Positions 1 through 64,000 of a stretch of 64,000 nucleotides of DNA are shown here, in pieces. Each line of letters begins with the position of its first letter. The first letter of the stretch is position 1. The stretch is from Zygnema cylindricum. Taxonomy: Eukaryota > Streptophyta > Zygnematophyceae > Zygnematales > Zygnemataceae. The stretch lies in contig JBBHKE010001500.1 in assembly GCA_037447655.1 (NCBI GenBank), positions 46,797 through 110,796 on the forward strand. Direction: 5' to 3'. The notes below the pieces were generated by a model. That model was not told the DNA's origin, did not search any database, and saw only the letters and a list, made by a program, of their open reading frames with translations. Both the position numbers and the translations under genes were made by a program.

Positions 1-399
1 AGAATATTCAGCCATTGTACCGCCAGTGTACTTATAGTCCCAAATTTTTCCAACCAATAAGAGTTCTTTTAGCTTTTTCATACAAATTTTAAGAGACTTC
101 CAGATATCAATTGTTTTTTACATTTTTATCCGAGACATAGCTAAGTCCTCAGATATACAAAATTTCAGAATAGAACGAGCTTGCGTATTTTTCTTAGACC
201 ATGACAGATCAGATTCATCCAGCGAACCATCCAATATATCCAAAAGATTGACATTCTCAAAATGTGTCTCCACCATATCCGCCCAGTAAACATACTTATC
301 CCCGGAAAAGATAGGAATTCTAGATGATAGGCCCATAACCTGTTGTTCTACGACCACCGGTGCAGGTGGAGGAGCAGCAGTAGTAGTAGAAGTAGACAT
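1..399 (-). pseudogene. gag: Copia family A gag, N-terminal part (broken)
   Basis: This is the start of a Ty1/copia Gag on the minus strand, cut by the window edge. The ATG (397-399) lies inside the adjacent LTR, so the first ~19 residues (Ser/Thr/Pro-rich, ending in EQQ) are LTR-encoded. The next residues, VMGLSSRIPIF and YVYWADMVE, match the gag of the complete element at 27467-33761. A stop at 118-120 replaces the Lys codon found in that copy, and the same frame continues beyond it to base 1. Gag would form the particle shell, but this copy cannot make a full protein. Family assignment is secure because the nucleotide sequence closely follows 32480-32895. Confidence 0.85.
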
Positions 400-1093
400 G
401 ATACACTCTCAGAAGCTATCAAGAATCCTACCATACAGCTGTTCTTAAGTGCTTGCCAATTCTTATACAAGCATACAAACCTCACAAAACTCTATCAAAA
501 TATAGAGTAGCATAAACACTGAGAACTCCCAAAGTTTCAACACAATTCACCCGACAACACTCAAGATATAATACTCAGAAATTTCCCAAAAACTGTCTGC
601 AGTTTTACTACTTGGAAGTCAGGATACATAATATGTTATGAGTCCTAAGTCTTATACTTGTGTTGAACTGACAATACTAGTGTACTTGAGTGGTACGTCA
701 AACCACCAAGCTACCACTAATCTGAGCTACCACTGGGCTATCACTAAGCTACCACTGAGCTATAACTAAGCTACCACTGAGTTTACCCATTAAGTTACCA
801 CTGAGTTACCCACTAAATTGACTAGAATCATATCTATCGCAGTTGCTCTATTCTGTAAAGAATCACATTAAGAATATCAGACGCTGCGTTGTCTGTACGG
901 ACCATATCAAATATAATCGTGGTTGCGTTGTCCTCTCTGTGTTGTAGCTTTGCTGCTGCGCTGCTTTGCTGCTGCGCTGCTTTGCTGCTGCGCTGCTGCA
1001 GTGCTCTATCTGTATAGCAGCTGCACTGCTCTGTCTATATAGCAGCTGCGCTGCTGCGCTGCTTTGAGACTGAAAGATTTCCAAAAGACAACA
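341..1093 (-). mobile_element. LTR of copia family A (5' LTR of the truncated left-edge element)
   Basis: The LTR runs from TGTTG at 341 to CAACA at 1093 and is 753 bp, shorter than the 900 and 934 bp copies at 27467 and 32828. On the minus strand its 3' end lies one base from GTTATGGGCC (330-339), a degenerate half-tRNA PBS. The segment 945-1065 is an array of GCTGC/GCAGC motifs, as in the other family A LTRs, and copy number there accounts for some of the length difference. The other end of the element is outside the window, so no target duplication can be checked. Confidence 0.8.
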
Positions 1094-1174
1094 AGGGTGC
1101 GTCTCCATGTACTTGAAACTTAGAGATAACACTTTGTTTTTTAGCGCAGATCCGGCGAACCCGGATTTCGGGTG
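1094..1174 (-). repeat. End of interspersed repeat R (reverse orientation)
   Basis: The first bases after the LTR are the reverse complement of the right end of repeat R (compare 3800-3835, 25340-25365, 27355-27385, all with CACATGGRGACGYACC-like ends). The bases around 1140-1175 (TTTTTAGCGCAGATCCGG...) recur at 33975-34015. This is an interspersed repeat of unknown class; no coding capacity is visible. Confidence 0.5.
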
Positions 1175-1542
1175 TCCTTTGTTGAGATTTGAAATTTTCA
1201 GTTAGTAAATAGAGTAGACTTAGAATAGTTTCTAAAAAGTGGTATATAAGACTTACCTTTATTAGTGTAACAGTAAGCAAAGTACAATAAAGTTTATTGT
1301 ACCTCTACAGGTTTTACGGAGTGACGTTTACATGCGTCACGCAGCAGGCAATTGGAATCGCCAGATCAAACGGACGGAATCTAATCCGGATATCTCGGAA
1401 AATATATGGTACGGCTATTTTTGGAGTCATACAGATATTTTGGAATTATATGGTACAGAATATTTTTATGATCATTAAATAGAAACGTCTGGATATTTCG
1501 GAAGTGACTTATGATCATTGATTTTGAGAGACATCGACGGAC

Positions 1543-1640
1543 GCGATTCACATGGGACCGCAAGTGACGAGGCGAGATTTACGTGGGACCACAAAGTGAC
1601 GAGGCGTGATTCACGTGGGACCACAAGTGACGAAGCACTC
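1543..1640 (+). repeat. Minisatellite, three units of about 33 bp
   Basis: Three imperfect tandem copies share the pattern GATTCACGTGGGACCACAAG followed by TGACGAGGC. They sit just left of the solo LTR insertion at 1651, inside the presumed older LTR. No coding role is seen. Confidence 0.7.
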
Positions 1641-1650
1641 AGGTGCTTCG

Positions 1651-2513
1651 TGTTGTTTTTAAGAAAGCTTTAGTCCTCTCTATGCCTCAGTTGTGAGGGA
1701 GAGAGAGCTGTTCAGGACTTAAGTTATTTTTGGTTGAGTTCGGTTCAGTACTTACCAAAATTAGTGTGACAGTGAAGTTGGGAGTTCACGGTTCATTCAC
1801 ACTTGGGACACGCGTCGTCACTTGAGAGAAATGCGTGAGTATGTCCTTCGTGGACGTACGGGAATTCGGCAGGACCACCGGAATTCGTGAAGTCAATTCT
1901 AGGGTCCCAAATCCTCTAATCGGACGGTTGACAGCCGGCGCCAACAAATACTGACAAGGCGTGACTAGATCACTATCGGCGAGACTAGATCACTATCACT
2001 TTACGTTGTCTGAACTTCGGTGTATATAATTGGTAGAACAGAATTTTGTATGTACTGAATTAGTTGTTTAGTGTTGAGAATGTGGTTTATGACATACCTT
2101 CAGTACACAGGTATACTCACAGTATTTGTTGTGTTAGAATGTTAGATGTACGGCTGGAATGCCTCCGTACAGCTTAGTGTAGTTTCGGTGTATAGAAGTA
2201 GGACTTAGTGAATTTGATTCATTAGGAACAAATGATATGAAAACTGTACACTCAGTTTTATGTAATTTCATTTCTGCATATCTCATAGATCTGTGAGTAG
2301 AATTCACTGAAATTTTGTGTGTTTGTTCCTTTTTATGTTATCTACACTGTGTTTAATTTTCAGGACCATTGGGTTTTTTTTGGAAAGTAATAGTCTGTCA
2401 AAGTTGCTGTTCAGCCATCGGTATTTGTGGAAGCTTCCTCTTTTGATTTGTTATACGATGACTACTGCTGCATCTTCTTCATCTTCAGTGCCGGCAGTTG
2501 TCTCAGAACAACA
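1651..2513 (+). mobile_element. Solo LTR, copia family B
   Basis: An 863-bp LTR with ends TGTTGTTTTT...GAACAACA is flanked by a perfect 5-bp target duplication CTTCG (1646-1650 and 2514-2518). It closely matches the 862-bp 5' LTR at 35252-36113. No internal region is present, so it is a solo LTR produced by LTR-LTR recombination. The last ~55 bp encode an open gag leader (ATG at 2458, MTTAASSSSSVPAVVSEQ), because gag starts inside the LTR in this family. The copy at 36034 carries a stop in this leader; this one does not. Confidence 0.9.
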
Positions 2514-3138
2514 CTTCGTACTACACGACCACATTCGGCTGGACTTTAGTGGCTACCGCTGACTAAGCATTTGGAACGTTTTGTGTACGGTTAGAACGTT
2601 TTGTGTACGGTTCAATGTTTGTAAATATTTGAATAACATTAGTTTGTATTTTAGTGTGATAAAAAAATAGTGTTCCATTAATCAGGTTTTTAGAAAATAA
2701 TAACTAGGGTTTTGAGGTACAGTGACGTACAGGTAGGATGCTTTGTCGTTAGTCAAGATAATAACCGTAGTAACGGTTACCCAAATTAGTGTAGATCAGT
2801 AGATAGACACTGTGAGTATATAACTTAGGACTTAGCCAATTTTGTAGTATCCAGTTTTAAGAATATGATTTTCTAAGGGCAGTTTTTGGGAAACTTCCAG
2901 ACATCAAATCTTATGGTTTACTTGGTCATTTGAGCTTCAATTTTGGGAATTGTCAGTTTATTGAATTTCATATCATTGTGGCGAATTTGAAGCATATTGG
3001 CTTTCTGAGTCATATTTTGTGTCAGTTCTAAGTTGGCTGTTGAGTAGGTACTTTGATAGTTTTTGTTGTTTTTCATGTCTACTTCCACTACTACTGCTGG
3101 TTCTCCGCCTGCAACGGTGGTTGTAGAACAACATCCAT

Positions 3139-3840
3139 ATGTGTAACAACGACATAGTTACTTAAGCGTATGACGATTGTATACGCTGACAATGCCCGTG
3201 ACGGTTGTCAACGTCTACAATCTCTGACGCAATATATTTTTTGTAGCAGGTTGTGACGTCGCATGAGTTTTGGTGATATTGTAGACGTACCGCCATCCAG
3301 CCTGTGCCGTTTCACGGTTGAAGAAGATGCTTTTTGCCTTTGCGTCTTTTGTCCGCGCGGTGGAAATGGCATCGGATCTTGAGACCCCTGGCGAAATAAA
3401 ATCCGTACCAGGCGCAAACGGACAAAACCAAACAAATTGTGTAATTTGCTTTGTCGTACGTGAACGCAAACGGACATAACATAGCGGATCGTGCACTTTT
3501 CGTAGTCGCTTGAACTCTTTTGAAGTTTCATAGAATTTTCTTATGCGTGCGATTACGTGAGTTTATTTGTTTTTCGAAAAATCTTTGTTTTAAAACACAT
3601 CTTCCCTGTGTTTTAAAGAAAAGTTTGAATATGACGTTTTTGGGCGTGGCCGTGGGTCTAAGAACACAAAACGACAATTTATAGTACATCTTAAATTCGA
3701 TGATTACGCAAAATGTACTTCTCATTTTTTCTTTTTTTCTGTACGGTTGAAACTTACGCGGTACGGCTCTAAGTTTTACAGGAAAACGACAAAAAAAAAC
3801 CCTTACTTAGGCACATGGAGACGCACCATTAGACGATTCA
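3139..3840 (+). repeat. Diverged copy of interspersed repeat R (R3)
   Basis: The segment resembles the two better copies at 24430-25370 and 26210-27390. Shared landmarks are ACGTC/GACG-rich sequence in the left half, a GAGACCCCTG block near 3380, and the terminal pattern TACGGCT...GACAAAAAAAA...CACATGGAGACGCACC near 3765-3830. Open frames here are short and unlike known proteins. Class unknown. Confidence 0.45.
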
Positions 3841-5298
3841 ATTTCAATTTTGCGGCTAAGTGCTCTCACCGTGGAGCTCACGTAACGACAAAAAGAGACT
3901 GTTTGCAGCCATTTTATCTACATGTGGTTGCCGCAGTTTTGTTACCGTAAACGTTCGCCGGCCGTGTGAATTGCTAATTTTATTATGACGGTCGACGTCC
4001 CCAAGCGCGACAAAAATTTAACCGGTTGAGATAATATTTTGAAAGTCAAAGTTTTCAAACCGATTGACCGTCAAATTTGTACTAAACGACACTTTATTTG
4101 TACCAATATGTACTTAAAACGTACATTTTTTGACAAATTGACGTAAGTGACTGTGCGCAACCAAAACAGTCACTGTCATGATCAATTCCCTTTGTAAAAT
4201 CGTGCGCATATGTCGGATTTGTACGTATATCATTGTACGAACATTGCCGTCATATATAAAAGTGGTGTGTATCGAGAGCCTCTTTCCGATATTTTGATAT
4301 GCACCTTTTTTTGACTTACCGAAAATTAATGTATTTTTCCGATATATCGAGATTTCTAGTATCGCGATACAATTACGATAAATCGCAATGAGGTATTCGT
4401 TCGATAACCATCATAATAGCTCTGTACGTTTTGTCTGGGAACAAATCCTCCGTACGACTACCCCTACATTATTCCCGTGCACAAGTTTTACGAACCCCCA
4501 CCTCCCACCAAATGTGGCGATAATTTTCATTGGTTCCAAAGCGATCTATCTTGCTCTCTAACCGTTCGATAACGAGCATCAAATTGATGGCGATATCATC
4601 TTGCAAAGATTTTCTCACGGCTTTTGGTGGATATGCATCCACCCTTTCGGAAAGCATATGGCCTATAGGACGTGTAAGATTATCATCGCTTGTTCATTGT
4701 GGATAATGTTTCTTTGGTGATTGCGTCGCGGATATGAAAAATCAAAAAATCAGTCACTCAAGTTTTAAAGCCATAAGCTTGGGGAATCTTGATTTATCTA
4801 TAGTAAAGATGATTCCAAAAAATAAAGAAAAAAATTTGTCCGGAATTATGCAAAAATGTACGACGTCCATTAACCAATCTCACTTTTTTTTATAATGGGG
4901 TTCTAACATTAGTTTGCAATGACAAATTATTGACATCCATTACAAATCTACACGAAGGTATGCGTCCATTGGGTAAAAAAAAACTATTGTATTAATATGA
5001 TTTTTCGGTGGTAACGAAGAGATATATGCAAGCGGCAAACTGATAAGTTAAAAAGTTAACGGAATTGTTAGAATGTTGAACCCAAAAAAAATAGGGGGAT
5101 CATTAAGTATAAACTTTTACGGTAAAAAATAATAATAGTTAATGTAAACTGTAAAAGTGTGGAAAATATAAAATAAGGTTAACAAATTTCATGCCTCTTT
5201 TAATTTCGAAACCCACTAGTAACCCACCCGGCAAAATGGTGTCAAAATAAGACATTCACACTTGAAAGAGCGTCTATACTAGCTAAGCCTTCACACAA
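3841..5298. other. AT-rich intergenic DNA, no gene seen; contains a copy of repeat S
   Basis: No coding region is supported. About 4440-4750 resembles 25690-25960: the blocks GATTATCATCGCTTGTTCAT and GATTGCGTCGCGGAT recur there in slightly altered form. This indicates a second interspersed family (called S here) of unknown type. The rest is AT-rich with runs of A and T. Confidence 0.4.
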
Positions 5299-5306
5299 AA
5301 AATTAG

Positions 5307-6076
5307 TAGTGTTGTGTATTGGTTAAAAATTTATCGCAAGAACACCGATACCGATAGTTGTCGGTTATGGAACGACCAGAGGTCTCGATATATCAGTCAG
5401 AGACCAACAAAATCCATATCGGCGATAACTTTTAAAAAATATAGTATGCATACAATAGTATTATATAACATACTGTATTATATTATTTACTTTATATAGC
5501 GTGGGATGCCATATAATGTATTTGTTGCGTATCTGTTTAATTAAAATCTATTACGCACAACGCAACAAATAAACGTCAACAAATTTAAAACAATAATTTA
5601 AAGTTATAAAATTATAGTATTGAAACGAACAAATTAAATTGCTTTGTAAAATTTTAAGTCAAACTTTTTTCGAAAAACATACGTTCAAATGAACAGATCA
5701 AACGAGCATATCATTCAGACTGTTGCCATTTACTGCAGCCTACTACCACCGTTTTTTGACGATCCAGGGGCACTTATTCGAGGAAATATTAGTTTTTTAT
5801 AAAAGAGTAAAAATATATAGTTATTCATTGCGATTTTTTACCGGAATCAGGGAAAAGGGGGTCCGCGGCGCGGCCGAGGAATAACACGTACAATTGAGTG
5901 TACTGGCCATACATTTATCTATGCGGTCCGTACAGATATCGTTGATAGTTATCGATATCGGTTATTTATAGGCGATAACATCGATAACGATATATCATAC
6001 CAGTATATCGATTATCGGCTACCCGGAAAAAGGCCCATATCAGTTATCGGCAAATCCTTACCAATACACAACACTA
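5307..6076. mobile_element. hAT-like non-autonomous DNA element, 770 bp
   Basis: The element has 17-bp perfect terminal inverted repeats, TAGTGTTGTGTATTGGT at 5307 and its complement ending at 6076. It is flanked by an 8-bp near-perfect target duplication: AAAATTAG at 5299-5306 and CAAATTAG at 6077-6084. An 8-bp duplication and TAGNG termini are typical of the hAT superfamily. The subterminal regions are dense in TATCGATA/CGATAAC motifs. No transposase frame is present, so it would need a helper in trans. Confidence 0.75.
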
Positions 6077-6084
6077 CAAATTAG

Positions 6085-6310
6085 TAGTAGTCTGTATCGC
6101 TAAGGATATGCCGATAACCGATATGGGCCTTTTTTCGGGCATTGGTACGATTTATCGACATCGGTCTTATCGCCGATAAGTAGCCGATAATATCGGGTAC
6201 TAATCGGCAATAATGTCGATAACGATAACTATCGGCGATAACTTTACGGACCGTACAGATAAATGTACGGCCTGTACACTCAACTGTACGTCTTATTCCC
6301 CGGACGTGTA
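6085..6310. mobile_element. Second hAT-like element end, inverted relative to the first
   Basis: Starting directly after the 8-bp duplication of the first element, this segment is the reverse complement of 5860-6076 with substitutions. The TIR has decayed to TAGTAGTCTGTATCGC. Together the two form an inverted repeat with ~215-bp arms and an 8-bp spacer. The far end of this copy is not recognisable. Confidence 0.6.
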
Positions 6311-7399
6311 CATTGCCAAGGGCCTGTCGTTTTGGTACACGCGGACCAATAAGAGCGTCACAATTTGTCGTAGGAGTTACATGTACTTTTTCACGTATCA
6401 AATCCGTTTCCGGTAGTGTACGGATAATGAGAACAAGACAACGTGGCGTGATGTGACAGGATCGCACGCAAAAAAATGAAAAGTATGATACTATACGTTA
6501 CTCTACGGGTGTTGATAACACGACATTTTGGCGTGCCGACGAATTTGTCGGACTGTTTATTGTACCATTACAACCACGCGAAATACAACAAATAGGATTT
6601 TACCACGTGTCTCTTTTCAATATAATCAAAATTGGAACATGACAAAGCCTGTCAAAACTCAAATCACTCAACTGCTCACGATCTTACACAAAACAATCGA
6701 CAATCAATTATCGTTGTCGCCAGAGACGCCAACCAAAACTCAAAACCCTCAACGGCTCAAGATCTTGCACAAAAAAACGACGATCAATTATCGTTGTCAC
6801 CAAAGTTGAATGCCTTTTCTCCTTTAGAATCTAAAAGGGTAAAGCAAAAAACATTAACACTAAAACGGATACACGGTGTACTTCTACTCATTCCGTACAA
6901 CAAGTGACTGTCCTCTTTGTGTTTTTATTGTTGGGGTACTTTCGCATGTAACCGAAACTTAATCTTGCTACTTTGTTTTTTAGCGAAGATTCTCTGTACA
7001 ACTTTCAAGCATTCAGATGTAAACGCAAAAACATTTCACTTAAAAAAGTGACCTGCGTAGACGTGTACGAAGAATTCTGACATATGAAGTGGTACATAAA
7101 ATGTGGCGAAACTTCCACTCGGCTTCAATTTGAGGCGTTTCTCCGCACGCTACACAATTTTTGTGAATTCGTAAATTCCGTACGCCACATTGTTGACGTG
7201 TCGAAACCTTAAAATACCTTTCGCTTTCGCACAAAATTTGCGGTTTCGTTTTACGTCTTCCCACTTCCCGACAAGTGGCCAATATTTTTCATACGCCGTA
7301 TGTGTGAAGACACGTGTGTTTGAGAGAGACGACCCTTGTACCACAATCAACGCACGGAAAACAGCACGCACAGGCTGTAAACGTGCAGTGTGTTTTTTT
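6311..7399. other. Non-coding stretch with a short imperfect tandem duplication
   Basis: No gene is supported. An imperfect duplication of about 75 bp occurs at 6650-6808; the blocks CAATTATCGTTGTC and ACTCAA recur and leave two overlapping open frames of ~90 codons with low-complexity translations. At 6940-7000 there is similarity to the end of repeat R. Confidence 0.4.
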
Positions 7400-7690
7400 T
7401 AGTGTTGTGTATCAGTAAAAAACTTATCGCGATAACAAGGATACCGATAGTTATCGGTTATCGAACGATCAGAGGTTCTGATATATCGGTCTGGGACCAA
7501 CAAATTCCATATCGGCGATAACTTAAAAAATATATAGTATGCATACAATAGTACTTTATAACATATTGTATTATTTTATTGATTTTATATAGCGTGGCAT
7601 GCCACGTATAAAAATCTGTTCCGTTACCGTTTAACTGCAATTTGTTACGGACAGCGCAGCATTGAAACGTTGGCCGGTTAACTGAACAAA
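7400..7690 (+). mobile_element. hAT-like element, 5' part
   Basis: TAGTGTTGTGTATCAGT at 7400 is the TIR of the 5307 element with two changes. The next ~270 bp follow 5324-5580, including the ATAGTATGCATACAATAGTA block. The 3' half is absent; the sequence becomes unrelated before the LTR at 7994. Confidence 0.65.
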
Positions 7691-7993
7691 AAATTTACGG
7701 CGACGTACGCAATTTTACTAAAAAACAGGTGAACATGGAACTGGAAAAGGACGGCGGACACAAAAGTACAACGGACGCAAAATAACATTCTGCGCGTCGC
7801 CGGAATCGAACAGACGACTTGGAATGAGAAAACACGAGCGGACGGGCCAGCGTGAGCGCCGACATCTTGCAATGGATCTTTTGGCAGCTTATGCCGAAAA
7901 AGTTGACTGATTGACACGTGGCAGGCCCCCAGTGGATCTCAAGGAATAAAGGGACAAAGACAAGGCGTTTGATGTGAAAGGTACATCGTTTCC
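7691..7993. other. Unrecognised stretch, no gene seen
   Basis: Open frames cross this segment on the minus strand but run into the LTR and have no recognisable domain. I see no repeat relationship within the window except that the right edge meets a truncated LTR. Confidence 0.3.
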
Positions 7994-9001
7994 AAGAAGC
8001 CTCTAGGATAACCCTAACCCCTTTGTGTTTCGGCAAAAACAACTACCACCCTGGCAGACAATATCTCTGACCCACTTCACCCTTGTGAAGGCAAGACTCC
8101 CGTGAGTCGATAGCAAAAAGAATCTATGAATTTGCTCCCGTAAGCAGTAGGTTATGGAGGGTCAAAGTTGACCTTTTGTACAGAAGCTCTATGGGAGAGA
8201 GGGTCCTATCTTCTAATTTTTCTAAGTCCTATCTCTCTCAAGATTCTATCTATTGATGTATGGAGCCAATCAGATTTCAGTTTCGTACACAAAAGTACAG
8301 CTGCCGGTGTACTTTATGTACGGACACTGTACGACATGTCCTAAATGTCGACACGTGGTATGTCCGGATTCTCTCCTTTAATCCTCGGAGATGCCGCGCT
8401 CCAATGTGACATCGCCACGTGTCATCTGATGTGGCGATGCCCACAAACTGCCAAATTCTTCTTCCGCGATTTCGGCGCTAATTCCGGCCGTCTGATTAAA
8501 CTCGTATTTGATCGTAGCCGTAATAAATACATGCGCGGTATTTGTTTCGCTTACGAAATCTATGCGCGGTATTGAATCTTTATCCGTACCGCAATTCGTA
8601 CTTTTACATACCAAATCTATCTATCCCGTTAACAGTTATGGGTTAAATGATTTATCCTACTAATTAATGTTTAATTAATTTTCGTACTATATATCACGTA
8701 AGACTACTTCTAGACCTAACGGCTAAGGCTACCGGCTATTTACTATCTGTCGGCCGGCAGGTACTAGGATCAAATCCTGTGGCCGGCATATACATTTTAG
8801 TAAATAATCTCCTCCCTAACTTGTATAAATTTCTCGTACCCCTCAGGATAGCCTAGGTAGCCATGGCTCTATCTTCCTCTCCAATTTCTCAGTGACTGCG
8901 ACAAGTTTGAGAGTTTGGAGAGAGAAGTTAGAGGTAGACTGCCTCGGCTTCTTTATTTCTATTCAGACCTAGAAAATACTTTAAAACCATTAATTTCTAC
9001 A
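7994..9001 (-). mobile_element. E-type copia LTR, 3'-truncated
   Basis: From the block TTTCCAAGAAGCCTCTAGG to CATTAATTTCTACA this follows the E-type solo LTRs at 23020, 48084 and 54646 (about 1055 bp). The first ~50 bp (TGAAACTCTGAGACCTCC...) are missing and replaced by unrelated sequence. It carries the LTR tRNA-like remnant near 8720-8790 (GGATCAAATCCTG). Confidence 0.8.
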
Positions 9002-9909
9002 CCTAGGCTATCCAGAGGTTTACGGGAAAATATATTTTAGTTAGGGGTTTAATTTACTAAAAGATATGTGCCGGCCACAGGATTTTATCTTGGTACCTAC
9101 CAGCCGGCAGACAGCCGGTAGCCGATAGCCTTAGCCGTTAAGTCTAGAAGTAGTGTTACGTATTATACGGTTTGATAATTATTTAAACATTTATACGTAG
9201 AAAAGTTCATTTAACTATAACTGATTACGGGAGACATATATCCAGTAAATGTAAAAGTACGGATTCCGGTACGGATAAGAAACCAATACCCCGCATTTAT
9301 TTCTTCAGTGAAATGAATACCGCGCATGTATTTATTACGGCTACGATTAAATGTGAATTTAATGGGACGGCCGGAATTAACGCCGAGATCGCGGAAGAGG
9401 ATTTCAGCGGTTTGTGGTCATTGCCACATTAGATGACACGTGGCAGAATGACATTAGATCGCAGCATCTCCGAGGATTAAAGGAGCGAATCCGGACATAC
9501 CACGTGTTGACATTTAGGCCATGTCGTACAATGGTCGTACATAAAGTACACCGGCAGCTATACTTTTGTGTACGAAACTGAAATCTGATTGGCTCCGTAC
9601 ATCAGTAGATAGAGTCTGTGAGAGAGATAGGACTTAGAAAAATTAGAAGATAGGACCCTCTCTCCTATAGAGCTTCTGTACAAAAGGTCAACTTTGACTC
9701 TCCATAACTTACTACTCAGGGGAGCAAATTCAGAGATTCTTTTTGCTATCGACTCAGGGGAGTGTTGTCTTCACAGGGGTGAAGTTGGTCAGAGTTTTTG
9801 TCAGCCAGGGTGGCAGTTATTTTTGCTAAAACACAAAGGGGTCAGGGTTATCCTAGAGGCTTCTTGGAAGCTGTCCACTCTGAGGACTTATGGAGGTCTC
9901 AGAGTTTTA
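9002..9909 (+). mobile_element. E-type copia LTR fragment, opposite orientation
   Basis: This starts inside the LTR at CCTAGGCTATCC and runs to the LTR 3' end (GGAGGTCTCAGAGTTTT), so its first ~150 bp are missing. It is the inverse of the preceding LTR. The pair makes a large inverted repeat with ~850-bp arms around a centre at about 8850-9010. Confidence 0.8.
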
Positions 9910-9962
9910 ATAAAGACCCTTAGGGGGCCTTGGTCCTTAAAATTGATCTCTCTCTCTTTTGT

Positions 9963-10794
9963 ACAGCTTCTTCGGATCCTTCCCCCATCGGTTTCCTCGT
10001 GCAACTAGAGCTTGGATGCTCTTTCCCCCTCTCTTGATCTCAATTGTTATCTTTTGCACAAGTATTATCCGAACCACTGTGTTCCACTTCCATCAACTGT
10101 CACTAATTTTTTGTACATGATACACTATGTTTTTCTACTCGTCGGGTTACTTCATGATGAGAGTGTTAACTTTTATCTTCATTTTACCTTTCCACCCAGG
10201 CACTTTCCATCTCCATATACAAACATGAGAGATCATTACAATAGTCTAACATCTTTTCGCCTTTGTAAGTATAATTCCCTAACTTTTGTTCGGCCAGCTT
10301 AAGCTCGTGAATCATACCAACACTATAGATTTCCACCAAACTCGCCCACAACTCCTCGGCCTCATGAATGTGAAGATGAGGGGTTGCCATAGCTTGAGTG
10401 ACTGTCTTAGAATGAAGTTTTTCACAACCATCTTGATGTCTTCCCACGTTTGGGTGTTGTTCTCCGCGGTCTTCACGGTCGTCGCTCTAGGTGTCGTGGT
10501 AATAGGAGCAATATGAGTAAGAGGCGTCTCCTTCTTTTTCCCCTTTTCGGACACACTGCTGTCCCCATCATCTGCCTCCTCTACCGCAGCACATGCTGCT
10601 GTAGAAAACCTTATTTTACCAAACCTTGGTGGAGTTCCCTGAGGTGGACGTTTTACTTGTTTATTGAAAATACCCCAGTATCGTTTTTCGCACAAAGCCC
10701 TTGTCATCATGGCTTCCCAATAGATGAACCCAGATCCATTGAAGGTGGGTACCCTAGAAGGTGGGCCCATAACATGCAATTTTGTGTCCTCCAT
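9963..10794 (-). pseudogene. gag: Copia family C gag (element C3), N-terminal two thirds
   Basis: Minus-strand Gag starting at the ATG at 10792-10794, which lies inside the LTR (MEDTKLHVMGPPSRVPTF). Recognisable blocks are GSGFIYWEAMM near the N-terminus and, after a frameshift near 10400, YTYKGEKMLDYCNDLSCLYME. The latter matches the gag of C1, C2 and M. The V-M-G-P codons overlay a perfect 14-base half-tRNA PBS (10760-10773). The reading stops matching gag at about 9963, before the zinc knuckle, where the inverted LTR pair begins; the remaining gag and all of pol are lost. Confidence 0.8.
10760..10773 (-). promoter_or_regulatory. Half-tRNA primer-binding site of element C3
   Basis: The plus-strand bases GGTGGGCCCATAAC are identical to the 5' side and anticodon loop of plant initiator tRNA-Met as I know it. 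The element RNA (minus sense) would therefore pair with the cleaved anticodon arm. One base separates it from the LTR end at 10775. Drosophila copia and yeast Ty5 prime in this way. Confidence 0.7.
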
Positions 10795-11778
10795 TGGACT
10801 ACAGAATTTAGAAAGCCTCTAGGTAGTTTTTAACAAACTCACTTTCAGCCACAACCAGTGCTGCCTAAGCGGACAAATTCACAACTTGAATGCCACCCTG
10901 TGTAGTATAGACTCCCTTGAGTCCGTAGCAAAAAGAATCACTGAAAACGGCTAACCAGCCAAAAGGTTATGAGGTGGCAAAGATGCTAATTTATACAAAC
11001 TCTCAAAGAGAGAGGTGCCTATCAAAATAAATTATAAGTCGTACTTCCCTCTCAGAACCCCTATCTACTACAGTACGATCCAATCAAAAAACTGTAAAGT
11101 ACAGAAAGGTACTACGGCCTATGTCCTTTCTGTACTGCCTGTGTACGACAAGGCCATTGAGTGGATGCGTGTCCACTTGGTACTCGTTCGTATGTTCTCC
11201 AGAATTCTCGCAACCAAATATTATCTCTCCACGTGGCGCCAGGTCATGCCACGTCCAAAAAACGCCAAAGTGACCATTCCGGGATCTCGGTAGCGATATG
11301 TGTTGCTGGATAAAAATCGACATTAAATGTTAGCAGTCGAAACAAATATCCGATTCATTTGTTTCGTGTAGGATCACGTTCGCACTAAATGTTAACTAGT
11401 TCGATGTCCCTTCATTCATATGTCCGTTAATCAGATGAAAGATCATAATAAAGTTTAAGTAACAATCAAACCTTATATACTTTAACGAACTCCTACGAGA
11501 GACTAGTTAGAGCTGACGGCTACGTCGCGCTTTGTCGGTCGGAGGTTCGAGTCCTGCCGGACTGAACCTTTTTGTTGAGAGTGACTTATGTCACTCTTTA
11601 GTCCTGCCTATGGAGCTCAAGCGGCCATGGCTCCACCACTCTCTTTCTCCTTCATTGACTACAACAAGTATCAGGGATAGAGGAAAGAGGTGGAGGCAGA
11701 TTGCCTGCCTTTTTTTTTTCTTTTTCTATTAAGCTATTCAGACCTGGAAAATACTCCATAAATCTAGTGATTTCAACT
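10775..11778 (-). mobile_element. 5' LTR of element C3 (C-type)
   Basis: A ~1004-bp LTR from TGCAATTTTGTG (10775) to GTGATTTCAAC (11778), oriented minus and directly upstream of the C3 gag. C-type LTRs share the block AGGCAGCCATGG...CCACCCTCTCT near their 5' end. At 11498-11568 (plus strand, antisense to the LTR) lies a tRNA-like remnant with a consensus B box GGTTCGAGTCC. Confidence 0.8.
11498..11568 (+). repeat. tRNA-like remnant inside a C-type LTR
   Basis: The segment contains TTAGAGC (as in the 3' side of a D arm) and, about 40 bp later, AGGTTCGAGTCCTGCCGG, an exact Pol III B-box match. The T stem has one mismatch and the acceptor stem cannot be formed. The same module occurs at 53280-53350 and, more decayed, in the other C- and E-type LTRs. 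I read it as a fossil tRNA-derived insert, not a gene. Confidence 0.4.
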
Positions 11779-13565
11779 GATTCATCCGTAAAACCCCTAG
11801 TTCCAACTCCAACCGAAGCGGAAGACGTGGTGGAAATAGACCCGGAATCAAAAGATAGGGGAAAAGTCAAAACTGTTTGAAAGAATCCACGAGAGCCATC
11901 TATTACGGCATCAAAGTTTGAGGGTGGAAGGAGAAGCAGCAAAATACTGCTAGAGAAACAAGTTAACAACAAGGTAACCAAAGTGTCTCACCCCGATGAA
12001 CCCAAGACTTATGGTGAGACGATGAATTGTCTTGAAAGGAACCGGTGGAAGACAGCTATTAATGAGAAGATGTTTTTGATTATGGCAGCCGATACATGGG
12101 AATTGGTGGTCTGTTCTCCTAACAGAAAGCCAATCGGTTGTAAGTGGGTATTTAAATTGAAACTCAACCCAGATAACACCATTGAGCACTACAAGGCTTG
12201 GTTAGTGGCGAAAAAGATTTACCCCGAAAAAGGGAATTGACTACGAAGAGACATTTGCCACGGTCGTCAGGTTTCCCTCCGTCCGGATACTTCTCAGTCT
12301 GGCAGTAGCAGAAGTCATATAAGTACATCAAATAGACATCAAGACGGCCTTCCTACATGGAGAGTTAGAAGAGGAGATCTTTATGCGACAGCTCAATTAA
12401 TTGGTGAGCAAAGGAAGAAGAGCAAGGTTTGCCGATTGATCAAATCTTTATATAAGCTGAAACAGGCGCCCGGCAATGGAATAAGAAGCTCGATGAGTTT
12501 CTTACAAGTTAGGGATACATTCGGATCAGCTCCGATCACTCAATTTATTTGTTTGAAGATGAGGAATGAATTATATTTATTGCAATTTATGTTGATGGTT
12601 TGCTTGTTTTAAGTAAATCTATGGATAAAATAAAAAAGTTGAAAAATGATCTAAAGGAAGATTTGAGATGAAAGATATTGGAGAAGCAAGGTATATTTTG
12701 GGAATTCAGGTAGAGAGAGAAAGAGATAGAAAGATAATAAGATTAAGTCAAAAAGAGGCCATTGGAAACATGTTAGAAATATTCCAAATGGTCAAGGCTA
12801 ATTGTTGTACCACTCCTATGGAACTAAATAAGGGAGGTGAGGGGAGTGTGGATGAGGGAGTTATAATCTTCGATAATGAGGTAGGCTTGCAAGAGAAAAG
12901 ATTTATGCAGAGGATCCCTTATAAAGAAGTAGTGGGCAACCCAATATATTTTATCAATTGCACCCCGCTAGATATTGCCGCAGCTGTAGGAGTACTAAGT
13001 AGGAGTCTGAATGCTCCAACTAAGAAGGATTCGGAGGCAGCTAAAAGGGTCCTCACATACCTCATAGGGACTAGATATCAATGGTTGCATTTGGGTGGGA
13101 ACGATACCGACATCACAATTTGGAGTGATGCCAGCTATGGGGATGCTCGTATGAGGACATGCACGTCTGGGTATCTACTCTATGTGGGTGATGGGGCTAT
13201 CTGCTGGAGCAGCAAGTAGAAAAAGGTCATTGCTGAGTCCACCATGGAGGCTGAAAACATGGCCTCTTGTTCTGCTGTAAAAGAATTAATATGGGTCAAG
13301 GCCTTGCTTGGTGAGCTTGGTCGTCTTAAGAGTGGTGTCCAGAAAGTGTTTTGTGATAATCACGGAGCCATTGGCCTTTTTACCAATCGAAACACCACTT
13401 TAAAGCCAAACATAGGAACATTAGACTTAGCTTTATTAGCAAGAAGGTAGAAGACAAGATAATCAGTTTGGAGTATAGACCAGATAGTGAAATAGTAGCA
13501 GATATGATGACCAAACTTGTACCTTCCTCTAAACTAATTTTCTGGAAGGAGAAGTGTGGCCTTAA
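11779..13565 (+). pseudogene. pol: Copia pol fragment (element G): linker, RT, RNase H
   Basis: Plus-strand remnant of a C/E-lineage polyprotein. An RT start (WELV, KWVFKLKLNPDNTIE) lies at 11983-12238, followed by frameshifts and stops through 12660. A second block at 12668-13219 carries the thumb/connection region (ARYILGIQVERERDRKI) and the RNase H motif SDASYGDA. A last block at 13244-13450 (STMEAENMASCSAVKEL) completes RNase H. The RT catalytic YVDD is changed to YVDG (about 12588-12599), and a TAG at 13217-13219 interrupts RNase H. Gag, protease and integrase are absent; the left edge abuts the C3 LTR. Its own 3' LTR follows at 13595. Confidence 0.85.
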
Positions 13566-13594
13566 ATTGAAGAGTGACTAGAAAATAAGGGTAG

Positions 13595-14652
13595 TGTAGA
13601 ATTTAATGGTTCTTTTAGTATTTTCTAGGCCTTAACAGGAAAAATAAAATGGAGAAAAGAAGTAGAGGGAGTCTACCTCTAACTCCTCTCTTCTGCTCCC
13701 ACAATTGTCGCAGTCACTTAAAGTTAGAGAGGGAGCTAGAGCCATGGCTGCTTATGATGTCTAGAGAGAGAGACACGCAGTAGATTTTGGATGGTTTACC
13801 AAAATGTATTTGACAAACCCACGATTTGATCCTCATACCTACCGTGCGTGAATTCAACAGTAGTCGTTATCTTTATCTTATAGTCTAGGATCAGTGCTGA
13901 GTTTTATAGAATTCGATAAGTATTTAAAGATGCACGTATACATAAATTCATTTAACGTCGCGAATAGACTTGTAACATAGACACAGTTAGAATATACGTA
14001 CGGCTTACTTTACTTCGGGAAACAAATACACGCATTTGTTTCGACGGCCAAACAAATACCGCCCATTGATATTCGACAGCTAGAATCAAAAGTCGGTTTT
14101 GATCGAACGACCACGATAGGTGTTGAGATCGCGGAATAGGTGATTTGGCGGTTTTCGATCACCGCCACGTCAAGCGCCACGTGGCACGACATCATTGGCT
14201 TGCGGCATCTCCGAAGAATATGGGAAATAATTCAGATAAGGCAACCGTCAACATTTCAGCCATGGCGTAGGATGGACCTATAGAAAGTACTTCGGCACTT
14301 GTACCTTTCTATACAACACACTCTTCTGATTGGTGTCGTACTCTAGTAGTAGAGGGTTTAGAGAGGGATATAGGACTTAGAAAATTTGGTAGGTAGCTGC
14401 CTCTCTCCCAAAGTGCTTCTATACAAAAGTTCAACTTTGACCCTTCATAACTTACTGCGTAGGGGAGCAAATTTAGACAATATTTTTGCTATCGACTCAA
14501 GGAAGTCTTCTCTTCACAGTGGTAAAATTGGTCAAAGTTTTTTTCTGTTAAGGTGGCGGTTATTCTTGTCCAAACACAAAGGGGTCAAGGTTATCCTAGG
14601 GGCTTCGTGTGAGTTGTCGATTCTGATGACCTATGGAGGTCTAAGAATTGTA
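13595..14652 (+). mobile_element. 3' LTR of element G (E-type)
   Basis: The LTR starts TGTAGAATTTAATGG directly after the polypurine tract AAATAAGGGTAG and ends near GGTCTAAGAATTGTA. At 1058 bp it equals the E-type solo LTRs. Its position after RNase H and the tract shows it is a 3' LTR. No matching 5' LTR is left, so no target duplication can be tested. Confidence 0.85.
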
Positions 14653-14900
14653 GTATTAAGGTGATGGACCGTCGTCGTGTTATAATGCGTATACTTTTCT
14701 ATCCTTGTTTCGTTTGATATTAAGATGATGGACCATTGTCATGTCAGAATGCATCTGGGTGTTCCTCCTTCTTTGATTTTTTATTTGGGCAATGGATCCA
14801 ATTGTTTTTTCAAACCTCCCACGACTGCTCCTAGCAATGCATGGAATTTTACGACTTAAAGTTCCACTTTTATAGAGCTTGGTTGTGTTAGCGTTAAGAT
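14653..14900. other. Spacer before the tandem array
   Basis: No gene is seen. A short near-repeat occurs: ATTAAGGTGATGGACC at 14663 and ATTAAGATGATGGACC at 14719, each followed by GTC-GT and AATGC. Confidence 0.4.
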
Positions 14901-17900
14901 TTAGTGAAAAAAACATGATGGTGTACAATTTTGAGTACATGTTAAGAAAGATGAAAATAGCAAAATAAAAATGAAAAGGTCCCACAAATAGAAGCTCATG
15001 TTACGTATAGGTTTGGTAGTTTTACTAGGCTATAATGTTTTATGTATTTACTACCACTGTTTTTTTTTTAGGGTTTTATTGTTGTCTTATCCTTTTGTCC
15101 TATAAGTTTCGCCAGTCCTCGGTTTTCTGTAGTTTGATTTCATGTGACATGTCCATTTTCAATTCCTCTACTCACATTATTGGTCGTCTCATTTTTTTAC
15201 TTAAGCTCAAAAGGAAAAACTTTGAATTGTGAAAAGGTATTGTTTAACGTAACCTTTGTGGTTTGTTAAACGATTGGTGTTAAACTGGTATATGTTCCAC
15301 AACTTAATTTATTGGTGGTTACATTGTTTATCGTTTAAATGGGGTAAATACATTAGTATTGTAATGGAAAACTCTAACTGTCAATATAGCTTTACATGAT
15401 TATTAAACTGTTGCTTTGATGGAGAGGGTAAACACAGCGTTTTGTTTCGACACTAAATTACATGTGCGGCACCATTCTTAGTGTTGACATCCCATTATAC
15501 TATCTCATATTGTGATCGCCAACTACATTTGGGAGATCGCATTTGATAAGTTTACCAAACTAGAAATCAACATGGTTTAATTGTTTAGGGCATGTATTAT
15601 TTTATCTTCATGACATCCCTCTGTGTTAACATCTAGTTAGGAGTCATCGATTTGACGACAAATGAGATGTTCTCATGTCATGATTGCTTCAACCTGATTT
15701 TGTCCCTTAGAGTAAATGCTAAAATAAGAGTGTCATATTTGAACTTGCTAAAGGTTTTAGTGAAAAAAACATGATGGTGTACAATTTTGAGTACATGGGA
15801 AGAAATAAGAAAATAGCAAAATAAAAATGAAAAGGTCCCTCAAATAGAAGCTCATGTAACGTATAGGTTTGGTAGTTTTACCAGGCTATAATGTTTTATC
15901 TATTTACTACCACTGTCTTTTTTTTAGGGTTTTATTGTTGTCTTATCCTTTTGTCCTATAAGTTTCGCCAGTCCTCGGTTTTTCTGTTGTTTGATATCAT
16001 GTGACATGTCCATTTTCAATTCCTCTACTCACATTATTGGTCGTCTCATTTTTTTACTTAAGCTCAAAAGGAAAAACTTTGAATTGTGAAAAGGTATTGT
16101 TTAACGTAACCTTTGTGGTTTGTTAAACGATTGGTGTTAAACTGGTACATGTTCCACAACTTAATTTATTGGTGGTTACATTGTTTATCGTTTAAATGGG
16201 GTAAATGCATTAGTATTGTAATGGAAAACTCTAACTGTCAATGTACCTTTACATGATTATTAAACTGTTGCTTTGATGGAGAGGGTAAACACAGCGTTTT
16301 GTTTCGACACTAAATTACATGTGCAGTACCATTCTTAGTGTTGACATCCCATTATACTATCTCATATTGTGATCGCCAACTACATTTGGGAGATCGCATT
16401 TGATAAGTTTACCAAACTAGAAATCAACATGGTTTAATTATTTAAGGCATGTATTATTTTATCTTCATGACATCCCTCTCAATTAACATCCAGTTAGGAG
16501 TCATCGATTTGACGACAAATGAGATGTTCTCATGTCATGACTGCTTCAACCTGATTTTGTCCCTTAGAGTAAATGCTGAAATAAGAGTGTCATATTTGAA
16601 CTTGCTGAAGGTTTTAGTGAAAAAAAACATGATGGTGTACAATTTTGAGTACATGGGAAGAAATAAGAAAATAGCAAAATAAAAATGAAAAGGTCCCTCA
16701 AATATAAGCTCATGTAACGTATAGGTTTGGTAGTTTTACCAGCCTATAATGTTTTATCTATTTACTACCACTGTCTTTTTTTTAGGGTTTTATTGTTGTC
16801 TTATCCTTTTGTCCTATAAGTTTCGCCAGTCCTCGGTTTTTCTGTTGTTTGATATCATGTGACATGTCCATTTTCAATTCCTCTACTCACATTATTGGTC
16901 GTCTCATTTTTTTACTTAAGCTCAAAAGGAAAAACTTTGAATTGTGAAAAGGTATTGTTTAACGTAACCTTTGTGGTTTGTTAAACGATTGGTGTTAAAC
17001 TGGTACATGTTCCACAACTTAATTTATTGGTGGTTACATTGTTTATCGTTTAAATGGGGTAAATGCATTAGTATTGTAATGGAAAACTCTAACTGTCAAT
17101 GTACCTTTACATGATTATTAAACTGTTGCTTTGATGGAGAGGGTAAACACAGCGTTTTGTTTCGACACTAAATTACATGTGCGGTACCATTGTTAGTGTT
17201 GACATCCCATTATACTATCTCATATTGTGATTGCCAACTACATTTGGGAGATCGCATTTGATAAGTTTACCAAATTAGAAATCAACATGGTTTAATTATT
17301 TAAGGCATGTATTATTTTTTCTTCATGACATCCCTCTCAATTAACATCCAGTTAGGAGTCATCGATTTGACGACAAATGAGATGTTCTCATGTCATGACT
17401 GCTTCAACCTGATTTTGTCCCTTAGAGTAAATGCTGAAATAAGAGTGTCATATTTGAACTTGCTGAAGGTTTTAGTGAAAAAAACATGATGGTGTACAAT
17501 TTTGAGTACATGGGAAGAAATAAGAAAATAGCAAAATAAAAATGAAAAGGTCCCTCAAATATAAGCTCATGTAACGTATAGGTTTGGTAGTTTTACCAGC
17601 CTATAATGTTTTATCTATTTACTACCACTGTCTTTTTTTTAGGGTTTTATTGTTGTCTTATCCTTTTGTCCTATAAGTTTCGCCAGTCCTCGGTTTTCTG
17701 TAGTTTGATTTCATGTGACATGTCCATTTTCAATTCCTCTACTCACATTATTGGTCGTCTCATTTTTTTACTTAAGCTCAAAAGGAAAAAACTTTGAATT
17801 GTGAAAAGGTATTGTTTAACGTAACCTTTGTGGTTTGTTAAACGATTGGTGTTAAACTGGTACATGTTCCACAACTTAATTTATTGGTGGTTACATTGTT

Positions 17901-18302
17901 TATCTTTCAAATGGGGTAAATGCATTAGTATTGTAATGGAAAACTATAACTGTCAATGTAGCTTTACATGATTGTTAAACTGTTGCTTTGATGGAGAGGG
18001 TAAACAAAGCGTTTTGTTTCGACACTAAATAACATGTGCGGTACCATTCTTAGTGTTGACATCCCCTTATACTAACTCATATTGTGATCGCCAACTACAT
18101 TTGGGAAATCGCATTTGATAAGTTTACCAAACTAGAAATCAACATGGTTTAATTGTTTGACATCCCTCTTTGTTAACATCCAGTTAGGAGTCATTGATTT
18201 GACGACAAATAAGATGTTCTCATGTCATGACTGCTTCAACCTGATTTTGTCCCTTAGAGAAAATGCTAAAATAAGAGTGTCATATTTGAACTTGCTGAAG
18301 GT
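14901..18302 (+). repeat. Tandem array, four units of about 857 bp
   Basis: The anchor TTAGTGAAAAAAACATGATGG recurs at 14901, 15757, 16614 and 17472 (spacings 856, 857, 858). The fourth unit loses ~27 bp near 18155 and ends at about 18302. Units look nearly identical by eye, with scattered single-base changes. Each unit has the same two small open frames of ~60 codons, but they are hydrophobic, unlike any family I know, and their lengths change between units through single-base indels. I treat it as a satellite-like array, not as genes. Confidence 0.9.
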
Positions 18303-18840
18303 TTGTTCATGTGATTCTCACCCATTCGGTCTTCATCCCACCTCTCCCATCAGCCCCCCCCCTTTTTATGACGTCAATTTCTTTACCTTCTCCCCACCTC
18401 CCCTCTTCATTTTCCCATTCCATCGCTCCCCTCTTACAAGCACTCGACACGTCAACCCTTTTTTTCCTCCTTTTCACCCCCTCCCCCTCAATTGTCTTTC
18501 GACATCAAATTCTTTACCCTCCCCCCTTCCTTCCCATTGGCCATTCACCCCCACATTCCCTCAGTGGACACCATTGTTTCAATCTTTTACCCTTTCCCAC
18601 GCCCCATTTTTGGTCCCTTCTTCCATATCTTTACTTTCGCTCCTTTGCATCCTTCCTCCCGCCCTTCTCATGGTTTCGTCCCACTACCATTTTCACCATC
18701 TATATCCTATGGTTTCTTTCCATTTTTCCATTTTCCCCTTCCTCTCCCACTCATAATTCTCATGCATCTCCCTCTCATTCAATAAATATGTTCGTCTAAG
18801 CATCCTCGCCCCCTCTCTCTCTCCCCTCCTCCCTCTAAAC
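18303..18840 (+). repeat. Pyrimidine-rich tract
   Basis: More than 500 bp of strongly C+T-biased plus strand (CCCCTCCCC, CTCTCTCTCTCCCC and similar). It abuts the last tandem unit and runs into the duplicated segment at 18809. Three overlapping plus-strand frames of 97-199 codons are Pro/Ser/Phe/His-rich consequences of base composition and are not called as genes. Confidence 0.7.
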
Positions 18841-20023
18841 CCGGCTCACAAGCTCAACACAGATAGAATGTACTCGGTGCCATAACCATTTGGCAGCGGG
18901 TGCTGTAGAAATTAAAGGTTTTTTTAGTAATATTCTAGGTTTTGTAAAAGATAAAATGCAGAAAAGAAGTAGAGGCAGTCTGCCTTTATCTCCTCTCTTT
19001 AGCTCCCACACTTGTCGCAGTCAATGAAAGTTCGAGAGAGAGCTAGAGCCATGGCTGCCTATACGATCCAGAGGGAGAAAGATTGTAGATTGGTAGATAT
19101 ACCAAAAAATGTACTTGACGGACCTAGGATTTGAACGTAGTACCTTCGGTCCATCAAAGTCGCCGGTAGGCGATAGTTTTATCAAATTAGTCTAAGACCT
19201 GGTTTATGCAGTATAAGGTTTGATAATTATATAAATGTTTGCACGTATACTATTTCATTTAACGGAATATTAGGACATAGATAAAGTTTGAATTGTACGC
19301 GATACGGAACATCTCGAAACGAATATCTCGCATTTGTTTCAAGTGGGAAATAAATACCACGCAAGTATTTATGACGGCTAAGATTGAAACCCGGTTTGGA
19401 TCGGACGACTGGGAAAAAAGCTAAGATCGCGGAATAGGATTTCAACATTTGTGCTTATCGCCACATCGAATGACACGTGGCACAACCACATTGGATTGCG
19501 CCATCTCCGGGAATTACAAGAAAGAATCTAGAAATGACATGTGTTGACTTTCTGGCTATGTCGTACAATTTCCGTACAGAAAGTACACTAGCACTTGTAC
19601 CTTTATGAAAGACATTGTATTGTGATTGGTGCCGTATGTCAGTAGATAGACTTTTAGAGAGAGGTAGGACTTAGAAAAATTTGGTAGATAAGACCCTCTC
19701 TCCGAGAGAGCTTCTGTACAAAAGGTCAATTTTGACCCACCATAACTAACTGCCCAGGGGAGCAATTTCATAGATTCTTTTTGCTATCGACTCAAGGGAG
19801 TCTTTCTTTCACAAGGGTGAAGGTGGTCAAAGTTTTTTTCTGCCAGAGTGGAAGTTATTTTTGCTGAAACACTAAAGGGTCAGGGTTATCCTAGGGGCTT
19901 TGTGTGAGCTGTCCATTGTGATGACCTATGGAGGTCTCAAAGTTATATGTTATTGGCCCACACTCTAAGGTGCCCATCTTTAATGGAACTAGCTTCATAT
20001 ACTGGGAAAGTATGATGAAAAGA
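18809..20023 (+). repeat. First copy of a 1.2-kb tandem duplication (flank + LTR + gag start)
   Basis: The unit consists of ~95 bp of pyrimidine-rich flank (CCCCCTCTCTCTCTCCC... through CCATTTGGC), an E-type LTR and the first ~75 bp of gag. It repeats directly at 20024-21240. The copies differ at many sites, so the duplication is not recent. The second unit continues into a longer gag-pol. Confidence 0.8.
18904..19947 (+). mobile_element. E-type LTR, first tandem copy
   Basis: A 1044-bp LTR from TGTAGAAATTAAAGG to GGTCTCAAAGTTATA. It is followed by TGTTATTGGCCCACAC, a half-tRNA PBS with one mismatch, and a gag stub (19948-20020; GCCCATCTTTAATGG = PIFNG). The stub breaks off where the second tandem unit starts. 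Confidence 0.85.
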
Positions 20024-20123
20024 CCCCCTCTCTCTCTCTCTCCCCTCCTCCACCTAAACCCCGCACACAAGCCTTAACACGGATAGAATGTACTGGGTGC
20101 CGTAACCATTTGGCGGTGAGCGC

Positions 20124-21165
20124 TGTAGAAATTAAAGGTTATTTTAGAATTTTCTAGGTTTTGTAAAAGATAAAATACAGAAAAGAAGCAGAGGCAGTCT
20201 GCCTCTAACTCCTTTGTTCAGCTCCCACACTTGTGGCAGTCTTTGAAAGTTGGAGAGAGAGCTTGAGCCATGGCTGCCTATGCTATCCAGACGGAGAAAG
20301 ATAGTAGATTGGTAGATTTACCAAAATAGTACTTGACGGACCTATGATTTGAACCTAGTACCTTTCGTATGTCAAAGTCGTTGGTAGGCGATAGTTTTAT
20401 CCAATTAGTTTAAGACCTAGGTTACATAGTATAAGGTTTGATAATTATATAAATGTTTACCCGTAGACTATTTCATTTAACAGAATTTTAAGACATGGAT
20501 AAGTTTGTATTGTACGGGATACGGAACATCTCGAAACGAATATCTCGCATTTGTTTCAAGTGTGAAATAAATACCGCGCAAGTATTTATGACGGCTAAGA
20601 TTGAAACCCGGTTTCGATCGGACGACCGCAAAGAAAGCCGAGATCGCGGAATAGGATTTCGGCGTTTTGCGCTCATCGCCACTTCGAATGACACGTGGCA
20701 CAACCACATTGGATTGCGCCATCTCCTAGAATTATAAAAACGAATCTAGATATGACATGTGTCGACTTTCTGGCCATGTCGTACAATGTCCGTACAGAAA
20801 GTACACCAGCACTTGTACCTTTATGAACGACATTCTATTGTGATTGGTGCCGTACGTTAGTAGATAGAGTTTTAGAGAAAGTTAGGACTTAAAAAAAATT
20901 GGTAGATAGGACCCTCTCTCCGAGAGAGCTTCTGTACAAAAAGTCAACTTTGACCCACCATAACTAACTGCTCAGGGGAGCAATTTTATAGATTCTTTTT
21001 GCTATAGACTCAAAGGAGTCTTTCTTTCACAAGGGTGAAGGTGGTCAGAGTTTTTTTCTGCCAGAGTGGCAATTATTTTTGCTAAAACACTAAAGGGTCA
21101 GGGTTATTCTAGGGTCTTCGTGTGTGTTGCCCATTTTGATGACCTATGGAGGTCTCAGAGTTACA
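20124..21165 (+). mobile_element. 5' LTR of element F (E-type)
   Basis: A 1042-bp LTR from TGTAGAAATTAAAGG to CAGAGTTACA. The gag ATG at 21146 lies 20 bp inside the LTR. One base separates the LTR end from GTTATGGGCCCAC (21167-21179). Confidence 0.85.
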
Positions 21166-22175
21166 TGTTATGGGCCCACACTCTAGGGTGCCTATCTTTA
21201 ATGGCACTGGCTTCATATACTGGGAAAATATTATGACTGGAGCTCTATGTGAAAAAAGGTTTTGGGGAATAATGAGTGGACGGGTGAGGCGTCCATCTAG
21301 TCTTGGCATCCCTCCAGGGTTTGGAGAAAGCACATTCACTAGAGATGCAGATCCATCTCCAACAGAGGAGACAAAGGAAGGAGAGGTGGTGGACGAATGG
21401 AAGGAGAATGAGATGATCACACTGATAGCAATCGGTTCGGCATTCATGTCACCTATTCCAAGGAACAAAGAGAATGATACCGATAGCAACCGGTTCGGCA
21501 TTCATATCACTTATTCTAAAGAACAAAGAGAATGATACTGATACTTCGGATTACAAAAATATGGCGGCAAAGCAATTCATCCTCCGCCATCATACTCAAG
21601 GGCTTGCATCTCCTCATTTGGAGGTAGAGAGGGCATCAGATCTTTGGGTGGCTTTAATAGAGATGTACCGAAGTGGTACAATTCAGCATCAGTTGTTGGC
21701 TGACCAGAAAATTGAAGCATATGTATACAAAGGGGGGAAGTTGTTGGATATTTGTAATGAGCTCGCAAAACTTTTTATGGAGCTGGAGAGTGGTAGACAG
21801 ATTGAAAATGAAAAGATGAAGGTTAACTGCTTGCTCATGAAGTTACCAGATGAGTTCGAGAACATAGTCAACCATGTGCAGGACTTGCCGGACTCAAGGT
21901 GGATATGGAATTCAATGGTAGGGATGATTCTCGTTCAAGAGAACACGATTGAGATACGAAGAGGAGGAAAGAGTTGGCAAGCCTTGGCAACTAGGACCGA
22001 TTGGAGGAACACGAATTCCAGGAAACTGGTCGGAAATTATTGAGGGGAAGGCAGAAAAATCAGACCGATGAGTTCAAACCAAGGGCTCCCAAGGGTTTGT
22101 GTCATTTTTGTAAGAAACCAAGACACTATATGGCGCAGTGCACTAAGCTAACCAAAAATCGTTTGAAAGAGGGGT
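21146..22175 (+). pseudogene. gag: Copia gag (element F)
   Basis: The Gag begins MEVSELHVMGPHSRVPIF, with the first seven codons in the LTR. Blocks follow in family order: GTGFIYWENIMTGALCEKRFWGI, a charged linker, ASDLWVALIEMYRSGTIQHQLLADQKIE, YKGGKLLDICNELAKLFMELES and a CCHC zinc knuckle C-HF-C-KKPR-H-YMAQ-C at about 22100-22143. A direct duplication of 58 bp (21434-21491 and 21492-21549) shifts the frame between residues ~120 and ~130. A second frameshift lies before the zinc knuckle, near 22040. Apart from those it is one of the better-preserved gags here. Confidence 0.85.
21167..21179 (+). promoter_or_regulatory. Half-tRNA primer-binding site of element F
   Basis: GTTATGGGCCCAC is the exact complement of 13 bases of the plant initiator tRNA-Met anticodon arm and lies one base after the LTR. 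It is read as V-M-G-P in gag. Confidence 0.7.
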
Positions 22176-23019
22176 AGATCGGTGGATCTCCAAGATGAAA
22201 GAAAAAGGCTTTTGTGATTCAAGTACACGAGGGGGAATCGGAGGACCAAGACGATGATCTATTGTTGGATGAGGAGTTGGAGGCAAAGACCGAGGTCGAA
22301 ATTCCTCGAAAGCATAAATGTGCTTTTGGAGGTTTGAAAGGTGAAGGAGATTAGATTCTGGATTCCAGTGCCTCCATACACATATGTAAGGATAAACACC
22401 TGTTCACGAAGATAAGAAAGATTCCCACCGTAAAGATAGAGTACGGGGATGGGAGGATAGTCACCACTACTATGGTAGGATCGGTACATTTGAAAGTCTT
22501 AGTGGAATGGAAGACATCCATAGTGACATTCTCTGATGTGTTGTTTATTCTAGAGTTGAAAAAAAACCTCATGTCAACATCTGTGTTGGATGATAAGGGT
22601 TTTGAGACTAGCACTAGGAAGGGAACCTTTACAGCTAGCTTTGAGGAGGAAGTTAATTTCACTGCTGAAAAAGGTAGCGAAGGGATGTTTAGGCAGATTT
22701 TAAGCAACGAAAATAAGAAACTTTACTATGTTGGTGTAATGATAATATGATGTGGCATAAGAGGCTTGGACATGTGCATTTAGATAAGTTGAAAGGAATG
22801 AAAAATATCGAAAAGTGGAAGTAATTCAGTTTGGGGAAAGTGAAAACCTAAGTGACAGTAGTGGTTATGCCTTAGGTAAAGCACACAGGATACCCTTTCC
22901 AAAGCAAGCCACTTATAAAAGAGAAAAAGTTTTAGACAAATACACAATGATATTTAGGAACTGGCCAAATTGCCTTCACCCGGGGGTAAGAGGTTTATGT
23001 TGAAAATTACTGACGATTG
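22176..23019 (+). pseudogene. pol: Copia protease and pre-integrase region (element F), broken
   Basis: A degenerate aspartic protease motif, LDSSASIHICKDK (family form DSGAS), lies near 22355-22390. It is followed by IEYGDGRIVTT and the open block 22472-22750 (VLVEWKTSIVTFSDVLFI...STSVLDD). The GAG-pre-integrase motif (WHKRLGHVHLDKL) is at 22752-22790 and GYALGKAHRIPFPK at 22860-22905. The integrase core begins (FMLKITDD) but is cut at 23019 by the inverted LTR of element E3. The catalytic Gly after Asp-Ser is replaced by Ser, so the protease would be inactive even without frameshifts. Confidence 0.8.
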
Positions 23020-24073
23020 TGAAACTCTAAGACCTCCATAAGTCCTCAGAGTGGACAACTTCCAAGAAGCCTCTAGGATAACACTAACCCCTTTGTGTTT
23101 CAGCAAAAACAAATACAACCCTGGGAGACAATAACTCTAATCAACTTCACCCCTGTGAAGGCAAGACTCCCGTGAGTCGATAGCAAAAAGAATCTCTAAA
23201 TTTGCTCCTTTGAGCAGTAAGTTATGGAGGGTCAAAGTTGACCTTTTGTACAGAAGCTCTCTAGGAGAGAGGGTCCTATCTCCTAATTTTTCTAAGTCCT
23301 ATCTCTCTCACAAACTCTATCTACTGATGTACGGAGCTAATCAGAATGCAGCTCCGTACACAAAAGTACTGCTGTCGGTGTACTTTCTGTACGAACATCG
23401 TACGACATGGCATAAATGACGACACGTGGTATTTCAGATTAGTTCCCGTAATCCTCGGAGATGCCGCGATCCAATGTTATTCCGCCACGTGTCATCCGAT
23501 GTGGCGATGTCCATAAACCGCCGCAATCCTCTTCCGCGATCTCGGCGTTAATTCCGGCCGTTCGATTAAATTCATATTTAACCGTAGCTGTAATAAATGC
23601 ATGTGCGATATTCTTTTCCATAAAGAAACAAATGCAAGGTATTTGTTTCTTATCCGTACCGCTATCCGTACTTTTACAATTATGGATCTATGTCTCCCGT
23701 CATCAGTTATAGTTAAATGAATTTTCCTACGCAATAACATTTAAATAAATATCATACCCTATATTACGTAACATTCGATGAAGACTTAACGGCTAAGGCT
23801 AACGTCTACCGGCTACCTGTCGGCCGGTAAGTACAAGGATCAAATCCTGTAGCCGGCACTTTACTTTTAGTAAATAAACCCCTAACTAATATATAATCCC
23901 CGTTAACTTCTGGATAGCCTAGGTAGCTATGGCTCTAGCCCCCTCTCCAATTTCTCAGTGACTACGACAAGTTTGAGAGTTGGAGAGAGAAGTTAGAGGT
24001 AGACTGCCTCGGCTTCTTTCTATATTTCTATTTAGACCTAGAAAATACTTTAAATGGATCATTAATTTCTACA
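23020..24073 (-). mobile_element. 3' LTR of element E3 (E-type), inserted in the integrase of element F
   Basis: A 1054-bp LTR in minus orientation, TGAAACTC (23020) to TTTCTACA (24073). The adjacent CTCCCGTTATTTTC (24074-24087) is the reverse of a polypurine tract, so this is the 3' LTR of a minus-strand element extending rightwards. It interrupts the F integrase right after the ITDD motif. The left target duplication would be GATTG (23015-23019); the partner is lost beyond the assembly gap. Confidence 0.85.
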
Positions 24074-24231
24074 CTCCCGTTATTTTCTAGTCAATCTTTA
24101 ATTTCAGACCACACTTCTCCCTGCAGAAAATTAGCTTAGGGGAAGGCACAAGTTTGGTCATCATATCTGCTACCATCTCACTATCTGGTCGGTACTCTAA
24201 ACTGATTATTTTATTTTCTACTTTCTCTCTA
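24074..24231 (-). pseudogene. Tail of copia RNase H and 3' UTR (element E3)
   Basis: Minus-strand sequence matching the C-terminal end of RNase H in C1/C2 (compare 41005-41165 and 53562-53720): the C-terminal lysine/cysteine-rich block and the MVADMMTK-type motif region. It ends at the run of N; the rest of E3 is not in the assembly. Confidence 0.7.
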
Positions 24232-24241
24232 NNNNNNNNNN
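24232..24241. other. Assembly gap (10 N)
   Basis: Ten N separate the E3 RNase H tail from unrelated sequence. The missing E3 body (about 5 kb expected) suggests the gap length is a placeholder. Confidence 0.95.
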
Positions 24242-24429
24242 AAAAAAATTACCGTTTAGCTCACTTTTTTCATCTTTTTTGCTTTAGCCCTTTGGTACCG
24301 CCTTTCAAGAACTTAGTCACTGCAGCTGCAACAGTGTTCACTCGCACTTAAGTGTTACAGTGGCTTGGGATTTGTAGCTGTTAAAGTGTTTTTAGATCTG
24401 CAGATGGTGACAGCTACAAAAACAACTGC

Positions 24430-25370
24430 AGTGATTAGCAGCCTCCAAAGCATTGGACTGTAGTGAAGATTATCCGTACTACTTTGAAGAGCGTCCCTAT
24501 GTGCGAAAATGAAATCGGAACTTTAAAATGTGACGATTGTAGACGTAGGTACAACTTGTGACGATTGAAGCCGACTACGAAACCTCCGACGATTAGTGAC
24601 GTCAACAAAAACATCGACAGTGGTAGACGTCTAGATTTTTGTGAAATTGTCGATGTTTAGGGTTCGGTGACATTGTGAATTCACGCTCACTTGTGACAAC
24701 GTCGACGTCACTGATTCAAGAACTTTCCGCCATGGTTTCCCGATTTCGTTTTTTCTACTTTTTTCACTCGATTTGCCATTAAAAAAAAACCTAAAAAATT
24801 TCAAAATAATATTTTTAAAAGATCTTTCATTTTATACCAATATTGTCGTGTCTCATTCTAAAAAGTGTGAGATAAAAGCGATGGTGTGAAAGGGAGAGGG
24901 GAGAGGCAACGACGGCGCAAAATTTTGCAAAGGACCCCATGAATGAAAGTGGAGGTCCGAGACCCCTGCAAATTTTTTTCAGTACATGCGCGTGACGGGC
25001 ACGGAGAAAAATAGCGGGGACTATCCCTCGTCCTAAAATTTTCCCACTTGTGGCGCGTGCGAGTCATTTTTCATTCGCTATTTGGGCGGTACTTGAACTA
25101 AAATCACCCCCTCGAGGTGATTTTGGATGAAGTTTTTTTTGGGCTGGATTCGCTTGCCCGGCCGGGGTCTGAAAAGGGGAAAACGCCAAAATGCGTTCAC
25201 ATGACAACAAACACGCCGTACATCCAAAGTATGAATGGGCGTTTACTCTACTTTGGTAAAAATGATTTTCTCGTACGGCTAAAGTTTTTGTCAAAAATCC
25301 CTGAATTTTAGGGCAAAAAGACAGAGAAAAGTAGATACTTTAATACATGGGGACGTACCCTAAGAACTTT
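24430..25370 (+). repeat. Interspersed repeat R, copy 1
   Basis: It is similar along its length to 26210-27390 once the 229-bp LTR there is removed. Landmarks are GAAGAGCGTCCC-ATGTGCGAAAATGAAATCGG at the left and CTAAAGTTTTT...ACATGGGGACGTACCC at the right. No protein domain is recognisable. It serves as an empty-site reference for the solo LTR in copy 2. Confidence 0.7.
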
Positions 25371-26209
25371 GTTACTATGTTTGCACATCCACGATCTTCA
25401 GGGATGTGGAGTTTAGTTTGTTAGGGTTGTGTAGTCAATTTGTATAGTGTCGTCTTTAGAAAATTTGCTTGGTTTTGGCTCTTATTCTAGTTAGATTTGG
25501 TGTCTTCACATGTTTTCTTTCCCTTAGTTTCCCTTTGGCTATTTTTTAGCATTAAACGTTTTTTCCCATTTTTTGAAACCCTTTGTACCTTGATGGTTTT
25601 TCCATAGCACTTTTTGAAATCAAAAAATGTCTCTATGTTTTAATAATTAATAATTTAATGCCCTAAATCCAATCCATCCACAAAAAATTTTCCCGCGGCT
25701 TTAAGTGGATAACCTAGTGGGAAGGCACATGTGCTTGTCCTTTTATGACGTGGAAGGTTGTCATCGCTCGTTCATCATGGATATTATATTATATTTTCTA
25801 GTGTACCAATTAAGTCCAACATGTGAGGACAACTACAGTGCAGTACAAAAAGTAGAGTATTATAATTTACCATATACTAAAGATGGTTTGAGCGATTGCG
25901 TCGTGGATTCGAAAAAGAAAAAACAGGCGGTAAAGGTTTACGCCCATAATGTTGTAAAATCTTAATAAGTCTCCATTAAAGATGTTAACAAAAATACAAA
26001 AAAAATATATATATATATAGAGATTGTCGATGTGAAAAATCTTTGAGGATATTGAATATCAGATCATAGCTTACGTGGTGCCACTCAGTTAAAACACGTG
26101 GTTTACAGACTCTACGTGATGGAGTATCGTCTAAAATATAACAGCCCATAGAGTTGGTCGTAGGATTACATAATTTAGGGTATGTCCATATGTAGTTGGT
26201 ACTTTAATA
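25371..26209. other. Spacer between R copies, contains repeat S
   Basis: No gene is supported. At 25690-25960 the sequence resembles 4440-4750 (repeat S). A frame of 86 codons at 25705-25965 has no known domain and lies inside that repeat. A short (AT)n run occurs at about 26005-26020. Confidence 0.4.
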
Positions 26210-26878
26210 AAGTATTTTGGATTGTAGTAAGATTCTCCATACTACATTGAAGAGCGTCCCAATGTGCGAAAATGAAATCGGAACTTTGACATGTGCGGGT
26301 TGTAGACGTAAGTACAATTTTGTGACGGATGAAGACGACTACGAAACTTTCGACAATCAGTGACGCCAACAAAAACAGCGACAATTGTCGACGTTTAGAT
26401 TTTTGTAATTTTGTGACATTATAGAAGTTTAGGGTTTTGTGACATTGTGACGCCATGCTCACTTGTGACAACGTCGACGTCACAAATTCAAGAACTTTCC
26501 GCCATGGCTATCCCATTTCGTTTCTTTGACTTTTCTCACTCGACTTGGCATAAAAATATACATAAAGGAAGTCAAAAGAATTATTTTTCAAATATCTTTC
26601 ATTTCATACCAACATTGTCGTGCCTCATTCTAAAAAAGTGAAAGATAAAAGCGATAGTGTAAGAGGGAGAGGGAAGAGGCGACAAAACACAAAATTTTGC
26701 AAAGGACCCATAAATGAAAGTGGAGATCAAAGTCCCTTGCAAATTTTTTTCCGTACATGCTCGTCTTTTTCGTATTTGCACGTGACGCGTAGGGAGAAGA
26801 ATAGTGAGTGCTCTCCTTCGTCCTAAAATTTTCCCACTCGTGTGGCGCATGCGTGGACCGTTTTTCATTTGTTGTTTC

Positions 26879-27107
26879 TGTTGGATTGGCACGTGAAGCC
26901 GGTCCAATACGGGGTAGAATATGGAAATATCCATACTCCAGCCGCCCGTAATAAATGGGTACAGACCCGCCAGTCTCAACATCGAGCTGGTGGCACAGTG
27001 GTAGTGCGTTCGCAGCTGAAGTGAAAGGTCCCAGGTTCGAACCCTGGCCAGCTCAATTTTCCCAAGTGTGGGACATGCCGAATCCCGGATTTCTAGGAAA
27101 TCTAACT
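26879..27107 (+). mobile_element. Solo LTR of the tRNA-carrying TRIM family
   Basis: A 229-bp element of exactly the same length and organisation as the two LTRs at 34030 and 34316. It starts TGTTGGATTGGCACGTGAA and is flanked by GTTTC on both sides (26874-26878 and 27108-27112). The 3' end reads TAACT instead of CAACA. R copy 1 shows the corresponding empty site near 25080. It is well diverged from the 34-kb copies, so it is an older insertion. Confidence 0.9.
26984..27054 (+). tRNA. tRNA-like sequence inside the TRIM solo LTR
   Basis: A full cloverleaf can be drawn. The acceptor stem GAGCTGG/CCAGCTC has 7 of 7 pairs, the D stem is GCAC/GTGC and the anticodon stem TTCGC/GTGAA has one G-U. 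The T stem CCAGG/CCTGG encloses the loop TTCGAAC; the variable loop is 5 nt and the discriminator is A. The A box TGGCACAGTGG matches the Pol III consensus; the B box is GGTTCGAACCC. TTTT at 27057-27060 is a possible Pol III terminator. The anticodon loop AGCTGAA has G instead of U33, so a translating tRNA is unlikely. No CCA is encoded. Confidence 0.75.
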
Positions 27108-27390
27108 GTTTCGGTGGTACTTTCCCTTAAATGGAGTCCCGAGGCGATCCTGATGATGTTTTTTGACGGGCTGGATTGTCTTGCTCGGGGGTCAAAAAAA
27201 TGAAAATGCCAAAATACCTTCACATGACGACATACATGAAGTACATTCAAAGTATCGACTTAACGTTTGTTGTACTTTTAAAGAATTGGTTTTTTGTACG
27301 GCTAAAGTTTTTCTCGTAAGCAATTGCGTTTTTGGTAAAAATGACAAAAAAAAATTGATACTTTAACACATGGGGACATACCCTTACTGT

Positions 27391-27461
27391 TTTTTTGGGT
27401 GCGTTACAATATTACTTTTGTGTTCTCGGTTGGATTTTGAACGATATAATATCTCACGGTC
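27391..27461. other. Left flank of copia A insertion
   Basis: Short unclassified DNA between the end of repeat R and the ATTAT target duplication (27462-27466). Confidence 0.4.
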
Positions 27462-27466
27462 ATTAT

Positions 27467-28366
27467 TGTTGTTCTACAACCATCGGTGCAGGTGGAGGAG
27501 CAGCAGTAGTAGTAAAAGTAGACATGGTACACTCTCAGAAGCTATCAAGAATACTACCAAACAGCTGTTCTTAAGTGCTCACCAATTCTTATACAAGCAT
27601 CCAAACCTCACAAAACTCTATCAGAATATAGAGTAGCATAAACACTGATAACTCCCAAAGTTATAGCACAATTGACCCGACAACACTCAAGATATAATAC
27701 TCACAAGTTTCCCAAAAACTGTCTGCAGTTTTACTACTTGGAAGTCTGGATACATAAAAATGGTATACGTCCTGAGTCTTATACTTTCGGTGTTCTACCG
27801 CTGATACAAATGTACCTGAGAGGTACGTCCAAAATCAACCCACCTACTGAGATCTACGTGTTCCTAATCGTGCCAACCCAATCTATCATCGTACAGTCAA
27901 TATTACTCTGAATCAATATTAAATGATTGTACAAATACTTGTTGGCTAAATCACTTGTGATACTCTTATGAATCTTGTTCGTTGACTTGATTCATATCAA
28001 TCGCAGCTGCGTTGTCTCGTACCAGATCACATTCACATCACCCGCGGCTGCGGTGTCCTGCACCGAATCATATCCAATATAGCAGCAGCTGCGTTGTCTG
28101 TACAGATTATATCCAAAGTAACCGCAGCTGCCTTTGTCCTGTTTGTGTCGCAGCTTCGCAGCTGCGCTGCTTTGTCTGCATAGCAGCGATAGCAGTTGCG
28201 CTGCTCTGTCTGCATAGCAGCTGCGCTGCTCTGTCTACATAGCACTTGCGTTGTCCTGTACTGTACTCAAGTGATGACGCATATCCTTAGGAAACTTACG
28301 CTACAAATTACTACCTTTCTGCCGTCCTACTAATATGCTGAGACTGAAAGCTTTCTAAAAACAACA
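27467..28366 (-). mobile_element. 3' LTR of copia A
   Basis: 900 bp, TGTTGTTC to AACAACA. The adjacent CTCCCCTATAGC (28367-28378) is the reverse of the polypurine tract. The GCTGC-rich array lies at 28100-28250. The end nearest the flank still carries the gag leader ATG at 27523-27525. Confidence 0.9.
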
Positions 28367-28526
28367 CTCCCCTATAGCTTTAGACTTAGTATACTGGCGC
28401 AGCTGCGATGACAGACTAACGCAGCATCGCAGCATAGCAACATAACAATTAGCAAGTCACCCAATCCAACTACATCTCAATGGTGGACATATCAGAGCAC
28501 GGCAGTATTGCAGTGCAGCAATTCAA
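28367..28526 (-). other. 3' untranslated region of copia A with polypurine tract
   Basis: Between the RNase H stop and the 3' LTR. It contains GCAGC/TGCTATG-type short repeats; a related stretch occurs in the opposite orientation at 34860-35020. The tract GCTATAGGGGAG (minus strand) adjoins the LTR. Confidence 0.7.
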
Positions 28527-29302
28527 CTATTCTCTTAATCCCATTGCGTCCCTACAATACTTCAGCTTAGGAGCAAGAAGGGCTTTAGTGAGCATATCAG
28601 CAATCATTTTTGCATCTGGCAAATAACATAATTTAAGCACTTTAGAGAACACTTTTTCTTTTACAAAGTGTAATCGTACATCCATGTGCTTGCTTTTGAA
28701 GTGATGACTCGGGTTAGAAGCAATGGCAATGGCAGCTTGGTTATCACACCAGATCACCTGTGGACCAACTTGCATGTATCTAGTTCTTGTAATATGGATT
28801 TTACCCATAAGTGTTCTTTGAGGGCCGAGCTTGCTGCCATATATTCTGACTCCATTGTCGACTGTGCTGTAACCTTTTGAAGTTTGCTGCTCCAGCAGCA
28901 AGTACCGTTCCCAATTTGTAGAATGAATCCTGTGGTGGATTTTCGGCTTGGCATGTCGCCATAGCTTGCATCACTCCATGTTTGCAGCTTGACTTCTCCT
29001 CCGCCTAGAGTGAGTTTGAGATCTTTAGTTCCTGCCAAATGTCTTAAGACTCTCCTTGCTGCATCAAGATCAGATTTTCTCGGATTTTCTTTACTCCTGC
29101 TCAGTACCCCAACTGTTGTAGCAATGTCAGGATGCGTACAGTTCATGAAATATATTAAGCTTCCCACTATCTGTCTATAAGGTGTTATTGTCATAGGATC
29201 ATTCTCCTCTGACTCTAAATACTCGCTAACAATGATACCTGGTTTTGTCTCTTCTCCCTCTAACTTATGCCGAAACTCCATTGGAGTTAAACATCCTTGG
29301 AC
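28527..29302 (-). pseudogene. Copia A RNase H domain
   Basis: Two overlapping minus-strand frames (28754-29281 and 28527-28901) carry the RT connection and RNase H: YRQIVGSLIYFMNCTHPDIA, the motif WSDASYGD, STMESEYMAASSALKE, and the end WCDNQAAIAIASNPSHH followed by HMDVRLHFVKEK. A single frameshift near 28850 separates them. RNase H would remove the RNA strand during reverse transcription. The upstream edge is formed by the 169-bp duplication. Confidence 0.85.
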
Positions 29303-29471
29303 GCGTACAGTTCATGAAATATATTAAGCTTCCCACTATCTGTCTATAAGGTGTTATTGTCATAGGATCATTCTCCTCTGACTCTAAATACTCGCTAACA
29401 ATGATACCTAGTTCTGTCTCTTCTCCCTCTAACTTATGCGAAACTCCATTGGAGTTAAACATTCTTTTGCC
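29134..29471 (-). repeat. 169-bp direct tandem duplication inside copia A pol
   Basis: GCGTACAGTTCATGAAATAT starts at 29134 and again at 29303. The units are almost identical. Since 169 is not a multiple of three, the duplication shifts the frame between RT and RNase H. It repeats the segment encoding EFRHKLEGEET through YRQIVGSLIYFMNCT. Confidence 0.9.
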
Positions 29472-30997
29472 CCCCGCATTCCGTACTCATCTAACATGTT
29501 TCCAATAGCCTCTTTTTGAGTCAATTTTATTATTTTCTTATTTTTGTCCCTCTCTTCCTGGATAACCAAAATATATTTTGCCTCACTGAGGTCTTTCATC
29601 TTCAACCGTGAGTTTAGAGTAGTTTTGATTTTGTTAATTTTAGCCATTGATTTGCTAATTAATAGCAAATCATCTACATATACTGCTATATACACTATCC
29701 CATTTTCACCTTTTAGAACGTAGACAGAGTGATCAGAACTTAATCTTTGAAATCCTAGACTAGTCAAGAATTCATCAAGCTTTATATTCCACTGTCTGGG
29801 GGCCTGTTTTAGGCCGTACAAATATTTTAGCAACTTGCATACTAAGTGCTTTTTTCCTGGTTCCACATACTTTTCAGGCTGCTGCAAGTAAATGGTCTCT
29901 TCTAGTTCTCCATGCAAAAAGGCCGTTTTTACATCCATCTGATGAATTTCCATATCTTCTATAGCAGCTAGGGACAGCAAGATCCCAACAGTTGGAAATC
30001 TTACAACCGGAGAAAATGTTTCTTCAAAATCAATTCTTTCTTTTTTATTATACCCTTTTGCCACAAGTCTGGCCTTATAGCGTTCAATGGTGTTATCGTA
30101 ATTTAACTTCACCTTGAATACCCATTTGCTGTCGATCGCTTTTCGGTCCGGAGGAAGGTCCACAAGCTCCCATGTTTGAGTCTCCATGATCCACTTCATT
30201 TCGTCGTTTGCCGCCTCAATCCATTGATTCCACTCTGGTGATGAGAAGGCCTCTTGGATGGTCAAGGGCTCCCCTGAGACTGCCGAGTAGGCAAAGTGAG
30301 AGCTTGCTTGCATGCGGCTGTTTGATCTTCTTCCCCCCGGAAATTTTGAGGCTGAGATCGTCGGATGCCTCGCGTTGCGTTGATTGCGCTGGTTGCGATC
30401 CGTGTCTTGCTGATTGCGCTGGTTGCGATCCGTGTGTTCTTGATTGCGCTGTTGGTCCGTCTGGACCCGAAGTTGGTGAGGAACTTGGAGAGAGTCTGAC
30501 TCCGGAGTCATTACCGGAGTTTGTGGAATTTGCGGGACAAATTCCTGCATGCAATCTAAGATGACATACTCATGTACTTTTTGTTGCTTTTGCTGCTCTG
30601 TCATTTGAAATAAATCTATGGAGTCTAGTTCATCTTTAACAATGATGTTTCTAGCTACAACTATTTTCTGTTGTTCAAACACAAAGACTCTATAACCTTT
30701 AGAGTGATCGTCATATCCTAACAGAATACCCGGTAATCTCTTTGGTTCCATTTTCCATCTATGTGTAGACGTATCCAATATAATGCATTGACTACCAAAG
30801 ACTTTGAAATGGCTAACATCTGGTTTGCTACCTGCCCAAATCTCGTAAGGAGTAGTGCCTACCAATCTGGATCCTATCCTATTTTTAATATAAACTGCAC
30901 AATTTAGAGCCTCAGCCCAGAATTTCGGATCCACATTCTTATCTGCGAGCATCGACCTGGAGCTCTCTGTGAGAGTTCTATTTAGTCTTTCAGACAA
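29429..30997 (-). pseudogene. Copia A integrase C-terminus, linker and reverse transcriptase
   Basis: An open stretch of 522 codons. It starts in the integrase (SERLNRTLTESSRSMLADK...FWAEALNCAVYIKNR), continues through the copia C-terminal block (GTTPYEIWAGSKPDVSHFKVFG), then a linker with repeats of TDRNQRNQ, the GRR motif region, and the RT from WIEAANDEMKWIMETQTWELV. RT catalytic residues are visible: QMDVKTAFLHGELEE (first Asp) and YVDDLLLISKS (intact YVDD). It is the longest uninterrupted coding stretch in the window, so the RT domain is still intact in sequence. The first codon is not a true start; a stop at 31013-31015 separates it from the integrase core. Confidence 0.9.
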
Positions 30998-31015
30998 CCC
31001 TATTTGTTTCGGTGA

Positions 31016-31270
31016 TTATGGAACAGTCAATAGATGACTAATACCTTCTTTGAGTAAAAAGGTTTCAAATTCTTTCAATGTATATTCACCACCATTGTCC
31101 GATCTGAGCTGCAAAATAGGTAAATTATGAAGTTTTTCAACCCATGCTTTATAGTGTTTGAAGTGACCAAACACTTCACTCTTTTCTTTCCTGAAGTAAA
31201 CTTTTGTAAACCTGAAGAAATCATCTGTGAAGGTGACCATATATTTCATCCCTCCGGCAGATTGAACCAT
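31016..31270 (-). pseudogene. Copia A integrase catalytic core
   Basis: 85 codons encoding the DD35E core: FTDDFFRFTKVYF (first or second Asp region) and LRSDNGGEYTLKEFETFLLKEGI, with the spaced Glu. It is in frame with the following RT block but cut by TAA at its end, and out of frame with the upstream protease block. Confidence 0.85.
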
Positions 31271-31325
31271 CGCCAGACCAAAGACATCCGAATGAATTTG
31301 TTGTAAAAGTTTCGTTGACCGATGC

Positions 31326-31928
31326 TCACACTCCTAAAGGAATTGGCAATCTATGGATTTTGCCTAAAGCGCAACCATCGCAAGTTTTGACCGGCCCATC
31401 TATGAGTGATACACCCTCTATTTTTCCAGTAATGACCATTTTCCTCAAACTATCATAATTAACATGGCCTAATCTTTTATGCCACAACTCATCAGAGTGC
31501 AAAACACCGGAGTACAAAACATCATTCTCCTTTGTATTAGCCATATCCATGCGATACATCTTGCTACTATCTCTAGTACCTGTAACCGCAACCTTGCCAT
31601 TTTTGCTAACAACCTGCCGACCATTTTTCAAATTAACCTCAAAGCCTTTGCTCTCTACCAACAACGTAGAAAACAGATTTTTCTTAAATTCAAGCACAAA
31701 TAAGTCATTGTGAAGAGTCCTTTCAATTGGTTTTCCTTCTACATCAACTAGTAAGGACACATCAACCACAGCACGAGTTTGGACACTCATTCCACAAGCA
31801 TAATAAATATTTTTCTCCGGCGTTGCTTTCAGATTTTTGAAGATTGTCTTGTTCCAACACATGTGGGCTGACGCTCCTGTATCCATAATCCATCCAAGGT
31901 CTTTCGCGCCCTCCATTGCTGCCACCAT
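31326..31928 (-). pseudogene. Copia A protease and GAG-pre-integrase
   Basis: The aspartic protease motif DLGWIMDTGASAHMCWNK is intact (DTGAS). It is followed by the flap region and the zinc-binding pre-integrase block WHKRLGHVNYDSLRKM...CDGCALGKIHRLPIP (His and Cys of the HHCC finger visible). It is one base out of frame with gag, with the shift near 31955-31965. In element D the equivalent region is in frame with gag, so this is most simply a mutation. Confidence 0.85.
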
Positions 31929-31953
31929 AGCGAATAGATCCGTGTCGTCCTCC

Positions 31954-32895
31954 TCAGAAAAATGTCAAAGTCTCGTCTTGGAGTGATGAAGAAGCTGAAA
32001 ACAGTGCATTTCCACGAGGTGTAGGCCTCGTGAAGGTTTTGTAAAACTGACTTTGTTGCCATCCCGGCCTGTATAAACCTGTATCGTTAGATTTTTTAAG
32101 CTTAGGATAAAATTTGTATCCATGACCTCTCTCACTACAATAAAAGCATGCATTGTTTGATTGTCTATTGCCACCTTGATTAAAATGTCTAAACTGATTA
32201 AACAAATTCCTTTGCTGATTAAACTGTCCTTTTCTCTCAAAGTCTGAATTAAAAGCACCTACTTGCTCAACATCGAGAATATTAGATGTAGCTTCCTCCT
32301 CTAGTAAAACATTGATGGTTAACTGTAAAGTCCAGCTAGCTTTATCTTTCTGTTTGAGCATGTCAGATGCTCCTTTCATACTACAAGCGAGACCCCTCAT
32401 GAGCAATGCCGCCCGTTGAAAAGGAGGAAACACCCCACCTGCACAAGCATGTGCATCTACAAGGATACGAAATTTGTTAGAATATTCAGCCATTGTACCG
32501 CTAGTGTACTTATAGTCCCAAAATTTTCCAGCCAATAAAAGCTCTTCCTGGACATTGGCCTTTTTATAATCACTTTTAAGAGAGTTCCAGATATCAATTG
32601 CTTTTTTCATTTTTATCCGAGACATAGCTAAGTCCTCAGATATACAAAATTTTAGAATAGAACGAGCTTGCGTATTTTTCTTAGACCATGACGGATCAGA
32701 TTCATCTAGCGAAACATCCAATATATCCAAAAGATTGACATTTTCAAAATGTGTTTCCACCATATCCGCCCAGTAAACATACTTATCCACAGAAAAGATA
32801 GGAATTCTTGATGACATGCCCATAACCTGTTGTTCTACAATCACCGGTGCAGGTGGAGCAGGTGGAGGAGCAGCAGTAGTAGTAGAAGTAGACAT
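31954..32895 (-). pseudogene. gag: Copia A gag
   Basis: A 313-codon Gag. Start ATG at 32893-32895 lies inside the 5' LTR, so the Ala/Pro/Thr-rich leader up to EQQ is LTR-encoded. Blocks include MSSRIPIFSVDKYVYWADMVE, ILKFCISEDLAMSRIKMKKA, IWNSLKSDYKKANVQ and LLMRGLACSMKGASD, then a Gln/Asn-rich stretch and the zinc knuckle C-FY-C-SERG-H-GYKF-Y. The last Cys of the CX2CX4HX4C knuckle is Tyr, which should weaken RNA binding. The end of the frame is displaced by a frameshift before the protease. Confidence 0.9.
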
Positions 32896-33761
32896 GATAC
32901 ACTCTCAGAAGCTATCAAGAATCCTACCAAACAGCTATTCTTCAGTGCTCACCAATTCTTATACAAGCATCCAAACCCCACAAAACTCTATTAGAATATA
33001 GAGTAGCATAAACACTGATAACTCCCAAAGTTATAGCACAATTGACCCGACAACACTCAAGATATAATACTCAGAAGTTTCCCAAAAACTGTCTGCAGTT
33101 TTACTACTTGGAAGTCTGGATACATAAAAATGGTATACGTCCTAAGTCTTATACTTTCGGTGTTCTACCGCTGATACAAGTGTACCTGAGAGGTACGTCC
33201 AAAATAAACCCACCTACTGAGATCTACGTGTTCCTAATCGTGCCAACCCAATCTATCATCGTACAGTCAATATTACTCTGAATCTATATTAAGTGATTGT
33301 ACAAATACTTGTCGGCTAAGTAACTTATGATACTCTTATGAATCTCTTCCGTTTACTTGATTCATATCAATCGCAGCTGCGTTGTCCCGTACCGGATCAC
33401 ATTCACATCACCCGCGGCTGCAGTGTCCTGCACCGAATCATATCCAAGATAGCAGCAGCTGCGTTGTCTGTACGGATCATATCCAAAGTAACCGCAGCTG
33501 CCTTTGTCCTGTTTATGTCGCAGCTTCGCTGCTGCGCTGCTCTGTCTGCATAGCAGCGATAGCAGTTGCGCTGCTCTGTCTGCATAGCAGCTGCGTTGCT
33601 CTGTCTGCATAGCAGCTGCGCTGCTCTGTCTACATAGTAGTTGTGTTGTCATGTACTGTACTTAAGTGATGACGCATATCCTTAGGAAACTAACGCTACA
33701 AATTACTACCTTTCTGCCGTCCTACTAATATGCTGAGACTGAAAGCTTTCCAAAAACAACA
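32828..33761 (-). mobile_element. 5' LTR of copia A
   Basis: 934 bp, TGTTGTTC to AACAACA. It differs from the 3' LTR mainly by a 9-bp gain in the gag leader and by copy number in the GCTGC array (33480-33640). One base beyond its transcript end lies GTTATGGGC, a reduced half-tRNA PBS (9 bases). GC-rich motifs such as GCAGCTGCG form many short dyads. Confidence 0.9.
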
Positions 33762-33766
33762 ATTAT

Positions 33767-34024
33767 TACCTCCCAAAAACCTGGAGAATATTGGCAAGAT
33801 TCTTTGTAATATACTTCGTCCATAAAAACAAAATAAACAATACGACATAGTACGGAGAGGGCCAAATTTTGGTAATTTCACTCTAATACTGTGTCCTTTT
33901 GCAATAAATTTTTCGTGGGTGGCTAAAAGACCTAAAGGTATGTCGCCATGTTCTTGTAACTTAGCTAACTTTGTATTTTAGCGCAGATCCGGTAGACCCG
34001 AATTTCAGGTGTAAAAGGGGTGAA
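33767..34024. other. Spacer between copia A and the TRIM
   Basis: No gene is seen. The right half (33925-34015) matches 1094-1175: an R-repeat end followed by TTTTAGCGCAGATCCGG. Confidence 0.5.
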
Positions 34025-34029
34025 ACTAG

Positions 34030-34258
34030 TGTTGGATTGGCACGTGAATGCCGGTTCAATACGGGGTAGAATGTGATACATCACACTCGAAGCCGCCTAA
34101 AATAAATAGGTACGGACCCGCCAGGCTCTACATCGAGCTGGTGGCACAGTGGTTAGTGCGCTGACAGCTCAAGTCAGAGGTCTCAGGTTCGAGCCCTGGC
34201 CGGCTCACTTTTCCCTAGTATGGGACATACCAAATCACGGATTTCACGGAAATCAACA
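34030..34258 (+). mobile_element. TRIM 5' LTR
   Basis: 229 bp. An AT-rich AAAATAAATA lies ~30 bp upstream of the tRNA-like module and could be a Pol II TATA box. The module is followed by TTTT and ~45 bp to the CAACA end. Confidence 0.93.
34135..34206 (+). tRNA. tRNA-like sequence in TRIM 5' LTR
   Basis: Acceptor stem GAGCTGG/CCGGCTC has six Watson-Crick pairs and one G-U. The D stem is GCAC/GTGC with an 8-nt loop. The anticodon stem CTGAC/GTCAG has 5 of 5 pairs, with loop AGCTCAA. The variable loop is 5 nt and the T stem TCAGG/CCTGG encloses TTCGAGC. Discriminator is A, and TTTT follows at 34209-34212. A box TGGCACAGTGG and B box GGTTCGAGCCC suggest internal Pol III promotion. Position 33 is G, so I regard it as tRNA-like and not as a decoding tRNA. 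Confidence 0.75.
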
Positions 34259-34270
34259 TGGTATCGGAGC
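34259..34270 (+). promoter_or_regulatory. TRIM primer-binding site
   Basis: TGGTATCGGAGC directly after the LTR. It matches the canonical plant initiator tRNA-Met site TGGTATCAGAGC with one change. The identical variant is used by element K at 60141-60153. Confidence 0.85.
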
Positions 34271-34304
34271 CAGCGGGATTGCGGATGGTGTGACCGGCCT
34301 TCCC

Positions 34305-34315
34305 GTGAGGGGGGG
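34305..34315 (+). promoter_or_regulatory. TRIM polypurine tract
   Basis: GTGAGGGGGGG immediately before the 3' LTR, the expected site of plus-strand priming. Confidence 0.75.
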
Positions 34316-34544
34316 TGTTGGATTGGCACGTGAATGCGGGTTCAATACGGGGTAGAATGTGATACATCACACTCGAAGCCGCCTAAAATAAATAGGTACG
34401 GACCCGCCAGGCTCTACATCGAGCTGGTGGCACAGTGGTTAGTGCGCTGACAGCTCAAGTCAGAGGTCTCAGGTTCGAGCCCTGGCCGGCTCACTTTTCC
34501 CTAGTATGGGACATACCAAATCCCGGATTTCACGGAAATCAACA
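34316..34544 (+). mobile_element. TRIM 3' LTR
   Basis: 229 bp, same layout as the 5' LTR with two substitutions outside the tRNA-like part. Confidence 0.93.
34421..34492 (+). tRNA. tRNA-like sequence in TRIM 3' LTR
   Basis: Identical to the copy in the 5' LTR (34135-34206), including A box, B box and the TTTT that follows. Confidence 0.75.
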
Positions 34545-34549
34545 ACTAG

Positions 34550-35087
34550 TTCACACACACCTGCAGTGCACAGCAAAATATAGCCAGAAGTTCTCTCGTA
34601 GCAACAGCAAGAGTCCACAGCGTTAACAACATACACAATGGAGAGCGTCAAAATTTATATTTCTCCGAGAGAGAGATTACAAAATTGATTCCTTGCTGGA
34701 ATAAGTCAACTCGCAAAAGAGTGTCTTTCACTAAGTCTACTCCATTATTTAAACTAGTCACTTGCTAGTCAACCGGGTACTACATCTAGTCAACTATGTA
34801 CACGTGGACAATGTTCATCAAGTGCACCCTATCTATAGTAATTTCCTGAACCATACAATTTAATCTACATTGTGCTACGTTGCTATGCTGCTAAATTGCA
34901 TTGCTTTGTTGCTATACCATGTTGCTATGATGTTATGCTGCACTAGTCTGACATCGCAACTACCCTACTCTGACATCGCAACTATAGCAGCCACTAAACT
35001 GTGATTCCATTCTGTAACCTTGTTACACTGCCTCCCATTAGAGATTCAGCGTCTCGCTGAATGATACTTTCTAGGGAAACTGGAGTT
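34550..35087 (+). other. Unclassified DNA with a copia A-like 3' UTR stretch
   Basis: No coding region is seen. At 34860-35020 the sequence (TGCTATGCTGC..., GTCTGACATCGCAAC) resembles the reverse complement of the copia A 3' UTR at 28380-28520. This suggests the remains of another element that ended at the C-type LTR starting at 35088. Confidence 0.4.
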
Positions 35088-35251
35088 TGTTGAAATTACT
35101 AGACTAAGGAAGTATTTTCTAGGTCTAAATAGAATGAAAAATACCGAAAAAGAAAAAGCAGTGGCAGCCTGCCTCCACCTTCTCTCTCTAGACCTGATAC
35201 TTGTTGTAGTCACTGAAGGAAGAGAGAATGGTGGAGCCATGGCAGCCTTTG
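35088..35251 (+). mobile_element. 5' end of a C-type LTR, cut by copia B
   Basis: TGTTGAAATTACTAGAC to GGAGCCATGGCAGCCTTTG matches the first ~165 bp of C-type LTRs. It is interrupted at 35252 by the B LTR. A C-type 3' end in the same orientation lies at 37795-37955 and may be the other half. Confidence 0.65.
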
Positions 35252-36113
35252 TGTTATTTTTGGAAGGCTTTAGTCCTCTCTATTTTTGGGTTGTGAGAGA
35301 GAGAGTTGTTCATGACTTAGTTTATTTTTGGGTAAGTCGAGTTCAATATTTGTTAGAATTAGTGTGAGAGTGAAATTGGGAGTTCACAGTTTAGTCACAC
35401 TTGGGACATGCATCGTCTGCTGCGAGGAATGCTTGAGTATGTCCTCTGTGGACATACATACATTCGATAAGGACCACATGATTCTTGAGAGCACAAACAC
35501 AGTGCAGAATTTGGTGATCAGACAGCTGATAGTTGCCGCTGACAACTATTAAGGAGGCGTGACTAGATCATGATATCTTTTCTCTATTATCATGATCTGT
35601 TTGTCGGTGTAAATATTTGTTAGAACAAAATTTTGTCTGTTGTGAATTAGTTGATTTGTGTAGAATGCGTGATTTATGACATACCTTGTGTACACAGGAA
35701 TACTCACAGTATTTTTATTAGACGTACGGCAATAATGCCTCCGTACAGTTTAGTATAGCTTCGATATAATAGTAGGACTTAGTAAATTTTGGAGTTTAAG
35801 GAACAAATGATTTGAAAACTGGACACTTAGTTTTATGTAATTTCATCTCTAAATATCTCATAGATCTATAAGCGAAATTAAGTGAAATTTTGTGTATATG
35901 TTCCTTTTAATGTTATCTACACTATGGTAGATTTATAGGACAATTATACTTTTGTATTGCAAGTTATTATCTGTCAAAGTTGTTGTTCTGCCATTGGTCT
36001 TTGTCGACGCTTCCTCTCTTGATTTGTTCTACAATGACTACTGCTGCCTCCTCTTCATCTTTAGTTCCAGCAGTTGTCTAATCTTCAGTACCACCAATTG
36101 TCTCAGAACAACA
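35252..36113 (+). mobile_element. 5' LTR of a truncated copia B element
   Basis: 862 bp, TGTTATTTTTGG to GAACAACA, closely matching the solo LTR at 1651-2513. The gag ATG at 36034 lies inside it. One base beyond the LTR, GTCATTGGCCCGCC is the half-tRNA PBS with three mismatches. Confidence 0.85.
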
Positions 36114-37400
36114 GGTCATTGGCCCGCCTTCACGAATTTCGGTCTTTGATGGACGTGAATATCTGTCTTGGGCAGATTTGGTTAAGTCTTACTTTAAACA
36201 AGTGAAACTTATTGATGTGTTAAATGGATCCTTGGCTCAATCTGTTGCGAGCTTTGATCAAAAACATCACCAAGCTTTGCATTTAGTGAAGCTTATGATA
36301 TCAAAAGAATTGCATATGACATATATTAATGTTATAAAGGCATTAGAATTGTGGGATGCATTGAAATCTTCTTATGTTAAAGCTATTGACCAGCATGAGA
36401 TTACAACTGTTGGTCAGATCTTCTATGAGTATAAGTACACAGTGAGTAGCATGGTGGAATACACTAATCAATTTCGAATGTTCTTGTGAGAAAATGCATG
36501 TTCAAGGGGGACTTTCTCCCCTAATCATCAGGCCATGATTCTCTTAAAGGGGCTTTCTAGTGAATATAAAAGAGCCTCAGATGAAATGAAAAAATTTTAT
36601 AAACCTCTTTGGATTTGCAATCAGCTATAGAGTTTATATTGGTAGAAGAGGCTACTTTGACAATTTTAGGATTCGGAAAACTAGTTGTAGCATTCACGGT
36701 TCAATTTCAAAGGGAAAGTAGATATCAAGGGAATCAATTTAATCCTCAGTTTGAGAAATATGTTTATTGTTATACTGATGGTCATTCCTTCATAGCTTGT
36801 CTTTTGTACATAAAAACTCTTAAAAGAGGTATCTTCCGAAAAGGATGGAACACCGCAGACCTCCCATTTCCCAAAAACCTCAAAATAAAACTGTAGCGTT
36901 TCCAGCAGAGGATACAGAATTGGAAAAAAAAAAAACCTTGGAAGAGACATCTGATGTGACCAGTTTTCCCAAAACTGATGACAAATATTTCTTTGCTCTT
37001 GCAAAACTCGATATGATGGAAGGAGAAAAGGACCTCGGATGGATAATGGATTCCGGTAGCTCTTCACATATTTGCTGGAACAAGTATTGGTTTAAGAAGA
37101 TGTCTTCTATTCCTTTACCTCAGATCTTTCATGCTTATGGCTATATAGTTGAATCAAATACCAAAGGAAATATAGATTTGGATTGTGTGATAGATGGAAA
37201 GGTTGTTAAGAGAACTTTGTATGATGTCGAGTATGTTCCAAAGTTTATGAAAAACATGTTTTCTACGTCTGTAGTTGAACACAAAGGCTTTCAGGTTCTC
37301 TAGAAAAATGGCAAGAAAATAGAGAGCAAGGATGGAAGAGTAGCTCTAGTAGGAACTAGAGGCCCAAACTTTATTTTGCTTACTCCAGTGTCCTATGTGA
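36034..37400 (+). pseudogene. gag: Copia B gag and protease, truncated
   Basis: Gag starts MTTAASSSSLVPAVV, is stopped at once by TAA (36078-36080), and continues (SEQQVIGPPSR). The best frame, 36178-36489, follows family A/D gag (YFKQVKLIDVLNGSLAQS, KLMISKELHMTYINVIKALELWDALKSSY). Further stops lie at 36487-36489 and near 36630. A zinc-knuckle-like CYTDGHSFIAC region at about 36770-36800 lacks its first Cys. The protease motif DLGWIMDSGSSSHICWNK (about 37030-37080) is intact in a 152-codon frame, 36845-37303. The sequence stops resembling pol near 37400; integrase, RT and 3' LTR are missing. Confidence 0.8.
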
Positions 37401-37794
37401 CATGCGATAAAATAACGTAAAATATTATTTATATACTATTTGCCATAAAATGTCGTTCAATACACTTGCCAAATAGCATGCTCTGTACTTGCGCCGTCTT
37501 TTTTTCATAAATGTGCCTGTCGCATTGTGTTTCGTACGGACGTCCTACATTTTCAAACTCTTCAAATATTTCAAATTGGATTGCTTCGCGATCCGCTGTC
37601 CTTTTCAATTGCGCATTTCACACCACTCAATTTCTATTTCGTAAACCCTAAAACAACCTTATCGTAGATTCACTCCCCCCAATCCACGAATCCATTCAAA
37701 CCTCCACAATAAATTCATTTAACAAATCACGCACGAAACGTCGCGTGCGCAAAAAGTGTGGCTTACGCACGAAACTAACATTTCAAAAACAACA
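37401..37794. other. Unclassified AT-rich DNA
   Basis: No coding region or repeat relationship is seen within the window. It replaces the rest of copia B. Confidence 0.3.
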
Positions 37795-37955
37795 ATTCTT
37801 TTCACTGCGAACTCAGGGGAGTCTAGACTGCACAAGGGTGCAGTTTCACAGTCTTTTTGCCTGCTTGGGTAGAAGTGGTTCTAGTTGAAAGTGGGTGAGT
37901 AAAAAAACTGCCTAGATACTTCTGAATTTTGTAGTCCAATGGGGGACACAGTGTT
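37795..37955 (+). mobile_element. 3' end of a C-type LTR
   Basis: From CGAACTCAGGGGAGTC to GGGGGACACAGTGTTGCA, matching the last ~160 bp of C-type LTRs. No PBS follows, so it is a 3' or solo LTR end. Flanks GAGTT (35083-35087) and CAGTT (37956-37960) would be a 4/5 target duplication if it belongs with 35088-35251. Confidence 0.6.
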
Positions 37956-39240
37956 GCACAGTTGATGGAGTATCTCGTACATCTCATGTTGGTGCTCCTT
38001 GAACTTTTGATGTGCATGGTTGAATTGGTTTTGGGGTTCTTCATATTTGGTTTCCAGAACCACGATCGAGTTACAGCCGTTGCTAACCGTTGTCGCGTGA
38101 TACGCCACTGTAGATTTTCGTCTCGTGGCTCAAGTGTAAGTTCTGGCGCAATTATTTGCGGACGGACGGTTCTGGTTCCAACCCTTCAGGAGTTGGACTA
38201 GGGATTGCTCCGGTTTCATAAGTTGATCTTACCGTCTCCTCCTTCTCCACCTCATGTTCCCACCGCGGTACTTTCCTTAGCTTGAAGGACATATGTTTTG
38301 TAGCAGTTCTGGCTCGTTGCAGTGCATTCTACATTGGGTTTAACTAAAGCCCGAGTGATGATGTGGTGGAGTCAAACATCCAAAAGGTGGTTTGTCGGAG
38401 TAAGCCGGGAATGTCCACACGGTAGCGATAGTTTTCCTCAACCACCTCCACAAACGATATGGAGTGAGGATTTTACTGTAACTAGCCATTATGATTATTT
38501 CCCAGATCTTCCGTGCGCACAAACTTCCACGCTACATGAGGAGGTACATTGGCATGAATGTTGAGTGGCTCCATAGATTTTCCAATACGCCATTCTGCAG
38601 GCCACTCTATAGAATTCCAATAAAATCTTTTCATAAAGCCAAACGAGACCTTGGGGTTTTTAGAGTCTGAAGGCAGTGGAAATAAGTAGTCAGGGATTTC
38701 GTCATCCCTTTCACTCTCTTCACCCGTTTCCCTTCCTTCTCGTCAGCGAGTATATATATCGTCCTCACTAGGATATTGCTCTTTAGCCTCCTTCTTAGAA
38801 CTCTTCGACGATTGTTCATCAACTGTACTCTCTTTGTTAGGGTCTCAGGTTACCTCTAAGTCCGAGGCGCGTTTTTCTTCCACCGGGGGTGTCTGATCTT
38901 TTTTTGATACTTCGACATCCGAGAGTTCATGGTCCCTTTCGTCCTCGTTATCATTATCTCGGAGTGGGTTATACTGTGGATCTTGCGAATTTTTTAATCC
39001 CTCCCCTCTAGTGCTTCCACCTGTCTATTCCTCGCGAACAGCTGTTTCTACCTATTCCTCAACCTTCGTTACTGCCCTAGTTTTGTCTACCTCCACCATG
39101 GCCTCGGCTGCGGCAAAAAGTCTATCTTCATAGAACATATCGTCATTTCCCCTACGCACTAGTCTCATTCTTTTCGGTGGTAAAGAGGGTGATGAAAACA
39201 TGGACGCTATAGTGGTTGAGAGTTTTGGTAAATCAATAAT
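37956..39240 (-). pseudogene. Decayed charged-protein ORF downstream of a chromovirus pol, function unknown
   Basis: The minus strand keeps one reading through most of 39240-38400 despite at least four stops (for example EEx, VTx, YTRx). The order is SPSLPPKRMRLVRRGNDDMFYEDRL, an acidic Glu/Asp/Lys-rich middle (EDERDHELSDVEVSKKDQ), then a compact aromatic block (SFGFMKRFYWNSIEWPAEWR, IHANVPPHVAWKFVRTEDLG). After a frameshift a helical, His/Gln-rich end follows (NHAHQKFKEHQHEMYEILHQ). I do not recognise the family. It lies 3' of the chromodomain on the same strand, so it could be an extra ORF of the Ty3/gypsy element, a gag of a second element, or a captured gene. Confidence 0.45.
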
Positions 39241-39675
39241 TGCACATAAACAGGTGGTATGAAGCGAGAGGCTCTCAAGAGTGCTGCTACCCGGTTTGTC
39301 ACGAGCGTTAATGGCAGTTTTAGTTAGGGGGTGTGATGCTCTTATTATCGAAACCTTCCCTGGGTCGCAGTGTACGAGGGTATCGCAGCGTTCGAAACTT
39401 TGTCAATTGCGATGTTGCAAAGATATCACGGGTTTGACATTGCCAACGTTGGGATTCACAATTTGGCCGTTGCGATCCTCAATTAGCGCAGCCGCAATGC
39501 TGCAATTCTTTGACAACCTAGCAACTTTTCCGTAATCTCGTGGCTGCGTAGTGAGAGAGCTGTGGTCTTTTGTCAGCGCCGCTGTATTTCGTTGTTGAGC
39601 CCCCAAGAGGACTTTGACAGTTGCGACATCCCGATTCGTTTTCTGTGGACGTCCGTTGTGTCTTCCCCTCTGGTT

Positions 39676-39955
39676 AGTAAGTGTCTGCACTTTGCTTTTA
39701 CTGGTGCAGTAATTCTGCGGCATGAAGATCATTTTCATCAACCCAAGAATCATCTTCCGTATTATAATCTTTCCACCAAATCACGTATTGAGTTATTTGG
39801 TATTGTCCTCGTCGTAATTAGCGGGAATTGAGAATCCCTCCATTTCATATTCATCCGTGGTATTCTCAAGTGGTGGAAGAGGTATAAGGCAAAGCCAATG
39901 TGGGAAAACCGAATCAAGGTTTTGGAATAGCTTGAGGAGTGACACATGGAATACA
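39676..39955 (-). pseudogene. pol: Ty3/gypsy integrase C-terminus with chromodomain
   Basis: The frame 39793-39955 has the typical gypsy end motif HDVFHVSLLKLFQ. After a frameshift near 39795 the frame QYVIWWKDYNTEDDSWVDEN...LLHQ-stop (39676-39792) is a recognisable chromodomain (aromatic cage WW, D-S-W). The element is thus a chromovirus. Such domains target integration to heterochromatin. Its upstream part continues at 52046-52550, across the C1 insertion. Confidence 0.8.
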
Positions 39956-39960
39956 TCGTG

Positions 39961-41000
39961 TGCAATTCTGTGTCCTCGATTGGAATACACAATACATGAA
40001 GCCTCTAAATAGTTATTAGCTAACCCACTTTCAATGGCAACCACTGCTACCTAAGCAAATAAGCAGACAATTTGAGTGCACCCCTATGCAACCTGGACTC
40101 CTTTGAGTCCGTAAGAAAAAGAATCTCTGAAAACGCCCAACCAGGCGATAAGTTATGAGGTAGTAAAAATGTCAATTTGTACAAACTCTCAAAGAGAGAG
40201 AGGTGACTGCCTACCAAAATTTTCTAAGTCCTAATTCCCTCAAATAACTCCTATCTACTGAAGTACGGACCAATTAGAATACTGTACCGTACCAAAAAAT
40301 ACTACTGGCGATGTACCTTTTCTACAACCTATGTACGACAAGGCTATTAAGCAAACGTGTGTCCACTTTTCACTCGTCTGTACATTCCTCGGAATTCCCG
40401 CGACCGAATGTTATCTCTTCACGTGGCGCCAGGTCATGCCACGTCACTAAACACCAAAGTGACCATTCCAAGATCCCGGGATGATGTGCTCCTTTAGATA
40501 TGAACCAAAACGCAATCTTAGCCGTCATAAATACTTGTGTGATATTCGTTTCGCTGTCAAAATAAAATGCGTGTTATCCGTTTCAAAATAGTATCGTATT
40601 TCGAACTTTTACAAAACTCTATCTATGCATGCCGTATACAGTTTCAGTTAAATGAATTCGTTCACTCCTAAATAAATATATATTTATCATACCCTATAGC
40701 ATTTAGCATTGGTCTTAGTCTAATAGGAAAAAGCTGACAGTTACCGCCTTACCTGACACACGGAAGGTACCGCGATCCAATCTTGGGTCTATCACATATC
40801 TTTTTAGTAACCTACAAAAATAACTGCCAGTAATTCTAAGGCAGCCATGGTTCAACCACCCTCTCTATCCTTCAGTGCCTACAACAAGTATGGTGGCTAG
40901 AGAGAGGAGGTGGAGGCAGGCTGTCCATACTTTTTTTTTTCCTTTTATACCAACATATTTATACCTGCAAAATACTCTAGAAATCTATTAAATTTAACCA
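39961..41000 (-). mobile_element. 3' LTR of copia C1
   Basis: 1040 bp, TGCAATTCTG to AATTTAACCA. The reverse polypurine tract CTCCCCTAATTTTC follows at 41001. The expected CAACA end has become AACCA. Confidence 0.88.
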
Positions 41001-41004
41001 CTCC

Positions 41005-42030
41005 CCTAATTTTCTAGTCTAATTTTAACTTCAGTTTTAGTCCACATTTTTCTCTGCAATATTTCAATTTAGGAAAGGACACTGGTTTTGTCATCATATC
41101 AGCCACCATTTCCTCATCAGATTTATATACAAGATTCAAAATCTTATTCTCAACTTTTTCCCTCACAAAACTCAATCTTATGTCCATATGCTTAGCTTTG
41201 AAATGATGTTTTCGATTAGATGCAATTGCAATGGCTGCTTAATTATCATAAAACATTTCATGCACTCCCTTCTTCATATATCCCAGTTCTTGCAACAAGG
41301 ACTTGACCCACATCAATTCTTTCAAAGCAGAATAAAAGGCCATGTACTTAGCCTCCATAGGAGACTGAGCCACCACCTTTTGTTGCTTACTGCTCCAACA
41401 GCAAGCACCTTTCCCCACATACAACACATATCCAGAAGTGCATCTTCTCATAGTAGCGTCTCCATAACTGGCATCACTCCAAGTAGTGATGTGAGTGTGC
41501 TCCCCTCCCAAATGGAATCATAACTCTCTGGTTCCCACCAGATATCTCATGACTCTTTTGGCTGCCTCCTAGTCTCTTTTCCTAGGATCATTAAGACTCC
41601 CACTAAATACTCCAACTGTTGCCGATATGTCCGGCCTGGTACAGTTCATAATATAGATTAAGCTTCCTACGACGTGTCTATAAGGGATAGACTTCATAAA
41701 ATCTCTCTCCTCTGGACTCATTTCATCAATTAAGATCATCACTCCTCCTTTTACACTCCCATCACTTCCTTTTTTCAAGTCCATGGAAATGGTACCACTG
41801 TTAGCCTTTTCCATTTGGAATTTCTCAAGCATATTACCTATTCCTCCTTTCTGAGTAAGCCTGATAGTCTTTTTCCCCCTATCTCTCTTTATTTGGATCC
41901 CCAAAATGTATCTTGCCTCATCTAAATCCTTCATAACTAATCTGCTTCTAAGATCTTCCTTTAGCCTATTAATTTTTTCCAAAGATTTACTCAACAAAAG
42001 CAGATCATCCACATAAATTGCAATAAAAAT
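41005..42030 (-). pseudogene. Copia C1 RT thumb, connection and RNase H
   Basis: Minus-strand blocks. 41569-42012 starts in the RT just after Y-V (DDLLLLSKSLEKINRLKEDLRSRLVMKDLDEARYILGIQ) and ends in the connection (YRHVVGSLIYIMNCTRPDISATVGV). After a frameshift or stop near 41560, 41239-41511 is RNase H (TTWSDASYGDATMRR, SPMEAKYMAFYSALKELMW). Metal-binding Asp in SDASYGD is present. The upstream half of the RT lies beyond element D. Confidence 0.88.
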
Positions 42031-42881
42031 TGTTGTTTTTGAAAGCTTTAGTCCTCTCTATATTTTGTGAGAGGAAGTCTCATGACTTAGAAATATTTTC
42101 AGCGTTGTCATTGATACTATGATTCAAAATTAGTGTACCTTAACAATCTAGACTGTACATAATTAAAGAGATCACATAGGACGAATCCTAAGCAAAATGA
42201 AGATTACGAAATGGCGCGCACGAACTAACTATGACATACAGTTTGATAGACAAGATGGGACAGAGAAAGATTTACTAGAATCTAAAAGTGGACAACTATG
42301 ACGTGGCGGATTTCATCACGTATAAAGTTTCAATGTTGCTGATAACTTTGTGGATACAGGAGTTTGTCTTGACGTATATTTGTTTATTAGTGTGTATAAT
42401 TAGTGAAAGTCGTACGTAGACAATTGAGGTTTGTCCTTTTGTATGGAACTGTATACAGACCATTGACTAATTTAACGTACATCAGATACATATACAGATT
42501 ACTTTAGAGTACAGTTTAAAAGTACCATAACACTTTTTTCAGTGTTGTGATTGGCTAGGTAGGTAGTAGTAGATTTTATTAGTATAAATTATAGGACTTA
42601 ATGATTCTGATGTATTCTCTGTACAAGGTGCGCATTTTGTGGCATTTAAAGGATATTCTTTGGGGTATATCACTTGGTTTAATTGGGGGTTTTGCTTGAA
42701 ATTTTGTGAGTTGTCAGCACACGTGGTAAACTACACGCTGGTGTAGTTTGGGGCCATCTGGTTATATTAACTGCTTTGTGCAGTGGGCCGAAGTCGGTAT
42801 CTTGAGTGCTTCCCCTTTTGGTTCAGTGATGGCTTGTGATCTAGTGGTAGTTGGTGCTGCTCCAGTTTTCACAAAACAACA
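42031..42881 (+). mobile_element. 5' LTR of copia D
   Basis: 851 bp, TGTTGTTTTTGAAAGC to AAACAACA. The gag ATG at 42829 is inside it. Confidence 0.93.
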
Positions 42882-43750
42882 AGTTATGGGCCCACCCTCA
42901 AGAATACCTGTCTTCGACGGCACGGACTATATCTATTGGGCGGATATGGTGGAGTTATATTTTATGAATATAAACCTTATGGATGTTTTGGATGGATCTC
43001 TGGCCGAATCGGATGCGAGCTGGAAGAAGAAAAATTTCAGTGTCTCCACATCATCAAACTACTTATTTCAAAGGAACTTGGAATGGCGCATATTCGAATG
43101 AAAAAGGCGTCAGAAATTTGAAAGTCATTAAAAGAGGTTCACTTCAAGACTAATGTTCAACACCAAATGATTTCTGCTGGTAAAATTTGGGAGTATAAGT
43201 ACTCTGGTGGTAGTATAGCGGAATATTGTTATGGTTTAAGAAAATTACTTATAGAAAATGCTTGTTCACGTGGCAGTTTTCCTAACCACCAACCAGCATT
43301 GTTGCTAATGAGAGGGCTTCCTAGTGAATATAAATGAGCCTCAGACAATTTGAAAAAATTACCGCAGGCTGAATGGAACCTAGCGATAGCAATTCAGTAT
43401 GTGTTAGATGAAGAGTCTAGTCAGGAAGCTTTTAAAGGTAGTGGACAAGCTAAAGCTTTTTATACGAAAAGTGCTCAAAAAGTACAGTTTCAGAATAGTC
43501 ATCTTAAAAGTAGTGGACAAGCTGAAGCTTTTTATACAGAAAGTGCTCGAAAAGTACAGAATAGTCATATTAAAAAGATGCCTGATATATGTTATTATTG
43601 TAATGAAAATAGACATGGCTATAGAAGTTGTCCAAAGTATAAAAAGGTTGCAGAAACTGGAATCTTTCGTCCTGGTTGGTATATACGAAAATCAGAGTTT
43701 CGCCAACCTACACAAACTTCCGCAATCACCTCAAATATGATAGAAAAGGA
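42829..43750 (+). pseudogene. gag: Copia D gag
   Basis: Gag begins MACDLVVVGAAPVFTKQQ in the LTR and continues VMGPPSRIPVFDGTDYIYWADMVELYF. A frameshift near 43035 and stops near 43120 and 43335 follow. The last part (43350 on) is open: EWNLAIAIQYVLDEESSQ, an internal duplication of GSGQAKAFYTKSAQKVQFQ as SSGQAEAFYTESARKVQ (about 72-75 bp, 43438-43578), and an intact zinc knuckle C-YY-C-NENR-H-GYRS-C. The frame then runs without a stop into the protease/integrase remnant. Confidence 0.85.
42883..42896 (+). promoter_or_regulatory. Half-tRNA primer-binding site of copia D
   Basis: GTTATGGGCCCACC is a perfect 14-base complement to the initiator tRNA-Met anticodon arm. It lies one base after the LTR and is read as V-M-G-P(P) in gag. 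Confidence 0.75.
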
Positions 43751-44126
43751 AAAACAAGTTTTGAATTTTTCGGAAACAAACGAAAATTCCCTTTTTGCAC
43801 ACACTAATACGATTATAGGAGAAAAAGACTTTGGTTGGAAAATGGATCTAAAAAAGGAAGGTATAATAGAAGGTGTAGAATTCAGCAAAAATGAAGATAA
43901 ATTATGTAATGATTTTTCTCTCGAAAGGATACATATAAATCCTTGTGAGAGCGGCCATAGAACGAAAAAAGTGTTAGAACTAGTACACTTGAGTGTATGG
44001 GGACCATCTAAGATCGCATCTGCAGGAGGAATGAGATACATGGCGACGTTCACGGATGACTATTCAGGCTACACAAAAATTTACTTCATGAGGGAGAAAA
44101 GTGAATTGTTTTCCCACTTCAAATAA
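43751..44126 (+). pseudogene. Copia D protease deletion joint and integrase start
   Basis: The frame is continuous with gag. GEKDFGWKMD is the start of the protease motif, but it joins directly to LKKEGIIEGVEFS, the end of the pre-integrase block. About 120 residues, including the catalytic DSG/DTG and the HHCC His residues, are deleted in frame. The integrase core begins with RYMATFTDDYSGYTKIYF and stops at TAA (44124-44126). Confidence 0.8.
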
Positions 44127-45822
44127 TTCAAAACCTGGAGCGAGAAAATTCACGGAATTCAATTACGAGCATTTAGATTGGACAACAAATAAGAAAATCT
44201 ATCACGAGATTTCCTCACTTATCTGGAAGAAAATGAAATATCCCATAGAAGTTTAGAGAAAAATGACGAAGCAGAGAGAGTAAACAGAACATTAACAGCA
44301 GTTGCCACATCAATGCTTGAAGAGAAAAATGTAGATTTGAAATTTTGGGCTGAGGGCTTAAATTGTGCCACATATATCAAAAATAGATTAGAGTCTAGAG
44401 TAATGAAAGGAAAGTCACCTCATGAGATATGGACAGGAAGGAAACCAACAGTCAATCATCTTAGAGTATTCGGTAGCAAGGTTCTTATTGCAGAGAGCAT
44501 TCAAACTAAGTGGAAAATAGAGGAGAAAGGTATATTTGGAATCCTAGTTGGTTACGATGATTCATCAGAAGAGTATAGAGTATATGTACCGGAGAAGAAT
44601 AGGGTAGTAATAACAAGAAATATCATTATAAAAAATGAGGAGGAATTAACTGTTGACAGAAAAACAGAAAAAATTATTGAATATGTCATTTTTCAACCTA
44701 GGATGGATCAAGTTCTAACGTTACAAGGACTCGATAAGGCGCAGAGCACAAGTAGCGACGACTATGTGTCGTCGCTGGACCAGCGACGAGATGATCTCGT
44801 CGCTAGATCATCAATGACGGGGGCCGGAAGAAAAACAAGTAGCGACGAAACAACTTCATCGTTGAACCAGAGAAGAGATGATGTCGTCGCTAAAATTTTG
44901 AAAACTTCCAAAGGAGGGTGTACCACAAGTAATGAAGATTATGCCATATCGTTCAAAAAGCGACGTGACCCCCTCGTCGCTAGACCAAGAATTTCAAGCA
45001 CCAATGGACCGTTGATGGCAGGAAGACCAAAAACTGACAATTGGACAAAACCTTCGCCTCCTGCCTCAAAATTTCCGGGGGGGAGATGGAGAATTAATCG
45101 GTGGAATGCTGTTAGAAACCGTTATGCACTATTTAAAAATCTAGGGGAGCCTCTTACCCTTCAAAAGGCAATTTCAGAACCCGAAAAAGAGCATAAGGTA
45201 ACAGCAACAAATGATAATGTGACACCTATTTTGGACACCCAAACTTGGGAAATTGTGGAAATTTCACCAAATCAGAAAGCTATTGGAAATGACATGCAGA
45301 TTATAGAAATAACCATTGAAAGAAGAACCAAAATTCATACAGTTTTAAAATTCAAGTTCACAATGCAAAAGTTAGAGGAGACTATGAACATCCTTGCTAT
45401 ACAAGTAGAAAGAGTTAGGAATAACAAGATCATTAGATGGACAGGGAAAAGGGCAATAGGAAATATGTTAGAAAATTTTGAAATGTTACATGAAAAGGGA
45501 ATTGCTACAGACTTTGGACAAAAACTAAAAGGTAGAGAGACAAATTTTGACAACATTAAAGGAGACATTTTCGAGTTAGGCGAGTCAGAATTTACGGGAA
45601 GGATTCGCTATAGACACATTTTTTGGAGTCTAATTCATTATATGAATTGTATAAGGCATGCTATTGCAGCAGTCATAAGAGGTTTGAGCATATGTCTACA
45701 AAAACTGACAAAGACAGACTAGAAATCAGCGATAAAAGTCTCAAGGTATCTAGGTGGTTCCAATCTGCTTGCAGAGATGCTTATGGTTTAAGTGGCTTAG
45801 AGAGTCTAAAGCTTTAGGGGAG
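44127..45822 (+). pseudogene. Copia D integrase C-terminus, repeated linker and pol scraps
   Basis: Integrase remnants (RLDNK-stop-ENLSRDFLTYLEEN; the DNGGE motif is lost) precede an open stretch of 469 codons, 44313-45722. It has AEGLNCATYIKNR, SPHEIWTGRKPTVNHLRVFG, a linker with three copies of a ~30-residue unit (SLDQRRDDLVAR, SLNQRRDDVVAK, SFKKRRDPLVAR), SKFPGGRW, and the RT approach QTWEIVEIS. It then jumps to the RT thumb/connection (ILAIQVERVRNNKIIRW, RYRHIFWSLIHYMNC); the palm with YVDD is absent. RNase H is reduced to a short tail. Polypurine tract CTTTAGGGGAG at 45812-45822. Confidence 0.85.
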
Positions 45823-46680
45823 TGTTGTTTTTGAAAGCTTTAGTCCTCTCTATATTTTGTGAGAGGAAGTCTCATGACTTAGAAATATTTTCAGCGTTGT
45901 CATTGATACTATGTTTCAGAATTAGTGTACCTTAACAATCTAGACTGTACAAAATTAAGGAGATCACATCGGACGACTCCTAAGTAAAAAGAAGATTACG
46001 AAATGGCGCGCACGACCTAACTATGACATACCGTCCGAGAGACAAGATCGGACAGACAAAGATTTACTAGAATCTAAAAGTGGACCACTATGACGAGGCG
46101 GATTTCGTCACGTATAAAGTTTCAATGTCGGTGATAACTTTGTGGAAACGGGAGTTTGTCTTGACGTATATTTATTTATTAGTGTGTACAATTAGTGAAA
46201 GTTGTACGTAGACAATTGAGGTTTGTCCATTTGTACGGAACAGTATACGAACCATTGACTAATTTAACGTACATCAGGTACATAGACAGATTACTTTAGA
46301 GTACGGTTAGAAAGTACCGTAACACTCTTTTCAGTGTTGTGATTGGCTAGGTAGGTAGTAGTAGAATTTACTAGTATAAATTCTAGGACTTAGTGATTCT
46401 GATGCATTCCTTGTACAGGGTTTCAAAGGGCACGTTTGTGCATTTTAAGGGATATTCTTCAAGGTATATCTTTACGTTTAATTGGTGGTTTTGCATGAAA
46501 GTTTGTGAGTTGTCAACACACATGGTAAACTACACGCTGGTGTAGTTTGGGGCCATCAGGTCATATTGACTGCTTTGTGCAGTGGGCCGAAGTCGGTATC
46601 TTGAGTGCTTCCCCTTTTGGTTTAGTGATGGCATTTGATCTAGTGGCAGTTGGTGCTTCTACAGTTTTCACAGAACAACA
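45823..46680 (+). mobile_element. 3' LTR of copia D
   Basis: 858 bp, TGTTGTTTTTGAAAGC to AGAACAACA, then the AAAAT duplication. It keeps the gag leader ATG at 46628, as expected when gag starts in the LTR. Confidence 0.93.
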
Positions 46681-46685
46681 AAAAT

Positions 46686-48078
46686 GACACCATTCTCATC
46701 TTCAAACATATAGATAGAATGGTCATAGCTCATCTGTATATATCCCAGACTAGTAAGAAACTCATCTAGTTTCTTATTCCATTGTGGAGGAGCCAGCTTA
46801 AGTCTATACAAGGACTTTATGAGCCTGCAGACTTTGCTCTCTTCCCCATTCTCCACGAATCCCTCTAGTTGGCGCATGAATATTTCTTCCTCTAACTCAC
46901 CATTGAGAAATGCGGTCTTAATATCCATCTGATGAATTTCCATGTCTTCCGCTGCTGGTAGACTGAGGAGAATCCATACAGATGGGAACCAAACAACTAG
47001 AGCAAAAGTCTCATCATATTCAATCTCCTTTTTTTGGGTGAACCCCTTTGCAACCAAACGAGCCTTATATCTCTCAATAGTATTATCTGGGTTCAATTTT
47101 AGTTTAAGCACCCATTTATAGCTGATAAATTTTCTGTCAGGAGGAAAGTCCACTAGTTCCCAAGTATTTGCTTCCATGATAGAGGCCATCTCATCATTTA
47201 TGGCTCTAATCCATCTGCCTTTCTTTGGACTGTTTACTGCCTCCGAGTATGATTGAGGCTCATCTATGTAAGATAGCTTAGTTACCTTATGTGCAGCCTA
47301 ATTTTCTGAATCCTTTTGCTACTCCTTCTCCCCCCCTCAAACTCGAAGGCTGGGATGGAGGGAAGTCTTGGATTTCTCCTTACTGTCTCATCGGCTCCCC
47401 TATCCATGAAAGCCGGTTCCGGTCCCTCCTCGTCTGTCTCCTCGTAGTCCATATGAATATGTGACGTTTCCGGTGGAGTGCATGTGTCTTAGATCTCCTC
47501 TAAATCTACAGTCCCTGTTTCACTCATGTCTCTTTCGGGAAGGATGGAGTCCTCCTCATTTTCAGACTCAAATCTGATTCTTATCTTTTTTGAATATTTA
47601 AAAGGGTCAAATGATTTCCCTTAATCCATGACAACTAAGTGTTTGACCAAAATGATATCTCTCTTTGCTAAGTCATAGACTCTATATCCCTTGACATCCT
47701 GATCATATCCTACAAAGTATCCGAGTTTTCCATTAGCATCTAGTTTCTAGTTTTTCCTATCCGTGTGAAGATCAAACTTGGCTACCAATGCTGGGTGAGA
47801 TATGGTTTCCTCCACCTATCTTTTCATAAAAGGTATCGTTCCTTTTACAAGTGAGTAATGACTCTATTCTTAATGGTTGGCACGTTCGTGGCCTCCTTTA
47901 AAATCCTTTCCATTTTTTGACGGCCCAACATCTATGTGCACTATCTTAGTATTAGGTTCAACCTCACACCCCGTTTGTTGCGGGAGGTAGGTTTTCTGTT
48001 GAACTCCTCGTCTCAACTATTCTAAAATTGGTTGAGGTATATTCCTCCACTTATCTTATCCTCTTGTGGGGTTGATGC
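46686..48078 (-). pseudogene. Copia C1 integrase C-terminus, linker and RT N-terminal half
   Basis: Minus strand. The open block up to 47189 carries the RT fingers and palm: MASIMEANTWELVDFPPDRK, KWVLKLKLNPDNTIERYKARLVAKGF, the first catalytic Asp in HQMDIKTAFLNGELEE, and SLGYIQMSYDHSIYMFEDENGV, where element D interrupts. The segment 47190-48078 holds the linker and integrase C-terminal block (degenerate, several stops), up to the solo E LTR at 48084. Confidence 0.82.
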
Positions 48079-48083
48079 ACTTC

Positions 48084-49138
48084 AAACTCTGAGACCTCCA
48101 TAAGTCCTCAGAGTGGACAGTTTCTAAGAAGCCTCAAGGATAACCTTGACCCCTGTGTTTCAGCAAGAATTACTTCCACCCTGGCAAACAAAAACCCTGA
48201 CCACCTTCACCGTTGTAAAGGCGAGACTCCCCTGAGTCGATAGCAAAAATAATCTTTGAATTTGCTTCCCTGAGCAGTAAGTTATAGAGGGTCAAAGTTG
48301 ACCTTTTGTACTGAAGCTCTCTAGGAGAGAGGGTCCTATCTACCAATTTTTCCTAAGTCCTATCTCTCTCACAAACTCTATCTACTGATGTACGGACCAA
48401 TCATATTACTCCTCTGTACAAAAAACTACAGCTGCCGTTGTACTTTCTGTACGAATACTGTACGACATGTCGAAAATGTCGACACGTGGTATATTCGGAT
48501 TCGCTCCCTTAATCCCCGGAGATGCCGCAATCCAATGTCTTTTTGCCACGTGTCATCCGATGTGGCGATGACCACAAACCGCCAAAATCCTCTTCCACGA
48601 TCTCGGCATACATTCCGGCTGTTTGATTAAATGCATAGTTAATCGTAGCCGTAAAAGATACATGCGCAGTATTCGTTTCGCTATCGAAACATATGCGCGG
48701 TATTTGTTCCTTGTCTGTACCTTTAATCCGTACTTTTACATAACTGGATCTATGTTCCCGTACGTAGTTGTAGTTAAATGATTTTTCCAACGTAATGATA
48801 TATAAATATTTATCAAACCCTGTACTATGTATCATTGGATTTAGACTTAACGGTTAGGACTTCCGGCTACTGGCTATCTATCATTCCGTAGGTACCAAGA
48901 TCAAATCCTGGTTCTGACGCCAATACTTTCAGTAAATAAACCGGTAAATAAACTAATCTATTTTCCGTAAATCTCTGGATAGCCTAGGCAGCCATAACTC
49001 TAGCTTCCACTCTAACTTCCCAATGACTGCGACAATTGTGGGAGTTGGAGAGAGAAGTTAGAGATAGATTGCCTCGGCTTCTTTCTGTATTTTAATTTAG
49101 ACCTAGAAAATACTTAAATAGGAACCATTAATTAATAC
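48084..49138 (-). mobile_element. Solo E-type LTR in the integrase of copia C1
   Basis: 1055 bp, AAACTCTGAGACC to ATTAATTAATAC, flanked by ACTTC (48079-48083 and 49139-49143). The canonical TG/CA ends have mutated. The C1 integrase matches C2 (57080-57110) across the joint when the LTR is taken out. Confidence 0.85.
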
Positions 49139-49143
49139 ACTTC

Positions 49144-49980
49144 TCACTCCAAGCCTTATATTCTTTAAAGTAAGTTGATGTTTCAGACTTTGTTTTTACG
49201 AAGTAGACTCTAGAGTATCTAGACTAGTCATCGGTTATTGTCAACATAAACCTTTTTCCTCCAACCGAAGGCACTTTTGCAGGTCCCCAAATATCTGTGT
49301 GGACTAGATCTAGTACCTTCTCTCCTCTATATGTGGCGACTTTAATAAAAGGAAGTCTGGGAGCCATACCTTGAGCATAGCCACTAAAATCATTCATCAT
49401 TTCATTATCCCCAAACTAAATGCCTTCTACTACCCCTAGCATTTTCATTTCCCTCAAACTATCAAAATGCACATGCCCCAATCGTTTATGCCAGATCATC
49501 AACTTAGGAACACCAACATAGTAAGAATTCTTCTTTTCATTACTCAGGTTAAGTCTAAACATTTGTTGGTTATCGTTATCTGCTGTGAAGTAAACTTCAT
49601 CCCCATACTTAGCTATAAAGACACCCTTTCAAGTGAAGGTATCACACTCTTTGTCATCTAACACAGACGTAGAGACAAGATTTTTACTCAGCTGAGGAAT
49701 GTAAAGTACATCTGAAAATGTGAGTATAAAATTCTTACCCTCTACTAAGACTTTGAGACCTACTAATCCCACTAGATGTGTAGTAACCACTCTCTCATCC
49801 CCATTCTCTATTTCTACAGTACGGATTTTCCTTAGCGTAGTGAAGAGGTCCTTGTCACGTCACATATGCATCGATGCACCTGAGTCAATGATCTATCCTT
49901 CATGTGGAGCTTCTCGAATTGCTCCAAGGGCACATTTCTGTCTCCGAGGGATCTCCTTCTCCTCCACACTGTTGTAAAGA
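49144..49980 (-). pseudogene. Copia C1 protease, pre-integrase and integrase core start
   Basis: Minus strand. From high to low coordinates: the protease motif IIDSGASMHM (about 49870-49900; DSG intact but preceded by a stop where the family has Trp), the block IEMGDERVVTTHL, VLYIPQLSKNLVST near 49690, the pre-integrase WHKRLGHVHFDSL around 49455-49495, GYAQGMAPRLPFIK around 49345-49390, and the integrase start FMLTITDD near 49225-49255, matching C2 and M. Several stops interrupt it. Confidence 0.75.
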
Positions 49981-50013
49981 AGAAGCTCCCCATCCTCCTC
50001 AGAGGACTCGTAC

Positions 50014-51053
50014 TCAGTCTCTTCTATCACCTTTGTGACCAAAAGTGCCTTTTTCTTTCCTCCGGAAGAACCTCCTCCATGGTTCTCTTGGAGCTTCAGC
50101 TGCGATAGCTTGACACAATCCGCGATAAAGTGTCCCGACTTTTTGCATAAATGTCATAGGCCCTTTGGGGGCCTCGCTCCTCCTGGCTGAACTCTTTGTC
50201 CTTTGTATGGTTTTTTCGGGTCCGGTTTCCACTTGTCCCCTCTGGCGGCTAAAGCTTGAACACTCTTTCCTCCTCTCCTAATTTCAATCGTGTTCTCCTG
50301 CACAAGTAACATGCGGACCACAATATTCCACTTCCATGAACTATCTGTCATTTCCTGTACTCTATACACTATATTCTCATACTCGTCGGGTAACTTCATA
50401 ATAAGAGTGTTAACCTTCATCTTCATTGTACCTGTACATCCGGCACTCTCCGTCTCCATATACAAACAAGAAAGATCATTATAGTAGTCTAACATCTTTC
50501 CCGCTTTCTAAGTATAATTTTTTGACTTTTGCTCTGCCAACTGGAGCTCCTAAATTGTACCAGATCTATAGATCTCTATCAAACTCACCCACAACTCCTT
50601 GGCCTTGTAAACGTGAAGGTGTGGAGTTGCCAAAGCTTGTGTGAGGTGTCTCAAAATGATGTTCTTGGCAACCATGGTGGTGTCTTCCCACATTTGAGTA
50701 TTTGTCTCCAAGGTCTTCACAATTGCCGCTCCGGGTGTCGTGGGAATAGGAGCAATAGGAGTAAGAGGTGTCTCCTTTTCTTTCCCCTTTTCGGACACAT
50801 TGTTGTCCCCATCATCTGCCTCCTCTGTTGCAGCACATGTTGCTACAGAAAACCTTATTCCACCAAATCCCGGTGGTGTTCCCTGAGGTGGACGTTTCAC
50901 TTGTCCACTAACAATACCCCAGTATCGTTTTTCACACAAAGCTCCAGTCATCATGGCTTCCCAATAGATAAACCCTGATCCATTAGAGATGGGCACCCTA
51001 GAGGGTGGGCCCATAACCTGCAATTTTGTGTCCTCCAAAAAACTACAGAACAC
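50014..51053 (-). pseudogene. gag: Copia C1 gag
   Basis: Minus strand. The N-terminal block 50550-51053 reads EDTKLQVMGPPSRVPISNGSGFIYWEAMMTGALCEKRYWGI and then an Ala/Thr-rich linker. The family ATG (as in C3) has become TTG. The second block 50154-50495 has MLDYYNDLSCLYMETESAGCTG, IMKLPDEYENIVYRVQEM and ENTIEIRRGGKSVQALA. The zinc-knuckle region lies near 50140-50170 but is out of frame. A half-tRNA PBS overlays the V-M-G-P codons. Confidence 0.85.
51004..51017 (-). promoter_or_regulatory. Half-tRNA primer-binding site of copia C1
   Basis: Plus-strand GGTGGGCCCATAAC, identical over 14 bases to the plant initiator tRNA-Met anticodon arm. One spacer base separates it from the LTR at 51019. 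Confidence 0.75.
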
Positions 51054-52045
51054 AAGAAGCCTCTAGATAGTTATTAGCTAACCCACTTTCAATGGCAACC
51101 ACTGCTACCCAAGCAGATAAGCAGACAATTTGACTGCACCCATGTGCAGCGTGGACTTCCCTAAGTCCTTTAAAAAAATAATCTCTGAAAACGCCTAACC
51201 AAGCAGCGAGGCCAAAATGCGTTTCGAACTTCAAAGAGAGGTGACTGCCACGTACTTTTCGTCATGATTCCTCAGCAACTTTTCTTGGTGCCGGATAATT
51301 TCGTACCATCACCGCAAAAGTACTAGGTTTGTGTACGTTTTGTACCGCCTGGTAATGACAAGGCTATTAACAAACGTCACTCGTCTGTACGTTCCTCGGA
51401 ATTCCCGCGACCGAATGTTATCTCTTCACGTTCCTCGGAATTCCCGCGACCGAATGTTATCTCTTCTATTGGCGCCAGGTCATGCCACGTCACTAAATGC
51501 CAAAGTGACCATTCCAGGATCCCCGCGATGATGTGCGCCGTCACATATTAACCAAAACGCAATCTTAGCCTTCATAAATACTTGTGTGATATTCGTTTCG
51601 TTGTCGAAACAAAATGCGTGGTATCCGTTACAAAATAGTATCGTACTTCGTACTTTTACAAAACTGTATCTGTGCATGCCGTATACAGTTTCAGTTAAAT
51701 GAATTTGTTCACTCCTAAATAAATATATATCTATCATACCCTATAGCATTTAGCATTGGTCCTAGTCTAATAGGATAAAGCTGACAGTTACCGGCTAACT
51801 TGATAGGCGGCCAGTACTGGGATCAAGTCCTGGGTCTGTTAGGTATCTTATTAGTAACTTACTAAAATAACTGCCTGTAAAACTTAGGCAGCCATGGTTT
51901 AACCACCCTCTCTATCCTTTAGTGACTAAAATAAGTATGAGGGCTAGAGAAAGGAGGTGGAGGCAGGCTGTGTGTTCCGTTTTTTCCTTTTATACCAACA
52001 TATTTATACCTAGAAAATACTCTAGAAATCTATTAAATTTCAACA
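51019..52045 (-). mobile_element. 5' LTR of copia C1
   Basis: 1027 bp, TGCAATTTTGTG to AAATTTCAACA, then the TCGTG duplication. Near 51400-51445 a ~38-bp block (TTCCTCGGAATTCCCGCGACCGAATG...) is duplicated. A decayed tRNA-like remnant (GGGATCAAGTCCTGGG) lies near 51815. Confidence 0.9.
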
Positions 52046-52555
52046 TCGTGTATCTTCCAGGCTGAAGATTGTCGAGTTTGTAAGCAACCACATTTACTCA
52101 GGAGAGAACAGTAAATGGCCGTGTGAACCTTGGCGCCAATTTTGTAGAAAGGGCATTCGGTTGTGATAGGTTTGCCATATTTAGCCGAACATTGTCCCCA
52201 ACACGAAAGTCAATGTCCTTCTTATGAGTGTCAGCTTGCGATTTTTGAAGATCCTTCGCCAATTAAAGGGTTGTTGACGATTTCTCCATATTGACACACA
52301 TCGTTTCAGCAAAGTCCATTGCGGCAGTTGTGCGACAGTCCATTGCTATAAGATTTTGGGGAAGGGTTGGTTGGCGTCTGTTGAGAGAGAAAGGCGTAGC
52401 ATTAGTGGAAGAATGGACCACATTGTTGTACGCAACCTCAATCGCTGTCAGATGTTTTGCCCAATCCATTTGGTGCACCGACACGTAAGCGCGCACGGAT
52501 TCCTCCAATGTCTTCTTCACTCTCTCTCTGTTTGTTCATCCATCAGAGGGTAATA
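52046..52555 (-). pseudogene. pol: Ty3/gypsy chromovirus integrase, part upstream of C1
   Basis: Frame 52263-52520 has the gypsy integrase end of core: KKTLEESVRAYVSVHQMDWAKHLTAIEVAYNNVVHSSTNATPF, preceded by a damaged SDGQTER-like motif at 52520-52550. It continues (AKDLQKSQADTHKKDIDFRVGDNVRLN) to the C1 insertion point. The rest is at 39676-39955. The right side is cut by the C2 LTR, so RT, protease and gag are missing. Confidence 0.82.
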
Positions 52556-53557
52556 TGTACAATTATGTGTCCTCCATTGGACTACACAATTAAGGAAGCT
52601 AAAGGATTATTTTTAACTAACCCACTTTCAGCCACAACCACTGCAGCCCAAGCAAACAAATTGACAGTCTAACTGCACCCCTTTGCAGCTTCGACTCGCG
52701 TGAGTGCGTACCAAAAAGAATCACTAAAAACGGCCAACCAGCCGATAAGTTATAAGGGGGAAAATATGCCAATTTATACAAAACTCTCAAAGGGAGAGGT
52801 GACTTTCTAAAAAAAACGCTGTCCTTATCCCTCTCACAAAAACTATCTACTGTAGTACGCACCAATAAAATAAGTGTATAGTACAGAAAGGTACTAGAAC
52901 CGATGTCTTTTCAATACAACCTGTGTACGACAAGGCCACTAAATCGATGTGTGTCAACTTTTTACTTGTCCTTACGTTCCCCGGAATTCTTTCGACCAAA
53001 TGTTATCCCTCCATGTGGCGTCACGTCATGCCACATCCAAAAACGCCTAAGTGACCATTTCGAGATTACGGCAGTGATATATGCCGTTGGATTAAATCCA
53101 ACATTGAATGTTAGCCGTCGAAACAAATGTCCAATTTATTTAATATGTGCCGAATGATGTTTGCACTGAATATTAACTAGTTTTATGTTTATTAATTCAT
53201 AATTTAGCTAATCGTTTTCAAGATCATACCACGGTTTAAATACTTATCAAACTCTATGTATTTTAACGGACTTCTACGACAGACCAGTTAGAGCTGACGG
53301 CTACGCCTCGCCCTGGCGGTCGAAGGTTCGAGTCTTGTCGGACTTAACCTTTTGTTAAGAGTGACATAAGTCACTGTTTAGTCTTGCCTATGGAACTAAG
53401 GCACCCATGGCTCAACCACCCTCTCTATCTTTTAGAAAGTACTATAAGTATGGTGAGTGAGGAGGGGAGGAGGAGGTAGGTTGTCCACCTTTTTTCCCCC
53501 TATTTTGTTGACCTATTTAGACCTAGAAAATATTCTATATATCTAGTAATTTCAACA
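52556..53557 (-). mobile_element. 3' LTR of copia C2 (C-type)
   Basis: About 1002 bp, TGTACAATTATGTG to TAATTTCAACA, followed by the reverse polypurine tract CTCCCCTTATTTTC. It sits in the chromovirus integrase; the left flank TAATA (52551-52555) is the expected target duplication, the partner is not found. The tRNA-like module at 53280-53350 has B box GGTTCGAGTCT. Confidence 0.85.
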
Positions 53558-53561
53558 CTCC

Positions 53562-54640
53562 CCTTATTTTCTAGTCTAACTTTCACTTCAATTTAACTCC
53601 ACACTTTTTTCTGCAATATTTTAACTTGGGAGAATGCACTAGTTTTGTCATCATATCAGCCACCATTTCCTTATGAGATCTATATACAAGATTCACAATC
53701 TTATTCTCAACTTTTTCTCTCACAAAACTCAATCTTATGTCCTTTTGCTTAGCTTTGAAATGATGTTTTAGATTAGCTGCAATTGCAACGACAGCTTGAT
53801 TATCACAAAATACTTCATGCACTCCCTTGTTCATATACCCCAATTCTTGCAACAAAGACTTGATCCACATCAACTCTTTCACAGCAGAACAAGAGGCCAT
53901 GTACTTAGCCTCCATAGTAGACTCAGCAACCACTATTTATTGCTTGCTGCTCCAACAACAACAACCTTCCCCCACATACAACACATATTCAAAAGTGCAT
54001 CTTCTCATAAGTGCATCCCCATAACTGGTATCACTCCAAGTAGTAATATCAGTTTGCTCCCCACCCAAATGCAACCATAACTCTCTGGCTCCCACCAAAT
54101 ATCTCATAACTCTGTTGGCTGCCTCCTAGACTCTCTTCTTAGGATCATTAAGACTCCTACTGAGTACTCCATTTGCTACCGCAATGTCCAGCGTGGTATA
54201 GTTCATAAAGTATATTAGACTTCCTACTACTGCCTCTAGGGAATATACTTGATAAACTCTCTCTCTTCAAGACTAATATGATCATCTAAGATTTTTAGTC
54301 CTCCTTCTACACTTCAATCTCTTACTTTCTTGAAGCCTAGGGGAGTGGTACAATTGTTTGCCTTTTTCCATCTGGATATTTTTTAGCATGTTACCTATTG
54401 CTTCTTTCTAAGTAAGTCTTATGATCCTTTTACCCCTATCTCTCTCCATTTGAATTCCTAATTTATATCTTGCCTCCCCTAAATCCTTCATGTCAAATAT
54501 GGTTCTAAGATCTTTCTTTCATTTATTGATCTTTTCGAAAGACTTAGTTAACACCAGCAGATCATCCACATAAATTGCAATAAAATTCACACCATTCTCA
54601 TCTTCAAACATATAGATAGAATGGTAAGAGTTGATCCGGA
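53562..54640 (-). pseudogene. Copia C2 RT C-terminal part and RNase H
   Basis: Minus strand. The YVDD region is intact (IAIYVDDLLVL, about 54555-54590). The thumb/connection (54080-54550) carries stops. RNase H (53583-53933) reads STMEAKYMASCSAVKELMWIKSLLQELGY...FCDNQAVVAIAANLKHH and ends near 53583. The upstream RT lies beyond the solo E LTR. Confidence 0.83.
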
Positions 54641-54645
54641 TATAT

Positions 54646-55701
54646 TGAAACTGTTAGACCTCCATAAGTCCTCAGAGTGGACACCTTCCAAGAAGCCTCT
54701 AGGATAACCCTGACCCATTTTTGTTTCAGCAAGAACAACTACCACCCTGGTAGACAATAACTTTGACCACCTTCACCCCTGTAAAGGGAAGACTCCCTTG
54801 AGTCGATAGCAAAAAAAATCTCTGAATTTTCTCCCCTGAGCAGTAAGTTGTGGAGGGTCAAAGTTGACCTTTTGTATAGAAGCTCTCTGGGAGAGAGGGT
54901 CCTATCTCCTAATTTTTCTAAGTCTTATCTCTCTCACAGACTCTATCTACTGATATACAGAACGAATCAAATTACAGTTGTGTACACAAAAGTACAGGTG
55001 TCGGTGTACTTTATGTACGGACACTGTACAACATGGCCTAAATGTCGACACATGGTATGTCCGGATTCCCTCCCTTAATCCTCAGAGATGCCGCGATCCA
55101 ATGTCATTCCGCCACGTGTCATCTGATGTGATGATGACCAAAAACCGCCAAAATCCTCTTCCGCGATCTCGGCGTTAATTCCGGCGGTCCGATTAAATTT
55201 ACATTTAATCGTAGCCGTAATAAATACATGCGCGGTATTTATTTCGCTAAAGAAACAAATGCGCGGTATTGGTTTCATATCCGTACCGTAATCCGTACTT
55301 TTACATTACTGGATCTATGTGTCCAGTAAACAATTACAGTTAAATGAATTATCCTACATCTAAAAATTTAAATAAATATCAAACCTAATATCACGTAACA
55401 CTACTTGCAGACTTAACGGCTTTGGCTACCCGCTACCGGCTGCTTGCCGTCCGGCATGGACCCGGTTCAAATCCTATGGCCGGCACATATCTTTTTAGTA
55501 AATAAACCCCTCACTAATATATATTTCCTGTAAACCTTTGGATAGCCTAGGTAGCCATGGCTCTAGCTTCCTCTCCAATTTCTCTGTGACTGTGACAAGT
55601 TTGAGAGTTGGAGAGAGAAGTTAGAGGTAGACTGCCTCGGCTTCTTTCTATATTTCTATTAAGATCTAGAAGATACTTTAAACGGACCATTAATTTCTAC
55701 A
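54646..55701 (-). mobile_element. Solo E-type LTR in the RT of copia C2
   Basis: 1056 bp, TGAAACTGTTAGACC to TTTCTACA, with perfect target duplication TATAT (54641-54645 and 55702-55706). The host RT sequence resumes exactly at the joint. Confidence 0.92.
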
Positions 55702-57800
55702 TATATCCCAGACCGGTGAGAAACTCATCTAGTTTCTTATTCCACTGTCGAGGAGCCTGCTTCAGTCTATATAAGAACTTTATGAGCCTGCAAACTTTGC
55801 TCTCTTCTCCTTCCTCCACGAACCCCTCCGGTTGGTGCATGAGAATTTCTTCCTCAAACTCACCATTAAGAAAGGCCGTCTTAATATCCATTTGGTGTAT
55901 TTCCATATCTTCCCCTCCTACTAGACTGAGGAGAATCCTTAGTGACGGGAACCGAACAACTGGAGCAAAAGTCTCCTCATATTCAATCCCCTCTTTTTTC
56001 CGTGAAGCTTTTTTCTACCAACCGAGCCTTGTATCTCTCAATGGTATTTTTAGGGTTTAGTTTTAGTTTAAACACCCATTAACACCCAATCGGTTTTCTG
56101 TCCGAAGGGTAATCCGCTAGTTCCCTTGTATTTGCTTCCACGATGGAGGCCATCTCATCATTTATGGCTCTAATCCATCTATCTTTCTCCATATTGTTCA
56201 CTACCTCCAAGTATCATTGAGGCTCATCTGGGTGAGATAGCTTAGTTACCTTGTGAGCGGCTTGTTTTTCTTGTATCTTTTTGCTGCTCCTTCTCCATCC
56301 CTCAAACTCCGAAGTTGGAATGGAGGGAAGTCTTCGATATCTCCTTGCTGTCTCATCGGGTTCCCTATCCATGGAATCCGGTTCTAGTTCCTCCTTTTAA
56401 GTCTCCAGGAAGTTTATAAAAATGTGTGAAGTTTCCGGTGGGTCACTTGTATCTTAGATCTCCCTTGAGTTTGCAATCACTGTTTCACACCCGTCCTTTT
56501 CGGGAACGACCGAGTTCTCCTCACTTTCGGAATCAAATCTGATTCTTATCTTCTTAGTATATTTGAAGGGATCAAATGACTTCCCTTCATCCATGACAAA
56601 GAGGTGTTTGACCAGAATGATAGATTTCTTTGCTAAGTCATAGATTTTATATCCCTTGACATCTTTATCATATCCTACAAAGTATCCAGGTTTTCCCTTA
56701 GCATTTAGTTTCCAATTCTTCCTATCTTTCTCAAGACTGTAAACTTGGCAACCGAATACTTTAAGGTGAGAGATATCTGGTTTCCTCCCAACCCATCTCT
56801 CATAAGGTGTCATTCCTTTCTAACTGAGGTAAGGACTCTATTCTTTATGTAGTTGGCAGAGATCATGCCTTCTGCCCAAAATATCTTTCCTATTTTCTTG
56901 TCAGCCAACATACTGCATACACTATCTTCTAGTTTTAGTTTAACCTCTCACCTACCCTATTTTGTTTCGGGTTATATGGTACAGTTTTCTGGTGCTCAAC
57001 TCCCTCATCTCTCAAGTATTCCTCAAACTAATTAAAGGTATATTCTCCACCATTTTCACTCCTTATTCTCTTAATGGGGGTTGCATGGAACTTCTCACTC
57101 CACGCTTTATATTCTTTGAAGTAAGTTGGTGTTTCGAACTTTGTTTTAAGGAAGTTGACTCTAGAGTATCTAGAATAGTCATCGGTTATTGTTAACATAA
57201 ACCTCTTCCCTCCGATCGAAGGTAATTTTGCGGGTTCTAGTATATGTGTGGACCAAATCTAGTACTTTCTCACCCCTATATAAGGCGGCTTTGGGAAAGG
57301 GAATTCAGTGAGCCTTACCTTGAGCAAAGCCGCTACAATCATTCACTAGTTCATTATCCCTAAATTGAATGCCTTCTACTACACCAAGCTTCATCATTTC
57401 CATCAGCCTATCAAAATGCACATGCCCTAACCGCTTATGCCAAATCATCAACTTTGGAACACCTAGGTAGTAAGCATTCTTCTTTCCATTACTTAAGTTA
57501 AGCCTAAACATTCCTTGGCTACCCTTATTTGCCATGAAGTAGACTTTATCCCCCTACTTAGTTGTAAAGGCTCCCTTTCTAATGAAGGTATCAAACTCTT
57601 TGTCATCTAACACGGACGTAGAGGCAAGATTTTTACTCAGCTGAGGAATGTAGAGTCCATCTAACAAGGTGAGTATACATGTCTTACCCTCCACTAAGAC
57701 TTTGAAATCTGCCCACCCCACTAGATCTCTAGGAAACAGTAGGTATCTATCTTAGCTAAGTAAAGATAGGCTTATCACGACATATATGCATGGATGCACT
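55702..57800 (-). pseudogene. Copia C2 protease end, integrase, linker and RT N-terminal half
   Basis: Minus strand. From high to low: the protease motif is mutated to IESSASMHI (57785-57820; Asp to Glu and Gly to Ser). The pre-integrase frame is 57305-57535 (WHKRLGHVHFDRLMEM). The integrase C-terminal frame is 56454-56813 (MTPYERWVGRKPDISHLKVFGCQVY...DVKGYKIYDL). After an acidic linker comes the RT palm frame 55697-55906 (HQMDIKTAFLNGEFEEEILMHQPEGF, RQWNKKLDEFLTGLGYM). Numerous frameshifts separate these. Confidence 0.82.
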
Positions 57801-57818
57801 TGATTCTATTAGCCATAG

Positions 57819-58449
57819 TTATTGTGGAGCTTCCCGAATTGCTCCGAGAGCACACCTCTGTGTCCGAGGAATCTTCTTCTCCTCCAAACTCTCGTCAAGA
57901 AGGAGTTCCCCATCCTCCTCCTCAGAGGTCTCTTCCTCGGTCTCTCCATTCACTTTTGTGACCACAAGTGCCTTCTTCTTCATTTCGGAAGAACCCCCTC
58001 CACAGTTATCTTGGAGCCTTAGCTCTGACAGCTTGACACAATCCCCTATGAAGTGTTCGATTTTTTGCAAAAATGACAAAGACCCTTTTGAAGCCTCGGT
58101 CCTCTCTACGGATCTCTCTCTCCTTTGTATGGTTTCTTCGGATTCTTCCCCCACCGGTATGCTCCTACAGCTAGAGCTTGGATGCTCTTTCCCCCTCTCC
58201 TAATCTTAATTGTGTTTTCTTACACAAGTATCATCCAAACCATTGTGTTCCACTTCCATGAACTCTTAGTCATTTCTTGTACTCGGTATATTATGTTATC
58301 ATACTCGTCAGGTAACTTCATGATGAGAGTGTTAACTTTCATCTTCATTGTACCTGTCCACCTGGCACTCTCTATCTCCATATACAAACAAGAGAGATCA
58401 TTACAGTAGTCTAACATCTTTCCCCCTTTGTAACTATAATTTCCTAACT
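57819..58449 (-). pseudogene. gag: Copia C2 gag, central and C-terminal part
   Basis: The frame 58220-58417 has MLDYCNDLSCLYMEIESARWTG, IMKLPDEYDNIIYRVQEM. The frame 57819-58154 holds the segment after the zinc knuckle (KLSELRLQDN...LLLDESLEEKKIPRTQRCALGAIREAP). The N-terminal third, PBS and 5' LTR are missing: the C2 sequence ends at LGNYSYKGGK (58449), where element K begins. Confidence 0.82.
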
Positions 58450-60081
58450 ATTTAGAACTCCATCAGTAACATACAAAGTAATGTTCAAATTTACTTTCCT
58501 TACAACAACTTGACCATTCACATTCTTCACAGGTAAATCTAATCTGACAGTTCTCACTGTATCTATTGGGACAACATGTCCACTAGCAACTGTAATAGTC
58601 TTAAGAACTATAAGCTTTGTCAAATCTGTAAACAAACTAAAATCACTACAAACATGATGAGTTGCACTTGAATTAACTATTCAATCTTTATAACTTTGAC
58701 TCCCACATGTAGAATTTGCAGAATTGACAACAACATTTCCATCTTCTTTCATCTTTAAAGGAAAGTTTAGAGATTTATTGCCTTGATTTTCATCAAAATT
58801 TGAATAGTGGGTTTGATGTCCTCCTCCACGTGATTGTCCGAATCTTCCGCGACCTCGTCCTCGTTGTCCACTTCGACCTCTTCCTCTTTCTGAATAATAA
58901 GATGATCCTTCTTTATTTCGTTGAAAACATTGAGCACTAACATGTCCCCATTTCCAACAAACATTGCATTGCTTTTCCTTATATGGAGAGTTAGTAGCTA
59001 TAATTCTTTCTTTATTACACTTATAACAAATAACATGACTTACATCACCTTGATTGCTATAACCTCTTCCAAATCGAGAATATTGAAATTTGTTTCTACC
59101 CCCTCTTGAACTAAACCTTCCTCTACCTCCACGACCACGTAGAGAATATACCTCCGACGTGTCATTGAGGTTTACATTGCTATTTCCAAATCCTCTACTA
59201 TCTTTCTCTTTTCTCTTCTCTACACCTTTTAGAAGGTTACTCTTCTCTACACCTTTTAGAAGGTTTATAGCAAAATCAAAAGTAAGATCCTCTATAGATC
59301 TTATAACTTCTACTGTGACATCAAACTTAGATGGTAATCCATTTAGAAAGACAAATACTTTTTCATGTTCAGGAGGAAACTTTCCTGCGCTATTCAACTA
59401 CTCTATCAAAACATTAAATCTTTTTAGAGCATCATCAATCGACTCATTACTCTTCAACTTAAACATAATAAATTCCTGAAATACATAATTAGACTTATTT
59501 GCGAATCCTTTCTCATTCAAATTTTGTAGATGAATCCAACAAGCATGAGCTGTATTATGAGTTAACATATGCTCATGAACCGAACTACTACTACTCTAGT
59601 GTAAAGGAGTCATAGCTGCCATATCTTTAGCATCCCACTTTTTCGTTTCTTTTGCATCTAATGGTGTTTTTTCTTCTCTTCTAAGTATTTTCCACAATTT
59701 CTTTGGATTAAAGGTTCCTTGAATAAACCTCTTCCATATAGGATAATTATTTCCATTTAACATAATAGTCTTAGACGACACTTTATAATTTGACTCTTCA
59801 TCTGAACTTGACTCGTCAACTTCATCATAAAAAGGTACTTCCATTTTGCCCTTTTTGACTTTCTTCTTAGAACTCTCATCATCTGAATTACCACCAAATG
59901 TAGGAGTTTTAACGAATGATTCACTTTTTCTTTTTGCCTTTAGAAATATGTAAAGTTCCTCTCTAGTCGCTGAATCAAACTGAACTGTGAGACTCTCTTT
60001 GGTCATAAATAGCTTCTCCGATTCTCCAACTCCAAAACTGACTTGAGTGTCTTCTCTCTTTGCAGAGTATTCCTCCACCAT
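58450..60081 (-). pseudogene. gag: Copia K gag and start of protease
   Basis: A different copia lineage on the minus strand. The ATG at 60079-60081 opens MVEEYSAKREDTQVSFG. One frame continues to 58444 with stops at about 59593, 59395 and 58678. Blocks: NGNNYPIWKRFIQGTF (UBN2-type gag), LKSNESIDDALKRFNVLIE, FPPEHEKVFVFLNGLPSKFDV, an Arg/Gly-rich RGRGGRGRF region, and two zinc knuckles, C-YK-C-N... (degenerate) and CNVCWKWGHVSAQC (complete CX2CX4HX4C). The protease motif is VNSSATHHVC instead of DSGATHH. The octapeptide NLLKGVEK is duplicated by a 27-bp repeat. The remaining pol is lost at the C2 junction. Confidence 0.85.
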
Positions 60082-60140
60082 AACTTATAAACTCTCAATT
60101 CTTAATCAATTCTTAACTCAAATCTAAGTGGAATAAACAC

Positions 60141-60153
60141 TGCTCCGATACCA
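60141..60153 (-). promoter_or_regulatory. Primer-binding site of copia K
   Basis: Minus-strand TGGTATCGGAGCA, two bases from the presumed LTR end TATCA. It is a conventional 3'-end initiator tRNA-Met site with the same A-to-G variant as in the TRIM. Confidence 0.8.
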
Positions 60154-60155
60154 AT

Positions 60156-61268
60156 TGATAGGAATAAGAGTCAATCGGAATGCGCTCACAAATACTTAAA
60201 TGTCTCAATGCGGAAGCGAAATTGAAATTAAATCAAACTTTATAATACATTGAAAACTCATAATCTAAGATAGAGGCAAATTAAATACTCAATAAAATAA
60301 ACTCTTTTTTACTCAATCCATAAACATTACACTTCTCATAATTCTTTCTTTCTAATTCACTCTTAATTTCCTTTCTAATATAGTCTACCACACTCACACG
60401 ATGACCTTTTAACTTAGCCAAGGAAATACACTAGAACACTATTTCTAGAAATGTATGAATGTACTTAGACGCAAATATGGTACAACGCGAAGTGAAATTA
60501 CACCTTCAATTGCTATTGGAGTAAAGGGAAAAAATAGCGTAAAAATAAAAATAAGTGTTATTAACACTAATCGGGAATATTTTTTTTTGAAAAAAAATAT
60601 ATATACTAATTAAACCCTAACTGTAATTTGAATGTTCTTGAATAATAAACACCTGCCTTTTCTATGTCTACAGTAATATGCGTACCCGTACAAACTCAAA
60701 CAAATAGTACGTCGTCGCGTTGTTCACACGGTCGACAGACAATTATATGAGAACGTGATTTTTTGTCGACGAGTTTACGTCTCTTTCTTCGAGTGCACAT
60801 TCACATGTGTGCGCAATAATGTTAAGAGTCTTTTATGCATTTGTAATTCAAAAAGTACCATTTCGTACGGAGATACCGTGTCCGTATGCCACACTATTTC
60901 CATCGCAGTGTACTTCTATTATTAACGCTAATTGAAAAAAAATCCTTATAAGAATAATGGAAAAAATATAATTATAGATTGTATTTCAAGTTTTTTTTTT
61001 GAAAAAAGGGCACCGAATTAGCGTTATTTACTCTGATAGCGATTGGCGGTGTACTACAAACAAAACGGACAAAGTCTTGTACGACAAACTTAACTTACGC
61101 GAAACGAAACAATTAGACGTACGTCGCTCGAAACAAAACTTCTCTACGTAGGTACTAAAATTAAACAAAACAAAATAAATCAAATTGTGTACACAAGAAA
61201 CGTACACGCACGAAATACAAAATCAAACGAAACAAAATCTGCTAAGTGATGCGCGGAGTTCAAAATCA
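60156..61268 (-). mobile_element. Presumed 5' LTR of copia K, right end unresolved
   Basis: The LTR's 3' end (…TATCA in minus sense) is set by the PBS at 60141-60153. The AT-rich stretch to the right has no gene. I cannot find the matching TGATA-type start, so the LTR may be cut by the C-type LTR at 61269. Confidence 0.5.
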
Positions 61269-62290
61269 TGTTGAAATTAATAGATTTCTAGAGTATTTTC
61301 TAGGTTTAAATATGTTAGTATAAAAGAAAAAGAAAAGGACGGACAACGTGCCTCCACCTCCTCTCTCTAGCCCCCATACTTGTTGTAGTCACTAAAGGAT
61401 AAAGAGGGTGGTTGATCCGTGGCTGCCTTAGTTCAACAGGCAGTTATTTTAAGTAAGTTACTAAAAATATACTTAACGGACCCAAGATTTGATCCCGGTA
61501 CCTGCCGTCCGTCGAGTTGGCCGGTAGCGGTTAGTTTAGGACCAATGCTAAATGCTATAGGGTTTGATAGATATTTATATATTTAGGAATGAACTAATTC
61601 ATTTAAGTGAAACTATATACGACATGCATAGATACAATTTTGGTAGAGTACGGAGTCCAGTACGGTTTCGAAACGGATACCGCGCATTTTGTTTCGACTG
61701 CAAAACAAATATCGTGCAAGTATTTATAACAGTTGAGATTGCATTTTGAGTCAAATCCAACGCGGCACACCATCGCCAAAATCCCGGAATGGTCACTTTG
61801 GCATTTAGTGACGTGGCATGACTTGGCGCCACATGGAGAAATAACGTTCGGTCGCGAGAATTGCGAGGAACGTACGAACGAGTGGAAAATGGACACGCGT
61901 CCGCTCAATGGCCTTGTCATACAATAGTCGTACAAAAAGTACATCGGCAGTAGTACTTTTATGTACTTTACAGTATTTTGCTTCGAGCGTACTTTAGTAG
62001 ATAAGGTTTGTGAGAGAGAGATGTAGGACTTGGAATATTTAGACAGTCACCTCTCCCTGGGGAGTTTTATATAAATTGGCATCTTTGCCGGCTTATAACT
62101 TATCGCCTGGTTGGGCGTTTTCAGAGATTCTTTTTCCTACGCACTCAGGGGAGTCCAGACTACACATGAATGTAGTCAGATTGTCTGCTTGTTTGCTTAG
62201 GTAGCAGCGGTTCTTATTGAAACTGGGTTAGTTAATAACTATCTAGAGGCTTCCTGTACTCTATAGTCCAACGGAGGACACAGAGTTTCA
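61269..62290 (+). mobile_element. 5' LTR of copia M (C-type)
   Basis: 1022 bp, TGTTGAAATTAATAG to CAGAGTTTCA. One base later GTAATGGGCCCACC (62292-62305) is the half-tRNA PBS with one mismatch. The family gag ATG reads ACG here. The element runs past the window. Confidence 0.85.
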
Positions 62291-63250
62291 GGTAATGGGC
62301 CCACCCTCTTAGGTTCCTACCTTTAATGGATCTGGTTTCATCTATTGGGAAGCCATGATGATGGGAGCTTTGTGCGAAAAATGATACTGGGGTATCGTTA
62401 GTGGACAAGTGAAACGTCCCCCTTCGCGACTCCACCAGGATTTGGAGGAGTAAGGTTTCTTACAACAACGGCTGCCTCAGTGGAGGAGGTAGATGATGGG
62501 GACAGAAGTGTGTCCCAAAAAGGGAAAGAGAAGGAGACACCCCTCACTTCTATTGCCACAATACCGGGAGCGCCGACCGTGAAGACCGCGGAGAACGATA
62601 CTCAAATGTGGGAGGATGTAAACATGGCTGCCTAGAACTTCATTTTGAAGCACCTCACTCAAGCTTCAACCACCCCTCATCTTCACATTTACAAGGCCGA
62701 GGAGTTGTGGGTGAGTTTGGTGGAGACTTATGAGCTGGAACTATTCAAGAGCTCTAGTTGGCTTAGCAAAAGCTAGTGAGTTACTCTTACAAAGGAGGAA
62801 AGATGTTAGATTACTGTAATGATATTTCTTGTTTGTATATGGAGATGGAAAGTGTCGAGTGGACAGGTACAATGAAAATGAAAGTTAACACCTTTATCAT
62901 GAAGTTACCAAATGAGATCGAGAATATAGTGTACCGAGTAAAAGAAATGCCTGATAATTCATGGAAATGGAACACCGTGGTCAAGATGATACTTGTGCAA
63001 GAAAACACAATGGAAATAAGGAGAGGAGGAAAGAGCATTCAAGCTCTAGCAGTAGGATAGCACCGATAGGGGAAGGACTCAAAGAAACCATACAAAGGGG
63101 AAAGAGATCATTCTCGAGGACCGAGGCCCCCAAAGGGTCTTTGTCATTTTTGCAAAAAGCAGAGACACTTCATAGTAGATTGTGTCAAGCTGTCGGAGCT
63201 GAGGCTTCAAGAGAACCTTGGAGGGGGTGCTTCCAGAGGGAGGAAAAAGG
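62272..63250 (+). pseudogene. gag: Copia M gag
   Basis: The first block (VMGPPS-stop-VPTFNGSGFIYWEAMMMGALCEK-stop) has two early stops and a lost ATG. A frameshift follows, then 62776-63060 is open: SYKGGKMLDYCNDISCLYMEMESVEWTG, IMKLPNEIENIVYRVKEM and ENTMEIRRGGKSIQALA. After another frameshift the zinc knuckle C-HF-C-KKQR-H-FIVD-C (about 63141-63182) is intact. It is the C-lineage gag, closest to C1, C2 and C3. Confidence 0.85.
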
Positions 63251-64000
63251 CACTTGTGGTTACAAAGGTGACAAGAGAAACCGAGGATGAGTCCTTTAAG
63301 GAGGATGGGGAGTTTCTTCTTGACGAGAGTCTACAGGAGAAGGAGATCCGTCAGAGACAGAAGTGTGCCCTCGGAGCAATTCGGGAAGCTCCACAGCAAA
63401 GATGGATTATCGACTCAGGTGCATCCATGCATATGTGTCGTGATAAAGAACTCTTCACTAAGCTAAGAAAGATCCCTACTATAGAGATAGAGTATGGGGA
63501 TGGGAGAGTGGTTACTACAAATCTAGTGAGATCAGTAGATGAAGAAGTATTAGTGGAGGGCAAGACTTCTATACTTACATTCTCAGATGTACTTTACATT
63601 CCTCAGCTGAGTAATAATCTTGTTTCTACGTCTGTGCTAGATGACAAAGAGTTTGATACCTTCAAAAGGAAAGGAGTGTTTACAGCTAAGTAGTTTGATG
63701 AAGTTTACTTCACGGCAGATAAAGGTAGCCAAGGAATGTTTAGGCTTAATCTGAGTAATGAAAAGAAGAATGCTTATTATGTTGGTGTTCCAAAATTGAT
63801 GATTTAGCATAAGCGGTTGGGGCATGTGCATTTTGATAGGTTATGGGAAATGAAAAAGAATGGGGTAGTAGAAGGCATTGAGTTTGGGGATAATGAAATG
63901 ATGGATGATTGTAGTGGTTGTGCTCAAGGTAAGGCTCACAGACTTCCCTTTCCCAAAGCCGCCACATATAGAGGTGAGAAAGTATTAGATTTAGTCCACA
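63251..64000 (+). pseudogene. pol: Copia M protease and pre-integrase, cut by the window end
   Basis: Open frame 63256-63693: acidic lead-in, RWIIDSGASMHMCRDKELFTKL (intact DSGAS), IEYGDGRVVTTNL, TSILTFSDVLYIPQLSNNLVST. A TAG at 63691-63693 interrupts, then the same frame continues: FTADKGSQGMFRLNLSN, a stop in place of the Trp before HKRLGHVHFDRLWEM, and CSGCAQGKAHRLPFPKA. The protease is among the best preserved of the C lineage. Confidence 0.87.

Follow-up and report, generated by a model that had tools for sequence, protein, structure and literature searches.

Helenus-type TRIMs with a tRNA-like module in each LTR, and elements that join LTRs of different families, in one apparently plant-like genome

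TRIMs with tRNA-derived sequence in their LTRs have been described as Helenus, with TRIMp3 as the proposed class name (Kojima 2024, PMC10886601), a description also cited in an excerpted meeting report (PMC12859917). According to the sections of PMC10886601 available, the hosts are fungi, animals and one plant, Selaginella moellendorffii, the origin proposed for the elements is the insertion of a SINE into an LTR, and their transcription by Pol III is unproven. A sequence-only reading of the DNA analysed here knew of no named TRIM family of this kind, but Helenus is one (PMC10886601, same sections); its second proposal, that a Pol III promoter was captured more than once in TRIMs, had already been made with Helenus in the same text. 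The analogy it drew with Cassandra was right; the LTR of that element contains a Pol III-type internal promoter. For the Cassandra arrays, recombination or template switching has already been proposed in the accessible part of Kalendar 2020 (PMC7215508).

The element analysed here lies in a stretch of 64,000 nucleotides (the window) belonging to a genome assembly of 352.8 Mb in 2689 contigs. By the defining features tested in its sequence, it is a Helenus-type (TRIMp3) element: 515 bp long (below 1000 bp), it has two LTRs, a PBS, a polypurine tract (PPT), a tRNA-like sequence with conserved boxes A and B in each LTR and a 5-bp target-site duplication (TSD), and encodes no proteins. Direct reading places it at 34030-34544 of the forward strand, with a 229-bp 5' LTR (34030..34258, assigned to family A by LTR comparison), a 57-bp interior (34259..34315) and a 229-bp 3' LTR (34316..34544), between two copies of the duplication ACTAG (34025..34029 and 34545..34549), which confirms the geometry first given for it. 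The interior starts with TGGTATCGGAGCC, in the PBS, and ends with the G-rich PPT GTGAGGGGGGG (34305..34315, +). The PBS TGGTATCGGAGC (34259..34270, +) fits the host initiator-tRNA start ATCGGAG, as judged from pattern matches only. The two LTRs differ at 2 positions (~99% identity), and no stop-to-stop frame of at least 110 codons overlaps the element. Within the window, the interior has no second match except the 12-mer PBS at 60153 (-), and a comparison with window positions 1060-1720 gave no clear empty site. The 99% identical LTRs, the TSD and the many genome copies rule out a chance repeat as the origin of the element. The second TGGTATCGGAGC-type PBS of the window, at 60142-60153 (-), adjoins Copia-like coding remnants and marks a candidate autonomous-partner class.

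Each LTR contains a tRNA-like module, at 34135..34207 (73 bases) in the 5' LTR and at 34421..34493 in the 3' LTR, both on the forward strand. ARAGORN calls one tRNA per LTR (34135-34208 and 34421-34494), and the Rfam tRNA model RF00005 scores 51.3 bits in each (E 4.3e-8, gathering score 29). Box A (TGGCACAGTGG), box B (GGTTCGAGCCC) and TTTT are all there; in the 5' LTR they lie at 34142-34152, 34186-34196 and 34209..34212 (all +), the last, directly 3' of the module, being a candidate Pol III terminator. This agrees with the earlier claim that each LTR of the element contains a tRNA-like cassette complete with both boxes and TTTT. A TATA-like motif, AATAAAT (34101..34107, +), is found 34 bp upstream of the module, and is spelled AAGAAAT in 26 of 57 family-A LTRs. 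Position 33 of the anticodon loop is G instead of U, which indicates that the module is tRNA-like but probably not a decoding tRNA. Comparison by eye of the module 3' end with the PBS gave no match that would point to self-priming. ARAGORN calls such modules tRNA genes (mostly Glu, Gln, Ala) and Rfam calls them tRNA, so that tRNA gene counts would be inflated.

The window also contains a solo LTR of subfamily B (26879..27107, +; 229 bp), 84.6% identical to the family-A LTR and flanked by the TSD GTTTC at 26874..26878 and 27108..27112. Its module (26984..27055, +) scores 55.7 bits with Rfam and is also called by ARAGORN. A paralogous repeat without the solo LTR, at 24453..25361 (+), represents the empty site; in this diverged repeat pair the filled counterpart is 26217-26877 plus 27106-27384. 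The GTTTC duplication and the empty site show that the solo LTR is an insertion of its own and not a local duplication of the TRIM. At the gathering score, the Rfam scan of the window gave three tRNA matches, all in LTRs, and nothing else. Elsewhere, much of the window from ~7900 to 64000 is a dense nest of decayed Copia elements, with blocks repeated at ~64-92% identity. An ~857-bp tandem repeat occupies 14900-18304 in about four copies that are 93-97% identical, and 436 bases at 5871-6306, possibly a foldback element, match their own reverse complement at ~73%.

The many genome copies with LTRs and TSDs answer the question whether the element is a chance insertion copied once: it belongs to a family. 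With the window TRIM LTR as query, at least 63 genome matches were obtained (best 40 of 916 candidates scored), and with the solo LTR at least 82 (best 40 of 973). The 40 loci listed for the first query contain one LTR match in 19 cases, two in 19 and three in 2. The sample of A and B elements comprises 67 loci and 117 LTR pieces, of which 113 are near-complete LTRs; altogether 109 loci, picked by similarity and not at random, were inspected. A stretch of 202 kb chosen by contig number, too small for an estimate of density, contained one copy (L007, decayed) and none of types C or D. L007 does not represent a separate young family, since as a query it gives itself and copies at ~76-82% only (at least 51 matches, best 40 of 552 candidates scored). 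Of 66 A/B loci, 35 are bounded at the expected positions by an exact 5-bp TSD, compared with a mean of 0.66 and a maximum of 5 in 2000 shuffles of the flanks; the split is 26 of 38 for multi-LTR loci and 9 of 28 for single-LTR loci, several of the latter being truncated elements and not clean solo LTRs. Six of the 29 two-LTR elements compared (altered LTRs and arrays omitted) have identical LTR pairs, and their activity is consequently recent. A pattern scan of IMG/VR gave 0 matches, and two exact 19-mer matches in MAG contigs were dismissed as chance, as ~2 are expected in 257 Gb and they barely extend past the 19-mer.

Four LTR types with the module were distinguished, A, B, C and D, with LTRs of 223-247 bp and interiors of 57-65 bp. 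Family C was reached via the hybrid module of L051, a B element in which the 5' LTR only has a different 5' half of the module. It has an LTR of ~247 bp, an interior of ~60 bp and a module mostly called tRNA-Ala, and the clear similarity of its LTR to those of A or B is confined to the module. Family D, found adjoining C LTRs, has a 223-bp LTR, a 65-bp interior and a module 94% identical to the B module of the window. Families A, B and D have the module in common and also, as judged by eye, short segments next to it and at the end of the LTR; the C module differs. In the copies checked of all four types, a TATA-like motif lies 32-34 bases and ACAT 5-6 bases upstream of the module. A TTTT stands directly behind the module in families A, B and C, but the D copy checked (L115) has no T4 on the forward strand, and hence the terminator is not a feature of every family.

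Pattern matches in the host genome gave four initiator-tRNA starts of the ATCGGAG type and two of the ATCAGAG type (none in the reversed control), and these fit the two commonest PBS spellings. The spelling varies within families: TGGTATCAGAGC is that of family C, with GGGTATCAGAGC in L094, TGGTATCAAAGC occurs in L047 and L098, and TGGTATCAGAGCC in the A interior of L071. Two features of Copia-mobilised TRIMs, a 5-bp TSD and a PBS for the 3' end of the initiator tRNA (iMet), are present, the tRNA being recognised by its 5'-start pattern only. A search with Copia pol gave a best match of 55% over 47% of the query, one with Copia gag gave no matches, and of four candidate host proteins a single one, a Gypsy-type RT, had Pfam matches. 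The profile PF00504 has 88 matches in the genome (the control also gave matches in one genome out of 14, that of a cyanobacterium), and chlorophyll a/b-binding matches are clustered on contigs G000:C519 and C2590, with weaker clusters on C610 and C1077. Together with the initiator-tRNA starts, the PF00504 matches suggest a photosynthetic, plant-like host.

The module is well preserved. ARAGORN still scores a tRNA in 107 of the 113 near-complete A/B LTRs, which speaks against the refuting case named in the sequence-only reading, that most copies lack the module or have decayed stems; TTTT is kept in 108, the exact A box TGGCACAGTGG in 100 and GGTTCGA of box B in at least 100 (among the 12 commonest forms listed), and no more than one of the 21 pairs is broken in 106. 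The copies were recruited by LTR similarity, and the sample therefore leans towards intact modules. A location of the module mainly outside LTRs had been considered as well: with the C-type hybrid module of L051 as the one query (best 40 of 590 candidates scored) all 18 loci fetched have it within LTRs, and further modules may lie outside LTRs. The genome scan with RF00005, in which the best 63 of 24,620 candidates were scored, cannot for that reason serve to count modules outside LTRs. Net divergence between 54 A and 55 B LTRs (4 altered ones omitted) is ~0 in box A and the acceptor stem, 0.09 in box B, 0.14 after the module, 0.17 in U3 and 0.33 in the anticodon arm; the value for box B results from one change, at a position left free in the box B consensus.

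The A and B modules of the window differ at 9 positions, 7 of them in stems and with two pairs changed on both sides, and yet both have 21 of 21 positions paired (P ~0.017 under random substitution, 0.002 given 7 stem changes). In pairwise comparisons, which are non-independent, a changed pair within a subfamily is broken in 58% (A) and 30% (B) of cases and doubly compensated in 0.00, against 17% broken and 47% doubly compensated between subfamilies. When each distinct variant is counted once, 24 of 44 within-subfamily pair variants break the pair, versus 3 fixed differences that all keep it, which is not significant (Fisher P 0.11). Selection on the pairing of the module thus appears moderately supported, mainly by the comparison of the A and B modules of the window. 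Fully paired modules account for 24 of 30 in D versus 0 of 25 in C, where one pair is broken in 14 and two in 7, A-A being commonest at one anticodon-stem pair. An alignment of five modules (A, B, D, an old A copy and C) has 10 pairs changed on both sides, compared with 3.9 after shuffling; as C is a different tRNA type, part of this covariation is tRNA ancestry. Modules B and D are predicted by MFE to fold as a cloverleaf; for module A an alternative fold (-31.7 kcal/mol) is better than the cloverleaf (-26.9). In L043, one LTR is devoid of the anticodon arm of the module, and in L044 and L070 the module of one LTR has an internal duplication; the partner LTR has the usual layout in all three.

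We consider it fairly probable, from these sequence features, that the elements are Helenus-type TRIMs that captured a tRNA-like Pol III promoter, propagate by the cycle outlined here and exchange parts between families. TFIIIC would bind boxes A and B of the 5' LTR and Pol III would initiate close to the module's first base, possibly with help from the TATA-like motif at -32 to -34 and ACAT at -5/-6. The polymerase would pass the short TTTT often enough to reach the 3' LTR; running from module to module, it would make R roughly equal to the module. The host initiator tRNA would then prime at the PBS present in the elements, the RNA would be copied by a Copia machinery, and the cDNA would be integrated, an event of which the 5-bp duplications are the visible result. 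Families that share a host and, presumably, particles could transfer cDNA ends to one another at the iMet-type PBS and in the tRNA module, and such transfer would give rise to heterotypic elements and mixed arrays.

Transcription of the LTR by Pol III is plausible from its sequence, and the Pol III cycle is favoured by the kept boxes, by the precedent of Cassandra and by the TATA-like motif, which is changed in young A copies: AAGAAAT occurs in A elements whose LTRs differ at 0-3 positions and retain boxes A and B, and this favours the internal promoter. The main rival reading, that Pol II makes the genomic RNA from the TATA-like box while the module yields at most a short dead-end Pol III RNA and persists for its RNA structure (at the start of R, in packaging or in protection of the RNA end), is in our view unlikely. 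It accounts for the TATA-like motif at -32 to -34, shared by the copies checked from each of the four types, a regularity that weighs against the Pol III cycle, and for stems that changed in pairs between A and B. Two further points are in its favour and count against the Pol III cycle: in A, B and C a TTTT stands right behind the module even in the 5' LTR, where efficient termination would stop Pol III and yield a dead-end RNA of ~80 nt, and the D copy checked has no T4. The altered motif of the young A elements and a box A without net A-B change, beside a U3 divergence of 0.17, argue against it. The Pol III cycle is further weakened by the better alternative fold of module A, by the C modules, 0 of 25 of which keep 21 pairs, by the net A-B divergence of 0.09 in box B, by the non-significant stricter test of pair-keeping changes and by the PBS spelling that varies within families. 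A purely passive role, in which the module would be a SINE or tRNA fragment anciently inserted into a single LTR and carried along since, seems very unlikely: box A and the acceptor stem are free of net A-B divergence, the changed stem pairs of A and B all still pair, and family C, with an otherwise dissimilar LTR, has a tRNA-like module of another type at the corresponding position, even if 24 of 44 distinct within-subfamily variants break a pair (Fisher P 0.11 against the 3 fixed) and parts of the module were lost or duplicated in LTRs of L043, L044 and L070. A single SINE landing as the whole story is rejected, because box A and the acceptor stem show no net A-B divergence and C has another module.

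Segment mapping of the 109 loci identified four that join LTRs of different families. L129 and L099 both consist of a C LTR, a D interior and a D LTR, with TSDs, read by eye, of AATTG/AATTG (exact) and AGATT/AGATG (4 of 5), respectively. L071 is composed of a partial A LTR, D interior, D LTR, A interior, A LTR, C interior and C LTR (ATATT/ATATT), and L098 of a hybrid C/D LTR, D interior, D LTR, C interior and C LTR (GGGAG/GGGAG, weak in its GA-rich flank); the TSDs of these two, also read by eye, are exact if the last LTR is taken to end CAATA. L098 (contig C327) has a partner, L097 (G000:C1450), with the same mixed array and 5' flank, a different 3' flank and no TSD; the pair may reflect duplication, recombination or an assembly effect. 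A scripted test that required a CA end found no exact TSD at the four heterotypic loci, with one mismatch for L071 and L099, two for L097 and no result for L098 and L129. When L098 and L097 are counted once, there are seven changes of family, five of which lie where an LTR end meets the PBS and interior of the next family; the sixth falls inside the module (the hybrid LTR), and at the seventh a broken A module runs into a D interior. The C-D order with its joint at the PBS is what would be expected from intermolecular transfer of plus-strand strong-stop DNA. By eye, the switch points of L098 and L051 fall between the 3' side of the anticodon arm and the T arm, ~10 bases apart. L051 has the exact TSD TGTTA, and its hybrid LTR may predate or postdate the insertion. 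Six further D loci are D only, and L079 has an odd interior with a D-like 3' part. Arrays of 3-5 LTRs were observed at L035, L047, L048, L049, L079 and L092, all of a single family except for the D-like piece in L079, and an exact 5-bp TSD surrounds the whole array in four of the six (L048, L049, L079 and L092).

The TSDs make integration as units the simplest reading for most of the heterotypic loci. About even credence is due to a broader one, in which the tRNA-bearing TRIMs form one recombining pool: since the families share the iMet-type PBS and the tRNA module, cDNA ends would jump between them, modules and whole LTRs would be exchanged, and mixed elements such as the C-D loci and the A-D-A-C array would integrate as single units. 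It is rather unlikely that unequal crossing-over or gene conversion after integration, or assembly errors, account for the mixed arrays and hybrid LTRs. Arrays of 3-5 LTRs, mostly of a single family, do occur in this genome, tandemly arrayed TRIMs are described as common in plants in the available text of Gao 2016 (PMC4717578), L097 shares array and 5' flank with L098 yet differs in the 3' flank and has no TSD, and the exact TSDs of the heterotypic loci were read by eye where the scripted CA-end test found none, all of which would suit such an origin. However, L129 has AATTG on both sides, as L071 has ATATT and L098, weakly, GGGAG if the last LTR ends CAATA, and conversion would need to place a foreign terminal LTR exactly against an intact TSD. 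With the PBS joints, exchange between families has a candidate route in reverse transcription, and elements with LTRs of two families would record strand transfer between co-packaged templates. The many near-identical copies could be used to test whether a tRNA module drives the transcription of an LTR retrotransposon.

tRNA-headed SINEs have a tRNA-like Pol III head, as the TRIM module does; the elements described here differ from them in having LTRs, a PBS, a PPT and fixed 5-bp TSDs, and no SINE tail was seen. As far as limited searches reach, the new part is the set of families in one plant-like genome together with the heterotypic elements, the kind itself being already named; a limited literature search found no report of mixed-family Helenus arrays, a weak absence. 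If the host is other than Selaginella moellendorffii, plant Helenus extends beyond a single described family, and several recently active plant Helenus families are present in one genome. In common with Helenus, as presented in the available sections of PMC10886601, the elements have no coding capacity, several families per genome, solo LTRs, the 5-bp TSD of its plant and fungal members and tandem arrays, there for LTR-11_DR. They differ from Helenus-1_SMo of Selaginella moellendorffii, which has a 120-bp LTR and an 85-bp interior, in their dimensions (223-247 bp and 57-65 bp), and the same sections do not mention heterotypic elements or module exchange (Kojima 2024, PMC10886601). The arrays resemble the tandemly arrayed TRIMs of Gao 2016 (PMC4717578), such as L3I2 and L5I4, which also have TSDs; the main text of that paper, as available, does not contain the word tRNA and describes no mixed-family arrays. 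In Cassandra, the LTR sequence is derived from 5S rRNA and not from tRNA, and the arrays in the accessible part of PMC7215508 are of Cassandra only; the Rfam scan of our window at the gathering score, with its three tRNA matches, gave no 5S rRNA-derived sequence in an LTR. With Cassandra, as portrayed there, the families share the Pol III-type internal promoter in the LTR, the PBS TGGTATCAGAGC and the tandem arrays (PMC7215508).
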